A stretch of 64,000 bases of DNA from Haloarcula marismortui ATCC 43049 (GTDB taxonomy: Archaea > Halobacteriota > Halobacteria > Halobacteriales > Haloarculaceae): NCBI RefSeq assembly GCF_000011085.1, contig NC_006396.1, positions 2,232,001 through 2,296,000 of the forward strand. The letters run 5' to 3'. The translations under genes and the position numbers were made by a program. Below are positions 1 to 64,000 of this stretch, in pieces; positions within the stretch are counted from its first letter, which is position 1; each line of letters begins with the position of its first letter. The notes under the pieces are model-generated. The model saw only the letters and a list, made by a program, of their open reading frames with translations. It was not told where the DNA came from and made no database searches.

Positions 1-687
1 CGCGCCATCGCCATCCACACGCCGGCGGGCACACGCGGGAATATCAAACAGCTCATCCAGGCCAACGGGACGACCCCCTCGTTTCCCGTCCGCATCAACG
101 AAGTGTCGGCCGGCGACGTAGTCCTCGACCGGTCGGAGTACGAGATTCGGGCAATCGAGACAGCCCACCGCTGTGCTAGCGTCGGATACGTCCTCGATGA
201 GGACGACCGGAAGGGGAAGTTCGACCGGGAGAAAGCCGAAGAGGAGTTCGGTATCCCGCCAGGGCCGAAGTACTCCAAGCTCCACCGCGGTGAGGCCGTC
301 GAACACGAGGGTGAGACTATCCAGCCGGAGGCCGTCGTCGGTCCAGCTCGTCCCGGCCGGCGATTCGTCTACACCGGCGACACGCTGCCGACAGAGAGCG
401 TCATCGAAGCGAGCGAGGACGCAGACCTCCTCGTCCACGACGCTACCTTCGCCGAGGACCGGAAAGAGCGAGCGAAGGCGACGGCGCACTCAACCGCCCG
501 GGAAGCCGCCGACGTGGCGCGGCAGGCCGGCGCGTCGACGCTGGCACTGACCCATATTTCGACCCGCTACGCCGCGAGCGCCGACGAGCTAGTCGACGAA
601 GCCCGAGACGCGTTCGACGGCGAGGTCGTGCTCGCCGAAGACGGGATGGAGCGCCGTGTCGAGTTCCCGGACGCAGACGAGTACTGA
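1..687 (+). CDS. rnz: Ribonuclease Z (tRNA 3'-processing endonuclease), C-terminal part
   Basis: RNase Z is a metallo-beta-lactamase-fold endonuclease that removes 3' trailers from precursor tRNAs in the cytoplasm. The frame is already open at base 1, so the N-terminus with the HxHxDH metal motif lies outside the window; 228 residues are visible of roughly 310 usual. Seen in family order are FVYTGDT, HDATF (metal-ligand Asp), TAHSTA and LTHISTRY with the last metal-binding His. The chain ends in an acidic tail typical of halophiles. The next gene on the same strand starts 42 nt later behind its own TATA-like box, so the two need not be co-transcribed. Confidence 0.93.
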   Translation, partial: RAIAIHTPAGTRGNIKQLIQANGTTPSFPVRINEVSAGDVVLDRSEYEIRAIETAHRCASVGYVLDEDDRKGKFDREKAEEEFGIPPGPKYSKLHRGEAVEHEGETIQPEAVVGPARPGRRFVYTGDTLPTESVIEASEDADLLVHDATFAEDRKERAKATAHSTAREAADVARQAGASTLALTHISTRYAASADELVDEARDAFDGEVVLAEDGMERRVEFPDADEY

Positions 688-729
688 TGAGATAGTGCAG
701 CATTTATTCCTCGAAGCGATAACGAAGCC

Positions 730-1803
730 ATGACACACAGATTAGTCCACGTCGGTCTGGGGGGCCAGGGGTCCACCTGGGCGACAGACGCGATTCCGCC
801 AAACGTTCACGACGACCGAATCGAGGTCGTCGCCGCGGTCGACACCGACCCGGAACGACACGAGCTGGCAGAGCAAGAACTCGGACTGTCGCCCGAGGAG
901 TGCTACACCGACCTCGAAACCGCGCTCTCGGAGCGGCCGGCCGACATCTGTTCTATCGTGACACCGCCGTCGACCCACGAGGCCGTGGTGGAGACGGCAC
1001 TCGCCCACGACCTGCATATCATCTCGGAGAAGCCGATTGCCGACACGCTGGAGGCGTCGGTCCGCGTGGCCGAGAAGGTCGAGGAGGCCGGCAAGAAGAT
1101 GGGCGTCACCATGAGCCACCGGTTCGACCGGGACAAGACGACGTTCCGCCGGGCCGTTGAGGAAGCCGGCGACATCGATTATCTGACGGCCCGGTACACG
1201 GGCAACGTCCGCGAACGCGGCTTCTACGCCGACTACGTCTACGAGATGGACAACATGCTCCTGCTCGACGGCGCAATCCACCACCTCGACATCCTCGCGT
1301 CGCTGGCCGATTCACCCTGCGAGCGGGTGTACGCCGAGACGTGGACGCCCGAGGAGGCCGACTACGACGGAGACTGCAGCGGCCTCGTGACGCTGCATTT
1401 CGCCGACGGGACCCGTGCACAGTACGAGGGCAGTTACGCCAACGCGACGACGCTGAACGGCTGGGGCCACGAGCAGTTCCGCGCCGAGTGCTCGGACCAG
1501 ACGGTCCTCCTCGACCGCCGCGATGTCGAGCGGTTCCACGCCGACGCGTACGACACCGGGAACTTCGAGAGCATCGGCAAGGGCGACGGCGAGGCGGTGC
1601 CGCTGGCCGAACGGCCCCACTGGAAGAACGCCTGGCTCATCGAGCAGTTCTGTGACTGGGTCGATGGCGGCGAGCCGATGCCGACGAACGTCGACAGCGT
1701 CCTCCAGTCGATGGCTATCGTCTTCGCCGCCATCGAGAGCAGCGCGACCGGCGAGGCCGTCGACGTGCAGGCGCTGCTCGACGACGCCCGCTCAAGCGCC
1801 TGA
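730..1803 (+). CDS. Gfo/Idh/MocA-family NAD(P)-dependent oxidoreductase
   Basis: Predicted 357-residue cytoplasmic sugar or polyol dehydrogenase of the Gfo/Idh/MocA family; the substrate cannot be told from sequence. An N-terminal Rossmann domain carries GLGGQG (residues 8-13) for NAD(P), followed by the family motif EKPI near residue 100. The C-terminal alpha/beta domain has a DGAIHHLDI stretch supplying the usual catalytic His/Asp region. A TATA-like ttatt centred near 705 lies 25 nt before the ATG, which fits a leaderless transcript and supports this start. It is not clearly in an operon with the convergent DJ-1-like gene downstream. Confidence 0.85.
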   Translation: MTHRLVHVGLGGQGSTWATDAIPPNVHDDRIEVVAAVDTDPERHELAEQELGLSPEECYTDLETALSERPADICSIVTPPSTHEAVVETALAHDLHIISEKPIADTLEASVRVAEKVEEAGKKMGVTMSHRFDRDKTTFRRAVEEAGDIDYLTARYTGNVRERGFYADYVYEMDNMLLLDGAIHHLDILASLADSPCERVYAETWTPEEADYDGDCSGLVTLHFADGTRAQYEGSYANATTLNGWGHEQFRAECSDQTVLLDRRDVERFHADAYDTGNFESIGKGDGEAVPLAERPHWKNAWLIEQFCDWVDGGEPMPTNVDSVLQSMAIVFAAIESSATGEAVDVQALLDDARSSA

Positions 1804-1824
1804 GACGCCCGTCCACCGGCGCTC

Positions 1825-2436
1825 TTAGGCCGAGTCGCCCCTGAAGATGTCGCCACGGGGTTCGTACTCCATCTCTTCACAGACAGCGGCGGCCACGTCC
1901 GCGCCCCACTCGCGTTCGACGAGGTGGACAGCGAGGTCCAGCCCGGACGTGACGCCGCCACAGGTCAGAACGTCGTCGTCGTCGACGACCCGGGCGTCGA
2001 CAACCGTCGCGTCGGTCGCCCGCAGGTCCTCGATTGCGCCGCCATGTGTCACCGCTGGCCGGCCATCGAGCAGGCCGGCCCGGGAGAGGACCATCCCGCC
2101 GGTACAGACGCCGGCAACAGTCGCGCCGCGGTCGTGTGCCGCCGCGACGGCGTCGGGCAGGTCGCCGCGTTCGGTCTCCGTCCAGACGCCGGCCTCACTT
2201 CGGTCGTTCCACCCGCCGCCGGCCACGACGAGCAGGTCCGGGGCCACGTCGGCGAGCGGCCCGTCAGGTTCGATTCGGAGCCCATGGCTCGCAGTGACGA
2301 TGTCACTCTCTCGGGCTGAACGGAGCGTCACATCCCACGACGCGCCAAAGCGCGCCGCGTTCTCGAACACCTCGTAGGGGCCGATGGCATCCAGTTCGTC
2401 GAATCCGTCGAAGCAGGCGATTGCAACAGTGTCCAT
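1825..2436 (-). CDS. DJ-1/PfpI (GATase1-like) family protein
   Basis: A 203-residue protein of the DJ-1/ThiJ/PfpI superfamily, whose members include chaperones, glyoxalases, proteases and isonitrile hydratases. The nucleophile elbow is visible as GVCTGG (Cys of the family), with the N-terminal signature DAIGPYEVFENA providing the usual acidic partner. Absence of an AraC-type DNA-binding tail separates it from the regulator subgroup. The start ATGGACACTG is chosen because homology begins exactly there; the frame stays open upstream across the divergent PhzF gene, but that extension looks like antisense. It is divergently arranged with the PhzF gene (108 nt apart), so the two promoters share this space. 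The biochemical role is unknown. Confidence 0.85.
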   Translation of the reverse strand: MDTVAIACFDGFDELDAIGPYEVFENAARFGASWDVTLRSARESDIVTASHGLRIEPDGPLADVAPDLLVVAGGGWNDRSEAGVWTETERGDLPDAVAAAHDRGATVAGVCTGGMVLSRAGLLDGRPAVTHGGAIEDLRATDATVVDARVVDDDDVLTCGGVTSGLDLAVHLVEREWGADVAAAVCEEMEYEPRGDIFRGDSA

Positions 2437-2544
2437 GCCCTCGATACGGCTGACGGCGAGAAATAGCCCGGTGGCTTCAAGCGACTCGGTACCATCCGAC
2501 AGGCATCCGGAGTGTTCTTTGGGAGCGACGCCGAGCGAGTAGGT

Positions 2545-3423
2545 ATGTCCCACCCGTTCCACATTGTCGACGTGTTCGCACAGGAGCGATACGCCGGGAA
2601 CCAGCTCGCCGTCGTGACCGATGCCGGCGACCTCCACAAGGACGAAATGCAGGCCATCGCCGCCGAGATGGACTACTCCGAAACGACGTTTGTTACCGGC
2701 GAGCCGACCGACGGTGCGTGGCCGGTCCGCATCTTCACTCCGGCGGCCGAGATACCCTTCGCTGGCCACCCGACGCTCGGGACGGCCCAGGTCATCCGGG
2801 ATCATCTGGCCGACGGAAATCCCGAAACGGTGACGCTGGACTTGCCTGTCGGCGAGGTCCCGGTCGAAGTGCGAGAGCGCGACGGCCGCGAGACCCTGTG
2901 GATGACACAGCAGGCCCCCGAGTTCGGCGAGCAGTTGGCCCACGAGGACCTCGCCGCCGTTCTCGGCCTGCCGGCTGACCGACTGGACCACGACTGGCCG
3001 GTCGAAATCGTCTCCACGGGGCTGGCGACGATTGTCGTCCCGGTGGCCGACCGCGACGCGCTGGGAGCCATCGACCTGGACCGCGACGCCTACGACGCCG
3101 TGACCGGCGACCGCGACGCAAAGAACGTTCTGGCGGTCTGCCGAGAGCCGCGGAGCGACGACAACGACCTCGCTGTCCGCGTGTTCGCACCGTTCTACAA
3201 CGTACTGGAGGACCCCGCGACTGGCTCCTCGAACGGCTGTCTGGCCGCGTATCTCGCCCGACACGAGATGCTCGGCAGCCCTGCCGTCGAGGCCCGTGTC
3301 GAGCAGGGCTACGAGATGGGGCGACCGTCGCTGTTGCATCTCTCGACTGACGGCAGCGGCGAGGATATCAGCGTCCGAGTCGGCGGCAGCGTCGTCGCCG
3401 TCGCTCGTGGCGACCTGCTCTAA
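2545..3423 (+). CDS. PhzF-family isomerase/epimerase
   Basis: A 292-residue homologue of PhzF, a cofactor-independent isomerase with a diaminopimelate-epimerase-like double hot-dog fold. Visible motifs are GNQLAVV near residue 18, YSETTF holding the catalytic Glu, FAGHPTLGTA and, in the second half, GSSNGCLAAYL. Length and motif order are normal. Haloarchaea are not known to make phenazines, so a role in another small-molecule isomerisation is more likely (inference). The start MSHPFHIVDVF is favoured over an upstream in-frame ATG because family homology begins immediately. It is followed 59 nt later by a VOC-fold gene on the same strand. Confidence 0.87.
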   Translation: MSHPFHIVDVFAQERYAGNQLAVVTDAGDLHKDEMQAIAAEMDYSETTFVTGEPTDGAWPVRIFTPAAEIPFAGHPTLGTAQVIRDHLADGNPETVTLDLPVGEVPVEVRERDGRETLWMTQQAPEFGEQLAHEDLAAVLGLPADRLDHDWPVEIVSTGLATIVVPVADRDALGAIDLDRDAYDAVTGDRDAKNVLAVCREPRSDDNDLAVRVFAPFYNVLEDPATGSSNGCLAAYLARHEMLGSPAVEARVEQGYEMGRPSLLHLSTDGSGEDISVRVGGSVVAVARGDLL

Positions 3424-3482
3424 GTGGCCGTGACAGCCGGGTTTCCGGCACACTCATTTCGCCCCGTCCACAACGCCGCGGC

Positions 3483-3854
3483 ATGGACCTCGCACACACC
3501 GCTATCTGCGTCTCAGACCTCGACCGGGCAATGGAGTTCTACGATGCACTGGGCTTCGAGGAGACGAATCGGTTCACGCTAGACGGCGTGGAGAACGTCT
3601 ATCTCGGCCGGGACGGCGACGGAGACTTGCAACTGCGCCACGACCCCGACCGAACCACCCCGGTCGCGCCGAACCGCGCCGACGTGGACCACATCGCGTT
3701 CACCGTCGACGATGTTGCGGAAACCTTCGAGACGGCCATCGACGCCGGCGCTGCGCCGGTGCTCGAACCGACTGAAGTCGACGCCGCCGACGCTTTCGCC
3801 GCCTTCGTCGAGGACCCCGAGGGGTACACGCTGGAGTTCTACCACTGGCTCTGA
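3483..3854 (+). CDS. VOC-family (glyoxalase I-like) protein
   Basis: A 123-residue single-chain vicinal-oxygen-chelate protein with two beta-alpha-beta-beta-beta repeats. The first begins HTAICVSDLDRAMEFY, the second DHIAFTVDDVAETFETA, ending EDPEGYTLEFY. Candidate metal ligands are the His of the first strand, Glu or His in the second repeat and the terminal Glu in TLEFY, as in lactoylglutathione lyases. Haloarchaea lack glutathione, so the true substrate may be a different thiol adduct of methylglyoxal or an unrelated compound (inference). It converges with the flippase gene 33 nt away. Confidence 0.85.
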   Translation: MDLAHTAICVSDLDRAMEFYDALGFEETNRFTLDGVENVYLGRDGDGDLQLRHDPDRTTPVAPNRADVDHIAFTVDDVAETFETAIDAGAAPVLEPTEVDAADAFAAFVEDPEGYTLEFYHWL

Positions 3855-3887
3855 GTAGCGGCGTCCGTACGAACGAGCGGGTGATAG

Positions 3888-5366
3888 TCACCCGAACAGC
3901 GAGCGAGCGCGACTGCGCCACAGCGTTGCCGCCCGGACGGCGACGAGTCGAGCCGATGTGGACACGGCAACGAGGAAGCCGCCGAAACCGACGAGACACG
4001 TCACGGCGGCCACGCTGGCAACGACAATCGGGGAGAGGCCGGCACGCGAAAGCCCCGCAACGGCGCCGGTCGTGAGTACAAACGAGACGCCGAGGCCGAC
4101 GGTGAGGGCTGTTGCTACCTTGGGTTCGATCGGAATCCGTCCAAAGACAGACCGGGAGTAGTAAAGGACGTACCCGAAGATGACTAAATTCATCACGGCG
4201 TATCCGGCGGCCCCGGCGACGGCTCCGAACTCCGCACCGAATATCGCTGGGACTGGAACGCTGAACACTAGTCCGTAAAGCTTCGTGCGGAAGCTCACGC
4301 TCGGTTTCCCGACACCCTCGATGGCGTGTGAGGTGAGCGTCCAGAAGCCGCGGAGAATGTTCACGCCCCCGACAAGCAAAACTGTCGCCGAGAAGACGGT
4401 CTCCGAACCGGCGAAGGCGATTCGCGCAACCACATCGTGGGCGGCCAGCAAGTAGCCGAAAACGACGAAAGTGACACCCGTGCCGCCGGTGACCGCGCCG
4501 TCGAGATAGGCGAGGTGCGTGTCGCCAACAGAGGAGTCCCCGCTGACCTTCGTAAGCAGCGGGGAGGAGAGATGCCAGGAAATCGTCGCACCGAAGTCAG
4601 CAAACCGGTCGGCGGCCTCGTAGATACCGACGGCCGCCGGGGTCGCGACGACACCCAGCACGTACACCGGCATGTTGTACGACAGGCGGTCGAAAATCTG
4701 GTCCGGGATGCTCCACTTGGCGAAGTCCCAGGCGCGCTCGACAGCGTGTCGGTCCGGTAGGGTCGGGACGACACCCAGCGCGACAGCGACAGGACCGAGC
4801 ACCGCCAGCCGAACTCCGGCGACGACAAGCAGCAAGTCCACAGCCGTCGCCAGTGTCGGGGCCAGCGCCAGCAGGATGATGAGCTGGATAGCGCTCTGCG
4901 TACTGGTGAGCCATGTCTCCACGCTCGGGTAGCCGATGGCACCGACCAGGCTCGACACAATCATCGACAGCGCGACCGAAACCGCAAACAGGCCGATGGG
5001 GGCGAGCAGCCCCGGCGAAACCACCGTATTTCGGACGATTACGCCGGCCAGTGCGGCCACGATTACACCGACGATGAGGAGATATCCGAGGGCAAACAGC
5101 GCGGCGAGGCCGAGATACGGGCCGACGAGTTCGCCCCGTTCGCTGCCGACCTTCTTCAGCGCCTGGCTGATACCCCGAATCGGACGCAGGACCAGCGAGA
5201 CAGAGAGGGCGATAAAAAAATACGTCCCGGTCGCTGCAGGCGACGTGACGAACGCGTAGACGATGCCGCTGAGAACGAACAGCGTCGTTGATACCAGTGC
5301 CCCACTGGTTGTCCGAATCGAGGAATCCAGCAGGTCTATCTCGTCACCGTCGCGCTGTTCGACCAT
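3888..5366 (-). CDS. Oligosaccharide flippase (Wzx-like, MOP superfamily)
   Basis: A 492-residue polytopic membrane protein with about 12-14 predicted helices, resembling the polysaccharide-biosynthesis flippases that turn lipid-linked glycans across the membrane. Hydrophobic segments run through the whole chain, with a loop reading WSIPDQIFDRLSYNMPVYVLG that is typical of halophilic members. A TATA-like box (ccgttttccc on the coding strand, near 5393) lies 27 nt before the ATG and supports MVEQRDGD as the start rather than the open frame further upstream. No glycosyltransferase sits beside it, so its substrate is not indicated by context. Possible roles are S-layer N-glycan or exopolysaccharide export. 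Confidence 0.85.
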   Translation of the reverse strand: MVEQRDGDEIDLLDSSIRTTSGALVSTTLFVLSGIVYAFVTSPAATGTYFFIALSVSLVLRPIRGISQALKKVGSERGELVGPYLGLAALFALGYLLIVGVIVAALAGVIVRNTVVSPGLLAPIGLFAVSVALSMIVSSLVGAIGYPSVETWLTSTQSAIQLIILLALAPTLATAVDLLLVVAGVRLAVLGPVAVALGVVPTLPDRHAVERAWDFAKWSIPDQIFDRLSYNMPVYVLGVVATPAAVGIYEAADRFADFGATISWHLSSPLLTKVSGDSSVGDTHLAYLDGAVTGGTGVTFVVFGYLLAAHDVVARIAFAGSETVFSATVLLVGGVNILRGFWTLTSHAIEGVGKPSVSFRTKLYGLVFSVPVPAIFGAEFGAVAGAAGYAVMNLVIFGYVLYYSRSVFGRIPIEPKVATALTVGLGVSFVLTTGAVAGLSRAGLSPIVVASVAAVTCLVGFGGFLVAVSTSARLVAVRAATLWRSRARSLFG

Positions 5367-5512
5367 CGAGCAAGTATCAGTACTGGGGGCGGGAAAACGG
5401 TGCGGTGGTTCGATGGCGAGAGACACACCAATGTGCCAGAAGCGGGCGCTCCTCACTCGCAGTCAGTCGCAGAAAACGCCCGCTCACGGCTCACTTCGTT
5501 CGAACCTCGCTA

Positions 5513-5596
5513 CGCCAGAACTGGGATTTGAACCCAGAATCCCAAATGGGAACACGCTTTCCAGGCGTGCGCCTTACCAGATTCGGCCATTCTGGC
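5513..5596 (-). tRNA. tRNA-Ser (anticodon GGA)
   Basis: Read on the minus strand, a 7-bp acceptor stem GCCAGAA/TTCTGGC, a D arm with GGTAA, an anticodon stem-loop CACGC-CTGGAAA-GCGTG with anticodon GGA, a long variable arm (class II) and a T arm CTGGG-TTCAAAT-CCCAG are all present. The discriminator base is G and CCA is not encoded. The long variable arm plus GGA identifies serine, decoding UCC and UCU. A TATA-like cttaat lies about 30 nt upstream, inside the end of the neighbouring small membrane gene. Confidence 0.97.
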
Positions 5597-5625
5597 ACGT
5601 ACTTCGAGAGTGTGAGGGCGGGCGA

Positions 5626-5829
5626 TTAAGGGCTTTCGTTTCCGAACAGCCGCGGTTGCATGCGGTATGAGGTGAGCGTCGCCCCAACACCGACAGCTAC
5701 GGCGACACCAGCTTTGGCCGGTATCGACACCGGTACCCCGGCCAGCAGTTCGTAGCCCTGAATCAGAACCAGAAACGCGAGGCCCCCGACGACGCCCCAC
5801 AGGAGACTGGCCTTCGTTCGCGGGTCCAT
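5626..5829 (-). CDS. Small two-helix membrane protein
   Basis: A 67-residue protein of unknown function. Two hydrophobic segments are visible, LLWGVVGGLAFLVLIQGYELL and then AKAGVAVAVGVGATL, separated by a short loop, with an Arg-containing C-terminus (RMQPRLFG). I do not recognise a family. It lies immediately upstream of tRNA-Ser on the same strand, and the tRNA promoter appears to overlap its last codons. ATG at 5829 is preferred over the more distal ATG because the upstream residues are Cys/Arg/His-rich and unlike the rest. Confidence 0.6.
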   Translation of the reverse strand: MDPRTKASLLWGVVGGLAFLVLIQGYELLAGVPVSIPAKAGVAVAVGVGATLTSYRMQPRLFGNESP

Positions 5830-5928
5830 CAGCGCCCTCCGCTCCGTGCTGTTGTGTCGGCAGGTACTGTACGTGCAGGCCATCCCATACACGAAACGGT
5901 GGTCGCTGTGGCTAAAACATCGCCGGAA

Positions 5929-6138
5929 TCAGAGCAGGAACGTGACGAGCGCCAGCACGAGGAAGATGACGATGAGGAACTTCGCGACGCGGAAGCTCAG
6001 CCCGGCGATGCCACGGAACCCGGCAATCCCAGCGACGACGGCGAGAATCACCAAGACGACCGCGTAGTACAACAGCCCGCCACCGGACTGCAGCGGCACG
6101 GTCACAGTCGATGGCGCAGCGAACGGGAGCGCTACCAT
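5929..6138 (-). CDS. DUF1328-like small membrane protein
   Basis: A 69-residue membrane protein with two helices, LLYYAVVLVILAVVAGIAGF and a second beginning VAKFLIVIFLVLALVTFL, joined by GIAGLSF. This pattern matches DUF1328 (YtjA-like) proteins, which are of unknown function and often stress-associated in bacteria. An alternative ATG at 6147 would add three residues. It stands 99 nt upstream of the other small membrane gene on the same strand. Confidence 0.7.
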   Translation of the reverse strand: MVALPFAAPSTVTVPLQSGGGLLYYAVVLVILAVVAGIAGFRGIAGLSFRVAKFLIVIFLVLALVTFLL

Positions 6139-6391
6139 CCATACCACCGGTTACGGGGATGTCGGGAAAGCTGGAGCGCAGTACTAGTGTGCAGCGATGC
6201 CAGTGATGACATACACACCTGTTCTGGCCGTTGCAGCGCCAGTGTTGTGCTTGCGAGGGCGGGGCAGTGTGTAGTGGAACCGGTCGGAAGCGGTCCCGCT
6301 GGGTCACTATGGCGCGGGAACTGATACGTCAGGTTCTATTGGCCCAACAGAGCTTTCATATGCAGGCCATCTGGTGCATCGAGCGGAACAG

Positions 6392-7603
6392 TCAGACGAG
6401 CACGTCGACCTCATACCCCTCGTCGGTGAGCGCGTCGATGAGTTCGGCGACGTGGTCGTGGCCGCGGGTCTCCAGGTCCAGTTCGACCTCGGCCGAACTC
6501 ATCGCCACGTCGCGACTGGTCCGGTCGTGCTCGATGCCGTAGATGTTGACCTGCTCGCGTGACAGGACCTCGACGAGCTCTTCCAGCGCGCCGGGCCGGT
6601 CCTGAAGGACGGTCCGGATTTTGAGATACCGGCCAGTCTCAACGAGGCCGCGCATGATGACGTTGGTCAGGGTGTTCAGGTCGATGTTCCCGCCACACAG
6701 CGCGGGAACGATCGTCTCGTCGTCCTCGAAGTCGAACTTCTCTTCCATGACGGCAGCCAGCGCGACGGCACCCGCGCCCTCGGCAAGCGTTTTCGAGCGC
6801 TCTAACAGTGTCGTCAGCGCGACTGCGATTTCCGAGTCCGACACCGTCACGACCTCGTCGACGCGGTCGCTGATGACCTCGAACGTCTGCTCGCCGACAG
6901 TGCGGGTGGCGATACCGTCGGCGATAGTTTCGACGCTGTCACGCTCGATGCGGTGGCCCTTCTCCAGGGATTCGGCCACGCTGGACGCTCCCTCGGCCTG
7001 CACGCCGATGACGCGGATACGTTCGTCCTTGCCTTTGAGCGCCGTGGCGATGCCACTAATAAGTCCGCCGCCGCCGATAGGGACGACGACCGTATCAACG
7101 CCGGGGAGGTCCTCGTAGATCTCCAGTCCGATGGTCCCCTGCCCTGCCATCACTTTCTCGTCGTCGAAGGCATGGACGTATGTCCGGCCTTCCTCGCGTT
7201 CGAGTTCGTGGGCGTGTTCGGCGGCCGCGTCGTAGTCCCGACCGTGAAGGACCACGTTACCGCCGTAGCTCCGGGTGGCCTTCACTTTCGATACCGGGGC
7301 CCGCTCCGGCATCACAATCTTCGAGTCGACGCCGATTCGCGTGGCGGCCAGCGCGACCCCCTGAGCGTGGTTGCCGGCGCTCGCTGTGACGACGCCAGCC
7401 TCCCGTTCAGCATCTGAAAGCGACGCGATACGGTTGGTCGCACCCCGTATCTTGAACGACCCCGTACGCTGGAACAGTTCGAGTTTGAGATGGATATCCG
7501 CGCCCGTCATCGCCGAAAACGTGTGCGAGTAATCAAGCGGTGTGTGTCTGGCCGTCTCGGAGACGGTGTCCTGTGCCGCGAGGACATCCTCAAATGAGAG
7601 CAT
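6392..7603 (-). CDS. ilvA: Threonine ammonia-lyase (threonine dehydratase) with ACT domain
   Basis: A PLP-dependent enzyme that deaminates L-threonine to 2-oxobutanoate, the first step towards isoleucine. The catalytic Lys is residue 51 in GSFKIRGATN, and the phosphate-binding loop is PIGGGGLISG near residues 176-185. A C-terminal ACT domain (about residues 325-403, beginning at the RPGALEELVEVLS stretch) implies allosteric control by an amino acid, as in the catabolic/TdcB-like or IlvA2 forms with a single ACT. Length (403 aa) is normal for this class. A TATA-like cagtataaca centred near 7630 is 27 nt before the ATG. It stands alone, not in an ilv operon. Confidence 0.92.
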   Translation of the reverse strand: MLSFEDVLAAQDTVSETARHTPLDYSHTFSAMTGADIHLKLELFQRTGSFKIRGATNRIASLSDAEREAGVVTASAGNHAQGVALAATRIGVDSKIVMPERAPVSKVKATRSYGGNVVLHGRDYDAAAEHAHELEREEGRTYVHAFDDEKVMAGQGTIGLEIYEDLPGVDTVVVPIGGGGLISGIATALKGKDERIRVIGVQAEGASSVAESLEKGHRIERDSVETIADGIATRTVGEQTFEVISDRVDEVVTVSDSEIAVALTTLLERSKTLAEGAGAVALAAVMEEKFDFEDDETIVPALCGGNIDLNTLTNVIMRGLVETGRYLKIRTVLQDRPGALEELVEVLSREQVNIYGIEHDRTSRDVAMSSAEVELDLETRGHDHVAELIDALTDEGYEVDVLV

Positions 7604-7890
7604 GGGAGTGGCTATTCACCGGACCATGTTATACTGTGGGCCGACTATGCGGTCGCGACGGCTGGGACAGTCGCAACTACCCGGGTAGTGTCCTGAAACG
7701 GAAAGGGGGGAGCGTGTGACTGCACGCGGGAGAACGAACGCGATTGACTTAAATCCCGTCGTAGCGCGGTGAAAGTGAAAGTTCAAGACAGCAGTCGGAT
7801 ACAGTTGCACACCGCTACTGCTCGTCCCATGAGGTGGAGTTCGCTAGCCGGACAGAACTGTTTTACACTCGGTATCCCAGAAAGTAGTAG

Positions 7891-9525
7891 ATGGATACCT
7901 GGCTGCGACGGACGCTGCTGTATATCGTCGCGCTTGGCGGCATCATTCTGGGGTATGCGTTCGCATACGACTACGGAATGGCAGTGTTCGAAAACAACCC
8001 GCAACCGTTCCTGCGGTCGCTTCGTGTCGTGGTCGAAACGTTCACTACGACCGGGTACGGCTCGGACGCGCCGTGGAGCACCACGGAGATGCGGCTGCTC
8101 GTCATCGTGATGGACATCACCGGCGTCGTGCTCATCTTTCTCGCGTTGCCGGTGTTGCTGTTTCCGCTGTTCGAAGAGGCGATGGCGACGAAGGCCCCGA
8201 ACACCGTCGAAAACGGCCTCAGCGACCACGTCGTCATCTGTCAGTTCTCCCCCCGCGGTGAGACGCTCGTCACCGAACTCGACACCTGGGACGTTGACTA
8301 CGTCATCGTCGAACCGGACCGGGACCTGGCCAACGACCTCTATGAAGACGGGTACTACGTCATCCACGCCGACCCACAGTCCGTCGATGGACTCGAACGA
8401 GCCCATCTGTCATCCGCTCGCGCACTCGTCGCTGACGCCTCCGACCAGGTGAACACCAGCATCATCCTCACCGCCCGCGAGGTCGACGAGTCCGTTCAGA
8501 CTATCAGCGTCGTCAAGGAGCCCGACCGCGCGAAGTATCACGACCTCGCCGGCGCCGACGCCGTCCTGTCGCCGCGTGGACTGCTCGGTGAGAGCCTCGC
8601 GAGCAAGGTCACGACCGGCGTCTCGACGACGCTCGGGGACTCAATAGAAATCGGCGAGGACTTCGACATCGCCGAACTGCCGATCCACCGCGGGAGCGAC
8701 CTCGTCGGAACGACGCTGGCCGACAGCGGCATCCGCGAGCAGACCGGCGTCAACGTCATCGGCGCGTGGTTCCGCGGCCAGTTCGTGAGTCCACCCGACC
8801 CCGACGCTGAACTCGACGGCAGTACGGTCCTACTGGTGTCGGGGACCGAGTCCCAACTGGAGCAGCTCAAGCAGATGACCCTCTCCAGCGTGCGTGGCTT
8901 CCGCCGCGGGGAAACGGTTATCATCGGTGCTGGCGAGGTCGGCCAGACGATTACGTCGGCGCTTACGAACGCCGGAGTGCCGCATACGGTGCTCGACCAG
9001 GCTGACGAGCCGGGGGTCGACGTTGTCGGCGACGCCACAGATCCCGAAGAGCTACGTCACGCTGGTGTCGGCACAGCCAGGACGGTTATTCTCGCCCTGT
9101 CAGCGGACACCGATACCGAGTTCGCGACGCTTGTTATCCGTGATCTCAACCCGGACGTCGAAATCATCGCCCGCGCCGAGGAAAGCGAGAACGTCCAGAA
9201 GATGTACCGGGCAGGCGCTGACTACGTCCTCGCGCTGTCGACAGTCAGTGGCCGGATGCTCGCCTCCACAATTCTCGAAGACGAGGACGTTATCTCGATG
9301 GACCAGCAAGTCGAAGTCATCCGCGTCGCCGCTAACGGCCTCGGAAATACGACGATCGGCGAGGCCGATGTCCGCTCACGGACGGGCTGTACGGTCGTCG
9401 CCATCGAGCGTAACGGCGCTGTCATCACCGACCTCAGTCCTGACGTGACTATTGAACCGACTGATAAGCTCGTCATCGCCGGCACCGACGACGGCGTGAC
9501 GCGGTTCAAGTCGGTGTTTGGCTAG
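7891..9525 (+). CDS. Two-TM potassium channel with tandem RCK domains
   Basis: A 544-residue K+ channel subunit. Two transmembrane helices (about 9-28 and 68-95) flank a pore helix and the selectivity filter TTGYG at residues 53-57. The cytoplasmic part has two RCK units, each a TrkA-N Rossmann domain followed by a TrkA-C domain (about 110-305 and 335-544). The second has a classical nucleotide loop GAGEVG; the first has FSPRG in that position. Channels with two RCK units in one chain, such as GsuK, form a gating ring from four subunits. A TATA-like ttttacac centred near 7864 is 27 nt before the ATG, supporting a leaderless transcript. Confidence 0.9.
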   Translation: MDTWLRRTLLYIVALGGIILGYAFAYDYGMAVFENNPQPFLRSLRVVVETFTTTGYGSDAPWSTTEMRLLVIVMDITGVVLIFLALPVLLFPLFEEAMATKAPNTVENGLSDHVVICQFSPRGETLVTELDTWDVDYVIVEPDRDLANDLYEDGYYVIHADPQSVDGLERAHLSSARALVADASDQVNTSIILTAREVDESVQTISVVKEPDRAKYHDLAGADAVLSPRGLLGESLASKVTTGVSTTLGDSIEIGEDFDIAELPIHRGSDLVGTTLADSGIREQTGVNVIGAWFRGQFVSPPDPDAELDGSTVLLVSGTESQLEQLKQMTLSSVRGFRRGETVIIGAGEVGQTITSALTNAGVPHTVLDQADEPGVDVVGDATDPEELRHAGVGTARTVILALSADTDTEFATLVIRDLNPDVEIIARAEESENVQKMYRAGADYVLALSTVSGRMLASTILEDEDVISMDQQVEVIRVAANGLGNTTIGEADVRSRTGCTVVAIERNGAVITDLSPDVTIEPTDKLVIAGTDDGVTRFKSVFG

Positions 9526-9891
9526 CCACCTTTTTCGGCCTCGGGTGCGCTTCGCGCACCCCTCGGCGCAAAAACGTGGTCTTGCTGAGCGGAGCAATGC
9601 AAGGCTCGAAAGACGAGCCTCGCGAGTCTTTCGGTGGCGAAAAAGGCCGACCGCTCGCTACGCTCGCGTTCGGTGAACCGCTCACTCCGTTCGCGGACAG
9701 TCACTACGCGTCCGTTACCACAACGTTCGATATCAGAGAGGTTCGACAGGAGAAGGATTCTATACTGACTCCGGGCACCGGCGGCGTCGCCGCCGGATAC
9801 TGGCCGCCCTGCCCTTCCCCGGTTCGCGCGATGAAACGCGCTCACGGCCATCAGTAATCCACTCTTCAGACGAACAGTAACGGTAGCGGGC
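9526..9891. other. Convergent intergenic region with several strong hairpins
   Basis: This 366-nt region between the 3' ends of the channel and citrate synthase genes has no credible coding sequence; the open frame on the minus strand translates to RERSER-type repeats typical of degenerate haloarchaeal spacer. It holds a perfect 8-bp hairpin (9543-9561), two mutually exclusive hairpins (9602-9620 and 9607-9633), and further imperfect repeats built from gctcgctacgctcgc-like words. It probably terminates transcription from both sides. Confidence 0.55.
9543..9561. terminator. Perfect 8-bp GC-rich hairpin after the channel gene
   Basis: gggtgcgc and gcgcaccc form a perfect stem with a 3-nt loop, 17 nt after the channel stop codon. 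A T run (ttttt at 9532-9536) precedes it and an A run (aaaaa, 9571-9575) follows it, so on the minus strand it would be followed by T residues. A role as transcription end or mRNA 3'-end stabiliser is inferred. Confidence 0.4.
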
Positions 9892-11037
9892 CTATCGCTC
9901 GTCCAGCGGCACGAACTCCGTCTCGTCGGTGTTCTTGCCGACGTAGCGGGCACGCGGGCGGATCAGGCGGTTGTCCTCGATGTACTCGAAGACGTGGGCG
10001 ACCCAGCCGCCGACGCGGGACATCGCGAAGATGGGGGTGTAGATGTCGATGGGGATGCCCATCTGGTAGTACGTCGACGCCGAGTAGAAGTCGACGTTGG
10101 GGGCCAGCCCTTTCTCTTCCATGAGGTAGTCCTCGATGGTGGTCGACATCTCGTACCACTTGAGCGTCCCGGCGGCCTCGCCGAGTTCCTTCGAGCGCTC
10201 GCCGAGAATCTTCGCCCGCGGGTCCTTGACGTTGTAGACGCGGTGGCCGAAGCCGGAGACGCGGCGGCCCTCGTCGAGGGCGTTCTTGACCCAGTCGAGC
10301 GGGTCGGATTCGGCGTCGTCAACCTCCTTTAGCATCTCCATCACGTCCTGATTCGCCCCGCCGTGGAGCGGTCCCTTCAGCGTCCCGATAGCGGAGGTGA
10401 CCGCACTGTGAACGTCCGACAGCGTCGACGCCGTCGTGATAGCCGAGAACGTCGAAGCGTTGAGGCCGTGGTCGGCGTGGAGCACGAGCGCCTGGTCGAA
10501 CACGTCGGCGAGCACGTCGTCTGGCTCCTCACCATTGAGCATGTAGAGGAAATTCGCCGCGTGGTCAAGGTCGTCGTGGGGCTCGACAGGCTCCTTGCCG
10601 TCGCGGATGCGGGTGAATGCCGCGATGATCGTCGGGATTTTGGCCGTGATCCGTCGCCCAGTTTCGAGATTGACCATCTCGTCGGTCGGTTCGGCGTCCT
10701 CGGGCGCAGGGTCGAACGCAGAGAGCATCGACACCGCAGTCCGGAGCGCTGCCATCGGGTTCTCGTCTGCTTCGGCGAGCTGTCGCACAGTCGAGATGAC
10801 GTCGTCGTCCACACCGCGTGCGTCCACCATCGCCTGCTTGAACTCGGAGAGTTCGTCCCGGTTCGGCAGGTGGCCGTGCCAGAGCAGGTACAGCACCTCT
10901 TCATAGCTGGCACCCTTCGCGAGGTCCTCGATGGTGTACCCCCGATACACGAGTTTGCCAGCGTCGCCGTCGATAACGCTGAGTTCGGACTCGGCGACGA
11001 TGACACCCTCGAGTCCCTTCTTGAGGTCGTCGGACAT
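9892..11037 (-). CDS. citZ: Citrate synthase
   Basis: Condenses acetyl-CoA and oxaloacetate to citrate in the TCA cycle. The 381-residue chain is the short archaeal/Gram-positive type. Visible catalytic regions are HADHGLNAST, LHGGANQDVMEM and GFGHRVYNVKDPRA, with the C-terminal SRVGGWVAHVFEY segment carrying the substrate-binding Arg region. MSDDLKKGLEG is taken as the start, two codons inside the longest frame, because that is the usual N-terminus. A T-rich element near 11067 may serve as its TATA box. It lies alone between two ion-transport genes. Confidence 0.95.
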   Translation of the reverse strand: MSDDLKKGLEGVIVAESELSVIDGDAGKLVYRGYTIEDLAKGASYEEVLYLLWHGHLPNRDELSEFKQAMVDARGVDDDVISTVRQLAEADENPMAALRTAVSMLSAFDPAPEDAEPTDEMVNLETGRRITAKIPTIIAAFTRIRDGKEPVEPHDDLDHAANFLYMLNGEEPDDVLADVFDQALVLHADHGLNASTFSAITTASTLSDVHSAVTSAIGTLKGPLHGGANQDVMEMLKEVDDAESDPLDWVKNALDEGRRVSGFGHRVYNVKDPRAKILGERSKELGEAAGTLKWYEMSTTIEDYLMEEKGLAPNVDFYSASTYYQMGIPIDIYTPIFAMSRVGGWVAHVFEYIEDNRLIRPRARYVGKNTDETEFVPLDER

Positions 11038-11271
11038 ACGCAATCAGTTCCCTACCTTCCGGGAAAAACATTTTCTTTCTGAGCGTGTGTGGCACAATGT
11101 CAGAGAACAGTTATTGGACGACTGTCCAGCAGCTTCCCGTCAAATCCGGGGCGGTGTTCCAACACATCACCCATAGTAGTGTGCAAACGGCCAGTCACGC
11201 CCCATATCGGGGCGCGCTATCTCGCCCCACAGTGAGGAACGTTTTTGCTCGGGGCCATCGAATCGGCGGCT

Positions 11272-12495
11272 ATGGACCCGACAGGGACGGTCGAGTACGA
11301 ACCGGTCAGCGTCAAGCAGGTGCTGGCCGAGATGAAAGACACCGCCGAGTTGCTCATTGACCTCTCGTACTCGGCTGTCCTGCTGGGTAGCGACGACGTG
11401 GCTGCGGAGGTGCTGGAATTAGAGGAGAAAATGGACGTGCTCCAGTTGCGCGCACGCATGAGTCTCCTGATGGCCTGCCGGTCGACGGCGGACGCAGAAT
11501 CGCTCGCCCCGGTTCTGGGAATGGTTGGGGCCGCGGAGAAAATCAGCGACGCCGCTGGCGACATCGCCAAAATAGTGCTAGAGGACATCGGCCTGCCGGA
11601 TACAATGCGGGCGGCCCTGCCCGAGGCTGTCGAGACGCTCGTGCGGGCGACAATCAGTTCTGAATCCGCGCTGGCCGGCGAGACACTGGGCGGTCTGAAC
11701 CTCGAAACCGAGACGGGTGTCCGCGCGCTGGCGATCCGCCGGCAGGGGAACTGGTTGCTCAACCCCGAGCGGGAAACGCGCCTCGAAGCGGGCGACGTGG
11801 TGCTGTTCCGGGGACCGGAGGACGGTATCGCCGAGGTGTATCAGGACGCGACGGGCGAGGTGTACGAACCGCCGGAGCCGCCGGAAGGAGGCGTCCGCGA
11901 CCTCGAACGAGCCGTTGACTCCATCGTCCTGATGAAAGACATGGGCGAGTTGGCCGTCGACCTGGCCTATGGTGCAGTCCTGTTCGACAGCACGGAGGTC
12001 GCCGAGGAAGTCGTCGAACTCGAAGCCGAGGTCGACGCGCTGCAGTCACGGTTCGAGGCCTGGACGCTCCGGGCTGCCGCCGACATCGACGACCCCGTCT
12101 CCCTGCGAGGGCTTGTCCATCTGGCCCGGTCGACTGAGGTCATCTCTGACGCCGCACTGGAGATGAGCGAAGGCGTCCTGCGTGGGCTATCGACGCATCC
12201 GGTCGTCACCGAGGCCGTACAGGAGTCCGACGAGGTCATCGTCCGGACCACAGTGTACCCCGACAGCGACCTCGCGGGAACGACCATCGGCGACGCGGAG
12301 GTCAAGACAGCGACAGGCATGCGAATCATCGCGATACGGCGCGGCGCCGGGGAGAGCGAGCGGACCGGACGCGAGGGGGGTGACTGGGTCGTTTCGCCCG
12401 GCCCGGAAACACAGATTCAGACGGGCGATGTACTCATCGCGAAGGGGACTCGAACCGGCGGCGACCGGCTTACGGACCTGACAAAGAGCGCATAG
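11272..12495 (+). CDS. Tandem PhoU/TrkA-C domain protein (ion transport regulator)
   Basis: A 407-residue soluble protein made of two similar halves. Each has a PhoU-like helical bundle (KDTAELLIDLSYSAVL versus KDMGELAVDLAYGAVL) followed by a TrkA-C/RCK-C domain (GVRALAIRRQG versus GMRIIAIRRGAG). TrkA-C domains usually bind ligands and control K+ or other cation transporters, and in haloarchaea PhoU-TrkA-C proteins often neighbour transporters. Here the nearest is the RCK channel 1.7 kb upstream, beyond citrate synthase. An alternative upstream ATG would add nine residues; MDPTGTVEYEP is chosen because a T-rich box near 11243 lies 29 nt before it. Confidence 0.8.
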   Translation: MDPTGTVEYEPVSVKQVLAEMKDTAELLIDLSYSAVLLGSDDVAAEVLELEEKMDVLQLRARMSLLMACRSTADAESLAPVLGMVGAAEKISDAAGDIAKIVLEDIGLPDTMRAALPEAVETLVRATISSESALAGETLGGLNLETETGVRALAIRRQGNWLLNPERETRLEAGDVVLFRGPEDGIAEVYQDATGEVYEPPEPPEGGVRDLERAVDSIVLMKDMGELAVDLAYGAVLFDSTEVAEEVVELEAEVDALQSRFEAWTLRAAADIDDPVSLRGLVHLARSTEVISDAALEMSEGVLRGLSTHPVVTEAVQESDEVIVRTTVYPDSDLAGTTIGDAEVKTATGMRIIAIRRGAGESERTGREGGDWVVSPGPETQIQTGDVLIAKGTRTGGDRLTDLTKSA

Positions 12496-12501
12496 CGTTA
12501 T

Positions 12502-12753
12502 CTACTGTCTGGCGAGTCGCACGGCCGAGACGGCCGTAAACAGCGCTGTCAGCAACCCGCCCAGCGATGTCGCGAGGACGAACGCCAGCGCCACGTAGAA
12601 TCCAATCGGTCGCTGGGCTCCCGGCAGGACGAACAGGGCGAACAGCCCCGCCGTGAACAGGCCAGCGAGCACGAAGCCGATTTTCGCGTTGCGTGGTACG
12701 TTCAGCGCCGCGACCATCGCCGCTTTGCCGCTCTGTGGCTCGGACTGGGACAC
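12502..12753 (-). CDS. Small two-helix membrane protein
   Basis: An 83-residue protein with a short polar N-terminus followed by NAKIGFVLAGLFTAGLFALF and a second helix reading YVALAFVLATSLGGLLTALF. It resembles an uncharacterised haloarchaeal family (I recall DUF7536, not verified). A GTG start at 12753 (MSQSEPQSG) is preferred; ATG at 12717 and TTG at 12801 are alternatives. It converges with the PhoU/TrkA-C gene, 6 nt apart. Confidence 0.55.
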   Translation of the reverse strand: MSQSEPQSGKAAMVAALNVPRNAKIGFVLAGLFTAGLFALFVLPGAQRPIGFYVALAFVLATSLGGLLTALFTAVSAVRLARQ

Positions 12754-12852
12754 ACCGACTGGTAGGGTCGGCGGCCCCAAGATGCCGTCGGTCCGGCGCA
12801 ACTGTTGGCGAAATCCGAACCAGTAAAGGCTCCCAAGGCAAACGTGAGAACA

Positions 12853-13809
12853 ATGGTTACTTTCGGTACGGCGACCGCCGCCCCCGGTGAAAAAGACACG
12901 GGGCGGCTGGAGGTCGGTGAGACCCGCGACGGGTCGACGTTCGGGCTACCGGTCGCCGTCGTCAACGGTATCGACGACGGACGGACGCTCTACATCCAGG
13001 CGGCCAGCGACGGTGACGAACTGAACGGTGTCGGCGTCATCCAGCGGACGCTCCCACAGCTCGACCCGATGGAGCTATCGGGGACGATTCTGGTCTGTGG
13101 CGTCGTCAACTACCACGCGTTTCAGGTCGCCGAGCACCGCAACCCGGTCGACGACACGAAGATGAATCGGGCGTATCCGGGCGACAAGACAGGGACCTCG
13201 AGCGAGCGCATCGCTGCGGCGACGTTCAACGCCGCCATCAGCGCAGATTACGTGCTCGACCTGCATCAGGGCTCAACCTCGCAGATGATCGACGAGGTGC
13301 GGGTCCGGTGTGGCACCCGCCACCGCCTCCACGAGGAGTGTCTCGAACTCGCCAAAGTGTTCGGCTGTGGCTACATCCTCGACCAGAAAGGCCCCGACGG
13401 ACAGCTGGCCCGCGCTGCCCCGGACGAGGGCGTGCCAACAATCGACCCCGAACTCGGCGGCTGTGTCGGCTGGGACGAGGACTCCATCCAACGGGGCGTC
13501 GACGGCGTCTTCAACGTCCTGCACCACTACGGCTTCCTCGATGGCCACTACGACACGCGCCCGCAGACCCGCGCTACCGGGTTCGAACAGTATGGCTCTC
13601 CAGTCGGCGGCCTCATCGATTTCAAGCCCGACCTCGGTGACCGCGTCGCCCGTGGCGAGACGCTGTTTGAAGTGACCGACGTGTTCGGCGATCCGAAGGC
13701 CGAAATCACTGCCGACTCCAGTGGCGTATTCTGGCGTGCGCGCCGGCTCCCACAGGTCGCAACGGGCGAGTACGTCTGCTCGGTCGGGACGAACATCGAT
13801 ACCTACTGA
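12853..13809 (+). CDS. Succinylglutamate desuccinylase/aspartoacylase family protein
   Basis: A 318-residue protein of the AstE/AspA zinc-deacylase (M14-like) family, which removes acyl groups from amino acids. Seen are QAASDGDELNG (residues 49-59), where the family usually has a xHGxE zinc motif, and VLDLHQGS with the second His ligand. A C-terminal beta domain (about 245-318, with DRVARGETLFEVTDVFG) follows, as usual. The first zinc ligand His appears replaced by Asp53, so metal binding may be altered. MVTFGTATA is chosen as the start since homology begins there. The gene is followed by a 253-nt spacer. Confidence 0.8.
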   Translation: MVTFGTATAAPGEKDTGRLEVGETRDGSTFGLPVAVVNGIDDGRTLYIQAASDGDELNGVGVIQRTLPQLDPMELSGTILVCGVVNYHAFQVAEHRNPVDDTKMNRAYPGDKTGTSSERIAAATFNAAISADYVLDLHQGSTSQMIDEVRVRCGTRHRLHEECLELAKVFGCGYILDQKGPDGQLARAAPDEGVPTIDPELGGCVGWDEDSIQRGVDGVFNVLHHYGFLDGHYDTRPQTRATGFEQYGSPVGGLIDFKPDLGDRVARGETLFEVTDVFGDPKAEITADSSGVFWRARRLPQVATGEYVCSVGTNIDTY

Positions 13810-14062
13810 GAACCACTTTCTATTGCAGGGGTGTCCTTGCGGCGCAACGGGCCGCTGTGGGCACCGCCCGCTGCTCACTGGCACAGAACGCCGCGTATGT
13901 CCGCCCGCAAACCTGCCTTTCCCCGTGGCGGCCGACGGAGCGGCCGCCCGGCCACCGCTGTGTTCGCTCCGCCGCTCTGCGCACTCCGCCGCGGCCACAG
14001 ACACCGACGACTTCGACCGAAGATGCCGCCAGTTTTTGAACGGGCAGTGCCCCAGTACCCCT

Positions 14063-15133
14063 ATGCGCACCTGTAGCGTCTGCGACCGGGAGTATCCGCG
14101 TGCGGAACCCTGGCGGTGTTCTTGCGGAGCACCGCTTGACTACGCCATGCAGCCGCTGCCCGACAGCCAACCGGGGCAGTTCTCACGGACCAGCGGCGTC
14201 TGGGACTTCGCCAAGTTCCTCCCGATGGACGAGCGAGTCAGTCTCGGCGAAGGCTGGACACCGCTGGTCGACGCGCCCGGGTGGGACGCCACGTTCAAAC
14301 TGGAATCACTCCACCCGACGGGGAGTTTCAAGGACCGCGGCGCGGCGACAGTTATCGCCGAAGCGCTCGAAGTTGGGGCCGACCGCGTGCTCGAAGACTC
14401 CTCGGGCAACGCCGGGTTGGCGGTCGCATCCTACGCGGCGCGAGCGGGGCTGGACGCGGAGATATACGTCCCCGCGAGCGCGAAGGACGCGAAGGTTCGC
14501 CGCATCGAACGAACCGGGGCCGATGTCGTCCGGGTTGAGGGGAGTAGAGAGTCCGTAACCGAAGCCTGTATCGACGCTGTGGAGGACGGGGCAGGGTGGT
14601 ATGCCAGCCACGCCTGGAATCCCGCTTTCTTCGCCGGGACAGCGACGGCTGCCTACGAAATCGCCGCCCAGCGTGACTGGAGCGTTCCGGACGCCGTCGT
14701 CACGCCGCTTGGTCACGGGACGCTGTTTCTCGGTCTCTACCGTGGATTTCAGGCGTTGGAGCAAGCTGGATGGACAGACGCTATCCCGCGCATACTGGGA
14801 ACGCAAGCGGTCGGGTACAGTCCCATCGCCGACGATGACGAGGGCGGGACTGTGCCGGACGACGCTGCCGCCAACGACCTCGCCGACGGGATCCACATCC
14901 GGGACCCACCACGCGGCCGGCAGATACGGCACGCTATCGACGAGACCGATGGTGCCGCCGTCGCCGTCTCCGCGGCGGCAACGGAGCGCGAACGCGACCG
15001 GCTCGGTGCAGCAGGGTTTCACGTCGAGCCGACGTGTGCGACGGCGACAGCGGCGCTACCCGAGTTCAGAGAGCGGGGAGAACTCCAGGACGGTGACGAC
15101 GTCGTTGTAGCGTTGACCGGGCGAAACGATTAA
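14063..15133 (+). CDS. Threonine synthase-like PLP enzyme with N-terminal zinc knuckle
   Basis: A 356-residue fold-type II PLP enzyme. The N-terminus has CSVC and CSCG pairs, like the zinc-ribbon lead of archaeal threonine synthases. The PLP Lys is in PTGSFKDRGA and the glycine loop region is VTPLGHGTLFLG; SSGNAGLA is the substrate loop. True threonine synthases convert O-phosphohomoserine to threonine; this copy is somewhat shorter than usual (about 400) and could be a paralogue with another substrate. The 253 nt before it show no gene. Its stop overlaps by 4 bp the convergent microprotein gene. Confidence 0.75.
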   Translation: MRTCSVCDREYPRAEPWRCSCGAPLDYAMQPLPDSQPGQFSRTSGVWDFAKFLPMDERVSLGEGWTPLVDAPGWDATFKLESLHPTGSFKDRGAATVIAEALEVGADRVLEDSSGNAGLAVASYAARAGLDAEIYVPASAKDAKVRRIERTGADVVRVEGSRESVTEACIDAVEDGAGWYASHAWNPAFFAGTATAAYEIAAQRDWSVPDAVVTPLGHGTLFLGLYRGFQALEQAGWTDAIPRILGTQAVGYSPIADDDEGGTVPDDAAANDLADGIHIRDPPRGRQIRHAIDETDGAAVAVSAAATERERDRLGAAGFHVEPTCATATAALPEFRERGELQDGDDVVVALTGRND

Positions 15134-15333
15134 CGCATCAGCAGTGTCGATACCGCGAAGTCGGCATCGACAGAAAGCCACTGCTTCTCTACGTCTGTCG
15201 TGTCGACATCTGGCGCGTAGCAGATGAGTCGCTCGCTGCCGTCGGGACGGGAGCGTACCACGGCAGGCAGCGTGCCATCGTCAGCGTCAGTCGCCGCCGT
15301 CACCTCGCTCGTCGACCGGGTATCGGAGTCCAT
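15130..15333 (-). CDS. Microprotein, paralogue of the adjacent 68-residue gene
   Basis: A 67-residue acidic protein of unknown function. Its C-terminal half reads RLICYAPDVDTTDVEKQWLSV, matching SILYPPNSTGSELEANWLAV in the gene just upstream. This pattern (a Y-P core, then W-x-x-x, then a final acidic strand) resembles a haloarchaeal family I recall as DUF7511. The start MDSDTRST is preferred over an ATG four codons earlier because a TATA-like taacaataataac centred near 15358 lies 25 nt before it. That box sits between the arms of an inverted repeat. Confidence 0.65.
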   Translation of the reverse strand: MDSDTRSTSEVTAATDADDGTLPAVVRSRPDGSERLICYAPDVDTTDVEKQWLSVDADFAVSTLLMR

Positions 15334-15344
15334 GTTCCGATTCA

Positions 15345-15372
15345 CGACAGGTGTTATTATTGTTACCTGTCG
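15345..15372 (-). promoter_or_regulatory. Inverted repeat flanking the TATA-like box of the downstream microprotein
   Basis: cgacaggt (15345-15352) and acctgtcg (15365-15372) are perfect 8-bp arms around an AT-rich 12-nt centre that would be the TATA box for the gene starting at 15333. The geometry suits a repressor site. It could instead be a terminator of the preceding gene, but no T run follows. Confidence 0.5.
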
Positions 15373-15389
15373 GTTATCGGGTGTAAGGG

Positions 15390-15596
15390 CTACTGAACGT
15401 CGTCGAGAGAAACGAGAAGGTCAGACGAAACGGCCAGCCAGTTTGCTTCCAGTTCGGAGCCCGTGCTATTGGGCGGATACAGGATTGAGCGCTGGCCGCC
15501 ACCCGCAGCCGGCTCGTGTTCGACAGTCAATAGTTTCTCGGCGGCGTCGCCATCCGTCGTATTTTGCTGCTGGGCATCTGACCGCTCAGGGCACAT
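15390..15596 (-). CDS. Microprotein, paralogue of the gene at 15130-15333
   Basis: A 68-residue acidic protein ending NWLAVSSDLLVSLDDVQ, with RSILYPPNS in the middle. It shares its core with the downstream neighbour (57 nt away) and with the protein at 51494-51685, which ends SATVSLDELR. The family resembles what I recall as haloarchaeal DUF7511; no function is known. The ATG is 8 nt from a 24-bp palindrome covering the promoter position. Confidence 0.65.
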   Translation of the reverse strand: MCPERSDAQQQNTTDGDAAEKLLTVEHEPAAGGGQRSILYPPNSTGSELEANWLAVSSDLLVSLDDVQ

Positions 15597-15604
15597 AGCC
15601 GCAG

Positions 15605-15628
15605 ATAACAGTATTGCAATATTGTTAT
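15605..15628 (-). promoter_or_regulatory. 24-bp near-perfect palindrome over the promoter of a microprotein gene
   Basis: ataacagtattg and caatattgttat are complementary at 11 of 12 positions with no spacer. The site spans -9 to -32 from the start codon at 15596, where the TATA box of a leaderless haloarchaeal gene should lie. It is a good candidate operator. Confidence 0.55.
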
Positions 15629-15855
15629 CCGTAGTCTAAATCGGGATATATCCCCCTATTACTGGAATATTCGTGGTGCTTACTGACCGGTAGCCAGTCC
15701 GAACCAGATAGCAGAGAGAAACAGAGCCGCGCTCGGTCGCTGGGTGAGAAGTGTACACGACGAGGTCACGGCGCGTGCGAATTGTTGGAGCCTATCTCGG
15801 GATAGTGTCGACCCCGGGGTCGATTCAGATCGGTACTTCCAGACAGCATTCTGTC

Positions 15856-17121
15856 TCAGCGAGACGGGTGCGTGGGCGCGTCGAATCCGCCACGGACCAG
15901 CGGCTTCGCGATGTGACGGCGGGCGACCGGCGGGACTTCGTACCATCCGCGTTCCAGTCCCCGCTCGATGGACTGCGCAGTCTTGCCGTCAGCACTGGTC
16001 CCGCAGTCCCGACACCGATAGCCCTGATTCCGGCCGGCGGATTTCATCGACCGGCCACAGTCCGGGCAGTCCGGCGTAACGGCTTCCGTCCGAACGAGGT
16101 CACGGACCGCGAACTTCTCCAGTTTGAGTGTGCCATCAGTCACTTCACCACAGGCAGTGATTCGGTCGCCGGCTTTGAGCGAGCGGACCCGATTGCGAAA
16201 GCCCTTTGTTGGCTCGAAGGCCGCACAGTCGAGGGTCGCGCCGTCGCCTTCGAGCGTGAGAAACACGTGTCCCCCCGCTCGAGTTTCAGAAGCCTCAACC
16301 ACGGTGCCGGTGACGCGGTAGGCGCTGTCGGCCGTGACCGCGTCGAGAGTCGCGTCCTGTAGATGTACGTCGGTTCCCTGATTCGTCACGAACGTCGCTC
16401 GGCGAGCGATGGGTTCGCTGTCGATTGCGTCGGCGACGGCGCGACAGGCGGTCGGGTCGTCGCCGCGAATCCCGTAGAGAATCGGACACGGCGTCCGCGG
16501 CACGCAGACCGGATAGCCCGATGCACGGTCCACAGTGTCCCACACCTCGGGATAGTACTCCTCAGCCGCCGCGCGGACGCTCTCGCTGTCGACCGCTCGC
16601 TCAGTGCCCCACCGGTCTCGCTCCCGGTAGGCGATATGTTCGTACGTCCAGTCCGATAGCGCGGCCCAGGCACCAACCGCCGCGAGCGCACCGACGAGTC
16701 CGCGGCCGTTGCCCCGCTGGCAGCGAGCGAACCCGACCACGTCAGCTAGCGTCGTCGCGGCCATCGGGTCCTGTATCGACCGGATGGTCTCGCGGGCGAA
16801 CGTTGCGACCTGCGGCGGGACATCTTCAGGGTCGCAGTCAGCGACGATAGCGCCGGGATTGGTCCGTGGGTCATCGGTTTCAGCCATGTCGAGCACGTCC
16901 TCGGCCAGTCCAAGCGCTGTATCGGCATCGAGGTCCGTATGCACCGCCAGCGCCGCGTTCCCGCGGGTCTTGTGTTCGACAGCGGGGTTCAGCCGGACGA
17001 GGAGCAGTCGCTCGACGGTCCCTCCGGCGTTCCGGATCGACTCGGCGAGCGTGGCGGCGGCGTAGGTCGTACACATTCCCCGTTCGCGCGAGTCCGTATC
17101 ATCGAGGCCGACGACAGTCAC
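15856..17121 (-). CDS. tiaS: tRNA(Ile2) 2-agmatinylcytidine synthetase TiaS
   Basis: Archaeal enzyme that attaches agmatine to C34 of tRNA-Ile(CAU) so that it reads AUA. The 421-residue chain starts with the nucleotide-binding GLDDTDS, has the TiaS-type central region (ARCQRGNGRGLVGAL), an OB-fold domain (about residues 270-340) and a C-terminal zinc ribbon CPDCGRSM...YRCRDCG. Length is normal. The GTG start at 17121 puts GLDDTDS right at the N-terminus, as in homologues; a TTG nine codons upstream behind aaagggg is an alternative. It is divergent from an HTH regulator gene. The 259 nt beyond its stop hold no gene apart from the palindrome described separately. Confidence 0.92.
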   Translation of the reverse strand: MTVVGLDDTDSRERGMCTTYAAATLAESIRNAGGTVERLLLVRLNPAVEHKTRGNAALAVHTDLDADTALGLAEDVLDMAETDDPRTNPGAIVADCDPEDVPPQVATFARETIRSIQDPMAATTLADVVGFARCQRGNGRGLVGALAAVGAWAALSDWTYEHIAYRERDRWGTERAVDSESVRAAAEEYYPEVWDTVDRASGYPVCVPRTPCPILYGIRGDDPTACRAVADAIDSEPIARRATFVTNQGTDVHLQDATLDAVTADSAYRVTGTVVEASETRAGGHVFLTLEGDGATLDCAAFEPTKGFRNRVRSLKAGDRITACGEVTDGTLKLEKFAVRDLVRTEAVTPDCPDCGRSMKSAGRNQGYRCRDCGTSADGKTAQSIERGLERGWYEVPPVARRHIAKPLVRGGFDAPTHPSR

Positions 17122-17200
17122 AGGCGCCTGTAGCCCCGAAACAGTCAAACCCCTTTCGTCACGTCCCAGTTTCGGGCCTGAAACCTCAACGAACGGCGCA

Positions 17201-17210
17201 ATACATATAA
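17201..17210 (+). promoter_or_regulatory. TATA-like box in the tiaS/HTH regulator divergent region
   Basis: atacatataa is the strongest TATA-like element in the 128-nt divergent spacer. It sits about 45 nt upstream of the regulator ATG, implying a short leader of roughly 15-20 nt on the plus strand. It could also serve the minus strand. Confidence 0.45.
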
Positions 17211-17249
17211 TGGGTGAGCGGGCTAGACTCAGTAGAGGTACAGAGTACT

Positions 17250-18218
17250 ATGTCACGGTCGGCGCTGGTGGAAAACGTCATGGCGATGCTCGAAGACGCT
17301 GGCTTCCTCGTCAGCGACCGCTGTGCGATTCGTCCGAAGAGTTTCGACATCGCTGCCCGTCGCGGTGAGGACGTGTTGCTCCTGAAGATACTGGGCAACA
17401 TCGACGCCTTCGATGCACAGACCGGGGGCGAGATGCGGCGACTGGGCACATATCTGAATGCCACCCCGATCGTGATCGGCCTCCGAACGCGCGACGAGGA
17501 ACTGAAACCCGGTGTCGTCTACTTCCGGCACGGCGTTCCCGTGCTGTCACCCGACACCGCGATGGACCTGTTCGTCGAGGAGGTCCCGCCACTCATCTAC
17601 GCCGCCCCGGGCGGACTCTACGTCAACATCGACTCCGAAATTCTCGCCGACGTGCGCGAGGACCGCGACTGGTCGCTGGGCCGCTTGGCGAAGGAACTGG
17701 GCGTCTCCCGGCGGACGGTCTCAAAATACGAGGACGGAATGGACGCCTCCGTCGAGGTAGCCGCCGAACTCGAAGACCTATTCGACGCGCCGCTGACCTC
17801 GCCAGTGAGCGTCCTTGACGGCGCTGAAGAAGTTCGGGACGACGAGCCGACACCAGACGACCCCGATGTCGCACCGGAGGACGAGCCGATTGTGACGGTG
17901 TTCACCCGCATCGGCTTCGAGGTCCACCCGACGGACCGCGCGCCGTTCAAGAGCGTCAACGAGAGCGACGACGAGCACGGGCAGGTCCTTGCCGGCCACT
18001 CGGCGTTTACCGAAACGGCCGAGAAACGGGCCCGAATCATGTCCTCTGTCGGTGAAGTGACCCGGACCCGGTCGGTGTACGTCGTCGACGAGCTCCGACG
18101 GGAGTCCGTCGAGGGGACCGCGCTCATCGAAAAGGAAGAGATGGAGAACATCGAGGACGCCATCGACCTGCGCGACCTCATTATGGAGCGCGGCGAGGAC
18201 CGCGAGGAAGTCGCCTGA
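17250..18218 (+). CDS. HTH-type transcriptional regulator (archaeal Xre-like)
   Basis: A 322-residue regulator of a conserved archaeal family. An N-terminal restriction-endonuclease-like domain (about 1-120, with [20 protein letters not shown]) is followed by an Xre-type helix-turn-helix, [23 protein letters not shown] (about 147-169, continuous in the protein). A C-terminal domain (about 210-322) with [17 protein letters not shown] and a hydrophobic, redox- or ligand-like core completes it. Target genes are unknown. TATA-like atacatataa (17201-17210) lies about 45 nt before the ATG, in the region shared with tiaS, so control of its neighbour or itself is possible. Confidence 0.85.
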
Positions 18219-18276
18219 GCGGTCGCTTACCGTCGTTGCTGCCAAGTAAAAACGAGAACCACCGCAAGCGCCGGGT

Positions 18277-18525
18277 CTACTGTCCGTACGTCTTTTCGAG
18301 ATATTCGACGATGTCGTCGGATTCAGGCATCCCGTCGACGCCGTTGTCCTCGTCAATGAGTACCGGAACACCGGTCTGGCCAGAGACCTCCTTCACTTCG
18401 GTCCGCTCGCCGTGGGGCCGTGGGACCATGTGGGATTCGTAGTCGAGCCCGAGTTCGTCGAGTTTCTTCGTTACCTTCGCGCAGTACGGACAGCCTTCGA
18501 GTTCGTAGAGTTCGAGATTGGCCAT
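18277..18525 (-). CDS. Glutaredoxin-like protein
   Basis: An 82-residue thioredoxin-fold protein with redox motif C12-P-Y-C15, the cis-Pro stretch TGVPVLID and a C-terminal DDIVEYLEKTYG helix. It would reduce disulphides or mixed disulphides in the cytoplasm; haloarchaea use gamma-glutamylcysteine rather than glutathione, so that thiol is the likely partner (inference). ATG at 18525 fits the family N-terminus exactly. It is followed on the opposite side by the HTH regulator (convergent) and preceded by pyrE, which runs in the same direction. Confidence 0.87.
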   Translation of the reverse strand: MANLELYELEGCPYCAKVTKKLDELGLDYESHMVPRPHGERTEVKEVSGQTGVPVLIDEDNGVDGMPESDDIVEYLEKTYGQ

Positions 18526-18610
18526 TGCACCCACGTGTAGGCGAGCCAGCGTCAAGAACACATCGGTGGTGTGTCCCGGCTGTGCAGGGGCGAAAGCGTT
18601 CCGGCCAGCG

Positions 18611-19162
18611 CTACACGTCGATGTCGTCGGGCGCGTCGGCAAGCAGGTCAGAGGCGGTCACGAGCGAGGAGAGTTCGAGGTCGTGGTCGGCGAGGTTCTC
18701 GCTGGCTCCTTCCTCGCGGTCGACGACGACGAGCACGCGGTTGACGACAGCACCGGCCTCGCGGAGCGCCTCGGCGGCATCGACCGCGCTCTGGCCGGTC
18801 GTGGCGATGTCTTCGAGGATGATGACCTCCTCGCCGTCGGTCAGGTCGCCCTCGATTCGGTTGCCCGTCCCGTACTCCTTGGCCTGCTTGCGGGCGATGA
18901 CGTATGGAATGTCGGTTTCGACACTGGTGACCGCGACCAGCGGGACCGCGCCGAGGGCGACGCCGGCGAGCGTGGCGTCCATGTCCCACTCGGCGATACG
19001 CTCGGCGAAGGCCCCGGCGATGAGGTCCAGACAGTCGGGATTTGTCTCGAAGACGTACTTGTCGACGTAGTAGTTCGACGTGCCGCCGTGGGAGAGCTCG
19101 AACTCTCCGAATTTGACGGCGTCAGCGTCTCGCAGCGCCGCGATGAGTTCGTCGTTTGCCAT
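18611..19162 (-). CDS. pyrE: Orotate phosphoribosyltransferase
   Basis: Transfers ribose-5-phosphate from PRPP to orotate to give OMP in pyrimidine synthesis. The 183-residue chain carries the PRPP-binding signature [14 protein letters not shown] and an N-terminal [14 protein letters not shown] segment for orotate binding. Length is within the family range. It lies 85 nt upstream of the glutaredoxin gene on the same strand and is divergent from a phosphohexomutase gene, with no other pyr gene nearby. Confidence 0.94.
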
Positions 19163-19248
19163 ACGCTCACTGAACGGTCACGGGGCTAATGACTGTTGGA
19201 TTCAGACAGCGACATTCCTAAGCCCTTCCGCCTCAGACACTCGCTCGA

Positions 19249-20628
19249 ATGCAAGTGTTCGGGTCGAGCGGCGTCCGAGGTGTCGCGGGCGATGAGCTGA
19301 CACCGCGGTACGTCCTTCGGGTTGCACAGGCCGCCGGGGACGTCTGGCGTGACGACCACGACCGCGTGGCGATCGCCCGGGACACGCGGACGACCGGGCG
19401 GACGTTCATCAACGCCGCGACAAGCGGGCTGACGGCCGTCGGGTTCGATGTCGACCGCCTCGGCGTCGTGCCGACGCCGGGACTGCAGGCCTACTGCGAG
19501 CGTGAGGCGGTCCCGGGCGTAATGATTACTGCGAGCCACAATCCGGCCGCGTACAACGGCGTGAAGCTCATCGGCGCCGACGGGGTTGAACTGACACGGA
19601 GCACGCTCGACCGCGTCGAGCAGTCGCTCCGGGACGACACTCCAAACTACGCAGACTGGGAGACAGTTGGGTCGGACACCGCCATCGAGAGCGCCCGCCG
19701 CCGATACCGCGAGCAGGTGCTTGCTGCCGTCGACCGCGACCGAATCGCCGACGCCGACCTCACTATCGTCGTCGACTCCGGCCACGGAGCTGGCTCTCTT
19801 ACAAGCCCCGACCTGTTCCGCGAACTCGGCTGTGAAGTCCACACCGTCAACACCCAGCCCGACGGCCACTTCCCCGGCCGTGACCCCGAACCCGTCGCCG
19901 AGAACCTCGAAGACCTGCGGGCGTTCGTCCGCGCGACCGACGCCGACCTCGGTTTTGCCCACGACGGCGACGCCGACCGCGGGATGTTCGTCGACGAGAC
20001 CGGAACACACATCGAAGGTGACGCCGCGCTGGCCGCGCTCGCGGCGGCGAAAATCGAGTCCGGCGACGGCGTCGTCTCGGCGGTCAACGCCTCTCAGCGC
20101 CTGGTCGACGTGGTCGAGGACGCCGGCGCGACCCTCTCACTGACTCCTATCGGCTCGACGTACATCGTCAGTCGCATCCGCAAACTGCAAAACGAGGGGA
20201 CCCACGTCGCGATTGCCGGCGAAGGCAACGGCGGCATTCTCTTTCCCGACTACCGCATCGCCAGAGACGGCGCGTTCACCGCCGCGAAGTTCCTCGAACT
20301 CGTCGCTGACCGGCCTGCAAGCGAGGTCGCCGCGGACTACGACGACTACTACAACGTCCGTCGGAACCTCGAATACGAGACCGAGGAAGAGCGCGAATCA
20401 ATGCTCGAAGGTATCGAGGCCCATGCGAACGAGGCGACGGCCGACCTCGATACGACAGACGGCTACCGCCTCGACTACGGCGACGGCTGGGTACTTGCTC
20501 GACCGTCTGGCACGGAGCCCGTCGTCCGGGTCTACGCCGAAGCGCGCACACTTGACCGCGCCGAGGAACTCGCCGAAACGATGGTCAGCCGCGCGACCCA
20601 GCAAACGAATACTTACAGCGGCGAATAG
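19249..20628 (+). CDS. glmM: Phosphoglucosamine mutase / phosphomannomutase family
   Basis: An alpha-D-phosphohexomutase of 459 residues interconverting 6-phospho and 1-phospho sugars. The phosphoserine loop is TASHNPAAYNGVK, the Mg loop DGDADRG, the sugar-specificity loop GEGNGG, and the phosphate-binding loop RPSGTEPVVRVYAEA. The GEGNGG loop and the N-terminus MQVFGSSGVRG are like archaeal GlmM-type enzymes, which feed UDP-GlcNAc synthesis; phosphomannomutase activity cannot be excluded. It overlaps the convergent downstream gene by 16 bp. Two further paralogues lie at 57085 and 61449. Confidence 0.88.
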   Translation: MQVFGSSGVRGVAGDELTPRYVLRVAQAAGDVWRDDHDRVAIARDTRTTGRTFINAATSGLTAVGFDVDRLGVVPTPGLQAYCEREAVPGVMITASHNPAAYNGVKLIGADGVELTRSTLDRVEQSLRDDTPNYADWETVGSDTAIESARRRYREQVLAAVDRDRIADADLTIVVDSGHGAGSLTSPDLFRELGCEVHTVNTQPDGHFPGRDPEPVAENLEDLRAFVRATDADLGFAHDGDADRGMFVDETGTHIEGDAALAALAAAKIESGDGVVSAVNASQRLVDVVEDAGATLSLTPIGSTYIVSRIRKLQNEGTHVAIAGEGNGGILFPDYRIARDGAFTAAKFLELVADRPASEVAADYDDYYNVRRNLEYETEEERESMLEGIEAHANEATADLDTTDGYRLDYGDGWVLARPSGTEPVVRVYAEARTLDRAEELAETMVSRATQQTNTYSGE

Positions 20629-21764
20629 GTGTCCAGCGCGTCGTCGATAGCCGCTCTGGCCTCGCGGGCAACTGACAGTTCTTGTTCGACAGCACCGCTT
20701 GCCAGCCGTTCGCGCTCAGCTTCTGTGAGTTCCGAGCGAGCGAGAGCGCTCTCCCGGAGCCGCTCGTAGTCGTCTCGCTCCGCGAGTCCACGCACCTCCC
20801 GGAGCGCCGCGACGACCGACTCATCCGCGAAGCGGGCAACAACCGAGCGGTACGCTCGGCAGAGCCATGGCAGAGCGGTCGCCGATGGCGGCGGCCAGTC
20901 GACCCGCACCGGCTCGGCGTCAAGCCGCCGGAGATACGTCTGCCGGGTGGCGACAGCACTGCGGAGCGCTGCGGCGTCGTCGACGTAGTGGTCCAGTTTC
21001 GAGGCGGAGTAGTCGGCGTACTCCAGCAGTTTCGGAATCGGTTCGGTCCCGGCGTCGTGCTCGCGAACGTACGTCAGCAGTTCCGCGGGTGGGGACCGGA
21101 ACTCGACCAGCGGGTACGCGTCCGCTCGCTCGATAACCGCCAGCGCGTCTCTAGCGGGCGTGTTGCGCCGAAAATCGGTGAATGCCTCGGTAACGGCGTC
21201 GTTGTAGCGCTCGATTGGCTCACGAAGGTGCTCGACCGGCGCGTCAAGGTCGGCATCGCCGAGCCGCTGGAGGCGTTCCAGCTCGTCGATACGGTCGCTC
21301 AGTTCGTCGCGTCGACGGCCGGCGTCCGTTCGGGCTTTTTTGTACTGCTCGCGTGCGTCGTCAAGTTCGTCAAGTCGCCCGACGAGGTCGCCGATGGGAG
21401 ACAGCATCTCTCGGGCCTGCTCGAAGTCGCTTTCGGTGAGCCGCCGCTGCTGGAGGAAGTCGTCGATTTCTTCGAAGGTATCCCGTTCGGGCAGGTCTTC
21501 GGAGAGGTCGTCAGTCAGCGTCCCGACCCGGCCCTGAAACTCCATGAACGCCTCGAAGTCGCCACCGCCGGTTGCCCGGCCGTCGTAGCTTTCGAGCAGG
21601 TTCCACAGTTCGCGGTAGATGTCACGGCAGTCACGGAGCGCGTCTGCGCCAACCGAATCAACGCGTTCGTGTGCCCGGGCGTACGCGTCGGCGGCCTGTT
21701 CGAGGCGTTCCACGGCGCCGGGGGGTCCCGCACCGCTTTCGATCTCAGTATCGGATCGCGCCAT
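20613..21764 (-). CDS. Conserved haloarchaeal coiled-coil protein of unknown function
   Basis: A 383-residue, highly charged, largely helical protein with no transmembrane segment or signal peptide. Long coiled-coil stretches are visible (residues about 15-60 and 130-175, for example REQYKKARTDAGRRRDELSDR), followed by a domain with RNTPARDALAVIERA and EFRSPPAELLTYVREH. I do not recognise an enzyme motif. Its ATG overlaps the hisI stop codon (TGATG), so the two are translationally coupled. It may be structural or chromosome-associated, but this is speculation. Confidence 0.75.
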   Translation of the reverse strand: MARSDTEIESGAGPPGAVERLEQAADAYARAHERVDSVGADALRDCRDIYRELWNLLESYDGRATGGGDFEAFMEFQGRVGTLTDDLSEDLPERDTFEEIDDFLQQRRLTESDFEQAREMLSPIGDLVGRLDELDDAREQYKKARTDAGRRRDELSDRIDELERLQRLGDADLDAPVEHLREPIERYNDAVTEAFTDFRRNTPARDALAVIERADAYPLVEFRSPPAELLTYVREHDAGTEPIPKLLEYADYSASKLDHYVDDAAALRSAVATRQTYLRRLDAEPVRVDWPPPSATALPWLCRAYRSVVARFADESVVAALREVRGLAERDDYERLRESALARSELTEAERERLASGAVEQELSVAREARAAIDDALDTYSPL

Positions 21765-22126
21765 CAGTACACGTCGTCGGGGTCGAACACTTGCTCACCG
21801 ACCGTCTCGCCGTCGACAGTCCGGTGGAAGCAGGACTCGTAACCGGTGTGGCAGGCCCCGCCGGTCTGGTCGACAATGTACAGCAGCGCGTCCCCGTCGC
21901 AGTCGACCCGCACCTCTTTGACGGCCTGCGTGTGGCCGCTCGTCCCGCCCTTGTGCCAGAGTTCGTCCCGGCTCCGCGAGTAGTAGTGGGCCTCCCCCGT
22001 CTCGCGGGTCTTCCGGAGCGCTTCCTCGGTGACGTAGGCAAGCATGAGCACGTCACCGGAGTCTGCGTCCTGCGCGACTGCCGGGATGTACTCCTGCTCG
22101 TCGAACGCGAGGTCGACGTCGGTCAT
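21764..22126 (-). CDS. hisI: Phosphoribosyl-AMP cyclohydrolase
   Basis: Opens the adenine ring of PR-AMP in histidine biosynthesis. The 120-residue single-domain form lacks the HisE part found in bacterial fusions. Visible are [32 protein letters not shown], and the metal-binding stretch [20 protein letters not shown] with its two Cys. A TATA-like cctattttgc near 22150 lies about 25 nt before the ATG, supporting MTDVDLAFD. It is the first gene of a coupled pair with the coiled-coil protein. Confidence 0.95.
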
Positions 22127-22173
22127 ACTCGGGCCGAGGTGTGTCCGCAAAATAGGTCTTCTGCTGTCAGCGG

Positions 22174-23199
22174 TCAGGCCAGCCCGACTGCCTGCAACAG
22201 CGAGAACAGCACGTCGCCGTAGGTGAGTGAAACGACCAGCCCCGCGAACATCGGGACGAGGAACGGAATCCCGGGCGAAATCCACACCTCGTCCTGTTCG
22301 ACCAGCACGTCCAGCCCATCACGGAGCTGCTGGGGTGACGTGCCGTAGGCCGAGTGGTCGATATCGTCAAGGAACCGCTCGGCACCCCATGGGTCGTCGA
22401 TTTGGTCGGGGTGGTCCATCCCATCGGCCCCGATGTCGTTCGCTGACGGTTCGGCCACATCGCCGGACGCCGAGTCGCCGCCATCGGTCGCCAGAGACCC
22501 GTCACCGGGGTCGTTCGGGACTGCCGGAAGGGAGGTCGGAAGCCGACGCTGCGCTGGGTCGGCACGGATATCAGCGAGCGAGCAGCCGCGCCACTGGAGG
22601 TACATCCGGAGCGCGTCGAGGTCGAGGCCGCCACGGTCGAACCCGTCGGGCGATTCGAGCAGTCGGCCGTACTCTTCGGTGACATCGGGGACGGCGACGG
22701 GCCGCCCGATGAACATCGCCAGCGAAAATCGCCCCCGGGCGAGGTTTCCGGCGGCGACAGCCAGCGGGTAGACGACGCCGGCAAGCACGGTGTTCGAAAG
22801 TACCGTCAGCGAAAAGACGCCGATAGCAGTCTGCTGAAGCGGGAGCGCGACGCTTGGCATGGGCAGGTAGTACACCGGATAGATGGGAAAGAGGACGGCG
22901 ATGAGCATGAACGCCTTCGCATCGGCCCCGCCGAAGCCGCCGATGAGCCAGAAGCCGTACGACAGCGGAATAACGAAGCCGAGACTGATTGCAACCCTGA
23001 TAAGAAACAGCCGCTGGCCGACCGCTGTCGGGCCGGTCCAGACGGTGTAGGCGTCCCACAGCAGGAGGACGACCGCCAGCGCGGCAAGTGGGGTCCAGGT
23101 CCGGTTGGGCACCCGGCGAGTTTTCACGTCGCGGTAGGCCGCCCACCCAAACACCGGGACGGCGACCAGTCGAAGCAGGTCCGGTATCGACCCGAGCAC
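22174..23199 (-). CDS. pibD: Prepilin/prearchaellin peptidase (A24 family)
   Basis: A membrane aspartic protease that removes class III signal peptides from archaellins and pilins. Both catalytic Asp motifs are visible: [11 protein letters not shown] (about residue 23) and GGFGGADAK (about residue 93). Roughly six to seven helices surround them. The 341-residue chain has an unusually large hydrophilic insertion (about residues 165-305) that is acidic and disordered-looking ([20 protein letters not shown]), before the last helix. It has 47 nt separating it from hisI downstream on the same strand. No pilin operon is adjacent. Confidence 0.87.
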
Positions 23200-23301
23200 G
23201 GCTATACGCAGTACAGGGGTGCCCCTAATGGTTCCGATACGACGGTTCTCCTGAGCAGTTGCTACCGGGAGAAGAAAGCGTAGTGCGCTACAGGAGCCGC
23301 G

Positions 23302-23691
23302 TTAGATGACGCGGTTCTGCAGGTAGTCGAGATGCTTGGCGTTGTAGACGATCTTGACCTCATCGGCGTCCGGGCTGCCGATACAGGTCAGGCGAACGTT
23401 CTTGTCTTCGACTTCCTCGTCGCTGAGGATCTGCTGCATGTCCATGTCGATGTCGCCTTCGAGAACGATGGCGGCACAGTTCGCACAGGCACCGGCGCGG
23501 CACGAGAAGGGCCAGTCGTAGCCCTGTGCCTCGGCGGCTTCCAGGATGTACTCGCCTTCGTTCACCTCGAGGGACCCGTAGTCCTCGTCGTCGAGGTCCA
23601 TATCCGACGCCTCTCCGAAGACGTCGTCGTCGTACATGTCCCAGCCGTTATCGTCCACTACTTCGTAGTTAAGGTACTCTACCGTGGGCAT
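23302..23691 (-). CDS. fdx: Halophilic [2Fe-2S] ferredoxin
   Basis: A plant-type electron carrier of 129 residues with cluster ligands C64, C69, C72 and C103 (CRAGACANC, then LTC). The N-terminal insertion [20 protein letters not shown] is the very acidic domain known from Haloarcula and Halobacterium ferredoxins, which helps keep the protein hydrated at high salt. As I recall, the sequence equals that of the Haloarcula marismortui protein solved by crystallography. In halophiles it accepts electrons from 2-oxoacid:ferredoxin oxidoreductases. A caggtg just before the ATG may be a ribosome-binding site, and a TATA-like cctaaaac lies about 45 nt upstream. Confidence 0.96.
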
Positions 23692-23815
23692 CACCTGATT
23701 GTTTGAACCCCGCCCTGTTAGACTTTGCCCTTCCGTTTTAGGCCGTGCAAAATAATGAGGGACGGCGCGGGGATTCATCGAGAATTTACGACGGCTGTTC
23801 GGGGCCGATTACCCC

Positions 23816-25024
23816 TCAGGCGATGGGCAAAAAGCGGAACACCAGATACGCCGCGAGCGTCGCAATCGAGGGGACGACGTTCTGGAGGAATATCACTCTG
23901 GCAGTCGTGCCGGGCTCGAACAGGTCCGACGCCGACGGGATGTCCTCGCGCGATTCCTCGCCGATGGGCTCGGTCTCTGCCGGCTTCGGCGTCCCTTTCT
24001 TGCCGCCGACAGTCGGCGCATCCGCGGCGTCCGCGTCGGTGGTCAGCGCACCGACAGACGCGACGGGTGCCTCGCCCTGCACAGTGTCAGAGAGGCTCGT
24101 CGTTCGCGTCGCACGGCCCCACCCGAGCCCGACGATGCTCATCGTGGCGATGATGACGAAGCTCGCTGGGATACCCAGCGCGGAGAGGAAGGTGACGATG
24201 GTCGATGCGACTGCCGCGACGACGATGGCAGCGACCAGCGGGAGGTCGGTCAGGTCGTTGCCGACCGTGTCCATCGTCCGGCGAGCGATGGTGAACGCAC
24301 CGAGGCCGATAGCGCCGCCGCCGAGCAGAATAGCCGGGTACAACTCCAGTGAGCCGTTGCCGACGAGGGGCGCAACAGCGTTGGCGACGTTCGACGCCCC
24401 CGCCGAGAAGCCCATGTAACAGCCGATACCGATGACGACGACGGTCCCGACGAACTCACGTTGTGTCGTATTCTCGCCGAGCCCCGGCCGCGGAATCGAA
24501 CCGGACCGATCGAAATCCAGCAGCGCTCCTTCGCTCTGTGAGACGGCGAACCACTCGACGAGTGTCGGGTAGAAGTACCGCCCGATGACGCCGCTGACCC
24601 AGAAGGCGATAATCGGCGAGACAAGCCACCACGAGACGATTTCGAGCATCAGGGCGGCGTTCAATGTCCCGCGGGCGAGGCCTAGCCCGGCGATAGCGCC
24701 AACGGCCGTCATCGATGTCGACGCCGGAACCCCGACCACGTTCGAGAGGAACAGCGCGACGCCGATGAAAAACAGGACAACGATGCTGATCAGCGGCGAG
24801 AACTGCGTGGCGACGAGGTCACTGCCAAGGCTCTCGACGACGGCCGGCCCGACGATGAGGCCGCCAGCCATCGCGAATATCGTCATCAGGGCTGCCGCCG
24901 AAAGCTTCGAAAGCGTGTTCGACCCGACCGCGGGCCCGAACGCGACACCCGTGGACGACCCCCCGATATTGAAGCCGACGAAGATAGCTACCAGAACACC
25001 GAGGGCAAAGAGAACTTCGACCAT
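23816..25024 (-). CDS. Inorganic phosphate transporter (PiT family)
   Basis: A 402-residue membrane permease of the PiT family, importing phosphate with H+ or Na+. The two inverted signature repeats are visible: GFNIGGSSTGVAFGPAVGS near the N-terminus and GFSAGASNVANAVAPLVG in the second half. About ten to eleven helices are evident, with a cytoplasmic loop (about residues 310-370) rich in acidic residues and Thr. A TATA-like cgttttaac near 25049 lies 25 nt before the ATG. It is followed upstream on the same strand by the heptad-repeat membrane protein, 69 nt away. Confidence 0.92.
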   Translation of the reverse strand: MVEVLFALGVLVAIFVGFNIGGSSTGVAFGPAVGSNTLSKLSAAALMTIFAMAGGLIVGPAVVESLGSDLVATQFSPLISIVVLFFIGVALFLSNVVGVPASTSMTAVGAIAGLGLARGTLNAALMLEIVSWWLVSPIIAFWVSGVIGRYFYPTLVEWFAVSQSEGALLDFDRSGSIPRPGLGENTTQREFVGTVVVIGIGCYMGFSAGASNVANAVAPLVGNGSLELYPAILLGGGAIGLGAFTIARRTMDTVGNDLTDLPLVAAIVVAAVASTIVTFLSALGIPASFVIIATMSIVGLGWGRATRTTSLSDTVQGEAPVASVGALTTDADAADAPTVGGKKGTPKPAETEPIGEESREDIPSASDLFEPGTTARVIFLQNVVPSIATLAAYLVFRFLPIA

Positions 25025-25093
25025 ACAGGTGCCAGTCCCTCACTGGGTTAAAACGTACCGAACAGGTACTCGGACGAGCGGCGACGGCAGCCG

Positions 25094-26014
25094 CTACGGC
25101 GACTGCTCGGCCGAGCCACCGTCGTCGGTGTCGGACTCGCCACCCTCGTCAGCGAGAAGGTCGTCGTCAGCCGGGACGGTCTCCTCGACCTCCGCCGCGG
25201 TCTCCTCGACCTCGTTTGCCGTTTCCTTGGCCGCTTCGACTTCGTCGGTGACGGATTCAGCGGTCTGTTTCGCGTCGCTGGTCTTGTCCTTGACCTCGGT
25301 CGTTTTGTTTTTCACTTCAGTGGTCTTGTCTTTCGCGTCCGTCGCTTTGTCCTTGACTTCAGTCGTCTTGTCTTTGACTTCCGTTGTCTTGTCCTTGACC
25401 TCGGTCGTCTTGTCCTTGACTTCGGTCACCTTCTCGGCAGCGTCATCATCGCCGGTCTCGGTCGCAGTCTGTTCGACTTCGTCGGCCGTCTGCTCGACCT
25501 CTTCGGCTGTCTGTTCGACTTCGTCGACGGTTTCTTCCACTTCGCCCGCAGTCTGTTCCACCTCGTCGGCCGTCTGCTCGACTTCGTCCGCTGTCTGCTC
25601 GACGTCTTCGGCTGCCTCGTCGACCGTTTCAGCGGCGTTTTCGACCTCGTCAGCGGTCGTTTCCAGTTCTTCGGCGGTCGTCTCCAGTTGCTCGGCTGCC
25701 TCTTCGAGTTCAGCGGCCTTGGTAGCGACATCCTCGTTTGTCCGCTCGAGGACGTTTGCAAGGACGAGGAACTGTAGCAGACCAACAACGACGAACGCCG
25801 AAATGGCGATGCTCGCAGCGGTCGCAAGCATTGATTCCGTCCCGGCACCGAGCGGTAGAACACCGAACGCGGCCAGTCCCCAGGCCAGCGCCAGCCCGAC
25901 AGCGACGACCAGCACGGCCTGTTCAAACAGTCGGTACTCGCGCTCGTATCGCCCGAACATGACTGCTTCGAGCCGACGGGCGAGCGGTGTGAGGACGAAT
26001 GTTGCCATAACCAT
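25094..26014 (-). CDS. Membrane-tethered heptad-repeat protein
   Basis: A 306-residue protein of unknown function. The N-terminus has two transmembrane helices (about 30-52 and 60-86) after a short basic lead (MFGRYEREYR). The rest is a long coiled coil in two blocks: an acidic one of about nine heptads like DEVEQTA (about 110-185) and a charge-balanced one of about eight heptads like TTEVKDK (about 195-250), ending in an acidic tail. Repeats are nearly identical at the DNA level, suggesting expansion by slippage. The Lys-rich block recalls LEA-like stress proteins. A TATA-like gcttttacg near 26039 lies 25 nt before the first ATG; a second ATG is two codons in. Confidence 0.7.
   Translation of the reverse strand: MVMATFVLTPLARRLEAVMFGRYEREYRLFEQAVLVVAVGLALAWGLAAFGVLPLGAGTESMLATAASIAISAFVVVGLLQFLVLANVLERTNEDVATKAAELEEAAEQLETTAEELETTADEVENAAETVDEAAEDVEQTADEVEQTADEVEQTAGEVEETVDEVEQTAEEVEQTADEVEQTATETGDDDAAEKVTEVKDKTTEVKDKTTEVKDKTTEVKDKATDAKDKTTEVKNKTTEVKDKTSDAKQTAESVTDEVEAAKETANEVEETAAEVEETVPADDDLLADEGGESDTDDGGSAEQSP
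25271..25440 (-). repeat. 21-bp tandem repeats encoding TTEVKDK heptads
   Basis: About eight consecutive 21-nt units of the form cttgtctttgacttcagtcg encode TTEVKDK with variants ATDAKDK, TTEVKNK and TSDAKQT. Units differ mainly at third positions, so the array is old enough to have drifted but keeps its protein sequence. A second block of 21-nt repeats (about 25450-25640) encodes DEVEQTA. Confidence 0.75.
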
Positions 26015-26123
26015 AGCTGACCTTTCCTATCACAGCGTAAAAGCATGGGGGTACACTGGGTCAGACAGCCGCCGTACGTCTCGGACCGACACGCTTTCGA
26101 CGGCTGCCACCGGACCACCGGCC

Positions 26124-26864
26124 ATGTACCCCGAGTTCGAGGTCGTTCCCGCGGTCGACATGCAGGACGGACAGGTGGTCCAGTTGGTCGGCGGCGAACG
26201 CGGCACCGAGAAAACCTACGGCGACCCGGTCGAGGCCGCACAGCGGTGGGTGGACGCCGGGGCGCGGACGCTCCATCTCGTCGACCTCGACGGCGCGTTC
26301 GAGGGCGAGCGACAGAACGCGGCAGCCATCGACGCCGTCCTCGACGCGGTGGGAGCCGACGTGGACGTGCAACTCGGTGGCGGTATCCGGACCGCCGAGG
26401 ACGCCGTGTCGCTGCTTGACCGCGGGCTGGACCGCGTCATCCTCGGTACAGCGGCCGTCGAGACGCCGGAAATCGTCGGCGAAATCAGCGACGAACACCC
26501 CGGCAGTGTCCTCGTGAGTCTCGACGCGAAGGACGGCGAGGTCGTGGTGTCGGGCTGGACCGAGGGGACCGGTCTGGACCCCGCCGACGCCGCCGGGCGG
26601 TACGCCGACCTCGGGGCAGGTGGCATCCTGTTTACCGACGTGGACGTGGAGGGACAGCTCGACGGGGTGCGAACGGACCCAGTTCGTCGTCTGGTCGATA
26701 GCGTCGACATCCCCGTCATCGCCAGCGGCGGCGTCGCGACCATCAATGACGTGCTGGCGCTCCGGTCAGCGGGGGCCGCCGCCGTCGTCGTCGGCAGCGC
26801 CCTCTACGAGGGACAGTTCACGCTCGATGCGGCGATTGACGCGCTCGGCGAGTCATCGGAATAA
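26124..26864 (+). CDS. hisA: HisA: ProFAR isomerase
   Basis: Catalyses the Amadori rearrangement of ProFAR to PRFAR in histidine synthesis. A 246-residue TIM barrel with the first catalytic Asp in PAVDMQDGQVVQL and the second in LFTDVDVEGQ; phosphate-binding glycines lie in LGGGIRT and ASGGVAT. The ATG giving MYPEFEVVPAVDM is chosen because family homology begins there; the open frame that continues for 1.5 kb upstream runs antisense through the heptad-repeat gene and is not coding. hisA is separate from hisI and hisB in this window. Confidence 0.94.
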   Translation: MYPEFEVVPAVDMQDGQVVQLVGGERGTEKTYGDPVEAAQRWVDAGARTLHLVDLDGAFEGERQNAAAIDAVLDAVGADVDVQLGGGIRTAEDAVSLLDRGLDRVILGTAAVETPEIVGEISDEHPGSVLVSLDAKDGEVVVSGWTEGTGLDPADAAGRYADLGAGGILFTDVDVEGQLDGVRTDPVRRLVDSVDIPVIASGGVATINDVLALRSAGAAAVVVGSALYEGQFTLDAAIDALGESSE

Positions 26865-26910
26865 CCCGGGCCGGCTGAACGCATAACCGTGTGGCGCCCT
26901 CACAAGACGT

Positions 26911-27513
26911 ATGGACCGCAACGAGGTGCGCCACGCGTGGGACAGTGTCTCCGAGACCTACGCCGAGCGGCGCGACCCGACCGGGTCGGACGCAGCCCTG
27001 CTTGAGGACTTGCTCGAACGGCTCCCCGAAGCGCCGACAGTTCTCGACGTAGGCTGTGGTGACGGCGCGCGGACGCTTGCGAACCTCCCCCCTAGAAGTG
27101 TAGGGCTTGATTTCTCCAGAGCGGGACTGGACCTCGCGGCAGAGACGGTACCGGACAGCCGGCTTGTGCAGGGAGATATGGGGTCGCTCCCGGTCACAAC
27201 CGACAGCGTGGACGCGATTACGGCATACCACGCCGTCTTTCACGTCCAGCGAGACCAGCACCCGGAAGTCTACCGGGAGTTCGCCCGCGTGCTCCGACCG
27301 GGCGGTACCGTGTTGATGACACTGCCGAGCGGCCAGTTCGAGACCGTCCGTCGCGGCTGGATGGGCGGGTCGATGTTCTTCTCAGCGCCGGGTCGGCGGG
27401 CGACGCTCGACCAGTTGGCCGACGCTGGTTTCACCGAGACGGAGACGGTCACCGCGACGGACCCCCTCGGGAGCGATAGCGAGTTCGTCTTCGCCACGCT
27501 CGCCGACGCATAG
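26911..27513 (+). CDS. Class I SAM-dependent methyltransferase
   Basis: A 200-residue Rossmann-fold methyltransferase. Motif I is VLDVGCGDGART (about residues 42-53), the acidic end of motif II is in VGLDFSRAGLDLA, and motif IV/post-I is ITAYHAVFHV. The family includes enzymes acting on small molecules, quinones and tRNA; nothing here fixes the substrate. It lies 46 nt after hisA on the same strand and could be co-transcribed with it. It converges with a SnoaL-like gene 7 nt away. Confidence 0.83.
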   Translation: MDRNEVRHAWDSVSETYAERRDPTGSDAALLEDLLERLPEAPTVLDVGCGDGARTLANLPPRSVGLDFSRAGLDLAAETVPDSRLVQGDMGSLPVTTDSVDAITAYHAVFHVQRDQHPEVYREFARVLRPGGTVLMTLPSGQFETVRRGWMGGSMFFSAPGRRATLDQLADAGFTETETVTATDPLGSDSEFVFATLADA

Positions 27514-27520
27514 CAACTCA

Positions 27521-27913
27521 CTACTCCCCCAACTCGTCTGCGGTGCTGACGTGCATCCCGACGAACTGCCACTCGCGTTCCCCGCCTGTGGCTTCCAGGG
27601 CCCCGCTCCAGCGAGTGTCGTACTCGTGACGGACCGCGCCCTCGGTGCCGGTCCAGCACAGTGTCACGTCGTCGCTGAACCACGCGTAGCCCTCGCGTTC
27701 TGTCACCCGGAGCGCATGGCTCTCGACAGTCCAGTCGGCCGTCGTCTCGGTCTGGTCCTGCAGTCCCGTTCTAATGGCGTCGGTCCCGACCAATTGTTCG
27801 GAGATTCCGAACTTGACCACCGAGCGGTCTGCGTCATCGGCGAAAAAGGGGCCGAGCGGCTCGCCGGCCCGGAGCGCGGCGTAGTAGGCCGCGATAGTCT
27901 CTGCTGCGTTCAT
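27521..27913 (-). CDS. SnoaL-like (NTF2-fold) protein
   Basis: A 130-residue protein with the layout of NTF2/SnoaL-like domains: an N-terminal helix AAETIAAYYAALRAGEPLGPFF, then DRSVVKFGISEQLVG, a curved sheet with YAWFSDDVTLCWTG, and a final VGMHVST strand. Such proteins bind or process small hydrophobic ligands or act as dimer domains. No catalytic residues can be named. It is divergent from mutS (105 nt between starts). Confidence 0.72.
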   Translation of the reverse strand: MNAAETIAAYYAALRAGEPLGPFFADDADRSVVKFGISEQLVGTDAIRTGLQDQTETTADWTVESHALRVTEREGYAWFSDDVTLCWTGTEGAVRHEYDTRWSGALEATGGEREWQFVGMHVSTADELGE

Positions 27914-28018
27914 ACTCGGCCCTACGGCCTGTGGCCCCTTCACTGGCCACGCCCGGCGGCCGCGACCACGCTCTCCCGACCCGCAATCCTTACGCCGCGG
28001 ACGGCCACACGGACGTGT

Positions 28019-30784
28019 ATGACAGAGGCGACGGGAATCGTCGGGGAGTTCCTCACGCTCAAGGAGGGGACCGACGCGGACCTGCTGGCGATGCAGTGTG
28101 GCGACTTCTACGAGTTTTTCGCCGAAGACGCCGAGATCGTCGCCGACGAACTCGACCTGAAGGTGAGCCAGAAATCCTCGCATGGCTCGTCGTACCCGAT
28201 GGCGGGGGTTCCAGTCGACGACCTGACGCCGTACGTCTCCGCGCTGGTCGAGCGGGGCTACCGGGTCGCCATCGCCGACCAGCACGAGACCGAGAACGGC
28301 CACGCTCGCGAAATAACGCGGGTCGTTACGCCCGGAACGCATCTGGAGACCGGCGACGAGTCGGCGCAGTACCTCGCCGCGGTGGTTCGGGAGGCCAGCC
28401 GAGACAGCGGTGATACCTACGGTATCGCCGCGACGGACGTGACCACGGGCCAGTTTCAGGTCACGCAACTGGACGACGCCGACGCGGGCGAGGCGCTGAC
28501 AGAGCTGTACACGTTCGGGCCGGCCGAGATTCTCCCCGGCCCGGAGCTCCGGAACGACGACGAATTTCTTGACCGCCTGCGCGAGCGGACGGACGCGGCG
28601 CTGACGCTCCACGATTCAGCATCGTTCGAGCCGGGGCGGGCGAGCCACACTGTCCGCGAGCAGTTCGGGAGCGAGACGGTCGACAGCGTCGGCATCGGTG
28701 ACCAGAACGTAGCAGTCCGGGCCGCCGGCGCAGTGCTGTCCTACGTCGAGGACACCGGCGTCGGGACGCTGGCGGCGGTCACGCGCCTGCAAGCGTACGG
28801 CGAGCGCGACCACGTCGACCTCGACGCGACGACCCAGCGCAACCTCGAACTCACAGAGACCATGCAGGGCGATAGCTCTGGGTCGCTGTTCGACACAATC
28901 GACCACACGGTCACGGCCGCCGGCGGGCGGCTGCTCCAGCAGTGGCTCCAGCGACCACGGCGAAACCGGGCCGAACTCCAGCGCCGGCAGTCCTGCGTGG
29001 CGGCGCTGTCGGAGGCGGCGATGGCCCGCGAGCGGATTCGAGAGACGCTGTCGGACGCCTACGACCTCGAACGGCTGGCCGCACGGGCCACGTCGGGGAG
29101 CGCCGACGCGCGGGACCTGCGAGCAGTTCAGGAAACGCTGGCACTGTTGGGGCAGGTCGCCGACGCCGTGACCGAGACCGAGCGGCTGGCCGAGTCGCCG
29201 CTTGCCGACGCGCTCGACGGAGCTGACCGCGAGGCTGCCGATTCGCTAGCCGCCGAGTTGGACAGCGCACTGGTCGCGGACCCGCCGGGGACAGTCCGCC
29301 AAGGCGGCCTGTTCAAGCGAGGACACGACGACGACCTCGACGAAATCATCGACGAGCACGAGGCCGCGCTGGAGTGGCTGGAAACGCTGCCGGACCGCGA
29401 GAAGGAGCGGACCGGCATCACCCATCTCTCTGTCGACCGGAACAAGACCGACGGCTACTACATTCAGGTTGGGAAGAGCGAGACCGACGCCGTTCCCGAG
29501 AAGTACCAGCACATCAAGACGCTGAAAAACTCCAAACGCTACACGACGCCCGAACTCGACGAGAAAGAACGGGACGTGTTACGCTTGGAGGAGCGCCGCC
29601 ACGACATGGAATACGAGCACTTCCAGCGGCTCCGGGCGCGCGTGGCTGAGCACGCGACGCTACTGCAGGACGTGGGCCGGACGCTGGCGGAACTGGACGC
29701 GTTCGCGTCACTGGCGGTCCACGCCGTCGAGAACGACTGGGCCCGACCAGCGGTCGTCGACGGCAACGAACTGTCCATCGAGGCCGGCCGCCACCCGGTC
29801 GTCGAGCAGACCACCGAGTTCGTGCCGAACGACCTCTACATGGACGACGACCGGCAGTTCCTCATCGTCACCGGGCCGAACATGAGCGGGAAGTCGACGT
29901 ACATGCGCCAGGCTGCGCTCATCACGCTGCTCGCGCAGGTGGGCAGTTTCGTACCGGCGCGGTCGGCGACGGTTGGACTGGTGGACGGCATCTTCACCCG
30001 TGTCGGCGCGCTTGACGAACTTGCACAGGGCCGCTCGACGTTCATGGTCGAGATGCAGGAGCTATCGAACATCCTCCACTCGGCCACCGAAGAATCACTC
30101 GTGATTCTGGACGAGGTCGGCCGCGGGACCGCTACCTTCGACGGTATTTCAATCGCCTGGGCGGCGACGGAGTACATCGTTAACTCCATTCAGTCGAAGA
30201 CGCTGTTTGCGACTCACTACCACGAGCTGACGGCGCTGGGCGAGGAACTGCCGACTGTCGAAAACGTCCACGTCGCGGTCGACGGCGAGCCCCGGTCTGC
30301 GGGCAGCGACGGCGACGTGACGTTCCTCCGAACGGTCCGGGACGGCCCGACCGACCGCTCCTACGGCGTCCACGTCGCCGACCTCGCCGGCGTCCCCGAG
30401 CCAGTCGTCGACCGCTCACAGGCGGTGCTCGACCGACTGCGCGACGACAAGGCTATCGAGATTCGCGGCAGCGAGCAGAATGACGGCGGAACGACACAGG
30501 CCGTCTTCGACCTGGATTCGGGGCAGTTCAGGGACGGCGCGGCCCAGTCCGGGGGCGCAGCAGCCGGTTCCACGGCTGAGCCGGTTGCGACCGACGGCGA
30601 CCCCGAACACGCGCCCGGCGAGGCCGCGGCTGAAGGCCCCAAAGGCGACGAGAGGGCAGCGTCGCTCGATTCTGAGACCGAGGCCGTCCTCTCGGAACTA
30701 ACAGAACTGGATGTCAACGAGACGCCGCCGGTCGAACTGATGGCGAAAGTACAGGAGTGGCAGGCCGAACTGGACGACGAGTAG
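28019..30784 (+). CDS. mutS: DNA mismatch repair protein MutS
   Basis: A 921-residue MutS1. The mismatch-binding Phe-x-Glu is in GDFYEFF (near residue 30), followed by connector, lever and clamp domains; the ATPase has Walker A TGPNMSGKST (about 618-627), Walker B region LVILDEVGRGT and the helix-turn-helix dimer region after it. The C-terminal 100 residues are acidic and Ala/Gly-rich. It recognises base mismatches in newly replicated DNA and works with MutL, encoded 11 kb downstream in this window. The start ATGACAGAGG gives the normal N-terminus; a longer open frame upstream is antisense of the SnoaL-like gene. Confidence 0.95.
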   Translation: MTEATGIVGEFLTLKEGTDADLLAMQCGDFYEFFAEDAEIVADELDLKVSQKSSHGSSYPMAGVPVDDLTPYVSALVERGYRVAIADQHETENGHAREITRVVTPGTHLETGDESAQYLAAVVREASRDSGDTYGIAATDVTTGQFQVTQLDDADAGEALTELYTFGPAEILPGPELRNDDEFLDRLRERTDAALTLHDSASFEPGRASHTVREQFGSETVDSVGIGDQNVAVRAAGAVLSYVEDTGVGTLAAVTRLQAYGERDHVDLDATTQRNLELTETMQGDSSGSLFDTIDHTVTAAGGRLLQQWLQRPRRNRAELQRRQSCVAALSEAAMARERIRETLSDAYDLERLAARATSGSADARDLRAVQETLALLGQVADAVTETERLAESPLADALDGADREAADSLAAELDSALVADPPGTVRQGGLFKRGHDDDLDEIIDEHEAALEWLETLPDREKERTGITHLSVDRNKTDGYYIQVGKSETDAVPEKYQHIKTLKNSKRYTTPELDEKERDVLRLEERRHDMEYEHFQRLRARVAEHATLLQDVGRTLAELDAFASLAVHAVENDWARPAVVDGNELSIEAGRHPVVEQTTEFVPNDLYMDDDRQFLIVTGPNMSGKSTYMRQAALITLLAQVGSFVPARSATVGLVDGIFTRVGALDELAQGRSTFMVEMQELSNILHSATEESLVILDEVGRGTATFDGISIAWAATEYIVNSIQSKTLFATHYHELTALGEELPTVENVHVAVDGEPRSAGSDGDVTFLRTVRDGPTDRSYGVHVADLAGVPEPVVDRSQAVLDRLRDDKAIEIRGSEQNDGGTTQAVFDLDSGQFRDGAAQSGGAAAGSTAEPVATDGDPEHAPGEAAAEGPKGDERAASLDSETEAVLSELTELDVNETPPVELMAKVQEWQAELDDE

Positions 30785-30858
30785 CAGACAGCGCCCGATT
30801 TTCAGCGAAGATATTCACGGCGGAAGGTGTATACGGGAGTTGTCACTGCTAGAAGGCA

Positions 30859-32799
30859 ATGAGCGACCGGATTTACGTTCTCCACGTCGACGACGACCCG
30901 GCTGTCGTCGAAGCGGCCACAGGTGCGCTGAAACAGGCGCACTGTGGTATCACGGTCGAGACGGAGACGAACGTTGCCGACGGCCTCAAGCGACTCGATG
31001 AGGGTACGTTCGACTGTGTCATCGCCGGCTACGACCTGCCGGGACAGACCGGCGTCGAGTTCCTCGATGCGGTCCGCAAGCAATCGCCGGACATGCCGTT
31101 CGTTCTGTTCACCACCGAGGGAAATGAAGCAGCCGCCAGTGACGCGATTTCCGCCGGTGTCACCGAGTACCTCCGGGCTGACGGCGGCGCGGAACCGTAC
31201 GCACGACTCGCACACACCGTCGTCAACGCCGTCGAACGGACAGCCGACGATATCGAACCCACACAGAGTACACGCCGAGAGCGTGCTATCGAGGAGCTAC
31301 ACTCCACCGCCAGGGCGTTCATGCGAGCCACGACTGCTGATGCGGTTGCGCAAGTCACCGTGGACGCGGCTCGGACGATCCTCAATATGCCGGCCAACGC
31401 GGTTCACTTCGCCGACGGCGACGGTCTGTATCCGGCCGCATGGACCAATCAGGTAGAAGAGCTCATCGGGATGCCGCCGGTCTTCGAGCCCGGAGATGGC
31501 CTCGCATGGCAGGCCTTCGAAACCGGCGAAACGCGGGTTCACAACGATGTCGCGTCAAGTCCGGACCGGTATAATCCGGACACGGACATCCAGAGCGAAC
31601 TCATCCTTCCGCTCGGTGACCATGGTGTCCTCCTCATCGGATCATGCGAGATAGGTGCATTCGATGACACAGATGTCACGCTCGCGCGGACGCTCTCAGT
31701 CCACGCGACGGCGGCGCTTAACCGTCTCGACCGTGACCGTCAGCTTCGCGAGGAGCGCGATTTCATCGATCAGGCGCTGAATACCCTGTATGACCTGTTC
31801 TATGTCATCGGCACGGACGGCAGTCTTCAGCGATGGAACGAGCGCATCCCCGAAGTCACAGGATACAGCGACGACGAGATCGACGAGATGTCCGTCTCTG
31901 AGTTCTTCCCCGCCGACGAGCACGAGACGGTCGCCGCGGCGGTAGAGAAAACGCGGGCCAGCGGCCGGGTAACTGTCGAAGCGGAGATTCTGACTGCCGA
32001 TGGAGAGCGGATTCCGTACGAGTTTGCCGGAACACAGCTGACTGATGCTGATGGGGCGCCTGTCGGGACCGTGGGTATCGGCCGGGATATCTCCCAGCGC
32101 AAGGCGTACGAACAGCAGTTGGAACGCCAGAACGAGCGCCTCGACGAGTTCACAAGCATCGTCAGCCACGACCTCCGAAACCCACTGACTGTCGCGGAGG
32201 GGAATCTGGAACTGGCCAGAGCAGAATACGACAGCGACGCACTCGACAAGGTGTCGCGTGCCCATGAGCGAATGCGAGCGCTGATAGACGACCTCTTGGC
32301 GTTTGCACGCGCCGGCGAAACGGCGACTGACCTCGAATCCGTTGCGCTTACCGGCATCGTTGAAGAGTGCTGGCAAAGCGTCGAGAGTGATCAGGCGACG
32401 CTCGTCGTCGAAGGCGACCGTCAGGTTCAGGCAGATACGGCAAAACTCCGGCGGCTGTTAGCGAACCTCCTTCGGAACAGTGTTGAACATGGGTCCACGG
32501 GCGCTCAGGCGCCGGCTGACAACGACACCGACCACAGTGACGGGAGCGCAACTGTGCGAGTCGGTGTCATCAAAGACACGGACCGAAACGGGTTCTACGT
32601 CGCCGACGACGGACCGGGCATCCCGGAGGACGACCGCGAGCAGGTGTTCGAAGAGGGCTACTCGACCGGCGAGAACGGGACCGGGTTCGGACTCAAAATC
32701 GTTCAGCGGCTCGCCGAGGTCCACGGGTGGACGGTCACAGCCACCGAGAGCGAGGCCGGCGGCGCGCGGTTTGAGGTGACAGGCCTCGAACCTGCCTGA
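30859..32799 (+). CDS. Hybrid sensor histidine kinase (receiver-GAF-PAS-HisKA-HATPase)
   Basis: A 646-residue cytoplasmic signal-transduction kinase without transmembrane segments. Order: receiver-like domain (5-125), GAF (about 145-290), PAS (about 300-420), HisKA with FTSIVSHDLRNPL (phospho-acceptor His437) and HATPase with NLLRNSVEHG, DDGPGIP and GTGFGLKI. The receiver keeps the acidic pair (HVDDDP) but has Gly57 where the phospho-accepting Asp should be (VIAGYDLPG rather than xxSDYDMPG) and lacks the conserved Lys (EYLRAD). The GAF and PAS domains suggest it senses light, redox or a small ligand. No response regulator gene is adjacent. It is probably soluble and signals through an unknown partner. 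Confidence 0.88.
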   Translation: MSDRIYVLHVDDDPAVVEAATGALKQAHCGITVETETNVADGLKRLDEGTFDCVIAGYDLPGQTGVEFLDAVRKQSPDMPFVLFTTEGNEAAASDAISAGVTEYLRADGGAEPYARLAHTVVNAVERTADDIEPTQSTRRERAIEELHSTARAFMRATTADAVAQVTVDAARTILNMPANAVHFADGDGLYPAAWTNQVEELIGMPPVFEPGDGLAWQAFETGETRVHNDVASSPDRYNPDTDIQSELILPLGDHGVLLIGSCEIGAFDDTDVTLARTLSVHATAALNRLDRDRQLREERDFIDQALNTLYDLFYVIGTDGSLQRWNERIPEVTGYSDDEIDEMSVSEFFPADEHETVAAAVEKTRASGRVTVEAEILTADGERIPYEFAGTQLTDADGAPVGTVGIGRDISQRKAYEQQLERQNERLDEFTSIVSHDLRNPLTVAEGNLELARAEYDSDALDKVSRAHERMRALIDDLLAFARAGETATDLESVALTGIVEECWQSVESDQATLVVEGDRQVQADTAKLRRLLANLLRNSVEHGSTGAQAPADNDTDHSDGSATVRVGVIKDTDRNGFYVADDGPGIPEDDREQVFEEGYSTGENGTGFGLKIVQRLAEVHGWTVTATESEAGGARFEVTGLEPA

Positions 32800-32893
32800 A
32801 CAGGCCAGAAAGACACCGGTACGGGACAGCGACATCGACAGACCACCGCGGGGCGTGGCTGGCCTTTTGGTTCTGAAGCCCTCAGTATGGGTT

Positions 32894-33910
32894 ATGTCAT
32901 CCCAGCGCCCTCCGCGGCAGGGCTCGCGGGCCGCCGAGCAACCGTCCACAGCGAAGGACGGAGCGACGCCCGCACTCGCCGTCGAGGGGTTGTCAAAGCA
33001 GTTCGGTAGCGGTGCGGACGCGGTGACGGCCGTCAACGACGTGTCGTTTCGCATCGAGCAGGGGACGGTCGTCGGCCTGCTGGGCCCCAACGGTGCGGGC
33101 AAGACGACGACGATAAAATCGATTCTCGGGCTGGTGTTGCCTGATTCTGGGAGGATTCGAGTGCAGGGTATCGACATGAGCGAGAGCCCGCGGGCAGCCT
33201 ACCGCCACGTCGACGGGATGCTCGAAGGGGCGCGAAACGACTACTGGCGGCTGACTGTCCGGGAGAACCTGCGCTATTTTTCGACCATCAAGGGCGTCAA
33301 GCCGGATGCCGTCGCCGACCGGCACGAGCGACTGCTGGCGAAACTCGACCTCCTCGAAAAAGCCGACGTGCCGGTTCGAGACCTCTCCCGCGGGATGAAA
33401 CAGAAGGTGTCGCTGGCAAGTGTGCTGGCCAGCGAGTCCGACCTGGTGTTTCTCGACGAACCGACGCTGGGACTCGACGTCGAAAGCTCGCTGACGCTGC
33501 GACGGGAACTGCGCCGAATTGTCGACGAGCGCGACCTCACGGCTGTCGTTAGCAGCCACGACATGGATGTCATCGAAGACGTCTGTGACCGGGTCATCAT
33601 CATGAACGAAGGAGAGATTATCGCCGACGACAGCGTGCCGGCCGTGCTCGACCAGTTCACCGCGAACGCGTTCGCCGTCACCAGTCCCGACATCACCGAT
33701 GGTCTGCTTGCGATCATCCGGGAGCGCTTCGAGGTGGTCGAGGTGACGAGCACCGAGCGGGGCCGGCGCGTCGAAGTAGCGACCGACAGCGACGGGTTCT
33801 ATCGCCTGCTGGCCCTGTGCCGGAACCACGACGTGACGCTCTCAGCCGTCGGCACGGTTGAACCGGACCTAGAAGACGTGTTCGTCGAAATCACGGGTCA
33901 AGGACGATGA
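32894..33910 (+). CDS. ABC transporter ATP-binding protein (ABC-2 exporter)
   Basis: A 338-residue ATPase subunit. Walker A GPNGAGKTT (about 80-88), signature LSRGMKQKVSLAS, Walker B LVFLDEPTLGLD and the switch SHDMD are in order. The N-terminal ~30 residues are Ser/Pro/Ala-rich and disordered; the C-terminal domain (about 260-338) resembles that of NodI/DrrA-type ATPases. It begins 19 nt before the permease gene that follows and so forms an exporter with it. A T-rich ccttttgg near 32867 lies 27 nt before ATG at 32894, supporting this start over the one 13 codons upstream. Confidence 0.9.
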   Translation: MSSQRPPRQGSRAAEQPSTAKDGATPALAVEGLSKQFGSGADAVTAVNDVSFRIEQGTVVGLLGPNGAGKTTTIKSILGLVLPDSGRIRVQGIDMSESPRAAYRHVDGMLEGARNDYWRLTVRENLRYFSTIKGVKPDAVADRHERLLAKLDLLEKADVPVRDLSRGMKQKVSLASVLASESDLVFLDEPTLGLDVESSLTLRRELRRIVDERDLTAVVSSHDMDVIEDVCDRVIIMNEGEIIADDSVPAVLDQFTANAFAVTSPDITDGLLAIIRERFEVVEVTSTERGRRVEVATDSDGFYRLLALCRNHDVTLSAVGTVEPDLEDVFVEITGQGR

Positions 33911-33929
33911 GGGAGGCGGGGTCAGGACG

Positions 33930-34775
33930 ATGACTGCAAGCGCCGGCACGCACGCGGACGACAGTGATGGTGCCAGTGCCCAGACTATCAGTGCCGCCAT
34001 GCAGGCGGGCTATCTTGACCTCGCGCGAGCGGTGCTGTACCGCGAGTACCTCATCTTCGTCCGCTATCCGGCTAACGCCGTCGGCGGCATCGTCATCTCG
34101 GTGTTCTTTTTCGGTCTGCTGTTCTACGGCGGTCGGATGCTTGCCGGGCAGGCGGTAACGGATTCTATCGAGGGCATCATCGTCGGCTACTTCCTGTGGT
34201 CGCTTTCCGTCGGCGCGTACCAGTCAATCTCGAACGACATCGGGAGCGAGGCCCAGTGGGGAACGCTCGAACGGCACGTCATGACGCCGTTTGGCTTCGC
34301 GCCGGTTGCGTTCTGCAAGGGCGTCGCGAAAGTCGTACGGACGTTCATTACCTCGACCGTGGTGCTGGCGGTGATGCTTGCGATTACCGGGACGACACTC
34401 CAGTTGAACGTCCTGACTGTGGTCGTCGTCGCGTCGCTGACCATCGCGTCGGTACTGGGTCTGGGGTTCGCTGCCGGCGGCGTCGCGGTGCTGTACAAGC
34501 GCATCGGGAACTGGCTCAATCTGCTCCAGTTCGGATTCATTATTCTCATCTCCGCGCCCGTGTTCGAACTCGGCTGGACGCGGGTCCTGCCGCTGGCCCA
34601 CGGGAGCGCGCTCCTCCAGCGAGCGATGGTCGACGGGACCCGGATCTGGCAGTTCTCCGCTACCGATCTAGGCCTCCTCATCGGTGTCCCGGCCGGCTAT
34701 GTACTGCTGGGGTATGTCGTGTTTCAGTACACGACTCGACGGGCCAGACAGCTCGGCGTACTCGGTGACTACTGA
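33930..34775 (+). CDS. ABC-2 type transporter permease
   Basis: A 281-residue integral membrane subunit with about six helices (for example VGGIVISVFFFGLLFYGG, VVVVASLTIASVLGLGFAAGG and LGLLIGVPAGYVLLGYVVF). It would form the channel of an ABC-2 exporter with the ATPase encoded just upstream. Similar systems export drugs, polysaccharides or lipids; the cargo cannot be told. The N-terminal ~40 residues are hydrophilic and Ala/Asp-rich, likely disordered. Confidence 0.88.
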   Translation: MTASAGTHADDSDGASAQTISAAMQAGYLDLARAVLYREYLIFVRYPANAVGGIVISVFFFGLLFYGGRMLAGQAVTDSIEGIIVGYFLWSLSVGAYQSISNDIGSEAQWGTLERHVMTPFGFAPVAFCKGVAKVVRTFITSTVVLAVMLAITGTTLQLNVLTVVVVASLTIASVLGLGFAAGGVAVLYKRIGNWLNLLQFGFIILISAPVFELGWTRVLPLAHGSALLQRAMVDGTRIWQFSATDLGLLIGVPAGYVLLGYVVFQYTTRRARQLGVLGDY

Positions 34776-34783
34776 CTGAAGGA

Positions 34784-35783
34784 GACAGGTGGTTTTACTT
34801 ATGTTGCCACTAATTTGATACGTAACACTGTCGCTCAGACTGCACATACAGCGCCAGAAAGTCCCTGCCTCGTACTCCAGCTATGGTCACTCGACACTTC
34901 TCAACGGAGCAACTTGTCCCTGCCATCGCGACAGCCCTCGTTATTGGTGTCCTAACTATTTCGGCGTGGTCGCTTGTGCTCACGAGCGGCGGTACCGCCG
35001 ACCAACTCCAGATCGATGCGAACGTGCAGCAACGCTACGAGAGCATAGATGGCGTCAACGCGACACAGACGACGATCGTCTCACAGAACGGGACGGTCGC
35101 GAGTCGGACGACCTACCACGCTACGCTCCAACCGGGCACGCAGAAAAAACGGCTCGTCCCTGTCAATAGTACGTCACAGGCGGGTACCGTACGGATATCG
35201 GACGGGTCAACGCTATGGCTGTATAACGACAGTCGTGAGAGTGCGACACGAGTTCCTCTCTCCGAGCCTGAGTCTGTCAGAGGTGAGCGGCTACAGCGTC
35301 TGTTCACGAAACTTGACGGGGCGACAACAGACCCGCGGCCGGTTGAACCACTGCCTGTTGTCCCCCGAGGCGAACAGCGGCCGGTCAACTCAACCGAGGA
35401 GATGACCGTCAGCTACCGGGGCACGGAACCAGTTGACGGACGTGAGGCGTATGTCATTCATGTGACGCCGAGAAATGAGACAAAAGCATACGAGCAAACA
35501 GTCTGGGTCGAAACACAGCGGTTCTTCCCGACAAAAAAGCGGACTGTCTGGACAGCAGATGGAAAGTACACAGTTGTGACAACAAGGTACGCGAACGTCA
35601 CGTACGACACTGGTGTGTCCAGTGACGTGTTTTCCCCCGACGCCCCGGACGACACAACTGTCAGCGTTCCAGAACCAACAGATAGGAGGTTTTACTTGCG
35701 CTGCCAGTTATGTGCTACATAATATTGTCGCTCAGACAGATTGAACGCCGCCGAACAGTCCCCTGCGCCTGGTAACCCGAGAT
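34784..35783 (+). repeat. ~0.9 kb tandem duplication (first copy plus junction)
   Basis: The segment gacaggtggttttactt...tcgctcagac upstream of the first LolA-like gene (34784-34840) recurs as gataggaggttttactt...tcgctcagac at 35681-35737, an offset of 897 nt, and the coding regions are offset by 901 nt. The second promoter copy is fused to the 3' part of the first gene at about 35680. This shows a duplication of promoter plus most of the gene. Confidence 0.8.
34883..35722 (+). CDS. LolA-like exported protein, C-terminally truncated duplicate
   Basis: A 279-residue protein with an N-terminal membrane helix (VPAIATALVIGVLTISAWSLV), then a LolA-like beta domain beginning DVQQRYES-type sequence and SRTTYHATLQPGTQKKR. 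It is about 75-80% similar to the next gene (35784) over its first 265 residues. Its end, RRFYLRCQLCAT, is not homologous: the frame runs into the duplicated promoter DNA of the second copy and stops. The missing C-terminal ~120 residues are present in copy 2. It is probably still translated, but may be non-functional or act as a lone N-terminal domain. Confidence 0.75.
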   Translation: MVTRHFSTEQLVPAIATALVIGVLTISAWSLVLTSGGTADQLQIDANVQQRYESIDGVNATQTTIVSQNGTVASRTTYHATLQPGTQKKRLVPVNSTSQAGTVRISDGSTLWLYNDSRESATRVPLSEPESVRGERLQRLFTKLDGATTDPRPVEPLPVVPRGEQRPVNSTEEMTVSYRGTEPVDGREAYVIHVTPRNETKAYEQTVWVETQRFFPTKKRTVWTADGKYTVVTTRYANVTYDTGVSSDVFSPDAPDDTTVSVPEPTDRRFYLRCQLCAT

Positions 35784-36968
35784 ATGGTCACTCGACACCT
35801 CACATCGGAACGACTGGTGCTCACCATCGCGACGGTCGTCGTCGTTGGTGTACTGGCTGTTGCGATCTGGTCGCTCGCATTCGCGAGTACCGGGACCGCC
35901 GATCAGCCGCAGATCGATGCGGACGTGCAGCAACGCTACGAGTCGATAGATGGCATCAACGCGACACAGACGACGACTATTACCCGGAATGGGACGGTCG
36001 CAAGTCGGACGACCTACGACACCGTGCTCCAGCCGGGGACCGAAAAGAAACGGCTGGCAGTCGTCAACAGCACCGTTGAACGATACGACCTCCGGGTGTC
36101 GAACGGGTCGGCACTGTGGCTGTACGACCAGCGCCGCGCGAAGGCGACACGTATCTCTCTCAGCAGCCCCGGGTCAGACCGAGGGAAGCGGCTCCAGCGC
36201 CTGTTTGCGAGCCTCAACATGGCCACGGCGGCCGACGCGGCGACCGACTCACAGTCAGTTGAGCCGCTACCCGTCGTTCCCCGCGGCGAGCAACGGCCGA
36301 CCGAATCTGCCAGGTCAATGACCGTCAGCTACCGCGGTACTGAATCACTCGATGGGCGTGAAGTGTACGTCATCCACGTGGCACCGAAAGACGACACAGC
36401 GACCTACGAGCAGACCATATGGGTAGACACGGAACAGTTTTTCCCGGTCAAAAAGCGCACTGCGTGGACAGCCGACGGTGAGCGCACAGTCGTGACAACG
36501 ACGTACACGGACGTCACCTACGATACCGGTGTGCCTGAAGACGTGTTTACCCCCAGCTTCCCGGACAATACGACTGTCGAGGTCCCGGAGACGCCGGAAC
36601 GACAGACCTACGAGTCGGTCGGTGCGCTCAAAGCCGACACCGAGGTCCAGGTTCCGGAGCCCGACATTCCGCCGGGATACGAACTGACCTATGCGACCCA
36701 GACACGGGGACGGGTCCACAGCGTCGGCCTCCGCTACATGAACCGGACCAGTCTGATCACTGTTGCCAAGTACGACCGGCCGGGTGTCGGGGACAACGCC
36801 AGCGAAGGGGTAACAATCGACGGACAGCCAGCACAGGTCAGCTACGGGCTGACAACATCAGTGTCGTGGAGTTGCGAACGCTACCGGTACACGATTCGCG
36901 GTGAGGGCGTGTCCGCGGACCGACTCATCACAATCGGTCAGTCAGTCGGCTGTCCCAGCGGCGAGTGA
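35784..36968 (+). CDS. LolA-like exported lipoprotein-sorting family protein, full length
   Basis: A 394-residue protein with an N-terminal membrane helix (LTIATVVVVGVLAVAIWSLAFA) and a large extracellular part. The LolA-like domain (about 50-280) contains QQRYESIDGINATQT, SRTTYDTVLQPGTEKKR and TYTDVTYDTGVPEDVF; a second domain (about 285-394) contains YELTYATQTRGRVHSVGLRYMN and a conserved Cys pair. Relatives are annotated as outer-membrane lipoprotein carriers, but haloarchaea have no outer membrane, so it may bind lipid or act at the cell surface. Many Asn-x-Thr sites suggest N-glycosylation. It lies 1 kb after an ABC exporter. Confidence 0.75.
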   Translation: MVTRHLTSERLVLTIATVVVVGVLAVAIWSLAFASTGTADQPQIDADVQQRYESIDGINATQTTTITRNGTVASRTTYDTVLQPGTEKKRLAVVNSTVERYDLRVSNGSALWLYDQRRAKATRISLSSPGSDRGKRLQRLFASLNMATAADAATDSQSVEPLPVVPRGEQRPTESARSMTVSYRGTESLDGREVYVIHVAPKDDTATYEQTIWVDTEQFFPVKKRTAWTADGERTVVTTTYTDVTYDTGVPEDVFTPSFPDNTTVEVPETPERQTYESVGALKADTEVQVPEPDIPPGYELTYATQTRGRVHSVGLRYMNRTSLITVAKYDRPGVGDNASEGVTIDGQPAQVSYGLTTSVSWSCERYRYTIRGEGVSADRLITIGQSVGCPSGE

Positions 36969-37330
36969 ACAGCCACGCTGGCATATCAAGCCGCCGTTTT
37001 CTGGGTCAGAAGTTCGACTGCACGTTATATGATGGAACCCCTCCTTACTTCGAGTGCAGCGGCCCTGACAACACCGTGCCACCAGCGCCCTCCGGCGACG
37101 GCCGCTGTCTGTCCGCCACACCGCCCTATGGTTCCCCGGGCTGCCACCCCGGGAAGGAATGTGGGCCGGGCCGCCTGCAAACTGGTCCCCCTCCTCGCCC
37201 CACCTTCGCCCGAAGGAATGCCCTGATTGCGCCGGTCCCCGCTGACACTGCGCCCTTCTCTACCGCGACTGACTTCTGACTCGGAAACTGACAGGACCTT
37301 TTATTCGGGGACGGGACGTTGGTCAAGTAC
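36969..37330. other. Intergenic region with an imperfect GC hairpin and a TATA box
   Basis: No convincing gene is seen; a 104-residue open frame here is Pro/Gly/Cys-rich and lacks family features. An imperfect 9-bp hairpin (ttccccggg 37132-37140 with ccccgggaa 37147-37155) may end transcription of the LolA-like gene. A TATA-like ttttatt at 37299-37305 lies 29 nt before the GTG of the next gene. Confidence 0.5.
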
Positions 37331-37702
37331 GTGAGTGAGGACCCGGCCGTGGGCGACATCCTCGACCTGCTCAGTGACGAGTACGCCCGGGATATCCTCG
37401 CAGCAGCGAGTGTCAAACCCATGTCCGCGAAACAGCTCGCCGACCAGTGTGAGATGTCACAACCGACCGTGTACAGACGGGTCGAGTGGCTTCAGGAGTA
37501 CGGCCTCATCGAGGAGCAGACCCAGATAGAGACGGGCGGCAACGACTACAGCGTGTTCGCTGCCACGCTCTCGGAGTTCTCGCTGGCGCTTGCTGAGGGT
37601 GACTTCGAAACCGAAATCGAGCGGACCGAACCGCCGGCGTTCCCGGGACAGGACGAACAGGACACCGCGGACCGATTCACAAAAATGTGGGAGAATCTCT
37701 GA
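37331..37702 (+). CDS. Winged-helix (ArsR/MarR-like) transcriptional regulator
   Basis: A 123-residue DNA-binding protein with the helix-turn-helix MSAKQLADQCEMSQPTVYRRVEWLQEYGL at about residues 31-59, followed by a wing and an acidic C-terminus. It resembles haloarchaeal one-domain HTH regulators. A TATA-like ttttatt 29 nt upstream supports the GTG start at 37331 (leaderless) over the TTG four codons earlier. Its stop is 1 nt before the ATG of a small membrane protein gene, so the two form an operon and the regulator may respond to membrane or respiratory signals (inference). Confidence 0.82.
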   Translation: MSEDPAVGDILDLLSDEYARDILAAASVKPMSAKQLADQCEMSQPTVYRRVEWLQEYGLIEEQTQIETGGNDYSVFAATLSEFSLALAEGDFETEIERTEPPAFPGQDEQDTADRFTKMWENL

Positions 37703-37703
37703 C

Positions 37704-38015
37704 ATGGTCGCCATAGAGACGCTCATGAACTGGCTCATCACTGCCCTGGCGTTTGGCTCGACTGTACTGGGTGGGTACGTCGGCTACCAAGCCTATCGGG
37801 GGTATCGCCGGCACAACAGCCGCACGATGCAGTACCTCTCGGTCGGGCTGTTCTGTCTCACGGCGGTAGCCTTCGTCGTCGCGTTCACCGGCTCAGTCCT
37901 CCTTCGCCAAGGCCTGCTCTCCAGTCAGTTCCAGCAACCGCTGACACTCGTCACGCGCGCCTTCCAGTTCGTCGGCGTCCTCTTTATCGCGTACTCGCTC
38001 CACTCCCGGGAGTGA
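37704..38015 (+). CDS. Small membrane protein (three helices) co-transcribed with a regulator
   Basis: A 103-residue protein with three hydrophobic helices (LITALAFGSTVLGGYVGYQA, VGLFCLTAVAFVVAFTGSVLL and the C-terminal VGVLFIAYSL) and a basic loop YRGYRRHNSR. The pairing of an HTH regulator with this kind of protein is common in haloarchaea (a family I recall as DUF7521). One nucleotide separates it from the regulator, so translational coupling is likely. Function is unknown. Confidence 0.75.
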   Translation: MVAIETLMNWLITALAFGSTVLGGYVGYQAYRGYRRHNSRTMQYLSVGLFCLTAVAFVVAFTGSVLLRQGLLSSQFQQPLTLVTRAFQFVGVLFIAYSLHSRE

Positions 38016-38093
38016 GTGCCCCGCTGGGCCGCTTGGTGTGCCACGCAATCTAACGCCGAATATCTCAAGTCCATCCGGTTGGAAGGCATAACT

Positions 38094-38543
38094 ATGTCGC
38101 AAACGCCGGAGGGGCGGCCGACGGTCCGTATCGACGGGGCTGACCCACTGCTGCTCCCCTGGGACGTGGCAGCCGAACGGCTCTCGTTCGAGGTCGTCCG
38201 CGGCCCAGTCGCGTTCGAGTGTGCCTCCGGCGACCGGATCGAACGGGAGTACACCGGCGTCGCTGTGTTCGACCTACTGGAGGCGGCGGCGATGCCCGGC
38301 GACACGACCCACGTCCAGTTTGAATCAGTGAACGGCGACCTGGCGTGTATCCCGCTCGCTGACCTCAACGGCGCAGTACTCGCACTGGGCGACGGCCCCG
38401 GAACTGCACCGGGGCGACCGCGGTTCGTCTCGCCCCGCGTGCTCGGCCCGCGAACCGTGAAGAACGTCTGCCGACTGCAGCCGCGGACGCTTGCTGCCAG
38501 CGCTGATCGAGAGGCCTACGAGCGACTCCCGCTGGACGACTGA
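38094..38543 (+). CDS. Short protein resembling the molybdopterin-oxidoreductase (sulfite oxidase) fold
   Basis: A 149-residue protein. LSFEVVRGPVAFECASGDRIEREYTGVAVFDLLEAA and FVSPRVLGPRTVKNVCRLQ resemble the second half of sulfite-oxidase-type Mo domains, where a substrate-loop strand is followed by the final pyran-binding strands. It is far shorter than true enzymes and I see no molybdenum-ligating Cys motif, so it is likely a non-catalytic relative. The ATG at 38094 is 30 nt after a TATA-like aatatc near 38064. It meets the next gene tail to tail with no spacer. Confidence 0.5.
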   Translation: MSQTPEGRPTVRIDGADPLLLPWDVAAERLSFEVVRGPVAFECASGDRIEREYTGVAVFDLLEAAAMPGDTTHVQFESVNGDLACIPLADLNGAVLALGDGPGTAPGRPRFVSPRVLGPRTVKNVCRLQPRTLAASADREAYERLPLDD

Positions 38544-38744
38544 TTATTCCAGCAAGCCGATATCCTTCGCGAGGCGGTCAGCAAGTTCTTCCAGTACGTC
38601 GGGGTCGACCTCAGCGACCGGATCACCGTCGTGAAGTTGCTCGTTGTGGCGCGCGACGGCGTCCTCGACATCCTCGAACGCGACCGATGTCCGCGTCCCA
38701 CAGGCCTCACACACGACCGGGATTTCGGGCTGGTCGGTTGTCAT
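38544..38744 (-). CDS. Small acidic protein with one zinc-knuckle half
   Basis: A 66-residue protein with a single CEAC pair (VVCEACGTRTSVAF) followed by an acidic amphipathic helix region (ARHNEQLHDGDPVAEVDPDVLEEL). A lone CxxC could pair with His residues (HNEQLH) or with a second chain to bind zinc. The ATG at 38744 is chosen because the longer frame adds residues that overlap no family pattern. Function unknown. Confidence 0.6.
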   Translation of the reverse strand: MTTDQPEIPVVCEACGTRTSVAFEDVEDAVARHNEQLHDGDPVAEVDPDVLEELADRLAKDIGLLE

Positions 38745-38806
38745 TGGCGGCAGTTTAGCTCGCTCCCCGATAAACGGACCGGAGTCCCGAGTCGACACGC
38801 TGGCAG

Positions 38807-39313
38807 TTATTCGAGGACGCTTTTCGGCCGTTTGAGATAGAACGCCTGCTCGGTGACGCGTTCGTACACCGCATACAGCGTCTCGACGGCGGCCGGGTCG
38901 GGGTCGAACTGCAGATGCGGGGCCATGTGGTACGCCTTGCAGCTGGTCAGGAAGAAGTACAGCGTCCGGTGGTGGGCCGGCGTCGCGTCGACGACGCCCA
39001 TCGATTGCTCGCCCAGATCGCCGGAAAAGTCGTTGAGCAGGGCCGCGATGTCGTCGTTCAGTTGCTCGTCCGGCCGGGTGAGCGGCGCACCGAGGGCCTG
39101 CTGGAGGAACTCGCTGGTCGCCCGCAGGAACGGGTTCGAGTCCATGCCCGTCGGGTCCACGGCGCTGAACGCGTCGTACAGGTCAAGCAGCGCCGTCAGT
39201 TCGTCGTCGGTCAGCGCGATGGGTTTGACGGGGTCGCCCTGCGGGAGCGCGTAATCCGGGAAGGAGTACGACTGCGGGTCCGGCACCTGCCCGAACACGG
39301 TATCGAGACTCAT
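38807..39313 (-). CDS. Conserved haloarchaeal protein of unknown function
   Basis: A 168-residue, mainly helical acidic protein without transmembrane segments or recognisable motifs. Distinct features are an N-terminal FGQVPDPQSYSFPDYALPQGDP lead, a helix LTALLDLYDAFSAVDP, and a His-rich turn ATPAHHRTLYFFLTSCKAYHM. It lies 62 nt upstream of the small CxxC protein on the same strand. I cannot assign a function. Confidence 0.7.
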   Translation of the reverse strand: MSLDTVFGQVPDPQSYSFPDYALPQGDPVKPIALTDDELTALLDLYDAFSAVDPTGMDSNPFLRATSEFLQQALGAPLTRPDEQLNDDIAALLNDFSGDLGEQSMGVVDATPAHHRTLYFFLTSCKAYHMAPHLQFDPDPAAVETLYAVYERVTEQAFYLKRPKSVLE

Positions 39314-39383
39314 GGGGGCAGTTCGGTCGGCGGCGGCCTAACTGTTGGGTGGCGCGAGACGCCAGAGCGGCCCCACCAGAACG

Positions 39384-39393
39384 CATATTATAT
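39384..39393 (+). promoter_or_regulatory. TATA-like box for a leaderless start at 39415
   Basis: atattatatc lies about 26 nt before an ATG at 39415, the spacing expected between TATA box and start codon in leaderless haloarchaeal mRNAs. It is much too far (about 140 nt) for the ATG of the membrane protein at 39528. Confidence 0.5.
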
Positions 39394-39414
39394 CGTGTAC
39401 AGACATCTGAGCCG

Positions 39415-39528
39415 ATGCCCTCCACCAATCGCACGACAACCGCACAGCGACGCCTCGAATCGGTGGCACGTCATGTGTCACGGTCAGTGCCAAGCGAACA
39501 CCCGACGCTAGCGGGGGAACGCAACTGA
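39415..39528 (+). CDS. Possible 37-residue leaderless small protein, coupled to the next gene
   Basis: An ATG placed about 26 nt after a good TATA-like box opens a 37-codon frame (MPSTNRTTTAQRRLES..., Arg/Ser-rich, basic) whose TGA overlaps the ATG of the following membrane protein as TGATG. The basic composition is unlike most haloarchaeal proteins, so it may be a leader peptide or an upstream frame that loads ribosomes onto the membrane-protein start rather than a stable product. Confidence 0.4.
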   Translation: MPSTNRTTTAQRRLESVARHVSRSVPSEHPTLAGERN

Positions 39529-40385
39529 TGCCGACGTTCACCGCTCGACTTGCCGATGGCTGGAAGAAAGCGGGCGACCACATATCGCTAATCCTGGTCC
39601 CGATACTGCTGGCGGTCATGCAGACGGATAGTATCCGGCAAGTACTCACCTACGACGGGGCGCACATCGGCATTAAGTTCGGCGTCCCTGCGTCCGTTGT
39701 GACCATCTGGCAGTTTGTGAGTCTGCCCGGTAGCGGTGTCACGGCAAATGTTGGCCTCCCACTGTCGGCCCCGTTTGCGGTGGTTGTCATACCGGGAGTA
39801 CTAGTGCTACGTGCCGGTCTGAGTGCGGGTTACTTCGGAACTATCGCGGCAGAACTCCTCGGTCGCCACGAGGGCTTCGCGATGAGCGTGCTAGCATACT
39901 TTGTCCCGTTTCTGGTGATAACTGCCCTCCCATATGTTATTCTCGTCCCACTGGCACTGGGGCTGCTTGGCTTCGGGAGCCTCGGTGAGGGGGGCGCGAT
40001 AGTCGGCGCTGTGTTCCTTTTGATTCCAGCGTTCGTAGCTGCCGGGTATCTGTTCTGGGCCACGCCGTATCTGGTTGTCCTGCGCCGGACTGGGTTTGTG
40101 GCAGCGGCCAGAGGCTCGTACCAACTGGCTGTCGACGGCGGGCCGTATCTCTCCTACACAGTCGGCTATCTGGGACTCGTTTTGCTCGTCTCAGCGGTGG
40201 CGACCGCCGTTGTCGTCAACGTCTCTGCGGTCGGCCTCCTCATCGGAATCGTGGGCGGCGGGTTTCTAGGGCTCGTACTCAATATCACGACGATGCGGTT
40301 CGTCGCTGACATCGACCCGCAGTGCCCCACTGCCGGCGAGTGGCCCGAGCAGCACCGCAGCGGCGACAGTGTGGTCAATACGTAG
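39528..40385 (+). CDS. Polytopic membrane protein of unknown function
   Basis: A 285-residue protein with about seven hydrophobic helices (for example FAVVVIPGVLVLRAGLSAGYFG, FLVITALPYVILVPLALGLLGFG and YLGLVLLVSAVATAVVVNVS) and a short hydrophilic C-terminus. The loop VLRRTGFVAAARGSYQLAVDGG recalls DUF4013/YciC-like haloarchaeal proteins, but I cannot assign it firmly. Its ATG overlaps the stop of an upstream 37-codon frame. It converges with the HAD phosphatase gene 9 nt away. Confidence 0.7.
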   Translation: MPTFTARLADGWKKAGDHISLILVPILLAVMQTDSIRQVLTYDGAHIGIKFGVPASVVTIWQFVSLPGSGVTANVGLPLSAPFAVVVIPGVLVLRAGLSAGYFGTIAAELLGRHEGFAMSVLAYFVPFLVITALPYVILVPLALGLLGFGSLGEGGAIVGAVFLLIPAFVAAGYLFWATPYLVVLRRTGFVAAARGSYQLAVDGGPYLSYTVGYLGLVLLVSAVATAVVVNVSAVGLLIGIVGGGFLGLVLNITTMRFVADIDPQCPTAGEWPEQHRSGDSVVNT

Positions 40386-40394
40386 GGAGGTGGC

Positions 40395-41651
40395 TCACTC
40401 GCCCTGCTCGTCCAGTTGCTCGACGAGGCTAATACCGTAGATAGTCCGCAACACCGTGCTAGCGTCGCCGGCCTCGTACACCAGATCGTCTCTCGAACTG
40501 ACGTGGTCGAGCACGTCGGGCGAGGAATGGGCGGGGGCGGCGGCGATACCGGCGTCGTTCTCGTCCACCCAGCGCATCACCCGCAGGTCGCTCTTGCTGT
40601 CGCCCATCACGAGCGCGAACGGGTCGTCGATGCCCAGCACGTCGAAGGCCTCCTCAACGCCGGCTGACTTGTCCAGTTCGAGGCTGACGAGTTCGGCCGC
40701 ATCGCCCTCGTAGTAGCCCAGGTCGACGCGTTCGAGGATGTCGCGGAACGCCTCGGGCGCGTCCTCGATGTCGGCGTGAGTCGGCAGACCGCCGGCCTCC
40801 AGCACATCGAGAATCTCCGGGTCGCGGCTGAAGTAGGCCCGTGCGTAGCCTGCAGGGTCGTCAACCTCGGCGTCAACCTGTGCGGCGATGGCGTCGCCGA
40901 CGAGGCCACAGAGGTAGCACAGCGATTCGTCGATGATTTCGACGGCGTTGTCGCTACCGACCTCGGCGTTTGGTTTCAGCGTGACGTTGAACTCGTTGCC
41001 CTGAAGATGACAGCGCTTGCCAACGGCGTCAGGGGCCTCCGAGAGGACCCGCCGACGGACCGTTTCGAACACATCCACGACCGCGCCGTCGAGGCGTTCG
41101 TACAGGAGTCGCTTCGTGTCCTCGCCGTGTTTGGGTGTGAACACGCCGTTACCAGACTCGTAAACGATGCTCATCTGCCCGGAGGAGACGAGGTCGTTGC
41201 CCAGCCCCTGAATCATGAACCCCTTGACGTTCTCCAAGGTCTGGCCGGTACAGACGACGATAGGGATTCCTGCTTCGTGAAACTGCGTCAGGAGATACAG
41301 CGTATCGCGGGGGATTTCGTTGTCGGTGTCGCCAGCCGACCGGAGCGTCTCATCGACATCCAGCACGAGCACGTTCACCGACCGGTCGTACTTCGAGTAG
41401 AGGTCGAGTGCGGTGAAAGCCTCGTCGCGAGTCAGCCGGGCCGCGATTTCCGCGTAGGTCTCGCCGGTTCCGGGAAACTCGTCGGTAATATCGGCTTTGA
41501 GGGCGTCGAGGCGGTCACTGGCGGTTTCCCACTGTTCCAGGGCGACAGTCGAGCTGAGCGGAGGAAACAGGTCGACGAACTCCTGATAGCCACGCAGCGT
41601 CGTCGTGTCTACGCTCTTGTAGAGACGGTAAAGTTGGTCGTATTGTTCCAT
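40395..41651 (-). CDS. HAD-superfamily hydrolase
   Basis: A 418-residue phosphatase-like protein. The HAD core (about 90-400) has motif I VLDVDETLR with Asp nucleophile, motif II TGQT and motif IV GDSKSDLRVM. The N-terminal ~90 residues are helical (YDQLYRLYKSVDTTTLRGYQEF) and there is a large cap between motifs. The layout is like Cof/trehalose-phosphate-type phosphatases but I cannot name the substrate. ATG at 41651 is preferred to a GTG four codons upstream. Confidence 0.8.
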   Translation of the reverse strand: MEQYDQLYRLYKSVDTTTLRGYQEFVDLFPPLSSTVALEQWETASDRLDALKADITDEFPGTGETYAEIAARLTRDEAFTALDLYSKYDRSVNVLVLDVDETLRSAGDTDNEIPRDTLYLLTQFHEAGIPIVVCTGQTLENVKGFMIQGLGNDLVSSGQMSIVYESGNGVFTPKHGEDTKRLLYERLDGAVVDVFETVRRRVLSEAPDAVGKRCHLQGNEFNVTLKPNAEVGSDNAVEIIDESLCYLCGLVGDAIAAQVDAEVDDPAGYARAYFSRDPEILDVLEAGGLPTHADIEDAPEAFRDILERVDLGYYEGDAAELVSLELDKSAGVEEAFDVLGIDDPFALVMGDSKSDLRVMRWVDENDAGIAAAPAHSSPDVLDHVSSRDDLVYEAGDASTVLRTIYGISLVEQLDEQGE

Positions 41652-41772
41652 GTCGAGGTCCACAGGATAGTGGCGACTGACGGCGAGCGTACTTTAGCTA
41701 TCGGGTTTGTGGTCCTCACACACGACAAAAAACGGCTGGTTTGCCAACACCGCTACTGAGGGTGCGCTGCTG

Positions 41773-41916
41773 CTACGCCTCGTCGCCGCCGTCCGTCAGC
41801 ACCTCGGTTTCGGTCGCCTCCTCGTTGAGGAAGGATGGCAGCTCCTCCTCGTCCTCGTCAGTTGCCTCGTCGTCCGCCGTCGCTTCGGTCCAGGAGCGTT
41901 CTCTGTGGTGGCACAT
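41773..41916 (-). CDS. Small acidic protein (47 residues)
   Basis: Reading the minus strand from the cat at 41914-41916 gives a 47-residue protein with a conserved-looking start MCHHRERSWTEA, a long acidic run (DDEATDEDEEE) and LPSFLNEEATETE...DGGDEA before TAG. The MCHH start and the PSFLNEE block recur, as I recall, in small haloarchaeal proteins of unknown function. It is too short for ordinary gene finders and lies between the HAD gene and mutL. Confidence 0.7.
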   Translation of the reverse strand: MCHHRERSWTEATADDEATDEDEEELPSFLNEEATETEVLTDGGDEA

Positions 41917-42051
41917 GGGTCGTCACCATGCGAGGCTCAGGACTGTGTTGTGTTAACTATTTTCATGAGCTGGCTGATACACGCAGGCGAGGGCAGACAG
42001 TATCAAGTCGCTCCGCCCGTTAGCTGGTCGCAATCATATGCGGAGGCACGT

Positions 42052-44205
42052 ATGACCGACATCCAGCGACTCGACGACCAGACCGTCGAACGCATCGCGG
42101 CCGGTGAGGTGGTCGAGCGGCCGGCCTCCGTCGTCAAGGAACTGGTCGAGAACGCCATCGACGCCGACGCGAGCCGGGTCGACGTGGTTGTGGAAGCTGG
42201 CGGAACCGACGGGATTCGCGTCACGGACGACGGCATCGGGATGGACCGAGAAGCCGTCAAAACGGCCGTCGAGGAACACACCACGTCGAAAATCCGCGAC
42301 ATTGCAGATCTGGAGGGTGGCGTGGGCACACTCGGGTTCCGCGGCGAGGCGCTGCACGCGATCGGGGCGGTCTCACGGCTGACGATCCGGACCAGACCCC
42401 GCGGCGGCGACGTGGGAACCGAACTGGTGCTCGAAGGCGGTGACGTCACGTCAGTCAGCCCCGCCGGCTGTCCGGAGGGGACAACGATGGCGGTAGAAGA
42501 CCTCTTCTATAACGTCCCAGCCCGCCGGAAGTACCTCAAACAAGAGTCGACGGAGTTCGCACACGTCAACACCGTCGTCGCCAGCTACGCGCTGGCTAAC
42601 CCGGACGTGGCCGTCTCGCTGACCCACGGCGACCGCGAGACGTTCTCGACGACCGGCCAGGGCGATTTGCGCGAGACAGTGATGTCGGTCTACGGCCGGG
42701 AAGTCGCCGAGTCGATGATTTCGGTCGGTGCAGGCTCGGAGGCAACAGGGAGCGGCGACGAGATGGACAGTTTCCCAGATGGACCGCTCGACGGCGTCCA
42801 CGGCCTCGTCTCCCACCCCGAGACGAACCGCGCTGGCCGCGAGTACCTCTCGACGTACGTCAACGGTCGCTACGTCAGGGCCGGAACCGTCCGGGACGCC
42901 GTTATCGACGCCTACGGTACCCAGATCGCGCCGGACCGCTACCCCTTCGCCGTCCTCTTTCTGGACGTTCCCGCGGGCGACGTGGACGTGAATGTCCATC
43001 CTCGGAAAATGGAGGTCCGCTTCGCTGACGACGAAGGCGTTCGCGAACAGGTCCGGACTGCAGTCGAGGACGCGCTGTTGCGTGAGGGGCTACTACGCTC
43101 GACAGCACCGCGTGGCCGGTCAGCACCGGAGCAGACAGAGATAACGCCGGAATCGGACGGAGCGACCGATAGCGGAGGCGAGCGGGCAGCCCCGAACGGC
43201 CGGGATGCCATAGACGACGCAACAACGTCGGGACAGACGGACACCACCGCAACGGAAAACAGTGCTGAGGCACCAGCACAGGAGCCAGATACTGCGCCCA
43301 CAGCCCGACCGGACGGTACCCAGACGGAGACAGGGAACTGCGAGTCATCCGACACAGCCCCATCAATTCAATCAGCCGACACGAAGCCGTCCTCTGAAAC
43401 CGGGAGGACGGACGGTACGTCGGGCGAATCCGGGACTGGTCAGACAGGGGGTAGCGTTTCGGGTGGAGATAGTGACAGTGAACGCCCCGGCGCGTCCGCG
43501 ACGGGCCAGACAGCGGCGGAGCGCGGGGAACGGAAGTTTACCGGCGGTCAGGAGCAGGCACGTCTCGGCGACGACCCGGAGGCGACCCACGAATCGCTGC
43601 CTTCGATGCGGATTCTCGGACAGTTAGCCGACACCTACGTGGTCGCGGAGACAGATGACGGCCTCGTGCTGGTCGACCAGCACGCGGCCGATGAGCGGGT
43701 CAACTACGAGCGGCTCAAGGCCAAGTTCGAAGGCGAAACGACGACGCAGGCACTTGCTAACCCGGTCGAACTCGGACTGACTGCGCGCGAAGCCGAGGTA
43801 TTCGACCGACGTAGCGACGCGCTGGCGAGTCTGGGGTTCCACACGGCGCGCACAGGTGAGCGCAGCGTCGAAGTCCGGACCCTCCCGGGCGTCATCGCCG
43901 ACGCGGCCGGGCCGGACATCGTCAGGGACGTACTCGGTGCGTTCGTCGCCGGCGACGACGAAGCGGCGGCAACGGTCGAAGCGGCGGCCGACGAACTGCT
44001 CGGCGACCTGGCGTGTTACCCCTCGGTGACCGGGAACACGTCGCTGACCGAGGGCTCCGTCCGGGAGCTACTCGCCGCACTGGACGACTGTGAGAACCCC
44101 TACGCGTGTCCCCATGGGCGACCGACGGTCATTCACATCGACCGGCAGGAACTCGAAGACAGGTTCGAGCGTGATTACCCCGGGCACGGCGGTCGCCGGC
44201 GATAG
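42052..44205 (+). CDS. mutL: DNA mismatch repair protein MutL with endonuclease motif
   Basis: A 717-residue MutL. The N-terminal GHKL ATPase has ELVENAIDADA, DDGIGM and LGFRGEALHAI; the C-terminal dimer domain (about 510-717) has DQHAADERVNYE, the DQHA(X)2E(X)4E endonuclease motif at residue 542, and CPHGRPT near the end, so it should nick DNA. The domains are joined by an unusually long linker (about 345-510) rich in Glu, Thr, Gly, Ser. It cooperates with MutS, encoded in the same window. The ATG giving MTDIQRLDD is chosen because homology begins there; the frame is open for 345 nt upstream without resemblance to MutL. Confidence 0.95.
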   Translation: MTDIQRLDDQTVERIAAGEVVERPASVVKELVENAIDADASRVDVVVEAGGTDGIRVTDDGIGMDREAVKTAVEEHTTSKIRDIADLEGGVGTLGFRGEALHAIGAVSRLTIRTRPRGGDVGTELVLEGGDVTSVSPAGCPEGTTMAVEDLFYNVPARRKYLKQESTEFAHVNTVVASYALANPDVAVSLTHGDRETFSTTGQGDLRETVMSVYGREVAESMISVGAGSEATGSGDEMDSFPDGPLDGVHGLVSHPETNRAGREYLSTYVNGRYVRAGTVRDAVIDAYGTQIAPDRYPFAVLFLDVPAGDVDVNVHPRKMEVRFADDEGVREQVRTAVEDALLREGLLRSTAPRGRSAPEQTEITPESDGATDSGGERAAPNGRDAIDDATTSGQTDTTATENSAEAPAQEPDTAPTARPDGTQTETGNCESSDTAPSIQSADTKPSSETGRTDGTSGESGTGQTGGSVSGGDSDSERPGASATGQTAAERGERKFTGGQEQARLGDDPEATHESLPSMRILGQLADTYVVAETDDGLVLVDQHAADERVNYERLKAKFEGETTTQALANPVELGLTAREAEVFDRRSDALASLGFHTARTGERSVEVRTLPGVIADAAGPDIVRDVLGAFVAGDDEAAATVEAAADELLGDLACYPSVTGNTSLTEGSVRELLAALDDCENPYACPHGRPTVIHIDRQELEDRFERDYPGHGGRRR

Positions 44206-44285
44206 CGAAGGAAGACGGCCCGTCCCCCGGCACAGCAGTCGATACAGCCGATTAAACTAAACCTTCGTCTCCCGATGCACGCGGT

Positions 44286-45230
44286 ATGTCACTTGTAACG
44301 TTCGGCGAGACCGCTCTCAGATTTTCACCCCCAGACGTACAGCGATTCGAGACGGCCCGCGAAGCGTCAATTCGCGTCGACGGGACCGCGAGCAGCGTTG
44401 CGGCGACAGCCGGTCGACTCGGGGCTGACGCACAGTGGCTCTCGAAGGTCCCGGACACGCCGCTCGGGCGGCGTGTCGTCGCGGAGCTCCATGAGTTCGG
44501 TCTGGAGACAGAGGTTGTCTGGGCCGACCCAGACACCGGCCGCCAGGGACTCACGTTCCACGAAGACGCCGACCCACCCCGTGCCGAACGGCTACTGCAG
44601 GACCGCGGCGACACCGCGATGGCGACGCTGACGCCCGGCGAGTTGCCGATGGGCGAGATACAGAACGCGGACGTGGTGTTTACTTCGGGCGCAACTCTCT
44701 CGCTCTCTGAGACAGCCGCCGACACGACGGGGGCATTGCTCAGAGCGGCCGCAGGAATGCGGGCGTTCGACCTCGGTTTCCACCCCGGATTGTGGGACGC
44801 CGAAGATGCTCTCGACGCCCTTGCAGACCTGCTACCAGCCGTCGATACCCTCTTTGCCGCCGAAGAGCAGGTTTCCGCGGTGTTTGATACGACAGGGAGT
44901 CCGCGCGAGGTCGTGCACACGCTCGCAACGGAGTACGACCTCACCCGCGTGATTCTCACACGGAGCGAGTACGGTGCGGTTGCCTACCACGACGGCGTCA
45001 TTCACGAGCAAGATGCCATCGAAACGTCCGCAGTAGACGAAGCAGGACAACACGAGGCTTTCATCGGCGCAACGCTCCAGCAACTTGCCGCCGGTGCTGA
45101 CACGGACGAAGTGCTGCTCCATGGTGTCGCGGCAGCAGCGCTGTCTCGAACACTGTCCGGGCCGCTGACGCCGCTCGAACCGTCCGAGGTTGAGCGTCTC
45201 GTCGATTCACAGCAGTCCAGACGGCCGTAG
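44286..45230 (+). CDS. PfkB-family sugar kinase-like protein
   Basis: A 314-residue ribokinase-like protein. The N-terminal sugar-binding part has LVTFGETALRFSPP and ASSVAATAGRLGADAQWLSKVP; the C-terminal part, where the family has DTxGAGDAF, reads DEAGQHEAF (residues about 250-258), so the catalytic Asp is replaced by Glu257. Haloarchaeal 2-keto-3-deoxygluconate kinases belong to this family, but this copy may have altered activity. A TATA-like gattaaac near 44255 lies 31 nt upstream. It lies 80 nt after mutL on the same strand. Confidence 0.8.
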   Translation: MSLVTFGETALRFSPPDVQRFETAREASIRVDGTASSVAATAGRLGADAQWLSKVPDTPLGRRVVAELHEFGLETEVVWADPDTGRQGLTFHEDADPPRAERLLQDRGDTAMATLTPGELPMGEIQNADVVFTSGATLSLSETAADTTGALLRAAAGMRAFDLGFHPGLWDAEDALDALADLLPAVDTLFAAEEQVSAVFDTTGSPREVVHTLATEYDLTRVILTRSEYGAVAYHDGVIHEQDAIETSAVDEAGQHEAFIGATLQQLAAGADTDEVLLHGVAAAALSRTLSGPLTPLEPSEVERLVDSQQSRRP

Positions 45231-45450
45231 GTGGCACGTACCGGCCGGCCGTACCGATCTCTGTTTACTCCGCTATTAGCCAGGGACGTCCGCCGTGACG
45301 CGGTGACAATTAGACCGTGGACGCGACAGACGGCAGCGGTCAGCGCGTCACCGCCGCCGTGACGATGGCCGCACGGCTTGTAGCCCCTTCCCGCACACAC
45401 CGACGGCGCTAACGGGACGTTTTTCCCCACGAGGGCCGCATACCCGTACA

Positions 45451-46536
45451 ATGACTGTTCTCGAGTCCGTTCACGAGGCCCACGGAGCGACGTTCAGGGA
45501 GGTCGGTGGTCGGCAGGTCGTCGACAACTACGGGCGACCGGAGCGGACCCACCGCGCGGTTCGGAACGTCGTCGGCGCGATGGAGTACGGCTACGGCGTC
45601 ATCGTCGTCACCGGCGAGGACCGCGTCGACTACGTCGACAACGCCGTCTCGAATCGCGTCCCGGACGAGGACGGCGCGGGCTGTTACGCGCTCTTGCTCG
45701 ACCCCGACGGCCGCGTCGACACGGACATGTATGTGTACAACGCCGGCGAGCGCCTGCTCGTGTTCACGCCGCCCCAGAAGGCCGAGGAACTGGCCGCGGA
45801 GTGGGCGGATAAAACGTTCATTCAGGACGTCGAGTTCGAGGAAGCGACTGACGACTTCGCCGTCTTCGGCGTCCACGGGCCGAAAGCGACAGAGAAAATC
45901 GCCAGCGTCCTCCACCAGACCGGTACCCCACCAGCGCCGCTGACCTTCGAGCGGGGCGAACTCGGTGACGCCGGCGTCTCCGTCATCCGGACAGACGACC
46001 TCGCTGGGGAGGAGAGCTACGACGTGGTCTGTAGCGCCGACGACGCCGAGACCGTCTTCGACACGCTGGTCAACCGCGGGCTCAACGCCGTCCCCTTCGG
46101 CTACCAGACCTGGGAGACGCTGACGCTTGAGGCCGGGACACCGCTGTTCGACACCGAAATCGAGGGCGCGCTCCCGAACGACCTTGGCCTGCGGAACGCC
46201 CTAGACTTCGAGAAGGGCTGCTACGTCGGACAGGAGGTCGTCTCGCGTATCGAGAACCGCGGCCACCCAACACAACGGCTGGTCGGCCTCGCCGTCGAGG
46301 CGTGCCCGGACCCCGGCGCTGCGGTGTTCGCCGGCGACGAGCACGTCGGCGACGTGACCCGCGCCGCACAGAGTCCGATGCGGGAAGCCCCTATCGCGCT
46401 GGCAAACCTCAGCTGGGAACGGCCCGAAGAAGCGTTGAAAATCCGCATCGACGGTGAACCGGTCAGCGCCCAACAGGTCGACCTGCCCTTTATTGATGGC
46501 TCGGCACAGTCGGCACGGTTGCCGACCTACGAGTAG
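45451..46536 (+). CDS. YgfZ/GcvT-family folate-binding-like protein
   Basis: A 361-residue protein of the aminomethyltransferase superfamily. The motif KGCYVGQEVVSRIENRG is the YgfZ/IBA57 signature (K-G-C-[FY]-x-G-Q-E), linked in other organisms to maturation of iron-sulfur enzymes with a folate. In bacteria and mitochondria YgfZ-type proteins help assemble [4Fe-4S] proteins; haloarchaea have several such paralogues, often annotated as aminomethyltransferase. A T-rich gacgtttttcc near 45421 lies 30 nt before the ATG. The neighbour YigZ gene converges 6 nt away. The 220-nt stretch before this gene contains no other gene. Confidence 0.82.
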   Translation: MTVLESVHEAHGATFREVGGRQVVDNYGRPERTHRAVRNVVGAMEYGYGVIVVTGEDRVDYVDNAVSNRVPDEDGAGCYALLLDPDGRVDTDMYVYNAGERLLVFTPPQKAEELAAEWADKTFIQDVEFEEATDDFAVFGVHGPKATEKIASVLHQTGTPPAPLTFERGELGDAGVSVIRTDDLAGEESYDVVCSADDAETVFDTLVNRGLNAVPFGYQTWETLTLEAGTPLFDTEIEGALPNDLGLRNALDFEKGCYVGQEVVSRIENRGHPTQRLVGLAVEACPDPGAAVFAGDEHVGDVTRAAQSPMREAPIALANLSWERPEEALKIRIDGEPVSAQQVDLPFIDGSAQSARLPTYE

Positions 46537-46542
46537 CGTCGG

Positions 46543-47145
46543 TCACTCTAGTTCAATAACGGCCCGCCCGCTGGTCGCACTCCGGACCCGGTCTCGCAGT
46601 TCACTAGCCTCGACAGTAGGGACTCGAACGTCGAAGACGACTTCGGCTTCGTAGTCGGCCTCAAACTCCACGCCCGCCGATTCGAGCAGGCTCCGAACAC
46701 TGCCCGAGTCGTCGTAGGCGACGGTCACGGTGAACTGCTCGTGGGGTACTTCCTCGACGACGCCGGCGTCGTCAACGCCGTCCTTCACCGCTCGGGAGTA
46801 CGCACTGGCGAGGCCGCCGACGCCGAGGTTCGTCCCGCCGTAGTACCGCGTGACGACGGCGACAATGTTCTCAATGTCACGCTGCTGGAGGACGTTCAGC
46901 GCGGGGTCGCCGGCGCTGCCGCTTGGTTCGCCATCGTCACTGGAATACTCCCGAAAGGGATCGGATCGGACGCGGTAGGCGGGGACGTTGTGGGTCGCGT
47001 CGGCGTACTCCTCTCCGACGGCGTCGACGAACGCCTCGGCGTCTTCGACGGTTGTCGCTGGGGCGACGTGGCCGATGAACTCCGAACCCCGCACCTCGAA
47101 GCGCGCCTCGCCGCGGCCCGGAACGGTCCGATAGCTGTCCGTCAC
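46543..47145 (-). CDS. YigZ/IMPACT (UPF0029) family protein
   Basis: A 200-residue protein. The UPF0029 N-terminal domain shows SEFIGHVAPATTVEDAEAFV, SSDDGEPSGSAGDPALNVL and VAVVTRYYGGTNLGVGGLASAYS, the signature of the YigZ/IMPACT family; a C-terminal ferredoxin-like domain (about 130-200) follows. The family is suspected of regulating translation or proteolysis but its precise function is unsettled. It lies 63 nt upstream of the [2Fe-2S] gene on the same strand. Confidence 0.86.
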   Translation of the reverse strand: MTDSYRTVPGRGEARFEVRGSEFIGHVAPATTVEDAEAFVDAVGEEYADATHNVPAYRVRSDPFREYSSDDGEPSGSAGDPALNVLQQRDIENIVAVVTRYYGGTNLGVGGLASAYSRAVKDGVDDAGVVEEVPHEQFTVTVAYDDSGSVRSLLESAGVEFEADYEAEVVFDVRVPTVEASELRDRVRSATSGRAVIELE

Positions 47146-47208
47146 GGGCTGGGGTACGCCCGGCGGCGGAATAGCGTTTGTCGTTCGCTCCCTGCGTGTG
47201 GCATCAAG

Positions 47209-47544
47209 TCAGTCCGTCTCGTCGCCGGCCTGTCGCGACCCCCAGACCCGCTTGTCCAGCAGCTTGACCTGCATTCCGTCCCGAACCTGCAACTGACAGG
47301 AGAGTCGGGGATAGCCAAACCGGTCGGCAAGGTCGTCGTGCCAGTGGTCGGGGTCGGGCGGTTCGGCAAGGCGGACGCCGCAGGTGGCACAGATGCCGCG
47401 GCCGCCGCAGTTGACTCGCGTGGCGTAGCGGCCGTGTGGCGAGAGGTCGGCATCGAGCAGCACGTCCCGGAGGACAGCCCCCGGTTCGGCGGTGAGTTCG
47501 TGGGTCTCGCCAGCTGGCGTCTCGACGGTGAGCGTTGCCGGCAT
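47209..47544 (-). CDS. [2Fe-2S] ferredoxin-like protein
   Basis: A 111-residue protein with plant-type cluster ligands C46, C52, C55 (CGGRGICATC) and C83 (RLSC), spaced CX5CX2C plus a distal Cys, more like the adrenodoxin/bacterial type than the acidic ferredoxin at 23302. It would carry one electron to an unknown partner. Its ATG overlaps the stop of the ACT-domain gene (TAATG), so the two are co-translated. Confidence 0.82.
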   Translation of the reverse strand: MPATLTVETPAGETHELTAEPGAVLRDVLLDADLSPHGRYATRVNCGGRGICATCGVRLAEPPDPDHWHDDLADRFGYPRLSCQLQVRDGMQVKLLDKRVWGSRQAGDETD

Positions 47545-48047
47545 TACGCCAGTTCGATAGTCCGAACGAACGCCAGCCGGCGGATTTCGTTGATGAGGTC
47601 GCCGGGGAGTTCCTCGTCGGTGATGACGTACAGTTTCGGTTCGTCGGTGAACTCGGGGTCTTCGCTCAGGACCTGCCGGATGGAGATACCGTGGTCGGCG
47701 ATAGCCGACGTGACCGTCGAGACGATGCCGGACTCGTCGGCGGCCCGGACGGTGACAGTCACTGCGTGCAGGTCGAGCACTGGGGCGAGGTCGAGCAGGC
47801 TCGGCACAGAAGAGATGTTGCGGAAGATGCGCCGCAGGTCGTCATCGTCGAGAATCGCGTCCGTCGTTGCGTTGACCACCCGGCGGTCGACGTTGGCCTC
47901 GCGGGCGATACCCGTGTTCGGAATCTCGATACCGCCGGAGACGACGCGGCCGTCCTCGTTGACCGAGAACCCCCGTTCCAGCAGCAAGCGGATGACGTCC
48001 TGCTGGCCGGGAGAGTCCTCGAATTTCTGCATAATCTCGTCGAACAT
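47544..48047 (-). CDS. ACT-domain regulator with N-terminal DNA-binding-like region
   Basis: A 167-residue protein. The N-terminal half has a helix-turn-helix-like stretch (PGQQDVIRLLLERGFSV...IPNTGIAREANVDRRVVNATTDAI), and the C-terminal half is an ACT domain (about 90-167, HAVTVTVRAADESGIVSTVTSAIADHGISIRQV). Such proteins are regulators of amino-acid metabolism in haloarchaea and have been called ACT/HTH proteins. It shares a 1-nt overlap (TAATG) with the ferredoxin gene and lies 75 nt upstream of hisB on the same strand, so histidine or another amino acid may be its ligand (inference). Confidence 0.8.
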   Translation of the reverse strand: MFDEIMQKFEDSPGQQDVIRLLLERGFSVNEDGRVVSGGIEIPNTGIAREANVDRRVVNATTDAILDDDDLRRIFRNISSVPSLLDLAPVLDLHAVTVTVRAADESGIVSTVTSAIADHGISIRQVLSEDPEFTDEPKLYVITDEELPGDLINEIRRLAFVRTIELA

Positions 48048-48122
48048 ACGGAGTGGTGGACGTGGGGCCACTAATCGGTGCCGGCAGCAGTTGAAACAGG
48101 CGCGGTCGCGCGCTGGAGTCGG

Positions 48123-48710
48123 CTATAGCTCGCCTTTCGTACTCGCCACGTCGGACCGGCGCTCGTCAATCCGGGTCGCGTCATCGAGCGACCGGGCCAA
48201 GCTCTTGAACAGCGCCTCGATCTCGTGGTGGGCGTTCTCGCCGTCGACGCCACAGTGCAGTGTCAGTCCGGCGTTCATCGACAGCGAGCGACAGAAGTGC
48301 TTGGCCATGTGGCTGGTCATCCCACCGACCGAGGCCTGTGAGAACTCGCCGTCGAACTCGAAGTACGGCCGGCCGGAGATATCGACGACGACGCTCGCAA
48401 CGGCCTCGTCAAGCGGGACCTTGCGGTCGGCGAAGCGGCGGATGCCGCGCTTGTCGTCCAGCGCCTCGGTGAACGCCTCGCCAAGCGTGATAGCGACATC
48501 CTCGACGGTGTGGTGGTCGTCGATGTCCAGATCGCCGTCACACTGCACGGTCAGGTCGAACAGCCCGTGGGTGGAAAAGGAGTCGAGCATGTGGTCGAAG
48601 AAGCCGATGCCGGTGTCGATGGTGCTGTCGCCGTCGCCGTCGACGTCGAGCGTGACCTCGATATCCGTCTCGGCCGTGGTCCGGGTGACGGCTGCTGTCC
48701 GGTCAGTCAT
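48123..48710 (-). CDS. hisB: Imidazoleglycerol-phosphate dehydratase
   Basis: Converts IGP to imidazole acetol phosphate in histidine biosynthesis. A 195-residue monofunctional HisB with [14 protein letters not shown] and [13 protein letters not shown] (metal-binding His), and the repeat [15 protein letters not shown] and [13 protein letters not shown] in the second half. [10 protein letters not shown] is the start, 27 nt downstream of a TATA-like gtgtattt near 48735. hisI and hisA are elsewhere in the window, so histidine genes are dispersed. Confidence 0.95.
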
Positions 48711-48768
48711 ACGTATCACGTATCAGGCCGTGTATTTGTGGATTGCGTCCGGCCACCCGGTCCAATAG

Positions 48769-49530
48769 TTACTCTGTCTGCTCGTCAAGCAGCGCCAGCA
48801 ATCGGTCGGTCACCGCCGGCGCATGTTCGATGAAACAGCAGTGGCGACCTTCGACAGCCTCCCCAGTGCCGCGGGGGAGGTCGGCTGAAAGCGACTGTGC
48901 GGCCTCCGGTGACACAACGGGGTCGTCCAGCCCGTAGTACACCTCGGCAGGCTGGGTGATTTCGTACAGCGGTGGTGCATCGAAGGCCGTCATTGCGTTG
49001 GCCTGCGCGTCACGAGCCGCGCCGGTCGCGTCCTCCTCGGCGCGCCAGCCTGCGATCTGCTTCATGAGGTCAGGGTCGTGTTCGCGGAACGCCGGCGAGA
49101 ACGCGCCGTCGAGCGACGACGGGGCATTGAGCGCAAGCGCGTCGAGTGCGTCCCGGTCAATCGCATCGCCAGACCCCGCCGTACAGTACAGCGTCAGCGA
49201 GCGGGCGCGGCTGTACTGGTGGGCATACTGGAGCGCGACCATCCCACCAAGCCCGGCTCCAACGAGGTGGGCGCTCCCGACGCCGTGGTCGGCCAGCACG
49301 GCTTCGAGGTCGGCCGCCAGCGTTCCCACATCGTACGGTCCCGCGGGCGCGTCCGACCGGCCGGTCCCGCGGAGGTCCCACACTACCGTCTCGTAGGGGC
49401 CGGCGACGGCGTCGTAGTGCCAGCCCCAGAGCCACGCGCCGTACCCCACGTCGTTGATGAACACGACGGTGGGGCCATCGCCGTCGGCTTCGTAGTAAAG
49501 GGACACGTCGCGGTTGCGTGCGGTCGGCAT
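48769..49530 (-). CDS. Alpha/beta-hydrolase fold protein lacking the nucleophile Ser
   Basis: A 253-residue alpha/beta-hydrolase fold protein. The oxyanion-region VVFINDVGYGAWLWGW and the charge-relay residues (YGLDDPV with Asp; EGRHCCFIEH with His) are present, but the nucleophile elbow is GAGLGG, with Gly93 where the Ser of GxSxGG should be. It is therefore not a Ser hydrolase unless another residue substitutes, and may be a binding or isomerase-type relative. It is divergent from the antiporter gene. Confidence 0.82.
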   Translation of the reverse strand: MPTARNRDVSLYYEADGDGPTVVFINDVGYGAWLWGWHYDAVAGPYETVVWDLRGTGRSDAPAGPYDVGTLAADLEAVLADHGVGSAHLVGAGLGGMVALQYAHQYSRARSLTLYCTAGSGDAIDRDALDALALNAPSSLDGAFSPAFREHDPDLMKQIAGWRAEEDATGAARDAQANAMTAFDAPPLYEITQPAEVYYGLDDPVVSPEAAQSLSADLPRGTGEAVEGRHCCFIEHAPAVTDRLLALLDEQTE

Positions 49531-49612
49531 TGGCCGTCGATTCCCGCGCCGGCGGTGTGTCTCTTTCGGTAGGTAGCTCTTTCACACTGGCTATCGAAGG
49601 ACCGCCAGTCCT

Positions 49613-51475
49613 GTGTCCGGTGCAGAATCACTTATCGGCGCCGTCGTGTTGGTCGTGAGCCTAGGTGTCGCCGCGCAACTGGTTGCCGACTGGCTCCAGA
49701 TCCCGAGCGTCGCGTTCCTGCTGGTCGCCGGCGTCTTCGTCGGCCCGCAGGCCCTCGACCTCGTCGACCCCGCGATATTCGGACAGGCCGGGCTGCAGGC
49801 TATCGTCGGCCTCAGCGTCGGTATCATCGTCTTCGAGGGGGCGTTCCACCTTACCGTCGAGCGAGTCCGTGAAGCGTCCAGGGAGGCGCTTGGACTGGTG
49901 ACAATCGGCGCGTTCGTCTCGCTTGTCGGAACCGCCGTCGCCGTCAAGGTCGTGTTCGGGACGACATGGCCGGTCGCCGTCCTCGTCGGAAGCCTGCTTA
50001 TCGCCACCGGGCCGACGGTCATCACGCCGATCATGCAGGTGGTTCCAGTGCGGGACCGGGTCGCCGCGGCGCTGGAGACTGAAGGTATCATCAACGACGT
50101 GACCGCCGCTATCCTCGCGGTGGCGACCTTCGAGTTCGTCATCGCGAGCCAGTCCTCGCCGGTGGTCGTCATCGAGGCGTTCGTCGCCCGATTGGCCGTC
50201 GGCCACGTCGTCGGCATCGCCGTCGGTGGCGGCACCGCACTACTGCTCAAGCGGTGGCACCTGTCGGCGGACAATGCCCTTCAGAACGCCCGGGTCGTGG
50301 TCCTGACCGCGGCACTGCTGGCGTACGCGCTCGGGAGTATGTGGCTCTCTGAAGCCGGTATCGCAGCCGCCGCCATTGCCGGTATCGTACTGGGGAACGC
50401 CGAGATCCCCCACAAAGAGGAGGTTGCCGGGTTCAAGGGCGGTATTACGCTGTTTGTGCTCTCGTTCGTGTTCATCGTGCTGGCGGCACAGCTCTCACTC
50501 GGCGACCTGCGTGCGCTCGGGGTCGGCGGGCTCGTCGTCGTCATCGTCGTCGCTGCGCTCGTCCGCCCGCTTGGCGTGTTCCTCTCGACGCTAGGTGGCC
50601 GACTGACAGTTCGAGAGCGGATGTTCGTCGGCGGGATGGGGCCGCGCGGTATCGTCCCGGCCAGCGTCGCCACGCTGTTTGCCATCGAACTGCGTCCCGA
50701 GAACCCCGAAGCCGCGACGGTTCTCGTCGGGACCGTCTTTCTCGTCATCTTCGCGACCGTCATGTTTCAAGGCGGGCTGGCCCGTCACTTCGCGCAAGCG
50801 CTTGACATCCTTCCTATGCAAACACTCATCGTCGGTGGCGGTCGTGTCGGCCGGGAGCTGGCAGTACGGTATGAATCACGCGGCGAAGAGGTCGTCCTCA
50901 TCGACAGCGACGAGGACACCGTCGAACGGACCCGGGCCGACGGCCACCGCGTCGTTCACGGGGACGCGACGAACGCGACCGTCCTCGAAGAAGCAGGGGC
51001 GAATCGGGCATCCGTCGTCGTCGCTGCGACCGCAGACGACGACGTGAATTTGCTCGTGGCACAGCTGGCGACGACCCGGTTCGACGTCGACACCGTGGTC
51101 GCCAGAGCGAACCAGCCGGACAACGTCGAGGCCTTCGAGGACCTTGACGTCGAGACGATATCCGCCGGCTTCGCCGTCGCCGACGCAATCGACGACGCGG
51201 TCGAGCGACCAGCGCTGGCCCACTGGCTGTCGGACTCCGGCCGAACAGGGGACGTACTGGAAGTCGAACTCAGCAACGACTCACTGGTCGACCGGACCAT
51301 AGAGGAAACCGCGGAGAAGCTTCCGAACGGCTATCTGGTCGCAATGGTGAGTCGCAACGGCACAGACAGAGTCCCCGACAGCGATTTCCGCCTCGCCAGC
51401 GGCGATCACCTGACGCTCGTCTGCGAGACCAACGAAGCGATGCAGGACGCCAGAAGACTGTGTCAGGGCGGCTAG
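49613..51475 (+). CDS. CPA-type cation/proton antiporter with RCK domain
   Basis: A 620-residue Na+(or K+)/H+ antiporter. About twelve helices (1-395) contain ETEGIINDVTAAILAVA, the conserved acidic pair of CPA1 exchangers. A TrkA-N Rossmann domain follows (about 400-520, TLIVGGGRVGRELA and VLIDSDEDTVERT) and a TrkA-C domain (about 540-620). Such fusions export Na+ in exchange for protons under control of a nucleotide or ligand. Start is GTG at 49613. The gene stands alone and is divergent from the hydrolase-like gene. Confidence 0.9.
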   Translation: MSGAESLIGAVVLVVSLGVAAQLVADWLQIPSVAFLLVAGVFVGPQALDLVDPAIFGQAGLQAIVGLSVGIIVFEGAFHLTVERVREASREALGLVTIGAFVSLVGTAVAVKVVFGTTWPVAVLVGSLLIATGPTVITPIMQVVPVRDRVAAALETEGIINDVTAAILAVATFEFVIASQSSPVVVIEAFVARLAVGHVVGIAVGGGTALLLKRWHLSADNALQNARVVVLTAALLAYALGSMWLSEAGIAAAAIAGIVLGNAEIPHKEEVAGFKGGITLFVLSFVFIVLAAQLSLGDLRALGVGGLVVVIVVAALVRPLGVFLSTLGGRLTVRERMFVGGMGPRGIVPASVATLFAIELRPENPEAATVLVGTVFLVIFATVMFQGGLARHFAQALDILPMQTLIVGGGRVGRELAVRYESRGEEVVLIDSDEDTVERTRADGHRVVHGDATNATVLEEAGANRASVVVAATADDDVNLLVAQLATTRFDVDTVVARANQPDNVEAFEDLDVETISAGFAVADAIDDAVERPALAHWLSDSGRTGDVLEVELSNDSLVDRTIEETAEKLPNGYLVAMVSRNGTDRVPDSDFRLASGDHLTLVCETNEAMQDARRLCQGG

Positions 51476-51493
51476 CCGGACAGCACGTACCGC

Positions 51494-51685
51494 TCAGCGC
51501 AGTTCGTCGAGCGAGACGGTCGCCGAACGGTCCGCGGTAACCCACTCTGTCACGGACTGCTGGCGATCCGAGGGGAAGATAGTCAGCTCCGAAGGGTTCT
51601 CGGGGTCGTCGTACAGGTAATCCAGTTCGAACTCCGGCGCTTCGTTCAGATCGGTGTCCGACGGGGGCGTCGTGGTAGCACTCAT
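51494..51685 (-). CDS. Microprotein related to the pair at 15130-15596
   Basis: A 63-residue acidic protein with FELDYLYDD, LTIFPSD and a C-terminal VTADRSATVSLDELR. The core (hydrophobic-Y/F-P, acid, W-x-x-x-D, then VSLDE) matches the two paralogues at 15130-15596. Function unknown. It starts 3 nt after the stop of the zinc-ribbon microprotein, which implies co-transcription. Confidence 0.65.
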   Translation of the reverse strand: MSATTTPPSDTDLNEAPEFELDYLYDDPENPSELTIFPSDRQQSVTEWVTADRSATVSLDELR

Positions 51686-51688
51686 CGT

Positions 51689-51844
51689 TCAGGTAGCGTG
51701 GGTAGCACTGCAGTTTGTACACAGTTCGTCGGGAGCACGGCCGCTGGCAGCGGGCACACTGGTCCCACAGCGCCGACACGTCCGTTGTGACCGAACGTAC
51801 TCGGTGTGAGTCCGAATGTGTGCGATGTCACGTTCTCCGCTCAT
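51689..51844 (-). CDS. Zinc-ribbon microprotein (51 residues)
   Basis: A 51-residue protein read from the cat at 51842-51844: MSGERDIAHIRTHTEYVRSQ, then CRRC, an 18-residue loop with APDEL, then CTNC and a short tail. Two CxxC pairs form a zinc knuckle. A TATA-like actaaaaatac (51865-51875) lies 26 nt upstream, so the mRNA is probably leaderless. It is followed 3 nt later by another microprotein. Role unknown; protein or nucleic-acid binding is likely (inference). Confidence 0.72.
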   Translation of the reverse strand: MSGERDIAHIRTHTEYVRSQRTCRRCGTSVPAASGRAPDELCTNCSATHAT

Positions 51845-51864
51845 ATCTGCTATAGATGGGCAGT

Positions 51865-51875
51865 TACTAAAAATA
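51865..51875 (-). promoter_or_regulatory. TATA box for the zinc-ribbon/microprotein operon
   Basis: On the coding strand this reads gtatttttagt, centred about 26 nt before the ATG at 51844. It lies in an AT-rich stretch (51850-51970) that otherwise holds no gene. Confidence 0.55.
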
Positions 51876-52034
51876 CTTTTGGAAACTCATCCAGATATAC
51901 CTAATACAAGTAAATGTAATTGTATCCCTTGGATGTATTCGAATCGTTCGAGCAGAATATTCCTCCACAATCGGACAACTGTCCGAAGCAACGGAGCGGA
52001 AAGCAGCACTAACGGCGAGAAAACCAGAGACGGT

Positions 52035-54818
52035 TCAGGCGTTTGCGACAGTTCGCAGGATCTCCGGCGCGTCGTCAAGCGCGTCGTCAAGCGCGTCCGC
52101 ATCGGGACCGCCGCCCTGTGCAAAGTCCGGCGGGCCGCCACCGCCGCCGCCGACGCGACCGGCGAGTTCGCCGACGACTTCACCGGCGTCGACATCGACG
52201 CCGTCGGGCACTGAGACGACGAACTGCGCGCCGTCGAGTCCCGAGCCAAGCACCGCGATGTTGCCTTGCTCGACGATAGCGTTCGCCTGCGCGCGGAGTT
52301 CGTCCATGTCGGCGTCGATGCGCCCGACAACAGCGGTCGCATCGCCGACCCCGACTTCTTCATTGTCGCCACCGCCGCTCGCGCGGGCCTCAGCGAGTTG
52401 CTCTTTGAGCTGTTCGATTTCTTTGCCACGGGCCTTCCACTCGTCGAAGAACCGCTCGGCAGTCTCCGGGACGGCATCGGGCGCAACGTCAAGGATATCC
52501 GCGGCTTCGGTGAGCGCGTCTTCGGTGCGCTGGGTGGCCTCAATGGCCGCGTTGCCCGCCGCAAACGTCAGGCGGATGACCCCGTCCTGAATCCGCTCGG
52601 TGTTCAGGAGCTTGACAGCCCCGATGTCGCCGGTTCGGGCGACGTGGGTGCCACCACAGGCCTGCACGTCGTCGCCGACAGTGATGAGGCGGATCTGCTC
52701 GCCGGCCGGAATCCCGCCCTGATAGAGGTCGAAGCCGTACCGTTCCTCGGCATCGTTGCGGTCGGGCCACTCCTGTGAGACGGTGATGTTGTCCTGAATG
52801 ATGTCGTTTGCGAGGCGTTCAATCTCTTTGACTTTCTCGCGGCTCACCGACTCGTAGTGGCGGATGTCGATGCGGGCTGAGTCGGTGCCCTTCTGGGCCC
52901 CGGCCTGCCTGACGTGCTCGCCGAGTACCTGCCGGGCGCTGTGGATGACGATGTGGGTCGCCGTGTGGTGTTGCATCAGGCGCTGGCGACGGGTGGCGTC
53001 GACCTGCCCACGGACGAACTCACCCTTGCCGGGGTCGTCGTCGCAGGTGTGGACGATGACATCGCCGTACTGCTGGACGTCGGTCACCTCGGCGGAGACG
53101 TCGTCGGTCGACAGCGTCCCCTTGTCCGGGGGCTGGCCACCGCCCTCCGGGTAAAACATCGTCTGGTCGAGCACCACGTCGTAGGTGTCCTCATCGCGGT
53201 CGAACACCTCCAGCACGACGGCCTCGAACTCAGTCCGCTGCTGGTCCTCGTAGTAGAGCCGGTCGGTCTCGGGCAGTTCTTCGAGTCGGTCCTCGTAGGG
53301 CGTCTGTGACTCCTCGGTGGCGGTATCGTCGCCGCCGTGGCGCTGGGCGACGACCGCGTAGAAGTCGTCGGGCACGTCGACCGCGACGCCTTTTTCGGCG
53401 GCGATCTCCTCGACCATGTCCGGCTGAATCCCGTGGGAATCGTACAGTTCGACCAGTTCCGACGTCGGAATCGGCTCGCCCTTCTCGGCGTATTCGTCGG
53501 CCAACTGGCGGACGCGCCGGCCACCGCGGTCAAGCGTCTCGCGGTACTTCTCTACTTCAGTGCGGACGATATCGCGGATGGTGTCGCGGTTCTCGTAGTC
53601 GAGGCGCTCGGCCTGCATGTCGACGAGTTCGTCAAGCGGCGCGTCGACGCCGACGCCGTCGACCAGTCGCTTCGTTCGGCGCAGGACCATCCGTGCCAGA
53701 TAGCCTGTCCCGACGTTCGACGGAACGATACCGTCCCCGAGCATGTACGCGAGCGTCCGGCAGTGGTCGGCGATGGCATAGATGTCCTCAAGCGGAGCCA
53801 TCAGGTCCCGCATCTCCTCGACCTCGACGCCGACCTCGGCGGCGATGGTGTCGCGTTCGGCTTCGATGTCTTCGGCCTCGTCGATGTCCATCCGGCCCGC
53901 GAGCTTCGCGGCCTCGTGGACGATTCGCTCTTCCTCGTCGGTGAGCTCGATGCCGGCGTTGTCCTTGAGGAAGGCGATCATGTCGGGGTAGACGGCCTCG
54001 TACACCGTCGGCGTCCCCTGGCTCATCCAGGTCCAGCGTTCGAGCCCATAGCCGGTGTCGACGATGTAGGTGTCCATCGGCGAGTACCGGTTGCCGTCCT
54101 TCATCTCGTACTCGCCATCGGAGTCCTGCTCCATGGACATGAAGACGAGCGTGGCGAGTTCGGCCCCGCGGTAGATAACCTCGATAGCCGGACCGGCGTT
54201 GCCGCCACCGACCCACGGGTCCTCGATGTAGACGATTTCGTCCAGATTCGCCCCCATCTCCTCGAACAGTTCGTCACAGTACTGGACGGTTTCGTTCTTC
54301 CAGTACACCTCGCCCTCGTAGGCGTACTGCTCGGGGTCTTCGATGTCCTCGCGGGCGTTGAACGCGTGGTGGGCCATCATCTCGAAGGCCATCGTGTGCC
54401 GACCGGTCTTCCCGACGTTGTCGATGTCCTGCATCCGGATGCAGGGCTGGCTGATACACAGCGGGTTCGCCGGCGGCGGCGTCGTCCCCGAGGTGACCAG
54501 CGGCTGGAAGTCGTAAATCGACGCCTGCGTGAGGAGGACATCGTCGCGCCAGCGGTTGGCTGCCACCGGGTACGGGTCGATGCGCTCATGGTCACGGTCC
54601 TCGAAGAAAGAGAGGAACGCCTCGCGCATCTCCGTCAGCGAGTGGGACTCGTCGAACCCGGGGTTGTCGATGAAGTCGTACTCCGCACACGGCGGTTCGC
54701 CGCAGGTCTCGCGCTTGACACGGGACCAGAACATGTCGCCACAGGAGACACACTCCTGTCTGTGGAAGCCTTCCTCTTCGAAGTAGTCGAGTTGGTAGGC
54801 CTCGTCGAGGTCGCTCAT
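52035..54818 (-). CDS. alaS: Alanyl-tRNA synthetase
   Basis: Charges tRNA-Ala and proofreads mischarged Ser/Gly. The 927-residue archaeal-type enzyme has an N-terminal Cys-rich lead ([22 protein letters not shown]), the class II aminoacylation core (about 60-400), the editing domain with [13 protein letters not shown] and [13 protein letters not shown] (metal-binding His and Cys), and a C-terminal Gly/Ala-rich C-Ala domain. A TATA-like cagttttaggc near 54845 lies 27 nt before the ATG. It is preceded on the same strand by rfcS (111-nt gap). Confidence 0.96.
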
Positions 54819-54929
54819 TGGTGTTCAGTTGGCCCACGTTCGCCTAAAACTGTTCCGAAGGGGCCGAGTATTGAGCCGGGAGTCACTGTTGTCAGGTAGA
54901 TGCAGTCGGACTACAACCGAAAGGCGCCC

Positions 54930-55907
54930 TTACTCGCCCTGTGCAAGCGAGGCCAGCATCGCTTCGAGTTGCACACGCTCGTTCGCACCACGGGTAATCC
55001 GATAATCGGTTTCGCCGATGCGTTCGAGCACTCGGACGGCTGCGTCGTCGTCAATATCGAACTCCCAGATGGAGCGATGCAGTTGGTCGATGATGTCACC
55101 GCCAGCGATGCCTTCCTCGGTCAGCAGTCTATCGAGGGTCGCCCGGGACGCGGTGAAGTCGCCGTCCAGCGCCGACTGGACCATCGTCCGGATCTCTTCC
55201 GGGCGGGCCGTCGAAGTGATAGCGTACACTGCCGACTCGTCGACCGTGTCGCCGCTGACCGATGCAGCTTGCAGGCCGTTGATGGCTTTCCGCATATCCC
55301 CGTCGGCGGCGTAGACGAGTGCGTCGAGTCCGTCTTCGGTCAGTTCAATGTCTTCTTCGGCAGCGATGGTTCGGATTTCCTCGGCAACGGCGTCGTCTGC
55401 AAGCGGCGAGAACCGGAAGACCGCACAGCGCGATTGGATCGGGTCGATGATCTGGCTGGAGTAGTTACACGAGAGAATAAAGCGGACGTTATTCGAGAAC
55501 TGCTCCATCGTCCGGCGCAGCGCCGACTGGGCGTCGCTGGTCAGCGCGTCGGCCTCGTCGAGGAAGATGATACGGTACTCGACGCCCCCGAAGCTCGTCC
55601 GGGCGAAGTTCTTGATACGGTCCCGGACCACGTCGATACCACGCTCGTCGGAGGCGTTCAGTTCGAGGAAGTGCTCGCGCCAGTCGTCGCCGTACAGTTC
55701 ACGGGCGATAGCCGTCGCGCACGTCGTCTTCCCCGTCCCTGCCGGCCCGGAAAACAGCATGTGGCTCAGGTCGTTGCGCGAGACGTAGCTCTTGAGCCGC
55801 CCGACGATATTCTCGTGCCCCATCACGTCGTCGAGCGTCTGCGGGCGGTACTTCTCGATCCAGACCTCCTCGCGTCCCGCCCGCGACTCGGACTCGGCCT
55901 CACTCAT
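54930..55907 (-). CDS. rfcS: Replication factor C small subunit
   Basis: AAA+ clamp-loader subunit that opens and loads the PCNA sliding clamp during replication. The 325-residue chain has Walker [10 protein letters not shown], Walker B FLDEADAL, sensor SCNYSSQII, the arginine finger in QSRCAVFRF, and a C-terminal collar domain. No intein interrupts the Walker region, though some haloarchaeal RfcS genes carry one. [11 protein letters not shown] is the start: a TATA-like ggtttaagac centred near 55934 lies 27 nt upstream. It is divergent from the SAMP2 gene (79 nt). Confidence 0.95.
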
Positions 55908-55986
55908 GGACGATTGGAAGCGTGGGCCGGTCTTAAACCCCGCGAGAGTCGACAGTCTCAGGTGCATCGGCGGAGTACGGCCGGGT

Positions 55987-56187
55987 ATGCACGTCACCGT
56001 CGAAATCGCCGGCGAAGACACCCACGAACTGGAGGTGGACGCGGACGCGACGTATGGCGACCTGCTCGCACCGGTCGACCTGAGCCCCCACGAGGTGTCA
56101 GTCCTCGTCGACGGCGAGCACGTGCCGACGGACCAGCCCGTCGAGCACGACCACGTTCGGGTTGTCAGGCTCATCAAAGGCGGGTGA
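55987..56187 (+). CDS. samp2: SAMP2-type ubiquitin-like modifier
   Basis: A 66-residue beta-grasp protein of the MoaD/ThiS type ending in RLIKGG. The C-terminal Gly-Gly and the [13 protein letters not shown] middle strongly resemble haloarchaeal SAMP2, which is conjugated to protein lysines and also supplies sulfur for tRNA thiolation. In Haloferax the E1-like enzyme UbaA activates it; no ubaA is visible here. The start MHVTVEIAG has the full family length. It precedes an acetyltransferase gene by 7 nt on the same strand. Confidence 0.88.
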
Positions 56188-56194
56188 GTCGCCG

Positions 56195-56593
56195 ATGCGT
56201 GTCCGCGAAGCGACCGAGGCCGACCTGCCGGCAGTGATGAACGTTCTCGACGGCGCGGCGCTCGAAATCGGTGTGCCAACGGTCCGTACAGGAATCGCCG
56301 GCGACGGAACGCTCATCTCGGTTTCGGGTGGTTCCGGGGCAGACGCAACGCCCGAAAGCGACCGAATACTCGGCGCACTCGTGCTCGATGACACTCACAT
56401 CGACGCCGTCGCTGTCCGTCGCCGTCGCCGGGGACAGGGCATCGGGACGGCGCTCGTCGAGGCCGCACTCGACCGGCGGGACCGACTCACGGCCGAGTTT
56501 GACGCGGACGTGCGGCCGTTCTACGAGCAACTCGGGTTCGACGTGGAGCTTCTCGACGACGAGGACGGCCGCTTTCGCGGGATTCGCAAGTAG
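56195..56593 (+). CDS. GNAT-family N-acetyltransferase
   Basis: A 132-residue acetyltransferase. The acetyl-CoA loop is [18 protein letters not shown] (about residues 80-97), preceded by [14 protein letters not shown] and followed by the substrate-binding [12 protein letters not shown]. Length is normal. It starts 7 nt after the SAMP2 gene, so the two are very likely co-transcribed; whether it modifies SAMP2 or its targets is speculation. It converges with a PPOX-fold gene. Confidence 0.87.
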
Positions 56594-56607
56594 TCGTCCC
56601 GTCGGAG

Positions 56608-57060
56608 TCAGTTCTGACGACCCGTCAGTTCCTCGATGGACAGTTCATACAGCGTTATATCCATCTCATCGGTCGGCTCGTCGAACACCCGAATGGGCGC
56701 GTAGCGCTCGTTTATTTCGACGGCTTCGTAGGCCGGGTCACCGTCGGGGACAGCCGCTATCGGTCCCCTGGCGACGATGCTCCAGCCGGTCCACGCCTCC
56801 GCGTCCGGCGTCTGCTCCGTCTCCGTGACGACATACGTCGCCGTCTCGGTGGCGACGAGGTACGCCGACTTCTCGCTCCCGCTTGTCTCGCCAAGGCGGA
56901 AGTACAGCGACCCGTCCTCGTAGTGGTGAAACACCGGGAAAGCATACGCGTCGTCGCCGTCAGCCAGCGCGAGCACGCCGCTCTCACTCTCGCCAAGGCG
57001 GTCGCGGACGATGTCGTCAGGCATCCCCTCTGTGTAGGCGAACGCGATGTCGGAGTCCAT
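56608..57060 (-). CDS. Pyridoxamine 5'-phosphate oxidase-fold (flavin-binding) protein
   Basis: A 150-residue split-barrel protein. An N-terminal helix, then GVLALADGDDAYAFPVFHHYEDGSLYFRLG and TATYVVTET followed by GWSIVARGPIAAV match the PPOX/FMN-binding barrel used by many haloarchaeal redox proteins. Substrate unknown. A TATA-like gtttaagc centred near 57087 lies 27 nt before the ATG, inside the last codons of the phosphohexomutase gene. Confidence 0.8.
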   Translation of the reverse strand: MDSDIAFAYTEGMPDDIVRDRLGESESGVLALADGDDAYAFPVFHHYEDGSLYFRLGETSGSEKSAYLVATETATYVVTETEQTPDAEAWTGWSIVARGPIAAVPDGDPAYEAVEINERYAPIRVFDEPTDEMDITLYELSIEELTGRQN

Positions 57061-57084
57061 GCGTCGACGACGCGTGCCGCGGGC

Positions 57085-58482
57085 TTAAACGAGGGGTTCG
57101 ACCAGTTCCTGACCAGCATCGAGCAGTTCGCCGACCCGGGCATCGCTGCCGGCCTCGGCGTAGACGCGGAGCTTCGGTTCCGTCCCGGACGGGCGGACGA
57201 GCACCCACGTCCCGTCTTCGAGTCGGATTTTGAACCCGTCGACGGTGTTGATGCCGTCGACAGCGACTCCCGCCAGCGTCTCGGGCAGTGCGGTTTCGAG
57301 GTCTTCGAGAACTGGCTCCTTGCGGTCGTCCGAGCAGTCGACGCTGATCCGGTCCTGATGGATTTCGCCGTGTTCGTCCAGCAGTCTGTCGACACGAGCA
57401 TCAAGCGGTTCCTCGCGCTCGGCGGCGGCGGCGGCCAGCGCCACCAGCACGCCGTCCTTGTTCCGCAGGTGGTCCGGCAGGCCGAAACCGCCGGACTCCT
57501 CGCCGCCGAACAGCGCGTCGTGCTCGGCCATCGCCTCGGCGACCCACTTGAAGCCGACGGCGACCTCGTGGACGTTCTGGCCGTGGGCCTCGGCGACGCG
57601 GTCGACGATGCTGGACGTCGAGACCGTCCGAACGACATCGCCCGTCCCGTCCTCAAGCAGAAAGTCGTACATCGCGGCGAAAAACAGGTTGGGGTCCAGA
57701 TAGCCGCGGTCGGGCGTAACGACGCCGATGCGGTCGGCGTCGCCGTCGTTGATAATCCCCAGCGCGGCGTCACCCTCGCTGACTTCGCCGACGAGGCCCT
57801 CAGCGTTCTCCGCCGACGGCTCGGGCGACCCGCCGCCGAACTCCGGGTCCTGTTCGCAGTTGAGACGAGTCACATCGGCCCCGGCCGCTTCGAGCAGGGC
57901 GTCGGTGACGCCGCGGCCACTGCCGTATAGCGCGTCGTAGGCGACTGACAGGTCATCGAGGTCAGTGTCGACGAAGTCCAGCGCGTGGTCGTGGAACGGG
58001 CCAATAAGGTCTTCTTCCGTTCGCTCGCCCCACTCGTCTTCGGGGAGCGGGTCGAGGACGGCGAGGTTTTCCTCAAAGGCGGCCGTCCAGTCGGGGAGCG
58101 CCGGCGACCCGTCACCAGGGATGAACTTCACGCCGTTGTACTCCGGCGGATTGTGGCTGGCCGTGATCTGGAGCGCCCCGGCCAGACCGCGGTCTTTCAC
58201 CGTCCAGGCGAGGATCGGCGTCGGCGTGTCCCGGTCCGGCAAGAGCACGTCGAAGCCGTTCGCACGCAGGACGTGTGCGAGCTCGTCGGCAAACCCGGGC
58301 GAGGTCTCGCGGGCGTCGTACCCGATAGCGACGGTCCCGCTCGCCCCGCGCTCGGCGAGCGTCGTGGCGACAGCCTGACCAACCATCCGGACTCGCGGTT
58401 TCGTGAACACGTCCAGCGTCGCCCGCCAGCCGTCCGTCCCGAAAGCGATTGCGCCTGCGTCGACATCCGCGTCGTTGTCCAT
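57085..58482 (-). CDS. Phosphoglucomutase/phosphomannomutase family
   Basis: An alpha-D-phosphohexomutase of 465 residues. Phosphoserine loop TASHNPPEYNGVKF, metal loop NDGDADRIGV, sugar loop GGEESGGFG, phosphate loop RPSGTEPKLRVYAEA. The GGEESGGFG loop is closer to phosphoglucomutase/phosphomannomutase than to GlmM. MDNDADVDAGA is chosen because a T-rich gactttttgt near 58510 lies 28 nt before it; a longer frame upstream adds an Arg-rich lead. This is the second of three paralogues in the window. Confidence 0.88.
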   Translation of the reverse strand: MDNDADVDAGAIAFGTDGWRATLDVFTKPRVRMVGQAVATTLAERGASGTVAIGYDARETSPGFADELAHVLRANGFDVLLPDRDTPTPILAWTVKDRGLAGALQITASHNPPEYNGVKFIPGDGSPALPDWTAAFEENLAVLDPLPEDEWGERTEEDLIGPFHDHALDFVDTDLDDLSVAYDALYGSGRGVTDALLEAAGADVTRLNCEQDPEFGGGSPEPSAENAEGLVGEVSEGDAALGIINDGDADRIGVVTPDRGYLDPNLFFAAMYDFLLEDGTGDVVRTVSTSSIVDRVAEAHGQNVHEVAVGFKWVAEAMAEHDALFGGEESGGFGLPDHLRNKDGVLVALAAAAAEREEPLDARVDRLLDEHGEIHQDRISVDCSDDRKEPVLEDLETALPETLAGVAVDGINTVDGFKIRLEDGTWVLVRPSGTEPKLRVYAEAGSDARVGELLDAGQELVEPLV

Positions 58483-58574
58483 ATCCCGCGGTTCTCGGCC
58501 CCCAGACAAAAAGTCACGCCTCATCGGTGAGCTGTCACTTTTCCTGTTATTGACAGCGAGAAGTGAGCGGCGGG

Positions 58575-58859
58575 TCAGATATCGAACACTACTTCGGCGT
58601 CGCTGGATTCGACGAGTCGTTCCTTCTCCGCTCTGGAGTACTGCTTAATCTCGTACTCACGGCTCATCGCGTCGGACTGTGAGTCAAATGATTCGACGTG
58701 AATCAGTTCGACCGGGGTTCTGCCGCGCGTGTACTTCGCGCCATCGCCGGCGTCGTGCTCTCGGACGCGGCGTTCCACATCGGTCGTGTAACCGGTGTAA
58801 AACGTGTTGTCGCTACAACGGAGGACGTACACGTGGTAAGGGCTCCGCGCGGTAGTCAT
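58575..58859 (-). CDS. GIY-YIG nuclease-like protein (YhbQ-like)
   Basis: A 94-residue GIY-YIG domain protein: HVYVLRCSDNTFYTGYT (the GIY and YIG segments), ERRVREHDAGDGAKYTRGRTPVELIHVE and EYEIKQYSRAEKERLVE with the catalytic Arg and Glu. Stand-alone proteins of this UPF0213/YhbQ group are thought to act on DNA, but their biological role is unclear. The 92 nt between it and the phosphohexomutase gene hold no other gene. Confidence 0.86.
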   Translation of the reverse strand: MTTARSPYHVYVLRCSDNTFYTGYTTDVERRVREHDAGDGAKYTRGRTPVELIHVESFDSQSDAMSREYEIKQYSRAEKERLVESSDAEVVFDI

Positions 58860-58886
58860 CGCACGATGCTGGTGGCCCAGTGGGCC

Positions 58887-59036
58887 TCACACTTGTTGGG
58901 CGCGCTCTCTCGATACCTCGGCAATGCCAGCGTTTGCCGAGCAGTTGGGACACGCCCGGATGTGTCCACGTTCATCCGCGAACACTCGGGCGAACTGGTC
59001 TGAGACGTGCGCGCCGCAATGATCACATTCAGGCAT
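58887..59036 (-). CDS. Zinc-finger microprotein (49 residues), DUF7563-like
   Basis: A 49-residue protein, MPECDHCGAHVSDQFARVFADERGHIRACPNC plus an Arg/Glu tail (written here in two parts: residues 1-17 with CDHC and 18-32 with CPNC). It is paralogous to the protein at 62873-63031 (MPECQNCGNFVT..., CPQC). Two CxxC pairs bind zinc. A hairpin lies 8 nt upstream of its ATG. The family (I recall DUF7563) has no assigned role. Confidence 0.72.
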   Translation of the reverse strand: MPECDHCGAHVSDQFARVFADERGHIRACPNCSANAGIAEVSRERAQQV

Positions 59037-59043
59037 CGTGTTC

Positions 59044-59064
59044 GTCGGCGACACCACCGCCGAC
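59044..59064 (-). promoter_or_regulatory. Perfect hairpin just upstream of a zinc-finger microprotein ATG
   Basis: gtcggcg and cgccgac form a perfect 7-bp stem with a 7-nt loop, ending 8 nt before the start codon at 59036. If transcribed, it would sit in the 5' leader. A palindrome cgcgtacgcg (59070-59079) and an inverted repeat acccaa-atac-ttgggt (59100-59115) lie further upstream. Confidence 0.4.
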
Positions 59065-59138
59065 GTACACGCGTACGCGCGTTGTTCGCATAGCTCTTTA
59101 CCCAAATACTTGGGTGTACCCGTGGCCGGCGAGGGTGG

Positions 59139-59903
59139 TTATTCCCGCGCATTGTCGAGCTGTCTGGCGATTAGGCCGGCCTGTGTCCCGGCGGTGAAGC
59201 CGGCGTCGATGTTCACGACAGAGAGTGCAGTGCAGGACTGGAGCAGTCCCGAGAGAGCGGCCTCACCCTCGCCGCCGTGGCCGTAGCCGGTCGAGACGGG
59301 CAGGCCGATGACCGGTACGTCGACGAGACCGGCGACAACCGTCGGGAGCGCACCTTCGCGGCCCGCCGCGACGATGAGCACATCCTGGTCCCGGAAGCCG
59401 TCGACCGCATCTATCGTCCGGGCAAGGCTCGCAACCCCGACATCGTCGATACGGGTCACGGTGGCACCCATCTCCTCGGCGATAAGCGCGGCCTCACCGG
59501 CCGGAACGGCGTCGGATGTCCCGGCGGTGACGATACCCACTGACGCGTCCAGCGACGGGCGCTCGAACGCGGGGGTCGTCGCGACCAGCCAGTTCGAGCG
59601 GTCGTCCCAGCGAACTGTCGCATCGGAGGCGGCTTCGTCCAGCCGCTCCCGGACGGCCGTTGCAGTGGACGTATCGAGTCGTGTCACGATAGCCCGGTCC
59701 GTCGTCTCAATAGCTGTTGCTGCCAGATCCGCCACTTCTCCCGGTGTCTTCCCGTCCGCGAGGACGGCTTCAGGAACGCCGGCACGGTCCTCCCGGGCGG
59801 CGTCGAACCGACCGGCCCCGCTGGTCGCGTAGCCGGAGAGCGCCGCCTCGGCTTCCGTTGGGGAGAGGTCACCCGCCGCAACCGAATCGAGTATATCGCG
59901 CAT
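59139..59903 (-). CDS. larB: LarB, nickel-pincer nucleotide biosynthesis carboxylase-type protein
   Basis: A 254-residue AIR-carboxylase-fold protein of the LarB family, which carboxylates and hydrolyses nicotinic acid adenine dinucleotide to start the synthesis of the nickel-pincer cofactor of lactate racemase. N-terminal MRDILDSVAAGDLSPTEAE and the C-terminal AIR-carboxylase-like part (VGIVTAGTSDAVPAGEAALIAEEMG, VAAGREGALPTVVAGLVDVPVIGLPVSTGYGHGGEG) match the family. LarC, LarE and LarA are not in the window. An alternative ATG at 59912 would add three residues. The spacer before it (59904-60192) shows a promoter for the next gene but no other gene. Confidence 0.83.
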   Translation of the reverse strand: MRDILDSVAAGDLSPTEAEAALSGYATSGAGRFDAAREDRAGVPEAVLADGKTPGEVADLAATAIETTDRAIVTRLDTSTATAVRERLDEAASDATVRWDDRSNWLVATTPAFERPSLDASVGIVTAGTSDAVPAGEAALIAEEMGATVTRIDDVGVASLARTIDAVDGFRDQDVLIVAAGREGALPTVVAGLVDVPVIGLPVSTGYGHGGEGEAALSGLLQSCTALSVVNIDAGFTAGTQAGLIARQLDNARE

Positions 59904-60157
59904 AGAACCCATTCAGTGGTACGGCCACTCCTATCCGTCGGTCCGAAACAGGCGTGTTGCTCACATCAGGGTTGGATCCGTGGGAGCGCGCGTGAGCGAC
60001 GCTCGGCCGGAGTAACGCGACAATAGCCGTCTGGGGCAGACAAAAAGCCGGATTCTGATGGATTCTCGCGGACACAATCCCGGATTTATAACGGGTTATG
60101 TGTCGTATAATGCCTCAAACTGCCGGTAATAGGGTCGAGAGCGAACTAATTGGAGAA

Positions 60158-60168
60158 AGTATATAAGT
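60158..60168 (+). promoter_or_regulatory. TATA box for the small histone-like gene
   Basis: agtatataagt is one of the best TATA boxes in the window, centred 30 nt before the ATG at 60193, so a leader of a few nucleotides at most is expected. This suggests strong leaderless expression. Confidence 0.65.
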
Positions 60169-60192
60169 AACCCCCGTCGATACCTCGTCTGT

Positions 60193-60360
60193 ATGGCAGA
60201 CCTAATCGTCAAAGCCGCCGTTAAGGAAGAGCTCAACGACATGAACGTAGCGTCCGACTTCTACGACGCACTCGACGAGGAAGTCGAGGAGCTGCTTCAG
60301 GACGCAGCCCGACGAGCCGACGAGAACGACCGGAAGACGGTCCAGCCGCGCGACCTGTAA
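60193..60360 (+). CDS. Small DUF1931-like (histone-fold-like) protein
   Basis: A 55-residue helical protein, MADLIVKAAVKEELND, then MNVASDFYDALDEEVEELL and a C-terminal RRADENDRKTVQPRDL. The RKTVQPRDL end and the preceding helix resemble DUF1931/archaeal histone-fold proteins, where a loop of this type contacts DNA. It is acidic overall, so DNA binding would need its basic C-terminus. It has a strong TATA box and is probably leaderless. A role in chromatin or transcription is inferred. Confidence 0.8.
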   Translation: MADLIVKAAVKEELNDMNVASDFYDALDEEVEELLQDAARRADENDRKTVQPRDL

Positions 60361-60408
60361 GGTCGTTTCAAGCAGCGTATTTTTTTGACGCAAGCCGACC
60401 AGCGACAG

Positions 60409-61095
60409 CTATTTCGAAAGCGTTCGGACGGTGACGCCATCAGCAGTGCCGACGTGAATCTCGTCAGCCATACCGACGAACAGCCCGTGCTCGACAACAC
60501 CGGGCAGCGCGGCGAGGTCGCTGGCGAGTGCGGCGGGGTCGTGGATGGAATTGAAGTCGCAGTCGAGCACGAGATTTCCGTTGTCGGTGACGACGGGGCC
60601 GTCCTTACGTTCTGCACGGCGGAGTGTTGGGTCACCACCCAATTCTTCGACTGCCGTGACGACTGTCGAGCGGGCCATCGGGAGTACCTCGACGGGGACA
60701 GGATATGAGAGTACGGCCGCCTCTTTCGTCGGATCAGCGACGACGAGGAAGCGGTCGGCGCTCGCGTCGACTATCTTCTCCCGGGCGTGCGCCGCGCCAC
60801 CGCCTTTGATCAGGTTGCCGCTGGCCACCTCGTCGGCCCCGTCGATGGCGAGGTCGACCGACACGTCGTCGAGGTCCGCCAGCGGGATGCCACAGTCACG
60901 GGCCAGCTGGCGGGACTGAAACGACGTGGGGACGCCGACGACATCGAGGCCGGCGTCGACCGCCTGTCCGATAGCGCGGATAGCGTAGGCTGCCGTTGAC
61001 CCCGTGCCGAGGCCAACGACCGTGGCGTCCTCGACCGCTTCAGCCGCTGATTCCCCCGCTGCCTGTTTCGCCGCGTCGGAGCCGCCCTGTTTCAT
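60409..61095 (-). CDS. rpiA: Ribose-5-phosphate isomerase A
   Basis: Interconverts ribose-5-phosphate and ribulose-5-phosphate, a non-oxidative pentose route needed for nucleotide synthesis. The 228-residue RpiA has GLGTGSTAAYAI, LAIDGADEV with the catalytic Asp and KGGGAAHAREKIV with the catalytic Lys/Glu region. MKQGGSDAA is the start, 25-30 nt downstream of a shared palindromic TATA region (61119-61131). The next gene is divergent from it across this element. Confidence 0.94.
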   Translation of the reverse strand: MKQGGSDAAKQAAGESAAEAVEDATVVGLGTGSTAAYAIRAIGQAVDAGLDVVGVPTSFQSRQLARDCGIPLADLDDVSVDLAIDGADEVASGNLIKGGGAAHAREKIVDASADRFLVVADPTKEAAVLSYPVPVEVLPMARSTVVTAVEELGGDPTLRRAERKDGPVVTDNGNLVLDCDFNSIHDPAALASDLAALPGVVEHGLFVGMADEIHVGTADGVTVRTLSK

Positions 61096-61118
61096 GTGCG
61101 GTGGGTCGACAGACGTGG

Positions 61119-61131
61119 ACAAAACGTTTGT
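61119..61131. promoter_or_regulatory. Palindromic bidirectional promoter between rpiA and a zinc-finger gene
   Basis: acaaaacgtttgt is an inverted repeat (ACAAA-ACG-TTTGT) whose centre is about 30 nt from the rpiA ATG and 29 nt from the ATG at 61154. Both genes would thus be leaderless from one symmetrical element within a 58-nt spacer. Confidence 0.5.
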
Positions 61132-61153
61132 TCTCCCGGCCGCAAGCGTTCGA

Positions 61154-61330
61154 ATGGTCGACTGCACGTACTGTGGCTGTCCCGTCGAGAACCACGACCC
61201 CGTCTACGTCAGCGAGACGCCCGACGGGAAGTCGACGACGCAGTTTTGCAACTACGGCTGCCTGTCTGCTCACATCGACGAGGCAGCCCTGACGACCGGC
61301 ACGACCTGTGAGTGGTCACCGACGCAGTAG
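61154..61330 (+). CDS. Zinc-finger microprotein (58 residues)
   Basis: A 58-residue protein with CTYCGCPVENHDPVYVSE and, later, FCNYGCLSAHIDEAAL, i.e. C-x2-C, then C-x3-C, a treble-clef or YHS-like knuckle. It has a leaderless start 29 nt from a palindromic TATA element shared with rpiA. It ends 118 nt before a phosphohexomutase gene. Its function is unknown; metal binding is likely. Confidence 0.75.
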   Translation: MVDCTYCGCPVENHDPVYVSETPDGKSTTQFCNYGCLSAHIDEAALTTGTTCEWSPTQ

Positions 61331-61448
61331 CGGCGCGGTCTGTGGGTAGTCACCGACACAGCGACGGAGCGAGCGTCAGCACCATCGGTCCACAGTACCT
61401 GTCCGATGCCGGATGGATTTTAGGGGCGGCCCGACCCAGAGAGCAGTA

Positions 61449-62765
61449 ATGACACAGTTCGGAACGAGCGGGATTCGGGGTCCCGTCGGCGAGACGGTCA
61501 CAGCCGAGTTGGCGCTCTCGGTGGGGCGAGCGCTTGGCATCGACTGCGAGCGGGTGGTCGTGGGCCGGGACCCGCGAGCGAGCGGCGAGTACCTCCAGAC
61601 GGCGCTGGTGGCCGGGCTTCGGGAGAGCGGCGTCGACGTGATAGACCTCGGCGGGGCGGCGACGCCGACTATCGGACGGGCGGTGGCGTGGCAGGACGCC
61701 GACGCCGGCGTCGCAGTGACAGCGAGTCACAATCCGCCAGAAGACAACGGTATCAAGCTCTGGCAACCCAGCGGCCAGGCCTTCGATGCGGACCTGCGAG
61801 CAACGATCGAACAGCGACTGGACGAGGATGCGTTCCAGCCAGCGGCGTGGGACGAGAGCGGGGGTCTGGTGTCTCGGGATGCCAGCCAACGCCACGTCGA
61901 CGCGCTGGTCACGGAAATCGGTGAGCGAAACCTCGATAGCCATGTCGTCGTCGATCTGGGCAACGGCGCGGGTCGAGTCAGCGTCGACGCGCTTTCGGCG
62001 CTGGGCTGCTCCGTCGAGACGCTCAACGGCCAGCCCGACGGTGCGTTCCCCGGTCGCCCCTCGGAGCCGAAAGCCGAGCACTGCGAGTCGCTTTCGACGC
62101 TGGTGGCCGAGTCCGACGCAGACCTCGGCATCGCCCACGACGGCGACGCCGACCGGATGCGGGCGGTTGCGGCCGACGGGACCTTCCTCTCCGGCGACGT
62201 GTTGCTGGCCGTGTTCGCCCGTGCCGCGGCGTCACCGGGCGAGCGGGTCGCCGTCCCGGTCGATACAAGCCTCGCCGTTGAGGACCACCTCGACGACAGC
62301 GACGTCTCTGTCGAGTACACCCCTGTTGGGGACGTATACGTCGCCGAGGCGGCGAGTGCCGATGGTGTCGCCTTCGGCGGCGAGCCAAGCGGTGCGTGGA
62401 TCTGGCCCGAGCGGACGCTGTGCCCGGACGGGCCGCTGGCGGCCTGTACCGCCGCGGCACTGGACAGCGAGCGCTCGCTGGGCGACCGGGCCGCCGACGT
62501 GCCGGAGTACCCCATTCGCCGGGATAGCGTCGAAACCGACCAGAAGGAGACTGTGATGGACCGCGTTCGAGAGACAGTGACCGACGCCTACGACGACGTG
62601 ACGACGCTCGACGGGGTCCGGGTCGACCTCGGCGACGCGTGGTTCCTCTTGCGGGCCAGCGGAACCCAGCCGCTCGTTCGGATCACCGCCGAGGCCCGCG
62701 ACCCAGACCGTGCTGACGCGGTGTTCGAGGAGGCACGGGCGCGCCTGACAGACGCAGTAGTCTAG
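61449..62765 (+). CDS. Phosphohexomutase (GlmM-like) family
   Basis: A 438-residue alpha-D-phosphohexomutase. Phosphoserine loop TASHNPPEDNGIKL, metal loop HDGDADRMRA, sugar loop FGGEPSGAWIWP, phosphate loop RASGTQPLVRITAEA (Gln where the other paralogues have Glu). The GEPSGAW loop and the shorter length suggest a distinct substrate from the other two copies. TATA-like attttag centred near 61420 lies 29 nt before the ATG and supports MTQFGTSGIRG as the start. Confidence 0.88.
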   Translation: MTQFGTSGIRGPVGETVTAELALSVGRALGIDCERVVVGRDPRASGEYLQTALVAGLRESGVDVIDLGGAATPTIGRAVAWQDADAGVAVTASHNPPEDNGIKLWQPSGQAFDADLRATIEQRLDEDAFQPAAWDESGGLVSRDASQRHVDALVTEIGERNLDSHVVVDLGNGAGRVSVDALSALGCSVETLNGQPDGAFPGRPSEPKAEHCESLSTLVAESDADLGIAHDGDADRMRAVAADGTFLSGDVLLAVFARAAASPGERVAVPVDTSLAVEDHLDDSDVSVEYTPVGDVYVAEAASADGVAFGGEPSGAWIWPERTLCPDGPLAACTAAALDSERSLGDRAADVPEYPIRRDSVETDQKETVMDRVRETVTDAYDDVTTLDGVRVDLGDAWFLLRASGTQPLVRITAEARDPDRADAVFEEARARLTDAVV

Positions 62766-62872
62766 AGCCTGAAACAGGAGTCCCGGCAAAACAACGGTTG
62801 GTAGCGAGTGCAGCCGGCGAGGAAAACGTCCCCGCAACCGTCAGGTCACAGGGCGGCAGTTCCTGATCGGTT

Positions 62873-63031
62873 CTATCCGCGACGTGTGGACCGGGCCTCA
62901 CGGACGTCTGCCCCGTCGCGAATCTTGTCCTCGCACTGCGGACAGACCCTGGGCTTTTCGACCCCGTTCGGCGTGAACACACGCGCGTAGTCAGCCGTTA
63001 CAAAATTACCGCAGTTCTGGCATTCCGGCAT
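62873..63031 (-). CDS. Zinc-finger microprotein (52 residues), DUF7563-like
   Basis: Read from the cat at 63029-63031, it encodes MPECQNCGNFVTADYARVF, then TPNGVEKPRVCPQCEDKI and an Arg-rich tail. C-x2-C pairs at both ends form a zinc knuckle. It is a paralogue of the protein at 58887-59036. A TATA-like ctcttaatt (63056-63064) lies 29 nt before the ATG, supporting leaderless transcription. Function unknown. Confidence 0.75.
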   Translation of the reverse strand: MPECQNCGNFVTADYARVFTPNGVEKPRVCPQCEDKIRDGADVREARSTRRG

Positions 63032-63237
63032 ACAACCCTGTATGTGGGTTATACCCTCTTAATTGTTATTGGTCTGGTAAGTGTTCGCATACGAGGTGTT
63101 GGCGGCGCTACCGGGTGAAAACGCCATTTCGTTCGAAAGAAGGAAACGCCACCGACGGACACACCGGCCAGTGGAGTGTCTGTCAGTTGCCACAAACTCA
63201 TCGAAGGAGCGCCAGATTCGGGACGGAGCGTGTCCGG

Positions 63238-63822
63238 TTACGCCTCGAAGGTACTGGTAATGGTTCCGTCCTCGGACAGTTCGATGACACCGTCGAAGAG
63301 TTCCCGGAACGCCGCGACCGTCTCCTCGTCGTGGACCTCGTCGGCGAGGTGGAACATCCCGACAGCGTCGTACTCGTCTAGCAGGTCGAGGATGTCTTCG
63401 ACGGCCGAGAGCGCGCCGTCCTCGTCGGCGTAGTAGATGAGTTCCGTCAGCGAGTCGAAGGTCACGCGGAGCTTCCCGTCGTGTTCTTGCAGAAAGGTCT
63501 CGGCCTCCGAGACAATCCCGGAGAGGTCGTCCGGCGCGGAGACGTATCGGACGCTTTCGGACTGGCGACGGGTGTAGCCGCGCTCGACCGACAGCGTGTC
63601 GAGGATGGTCGCTTTGGACTCGTCGACCTCGTAGTACTCCAGTTTCTGTTTGACCTCCCGGGCGGTGGTCCGGGTCGAGATGACGAGCATCGAGTCGGTG
63701 TCGGTCGCAAGGAAATCCGTGTCCAGTCGGTCCGTCTCGCCGGTACTCGGATGCAGGAGTAGTACCCCCGTGCCACCCGGAACGGTTTCCGGTGCGTTGT
63801 CGATAGCCAGCGTATATTCCAT
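63238..63822 (-). CDS. RecA/KaiC-like protein without a P-loop
   Basis: A 194-residue protein with the secondary-structure plan of a RecA/KaiC core: an opening VPGGTGVLLLHPSTGETDR where a Walker A GxxxxGKT would be, a strand MLVISTRTTAREVKQKL, and RVTFDSLTELIYYAD near the Walker B position. No GK[TS] is present, so ATP binding by the usual loop is doubtful. Halophile relatives are annotated as HTR-like (I recall DUF7090). A TATA-like cttaattg near 63850 lies 28 nt before the ATG at 63822. Confidence 0.7.
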   Translation of the reverse strand: MEYTLAIDNAPETVPGGTGVLLLHPSTGETDRLDTDFLATDTDSMLVISTRTTAREVKQKLEYYEVDESKATILDTLSVERGYTRRQSESVRYVSAPDDLSGIVSEAETFLQEHDGKLRVTFDSLTELIYYADEDGALSAVEDILDLLDEYDAVGMFHLADEVHDEETVAAFRELFDGVIELSEDGTITSTFEA

Positions 63823-63868
63823 ATGCACATCAAGGAGAGTGGAACCCAATTAAGTGTGCGGGTCCCGG

Positions 63869-64000
63869 TTAGAACACGCTGTCCGCCGTCGCAGCTCCAA
63901 CGACGCTGAAAATTGCACCGACAGTGATGGCTTTCAGGGTCGTCAGGGTGACCGCCATCGGCGTCGGGTCCAGCAGAATCCCCCCGTTGACGAGGAACGT
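63869..64000 (-). CDS. C-terminal end of a membrane protein (partial)
   Basis: The minus strand is open from the right edge of the window to TAA at 63869-63871, encoding 43 residues (TFLVNGGILLDPTP, then MAVTLTTLKAITVGAIFSVVGAATADSVF). A hydrophobic helix VTLTTLKAITVGAIFSVVGAA is visible. The N-terminus lies outside the window. It precedes the RecA-like gene on the same strand with 46 nt between, so the two may be linked. Confidence 0.5.
   Translation of the reverse strand, partial: TFLVNGGILLDPTPMAVTLTTLKAITVGAIFSVVGAATADSVF

Follow-up and report, generated by a model that had tools for sequence, protein, structure and literature searches.

The coiled-coil hairpins of chemoreceptors (MCP/Htr) fall into length classes that arise by symmetric seven-residue insertions or deletions, according to the portion of a paper that treats them (PMC5907407, citing Alexander and Zhulin). 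Matched heptad changes are thus already known in these receptors, and there the signalling function makes their cause harder to explain. FacZ, a protein of the FacZ/YtxG (DUF948) type, combines one membrane helix with a cytoplasmic coiled coil and a disordered tail; the predicted reach of the coil into the cytoplasm is about 15 nm, and three to four protomers are predicted to assemble, as set out in the part of the report that deals with its architecture (PMC10914604). A literature search on haloarchaeal transmembrane heptad-repeat coiled coils found no relevant paper. Here we describe a gene of Haloarcula marismortui ATCC 43049 whose product we take, with a probability of roughly 0.65, to be a membrane-anchored antiparallel hairpin, likely cytoplasmic, which probably assembles into a dimer or larger bundle and acts as a rigid spacer or scaffold rather than a signalling receptor.

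The window, a stretch of 64,000 nucleotides (NC_006396.1, positions 2,232,001 to 2,296,000), carries this gene on the minus strand at 25094-26014. The open reading frame, supported by orthologues, encodes 306 amino acids, or 304 from the second ATG at 26008, which is a possible start; residues are numbered here by the 304-amino-acid form. Hydropathy gives two hydrophobic segments (residues 27-56 and 57-90), in agreement with the initial annotation, which had proposed a membrane protein with two helices. The first helix lies at about residues 30-52 (25853-25921) and the second at about residues 59-87 (25748-25834); AlphaFold2 (AF2) places low-confidence helices at 7-47 and 55-86. The two heptad blocks of that proposal are likewise present, one acidic (TADEVEQ) and one lysine-rich (TEVKDKT), both built from seven-residue (21-bp) units. 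The acidic heptads belong to arm 1 of the predicted hairpin (AF2 helix, residues 91-185, 25454-25738), in which Tandem Repeats Finder detected a 21-bp array at 25467-25614. The predicted turn occupies residues 185-188 around Gly186 (25445-25456), with the motif TGDDDAA and a break in the AF2 helix at 186-187. Arm 2 (AF2 helix, residues 188-277, 25178-25447; 21-bp array at 25281-25427) consists of the lysine-rich heptads, at about 25280-25426, followed by a conserved membrane-proximal segment, SDAKQTAESV...VEETAAE. The acidic C-terminal tail (residues 278-304, 25097-25177) is predicted to be unstructured, with pLDDT below 50 for residues 281-303. Arm 1 has a net charge of -34 over 83 residues and contains no Lys or Arg; arm 2 has a net charge of -7 over 82 residues, with 17 Lys/Arg. 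Among the matches listed, close relatives of the protein, 92-94% identical, come from Haloarcula argentinensis, H. sebkhae, and H. japonica.

Compared with itself, the protein has an identity of 0.53 when shifted by 7 residues (lag 7) and of 0.50 when shifted by 14; all other shifts of up to 13 residues give 0.08-0.13. The repeats also carry a record of their age. Within single genomes (14 genomes), the units agree at codon positions 1, 2, and 3 to 0.94, 0.90, and 0.52 in arm 1, and to 0.92, 0.91, and 0.55 in arm 2, which bears out the earlier remark that drift falls mainly at third positions while the protein sequence is kept. Between the 14 genomes of the 84/81 class (lengths of arms 1 and 2 in residues), units at the same place have third-position identities of 0.71 and 0.70, compared with 0.72 in the membrane region, and first and second positions of the units stay at 0.90-0.97. 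Third-position agreement within genomes is close to that of shuffled synonymous codons (0.532 vs. 0.548, sd 0.043; 0.564 vs. 0.531, sd 0.054). Therefore, the units have not been copying over each other, and the repeats in the 14 genomes of this class are old and not homogenised. An actively expanding array was rejected for the 84/81 class, in which the units are orthologous across all 14 genomes and the third positions resemble shuffled synonymous codons. The suggestion that the protein sequence is under selection while the array is free to change length holds in its first part, since the sequence is kept, but not in its second, since the array is static within this class.

A family-level search gave matches in 50 of 146 genomes and a search of the wider order in 39 of 342, several of them in each case to the coil only; a scan of genome contigs for the protein found at least six loci. 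The member set used below comprises 40 sequences: 36 genomes of the family contributed full orthologues, and four members come from another family of the order (f7). Remnants in G031 and G032 and a fragment in G244 were excluded from the counts, and G063, with arms of about 40 and 34 residues by eye, also stands outside the 40-member counts. A hydrophobic N-terminal part is present in all 23 aligned members, so homologues keep the membrane portion. A hydropathy scan of nine members gave two segments in seven of them, one long merged segment in G059, and three overlapping segments in G366.

The turn glycine served as the shared boundary of the two measured lengths: arm 1 was taken to start at a conserved motif at the onset of the coil, and arm 2 to stop at a conserved motif close to the end. 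This strict measurement took 27 of the 40 members, the other 13 being without the turn motif or the end motif. Repeat number varies within the genus: arm 1/arm 2 lengths were 84/81 in 14 genomes, 77/74 in five, 49/46 in five, and 70/67, 42/39, and 84/46 in one each. Arm 1 exceeds arm 2 by exactly three residues in 26 of the 27 genomes, and all steps are multiples of seven. When arm 2 was permuted among the 27 genomes, exact matches averaged 9.9 and reached a maximum of 20 in 100,000 trials. Many of these genomes are close relatives. The arm lengths were also read on a tree for which the N-terminal part of the hairpin protein was combined with five flanking genes. Parsimony without G015 gave eight changes in arm 1, eight in arm 2, and eight jointly (nine, nine, and nine with G015), a count that is approximate because several nodes are poorly supported (below 70). 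On the collapsed tree, a rough guide with polytomies resolved in file order, the counts were nine, eight, and nine. Independent contrasts over all 27 genomes gave r = 0.83, and none of 10,000 permutations was as high. The sister pair G024 (84/81) and G021 (49/46), joined with a support of 100, represents a matched five-heptad change on its own. The initial annotation had described the blocks as two separate modules; the prediction instead makes them paired arms of a single hairpin, and they change length together. A reading of the blocks as independent was rejected on this joint change. The sole strictly measured genome with unmatched arms is G015 (locus L022), in which arm 2 falls five heptads short of the length expected from the rule; this may reflect an assembly collapse or a real exception.

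Wider anchors allowed 37 of the 40 members to be measured; the turns of eleven distant members were named by eye, and ten of these were measured (not G374). With these anchors, the arms differ by 4-12 residues in 36 of the 37 members over an arm range of 33 to 100, the exception being G015 (44). Arms are near-equal in the ten more distant members too. For the last three members, with boundaries set by eye, the differences are 3, 3, and 10 residues. In 38 of 40 members, a Gly or Pro is found at a relative position of 0.52-0.57 along the coil; the exceptions are G015 (0.64) and G079 (none there).

Two odd heptads, one with Val in arm 1 and one with Ala in arm 2, served as internal markers that were picked after the sequences were seen. 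Among the 84/81 genomes other than G034, 12 of 13 have the markers at distances of 25 and 36 residues from the turn; G037 is without the arm-2 marker, and one additional marker occurs in each of G025 and G024. The markers are found at 18 and 29 in G010, G019, and G033 (which has one extra marker), i.e., seven residues nearer the turn in both arms. The same shift in both arms separates G028 (32/29) from G034 (39/36). Therefore, where both markers are comparable, one heptad is missing on the turn side of both arms. G022 and G027 (77/74) have no arm-2 marker, and their arm-1 marker stays at 39, so their loss in arm 1 lies elsewhere.

For the long form, AF2 (seven sequences; best of five models, mean pLDDT 71.0, others 63.7-67.5; pTM 0.47) predicted the two helices 91-185 and 188-277 with the turn at Gly186. 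Mean pLDDT of 10-residue blocks was 64-96 in arm 1 and reached 91-96 around the turn. For the short form from H. pellucida, it predicted helices at 93-152 and 155-217, with block means of 76-87 over residues 101-210 and no residue at 90 or above. Both forms have a membrane part predicted with low confidence (pLDDT about 50 in the long form), and long heptad repeats may bias AF2 toward hairpin models. The period, hydrophobic segments, matched arm lengths, and predicted hairpin were all obtained by computation, which gives good support to the prediction of an antiparallel coiled-coil hairpin that is anchored in the membrane and has matched arms.

The initial annotation had also raised the idea of an LEA-like stress protectant. 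Such a protein would be mostly unfolded, its repeats would be compositional, and the arm lengths would match by shared descent alone. The repeats are indeed of low complexity and highly charged, and 9 of the 40 members have weak matches to YtxH (best E 0.001). LEA group 3 proteins, however, have a repeat period of 11 residues, whereas the period here is 7 (identity 0.53 at lag 7 vs. 0.11 at lag 11). The matched arms indicate a folded hairpin: the roughly eight matched length steps counted by parsimony would not be required of an unfolded protein, and AF2 models the arms as ordered, with pLDDT above 90 in the middle. We therefore consider this protectant role very unlikely.

The predicted hairpin resembles those of chemoreceptors. 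When the model was compared with solved structures, Foldseek placed chemoreceptor domains first (2ch7, 9a65, and 3zx6; 1qu7 at rmsd 4.1), although the top three alignments have rmsd values above 25 and 2ch7 above 30. VIA-align gave Z values of 14.3 for 3g67, 12.7 for 3zx6, and 12.5 for 1qu7, and similar values for unrelated helical proteins (SMC 5xg2, 13.0; 5nnv, 11.7; pore-forming proteins, about 12). In long helical hairpins, values of this kind show a common arrangement, not a relationship. The SMC/Rad50 arms found among these matches (5xg2 and 5nnv) share with the hairpin protein a long antiparallel intramolecular coiled coil, but the latter is membrane-anchored and has no ATPase head or hinge.

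Could the hairpin protein descend from a chemoreceptor that lost its tip, and still enter chemoreceptor arrays as a passive spacer or decoy? Both have the same plan, with two membrane helices, an antiparallel coiled-coil hairpin (here predicted by AF2), and length classes formed by matched heptad indels in both arms, and chemoreceptors lead the structure matches. The window protein has a weak match to the Pfam profile MCPsignal (20.3 bits), and the only other whole-protein match in its own genome, L002, carries the chemoreceptor tip sequence. However, the MCPsignal score is below the cut-off of 34.6 bits. The tip sequence, for which a pattern of the QTNxLALN...IEAARAGE type was used, has no match in the 40 members, and the methylation consensus has none in the window protein. 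Chemoreceptor hairpins are also longer than the arms measured here, and the near-identical heptads of the hairpin protein set it apart from them. The protein follows the matched-heptad rule yet, as judged from its sequence, is not a chemoreceptor, and we regard descent from one with a continuing place in the arrays as improbable.

Among the matches listed, Pfam and NCBIfam gave the window protein sub-threshold coiled-coil matches alone. The best NCBIfam match was SMC_prok_B (2.5e-8; 32.1 bits vs. a cut-off of 567). DUF948 was the most frequent sub-threshold profile, matching 29 of the 40 members at E of 0.01 or less (best 1.1e-7), and the best DUF948 match across eight searched genomes was the hairpin protein of G059 (profile positions 1-86). 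These matches could point to a FacZ/YtxG-like anchor that organises cell division or the envelope, and FacZ itself is a membrane-anchored cytoplasmic coiled coil. Nevertheless, the cut-off of 37.2 bits was never reached, either in the eight genomes (0/8) or by the window protein (19.6 bits), L035 (30.1 bits), L086, or L117, and DUF948 also matches numerous other coiled coils within those eight genomes. FacZ has a single membrane helix and a predicted assembly of three to four protomers, and no return arm is described in the part of the report on its architecture (PMC10914604), whereas the window protein has two hydrophobic segments. A FacZ-like role thus appears unlikely. The alanine zipper profile (Lpp/OprI; Pfam cut-off 23.1 bits) was not reached by the window protein (21.2 bits) but was passed by L035 (29.9 bits), a match that we took as compositional. 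Designed single-chain antiparallel coiled coils (sc-apCC) are also heptad hairpins and gave weak sequence matches (8a3k, 2.4e-4; 8qae, 1.5e-3); they differ from the hairpin protein in being synthetic and soluble.

The membrane-anchored scaffold is our preferred reading. Ahead of the first hydrophobic segment, the window protein has five Lys+Arg and three Asp+Glu residues. This excess suggests that the N-terminus is cytoplasmic and, given two helices, that the hairpin is too. The corresponding counts in other members are 2 vs. 3 (G021), 3 vs. 3 (G026), 3 vs. 5 (G008), and 3 vs. 6 (G366); because these show no Lys/Arg excess, we infer the side of the membrane, as we do the topology as a whole, the cytoplasmic location, the oligomer, and the scaffold role. 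In the proposed arrangement, the two N-terminal helices would cross the membrane, and both protein ends would most likely lie in the cytoplasm. Arm 1, acidic and with an Ala/Val core, would extend from the membrane and turn at the Gly-Asp motif; arm 2, with its lysine-rich heptads and then the conserved segment, would return alongside it, and the short disordered acidic tail would end near the membrane. Matched heptad changes alone would be seen because packing in register ties the residues of one arm to those of the other, such that a heptad gained or lost in one arm would be kept only with an equal change in the other. Overall length could thereby drift with the fold kept; at 0.15 nm per residue, arms of 42 to 84 residues would measure about 6 to 13 nm. 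The whole, probably assembled into a dimer or larger bundle like a chemoreceptor stalk, would provide the membrane with a rigid spacer or scaffold and would have no role as a signalling receptor. Of the earlier idea of a membrane-tethered scaffold or ruler, the scaffold is compatible with these data and favoured, whereas the difference in length between sister species speaks against a fixed ruler.

More tentatively, these proteins may form a non-chemoreceptor haloarchaeal family of membrane-anchored hairpins that obeys the matched-heptad rule to the residue while length is free to differ between sister species. If so, selection would act on the matching of the arms and not on their length. A fixed ruler would then be less likely than a generic scaffold that is lateral or bundle-forming and that may co-assemble with chemoreceptors. 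Here the matched-heptad rule occurs in a simple repeat protein that has no signalling tip, has near-identical heptads, and differs in length between related species. It offers a natural experiment on how paired coiled-coil arms hold register and on whether changes in one arm are purged. Adjacent repeat blocks of opposite charge can form one folding unit, which is easily missed when repeats are counted block by block.

The genomic neighbourhood bears on whether the protein serves a transporter. A PiT-family permease gene (PHO4; Pfam 1.1e-39) lies downstream of the hairpin gene on the same strand, at 23816-25024 and 69 bp away, and a divergent gene that is a conserved neighbour across relatives lies on the plus strand at 26124-26864; we take the latter to be hisA-like by sequence recognition, not from a family search. 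The order PiT, hairpin gene, hisA occurs in 31 of 36 loci. In G034 and G026, PiT and the hairpin gene are present with no hisA within the stretch, and in G063, the hairpin gene lies between PiT and hisA by coordinates. An accessory subunit of the neighbouring permease might be expected from this usual arrangement. However, the association is not constant. PiT and hisA abut without a hairpin gene, about 90-180 bp apart, in seven genomes picked as examples and not as a full count (G080, G077, G074, G143, G060 of genus g7, G094, and G083). Neither gene was found in the stretches around the hairpin gene in G011 and G023, and no PiT was found around it in any of the four members from f7. Where both occur, PiT and the hairpin gene are not always adjacent, as in G028, which has a second PiT-like gene in between. 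Moreover, G031 and G032 have PiT, but between it and hisA just a piece of the second membrane helix remains (L040, about 3951-4110; L041, about 3892-4187), which is gene decay at an otherwise conserved place. With the gene found elsewhere, decayed, or absent in relatives, it is therefore movable and dispensable and is unlikely to be dedicated to the permease. We consider a permease-specific role doubtful and the accessory subunit improbable. The link to a phosphate permease proposed in the initial annotation stands as far as adjacency in the window and the usual gene order are concerned; its constancy does not, and the substrate of the permease may be phosphate or sulfate.

Several further observations concern these loci. 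The hairpin proteins at L118-L120 (f7) are very short (172-174 amino acids), and no PiT or hisA lies in their stretches; therefore, the family is wider than the PiT locus. The permease at 23816-25024 also matches an NCBIfam sulfate permease profile (2.8e-42; 144.9 bits, cut-off 400). The tandem PiT-like genes of G028 (C3:120405-122818) are 92% and 62% identical to the permease in the window. Matches to hisA were found in G062, G064, G077, G089, G091, G093, G072, and other genomes, several of them with one in-frame stop, perhaps from an alignment that runs beyond the true end of the gene. Finally, an open frame of 759 amino acids on the plus strand (24585-26864) covers the entire hairpin gene in antisense and continues, in frame, through to the hisA-like gene; we took it as probably mechanical.
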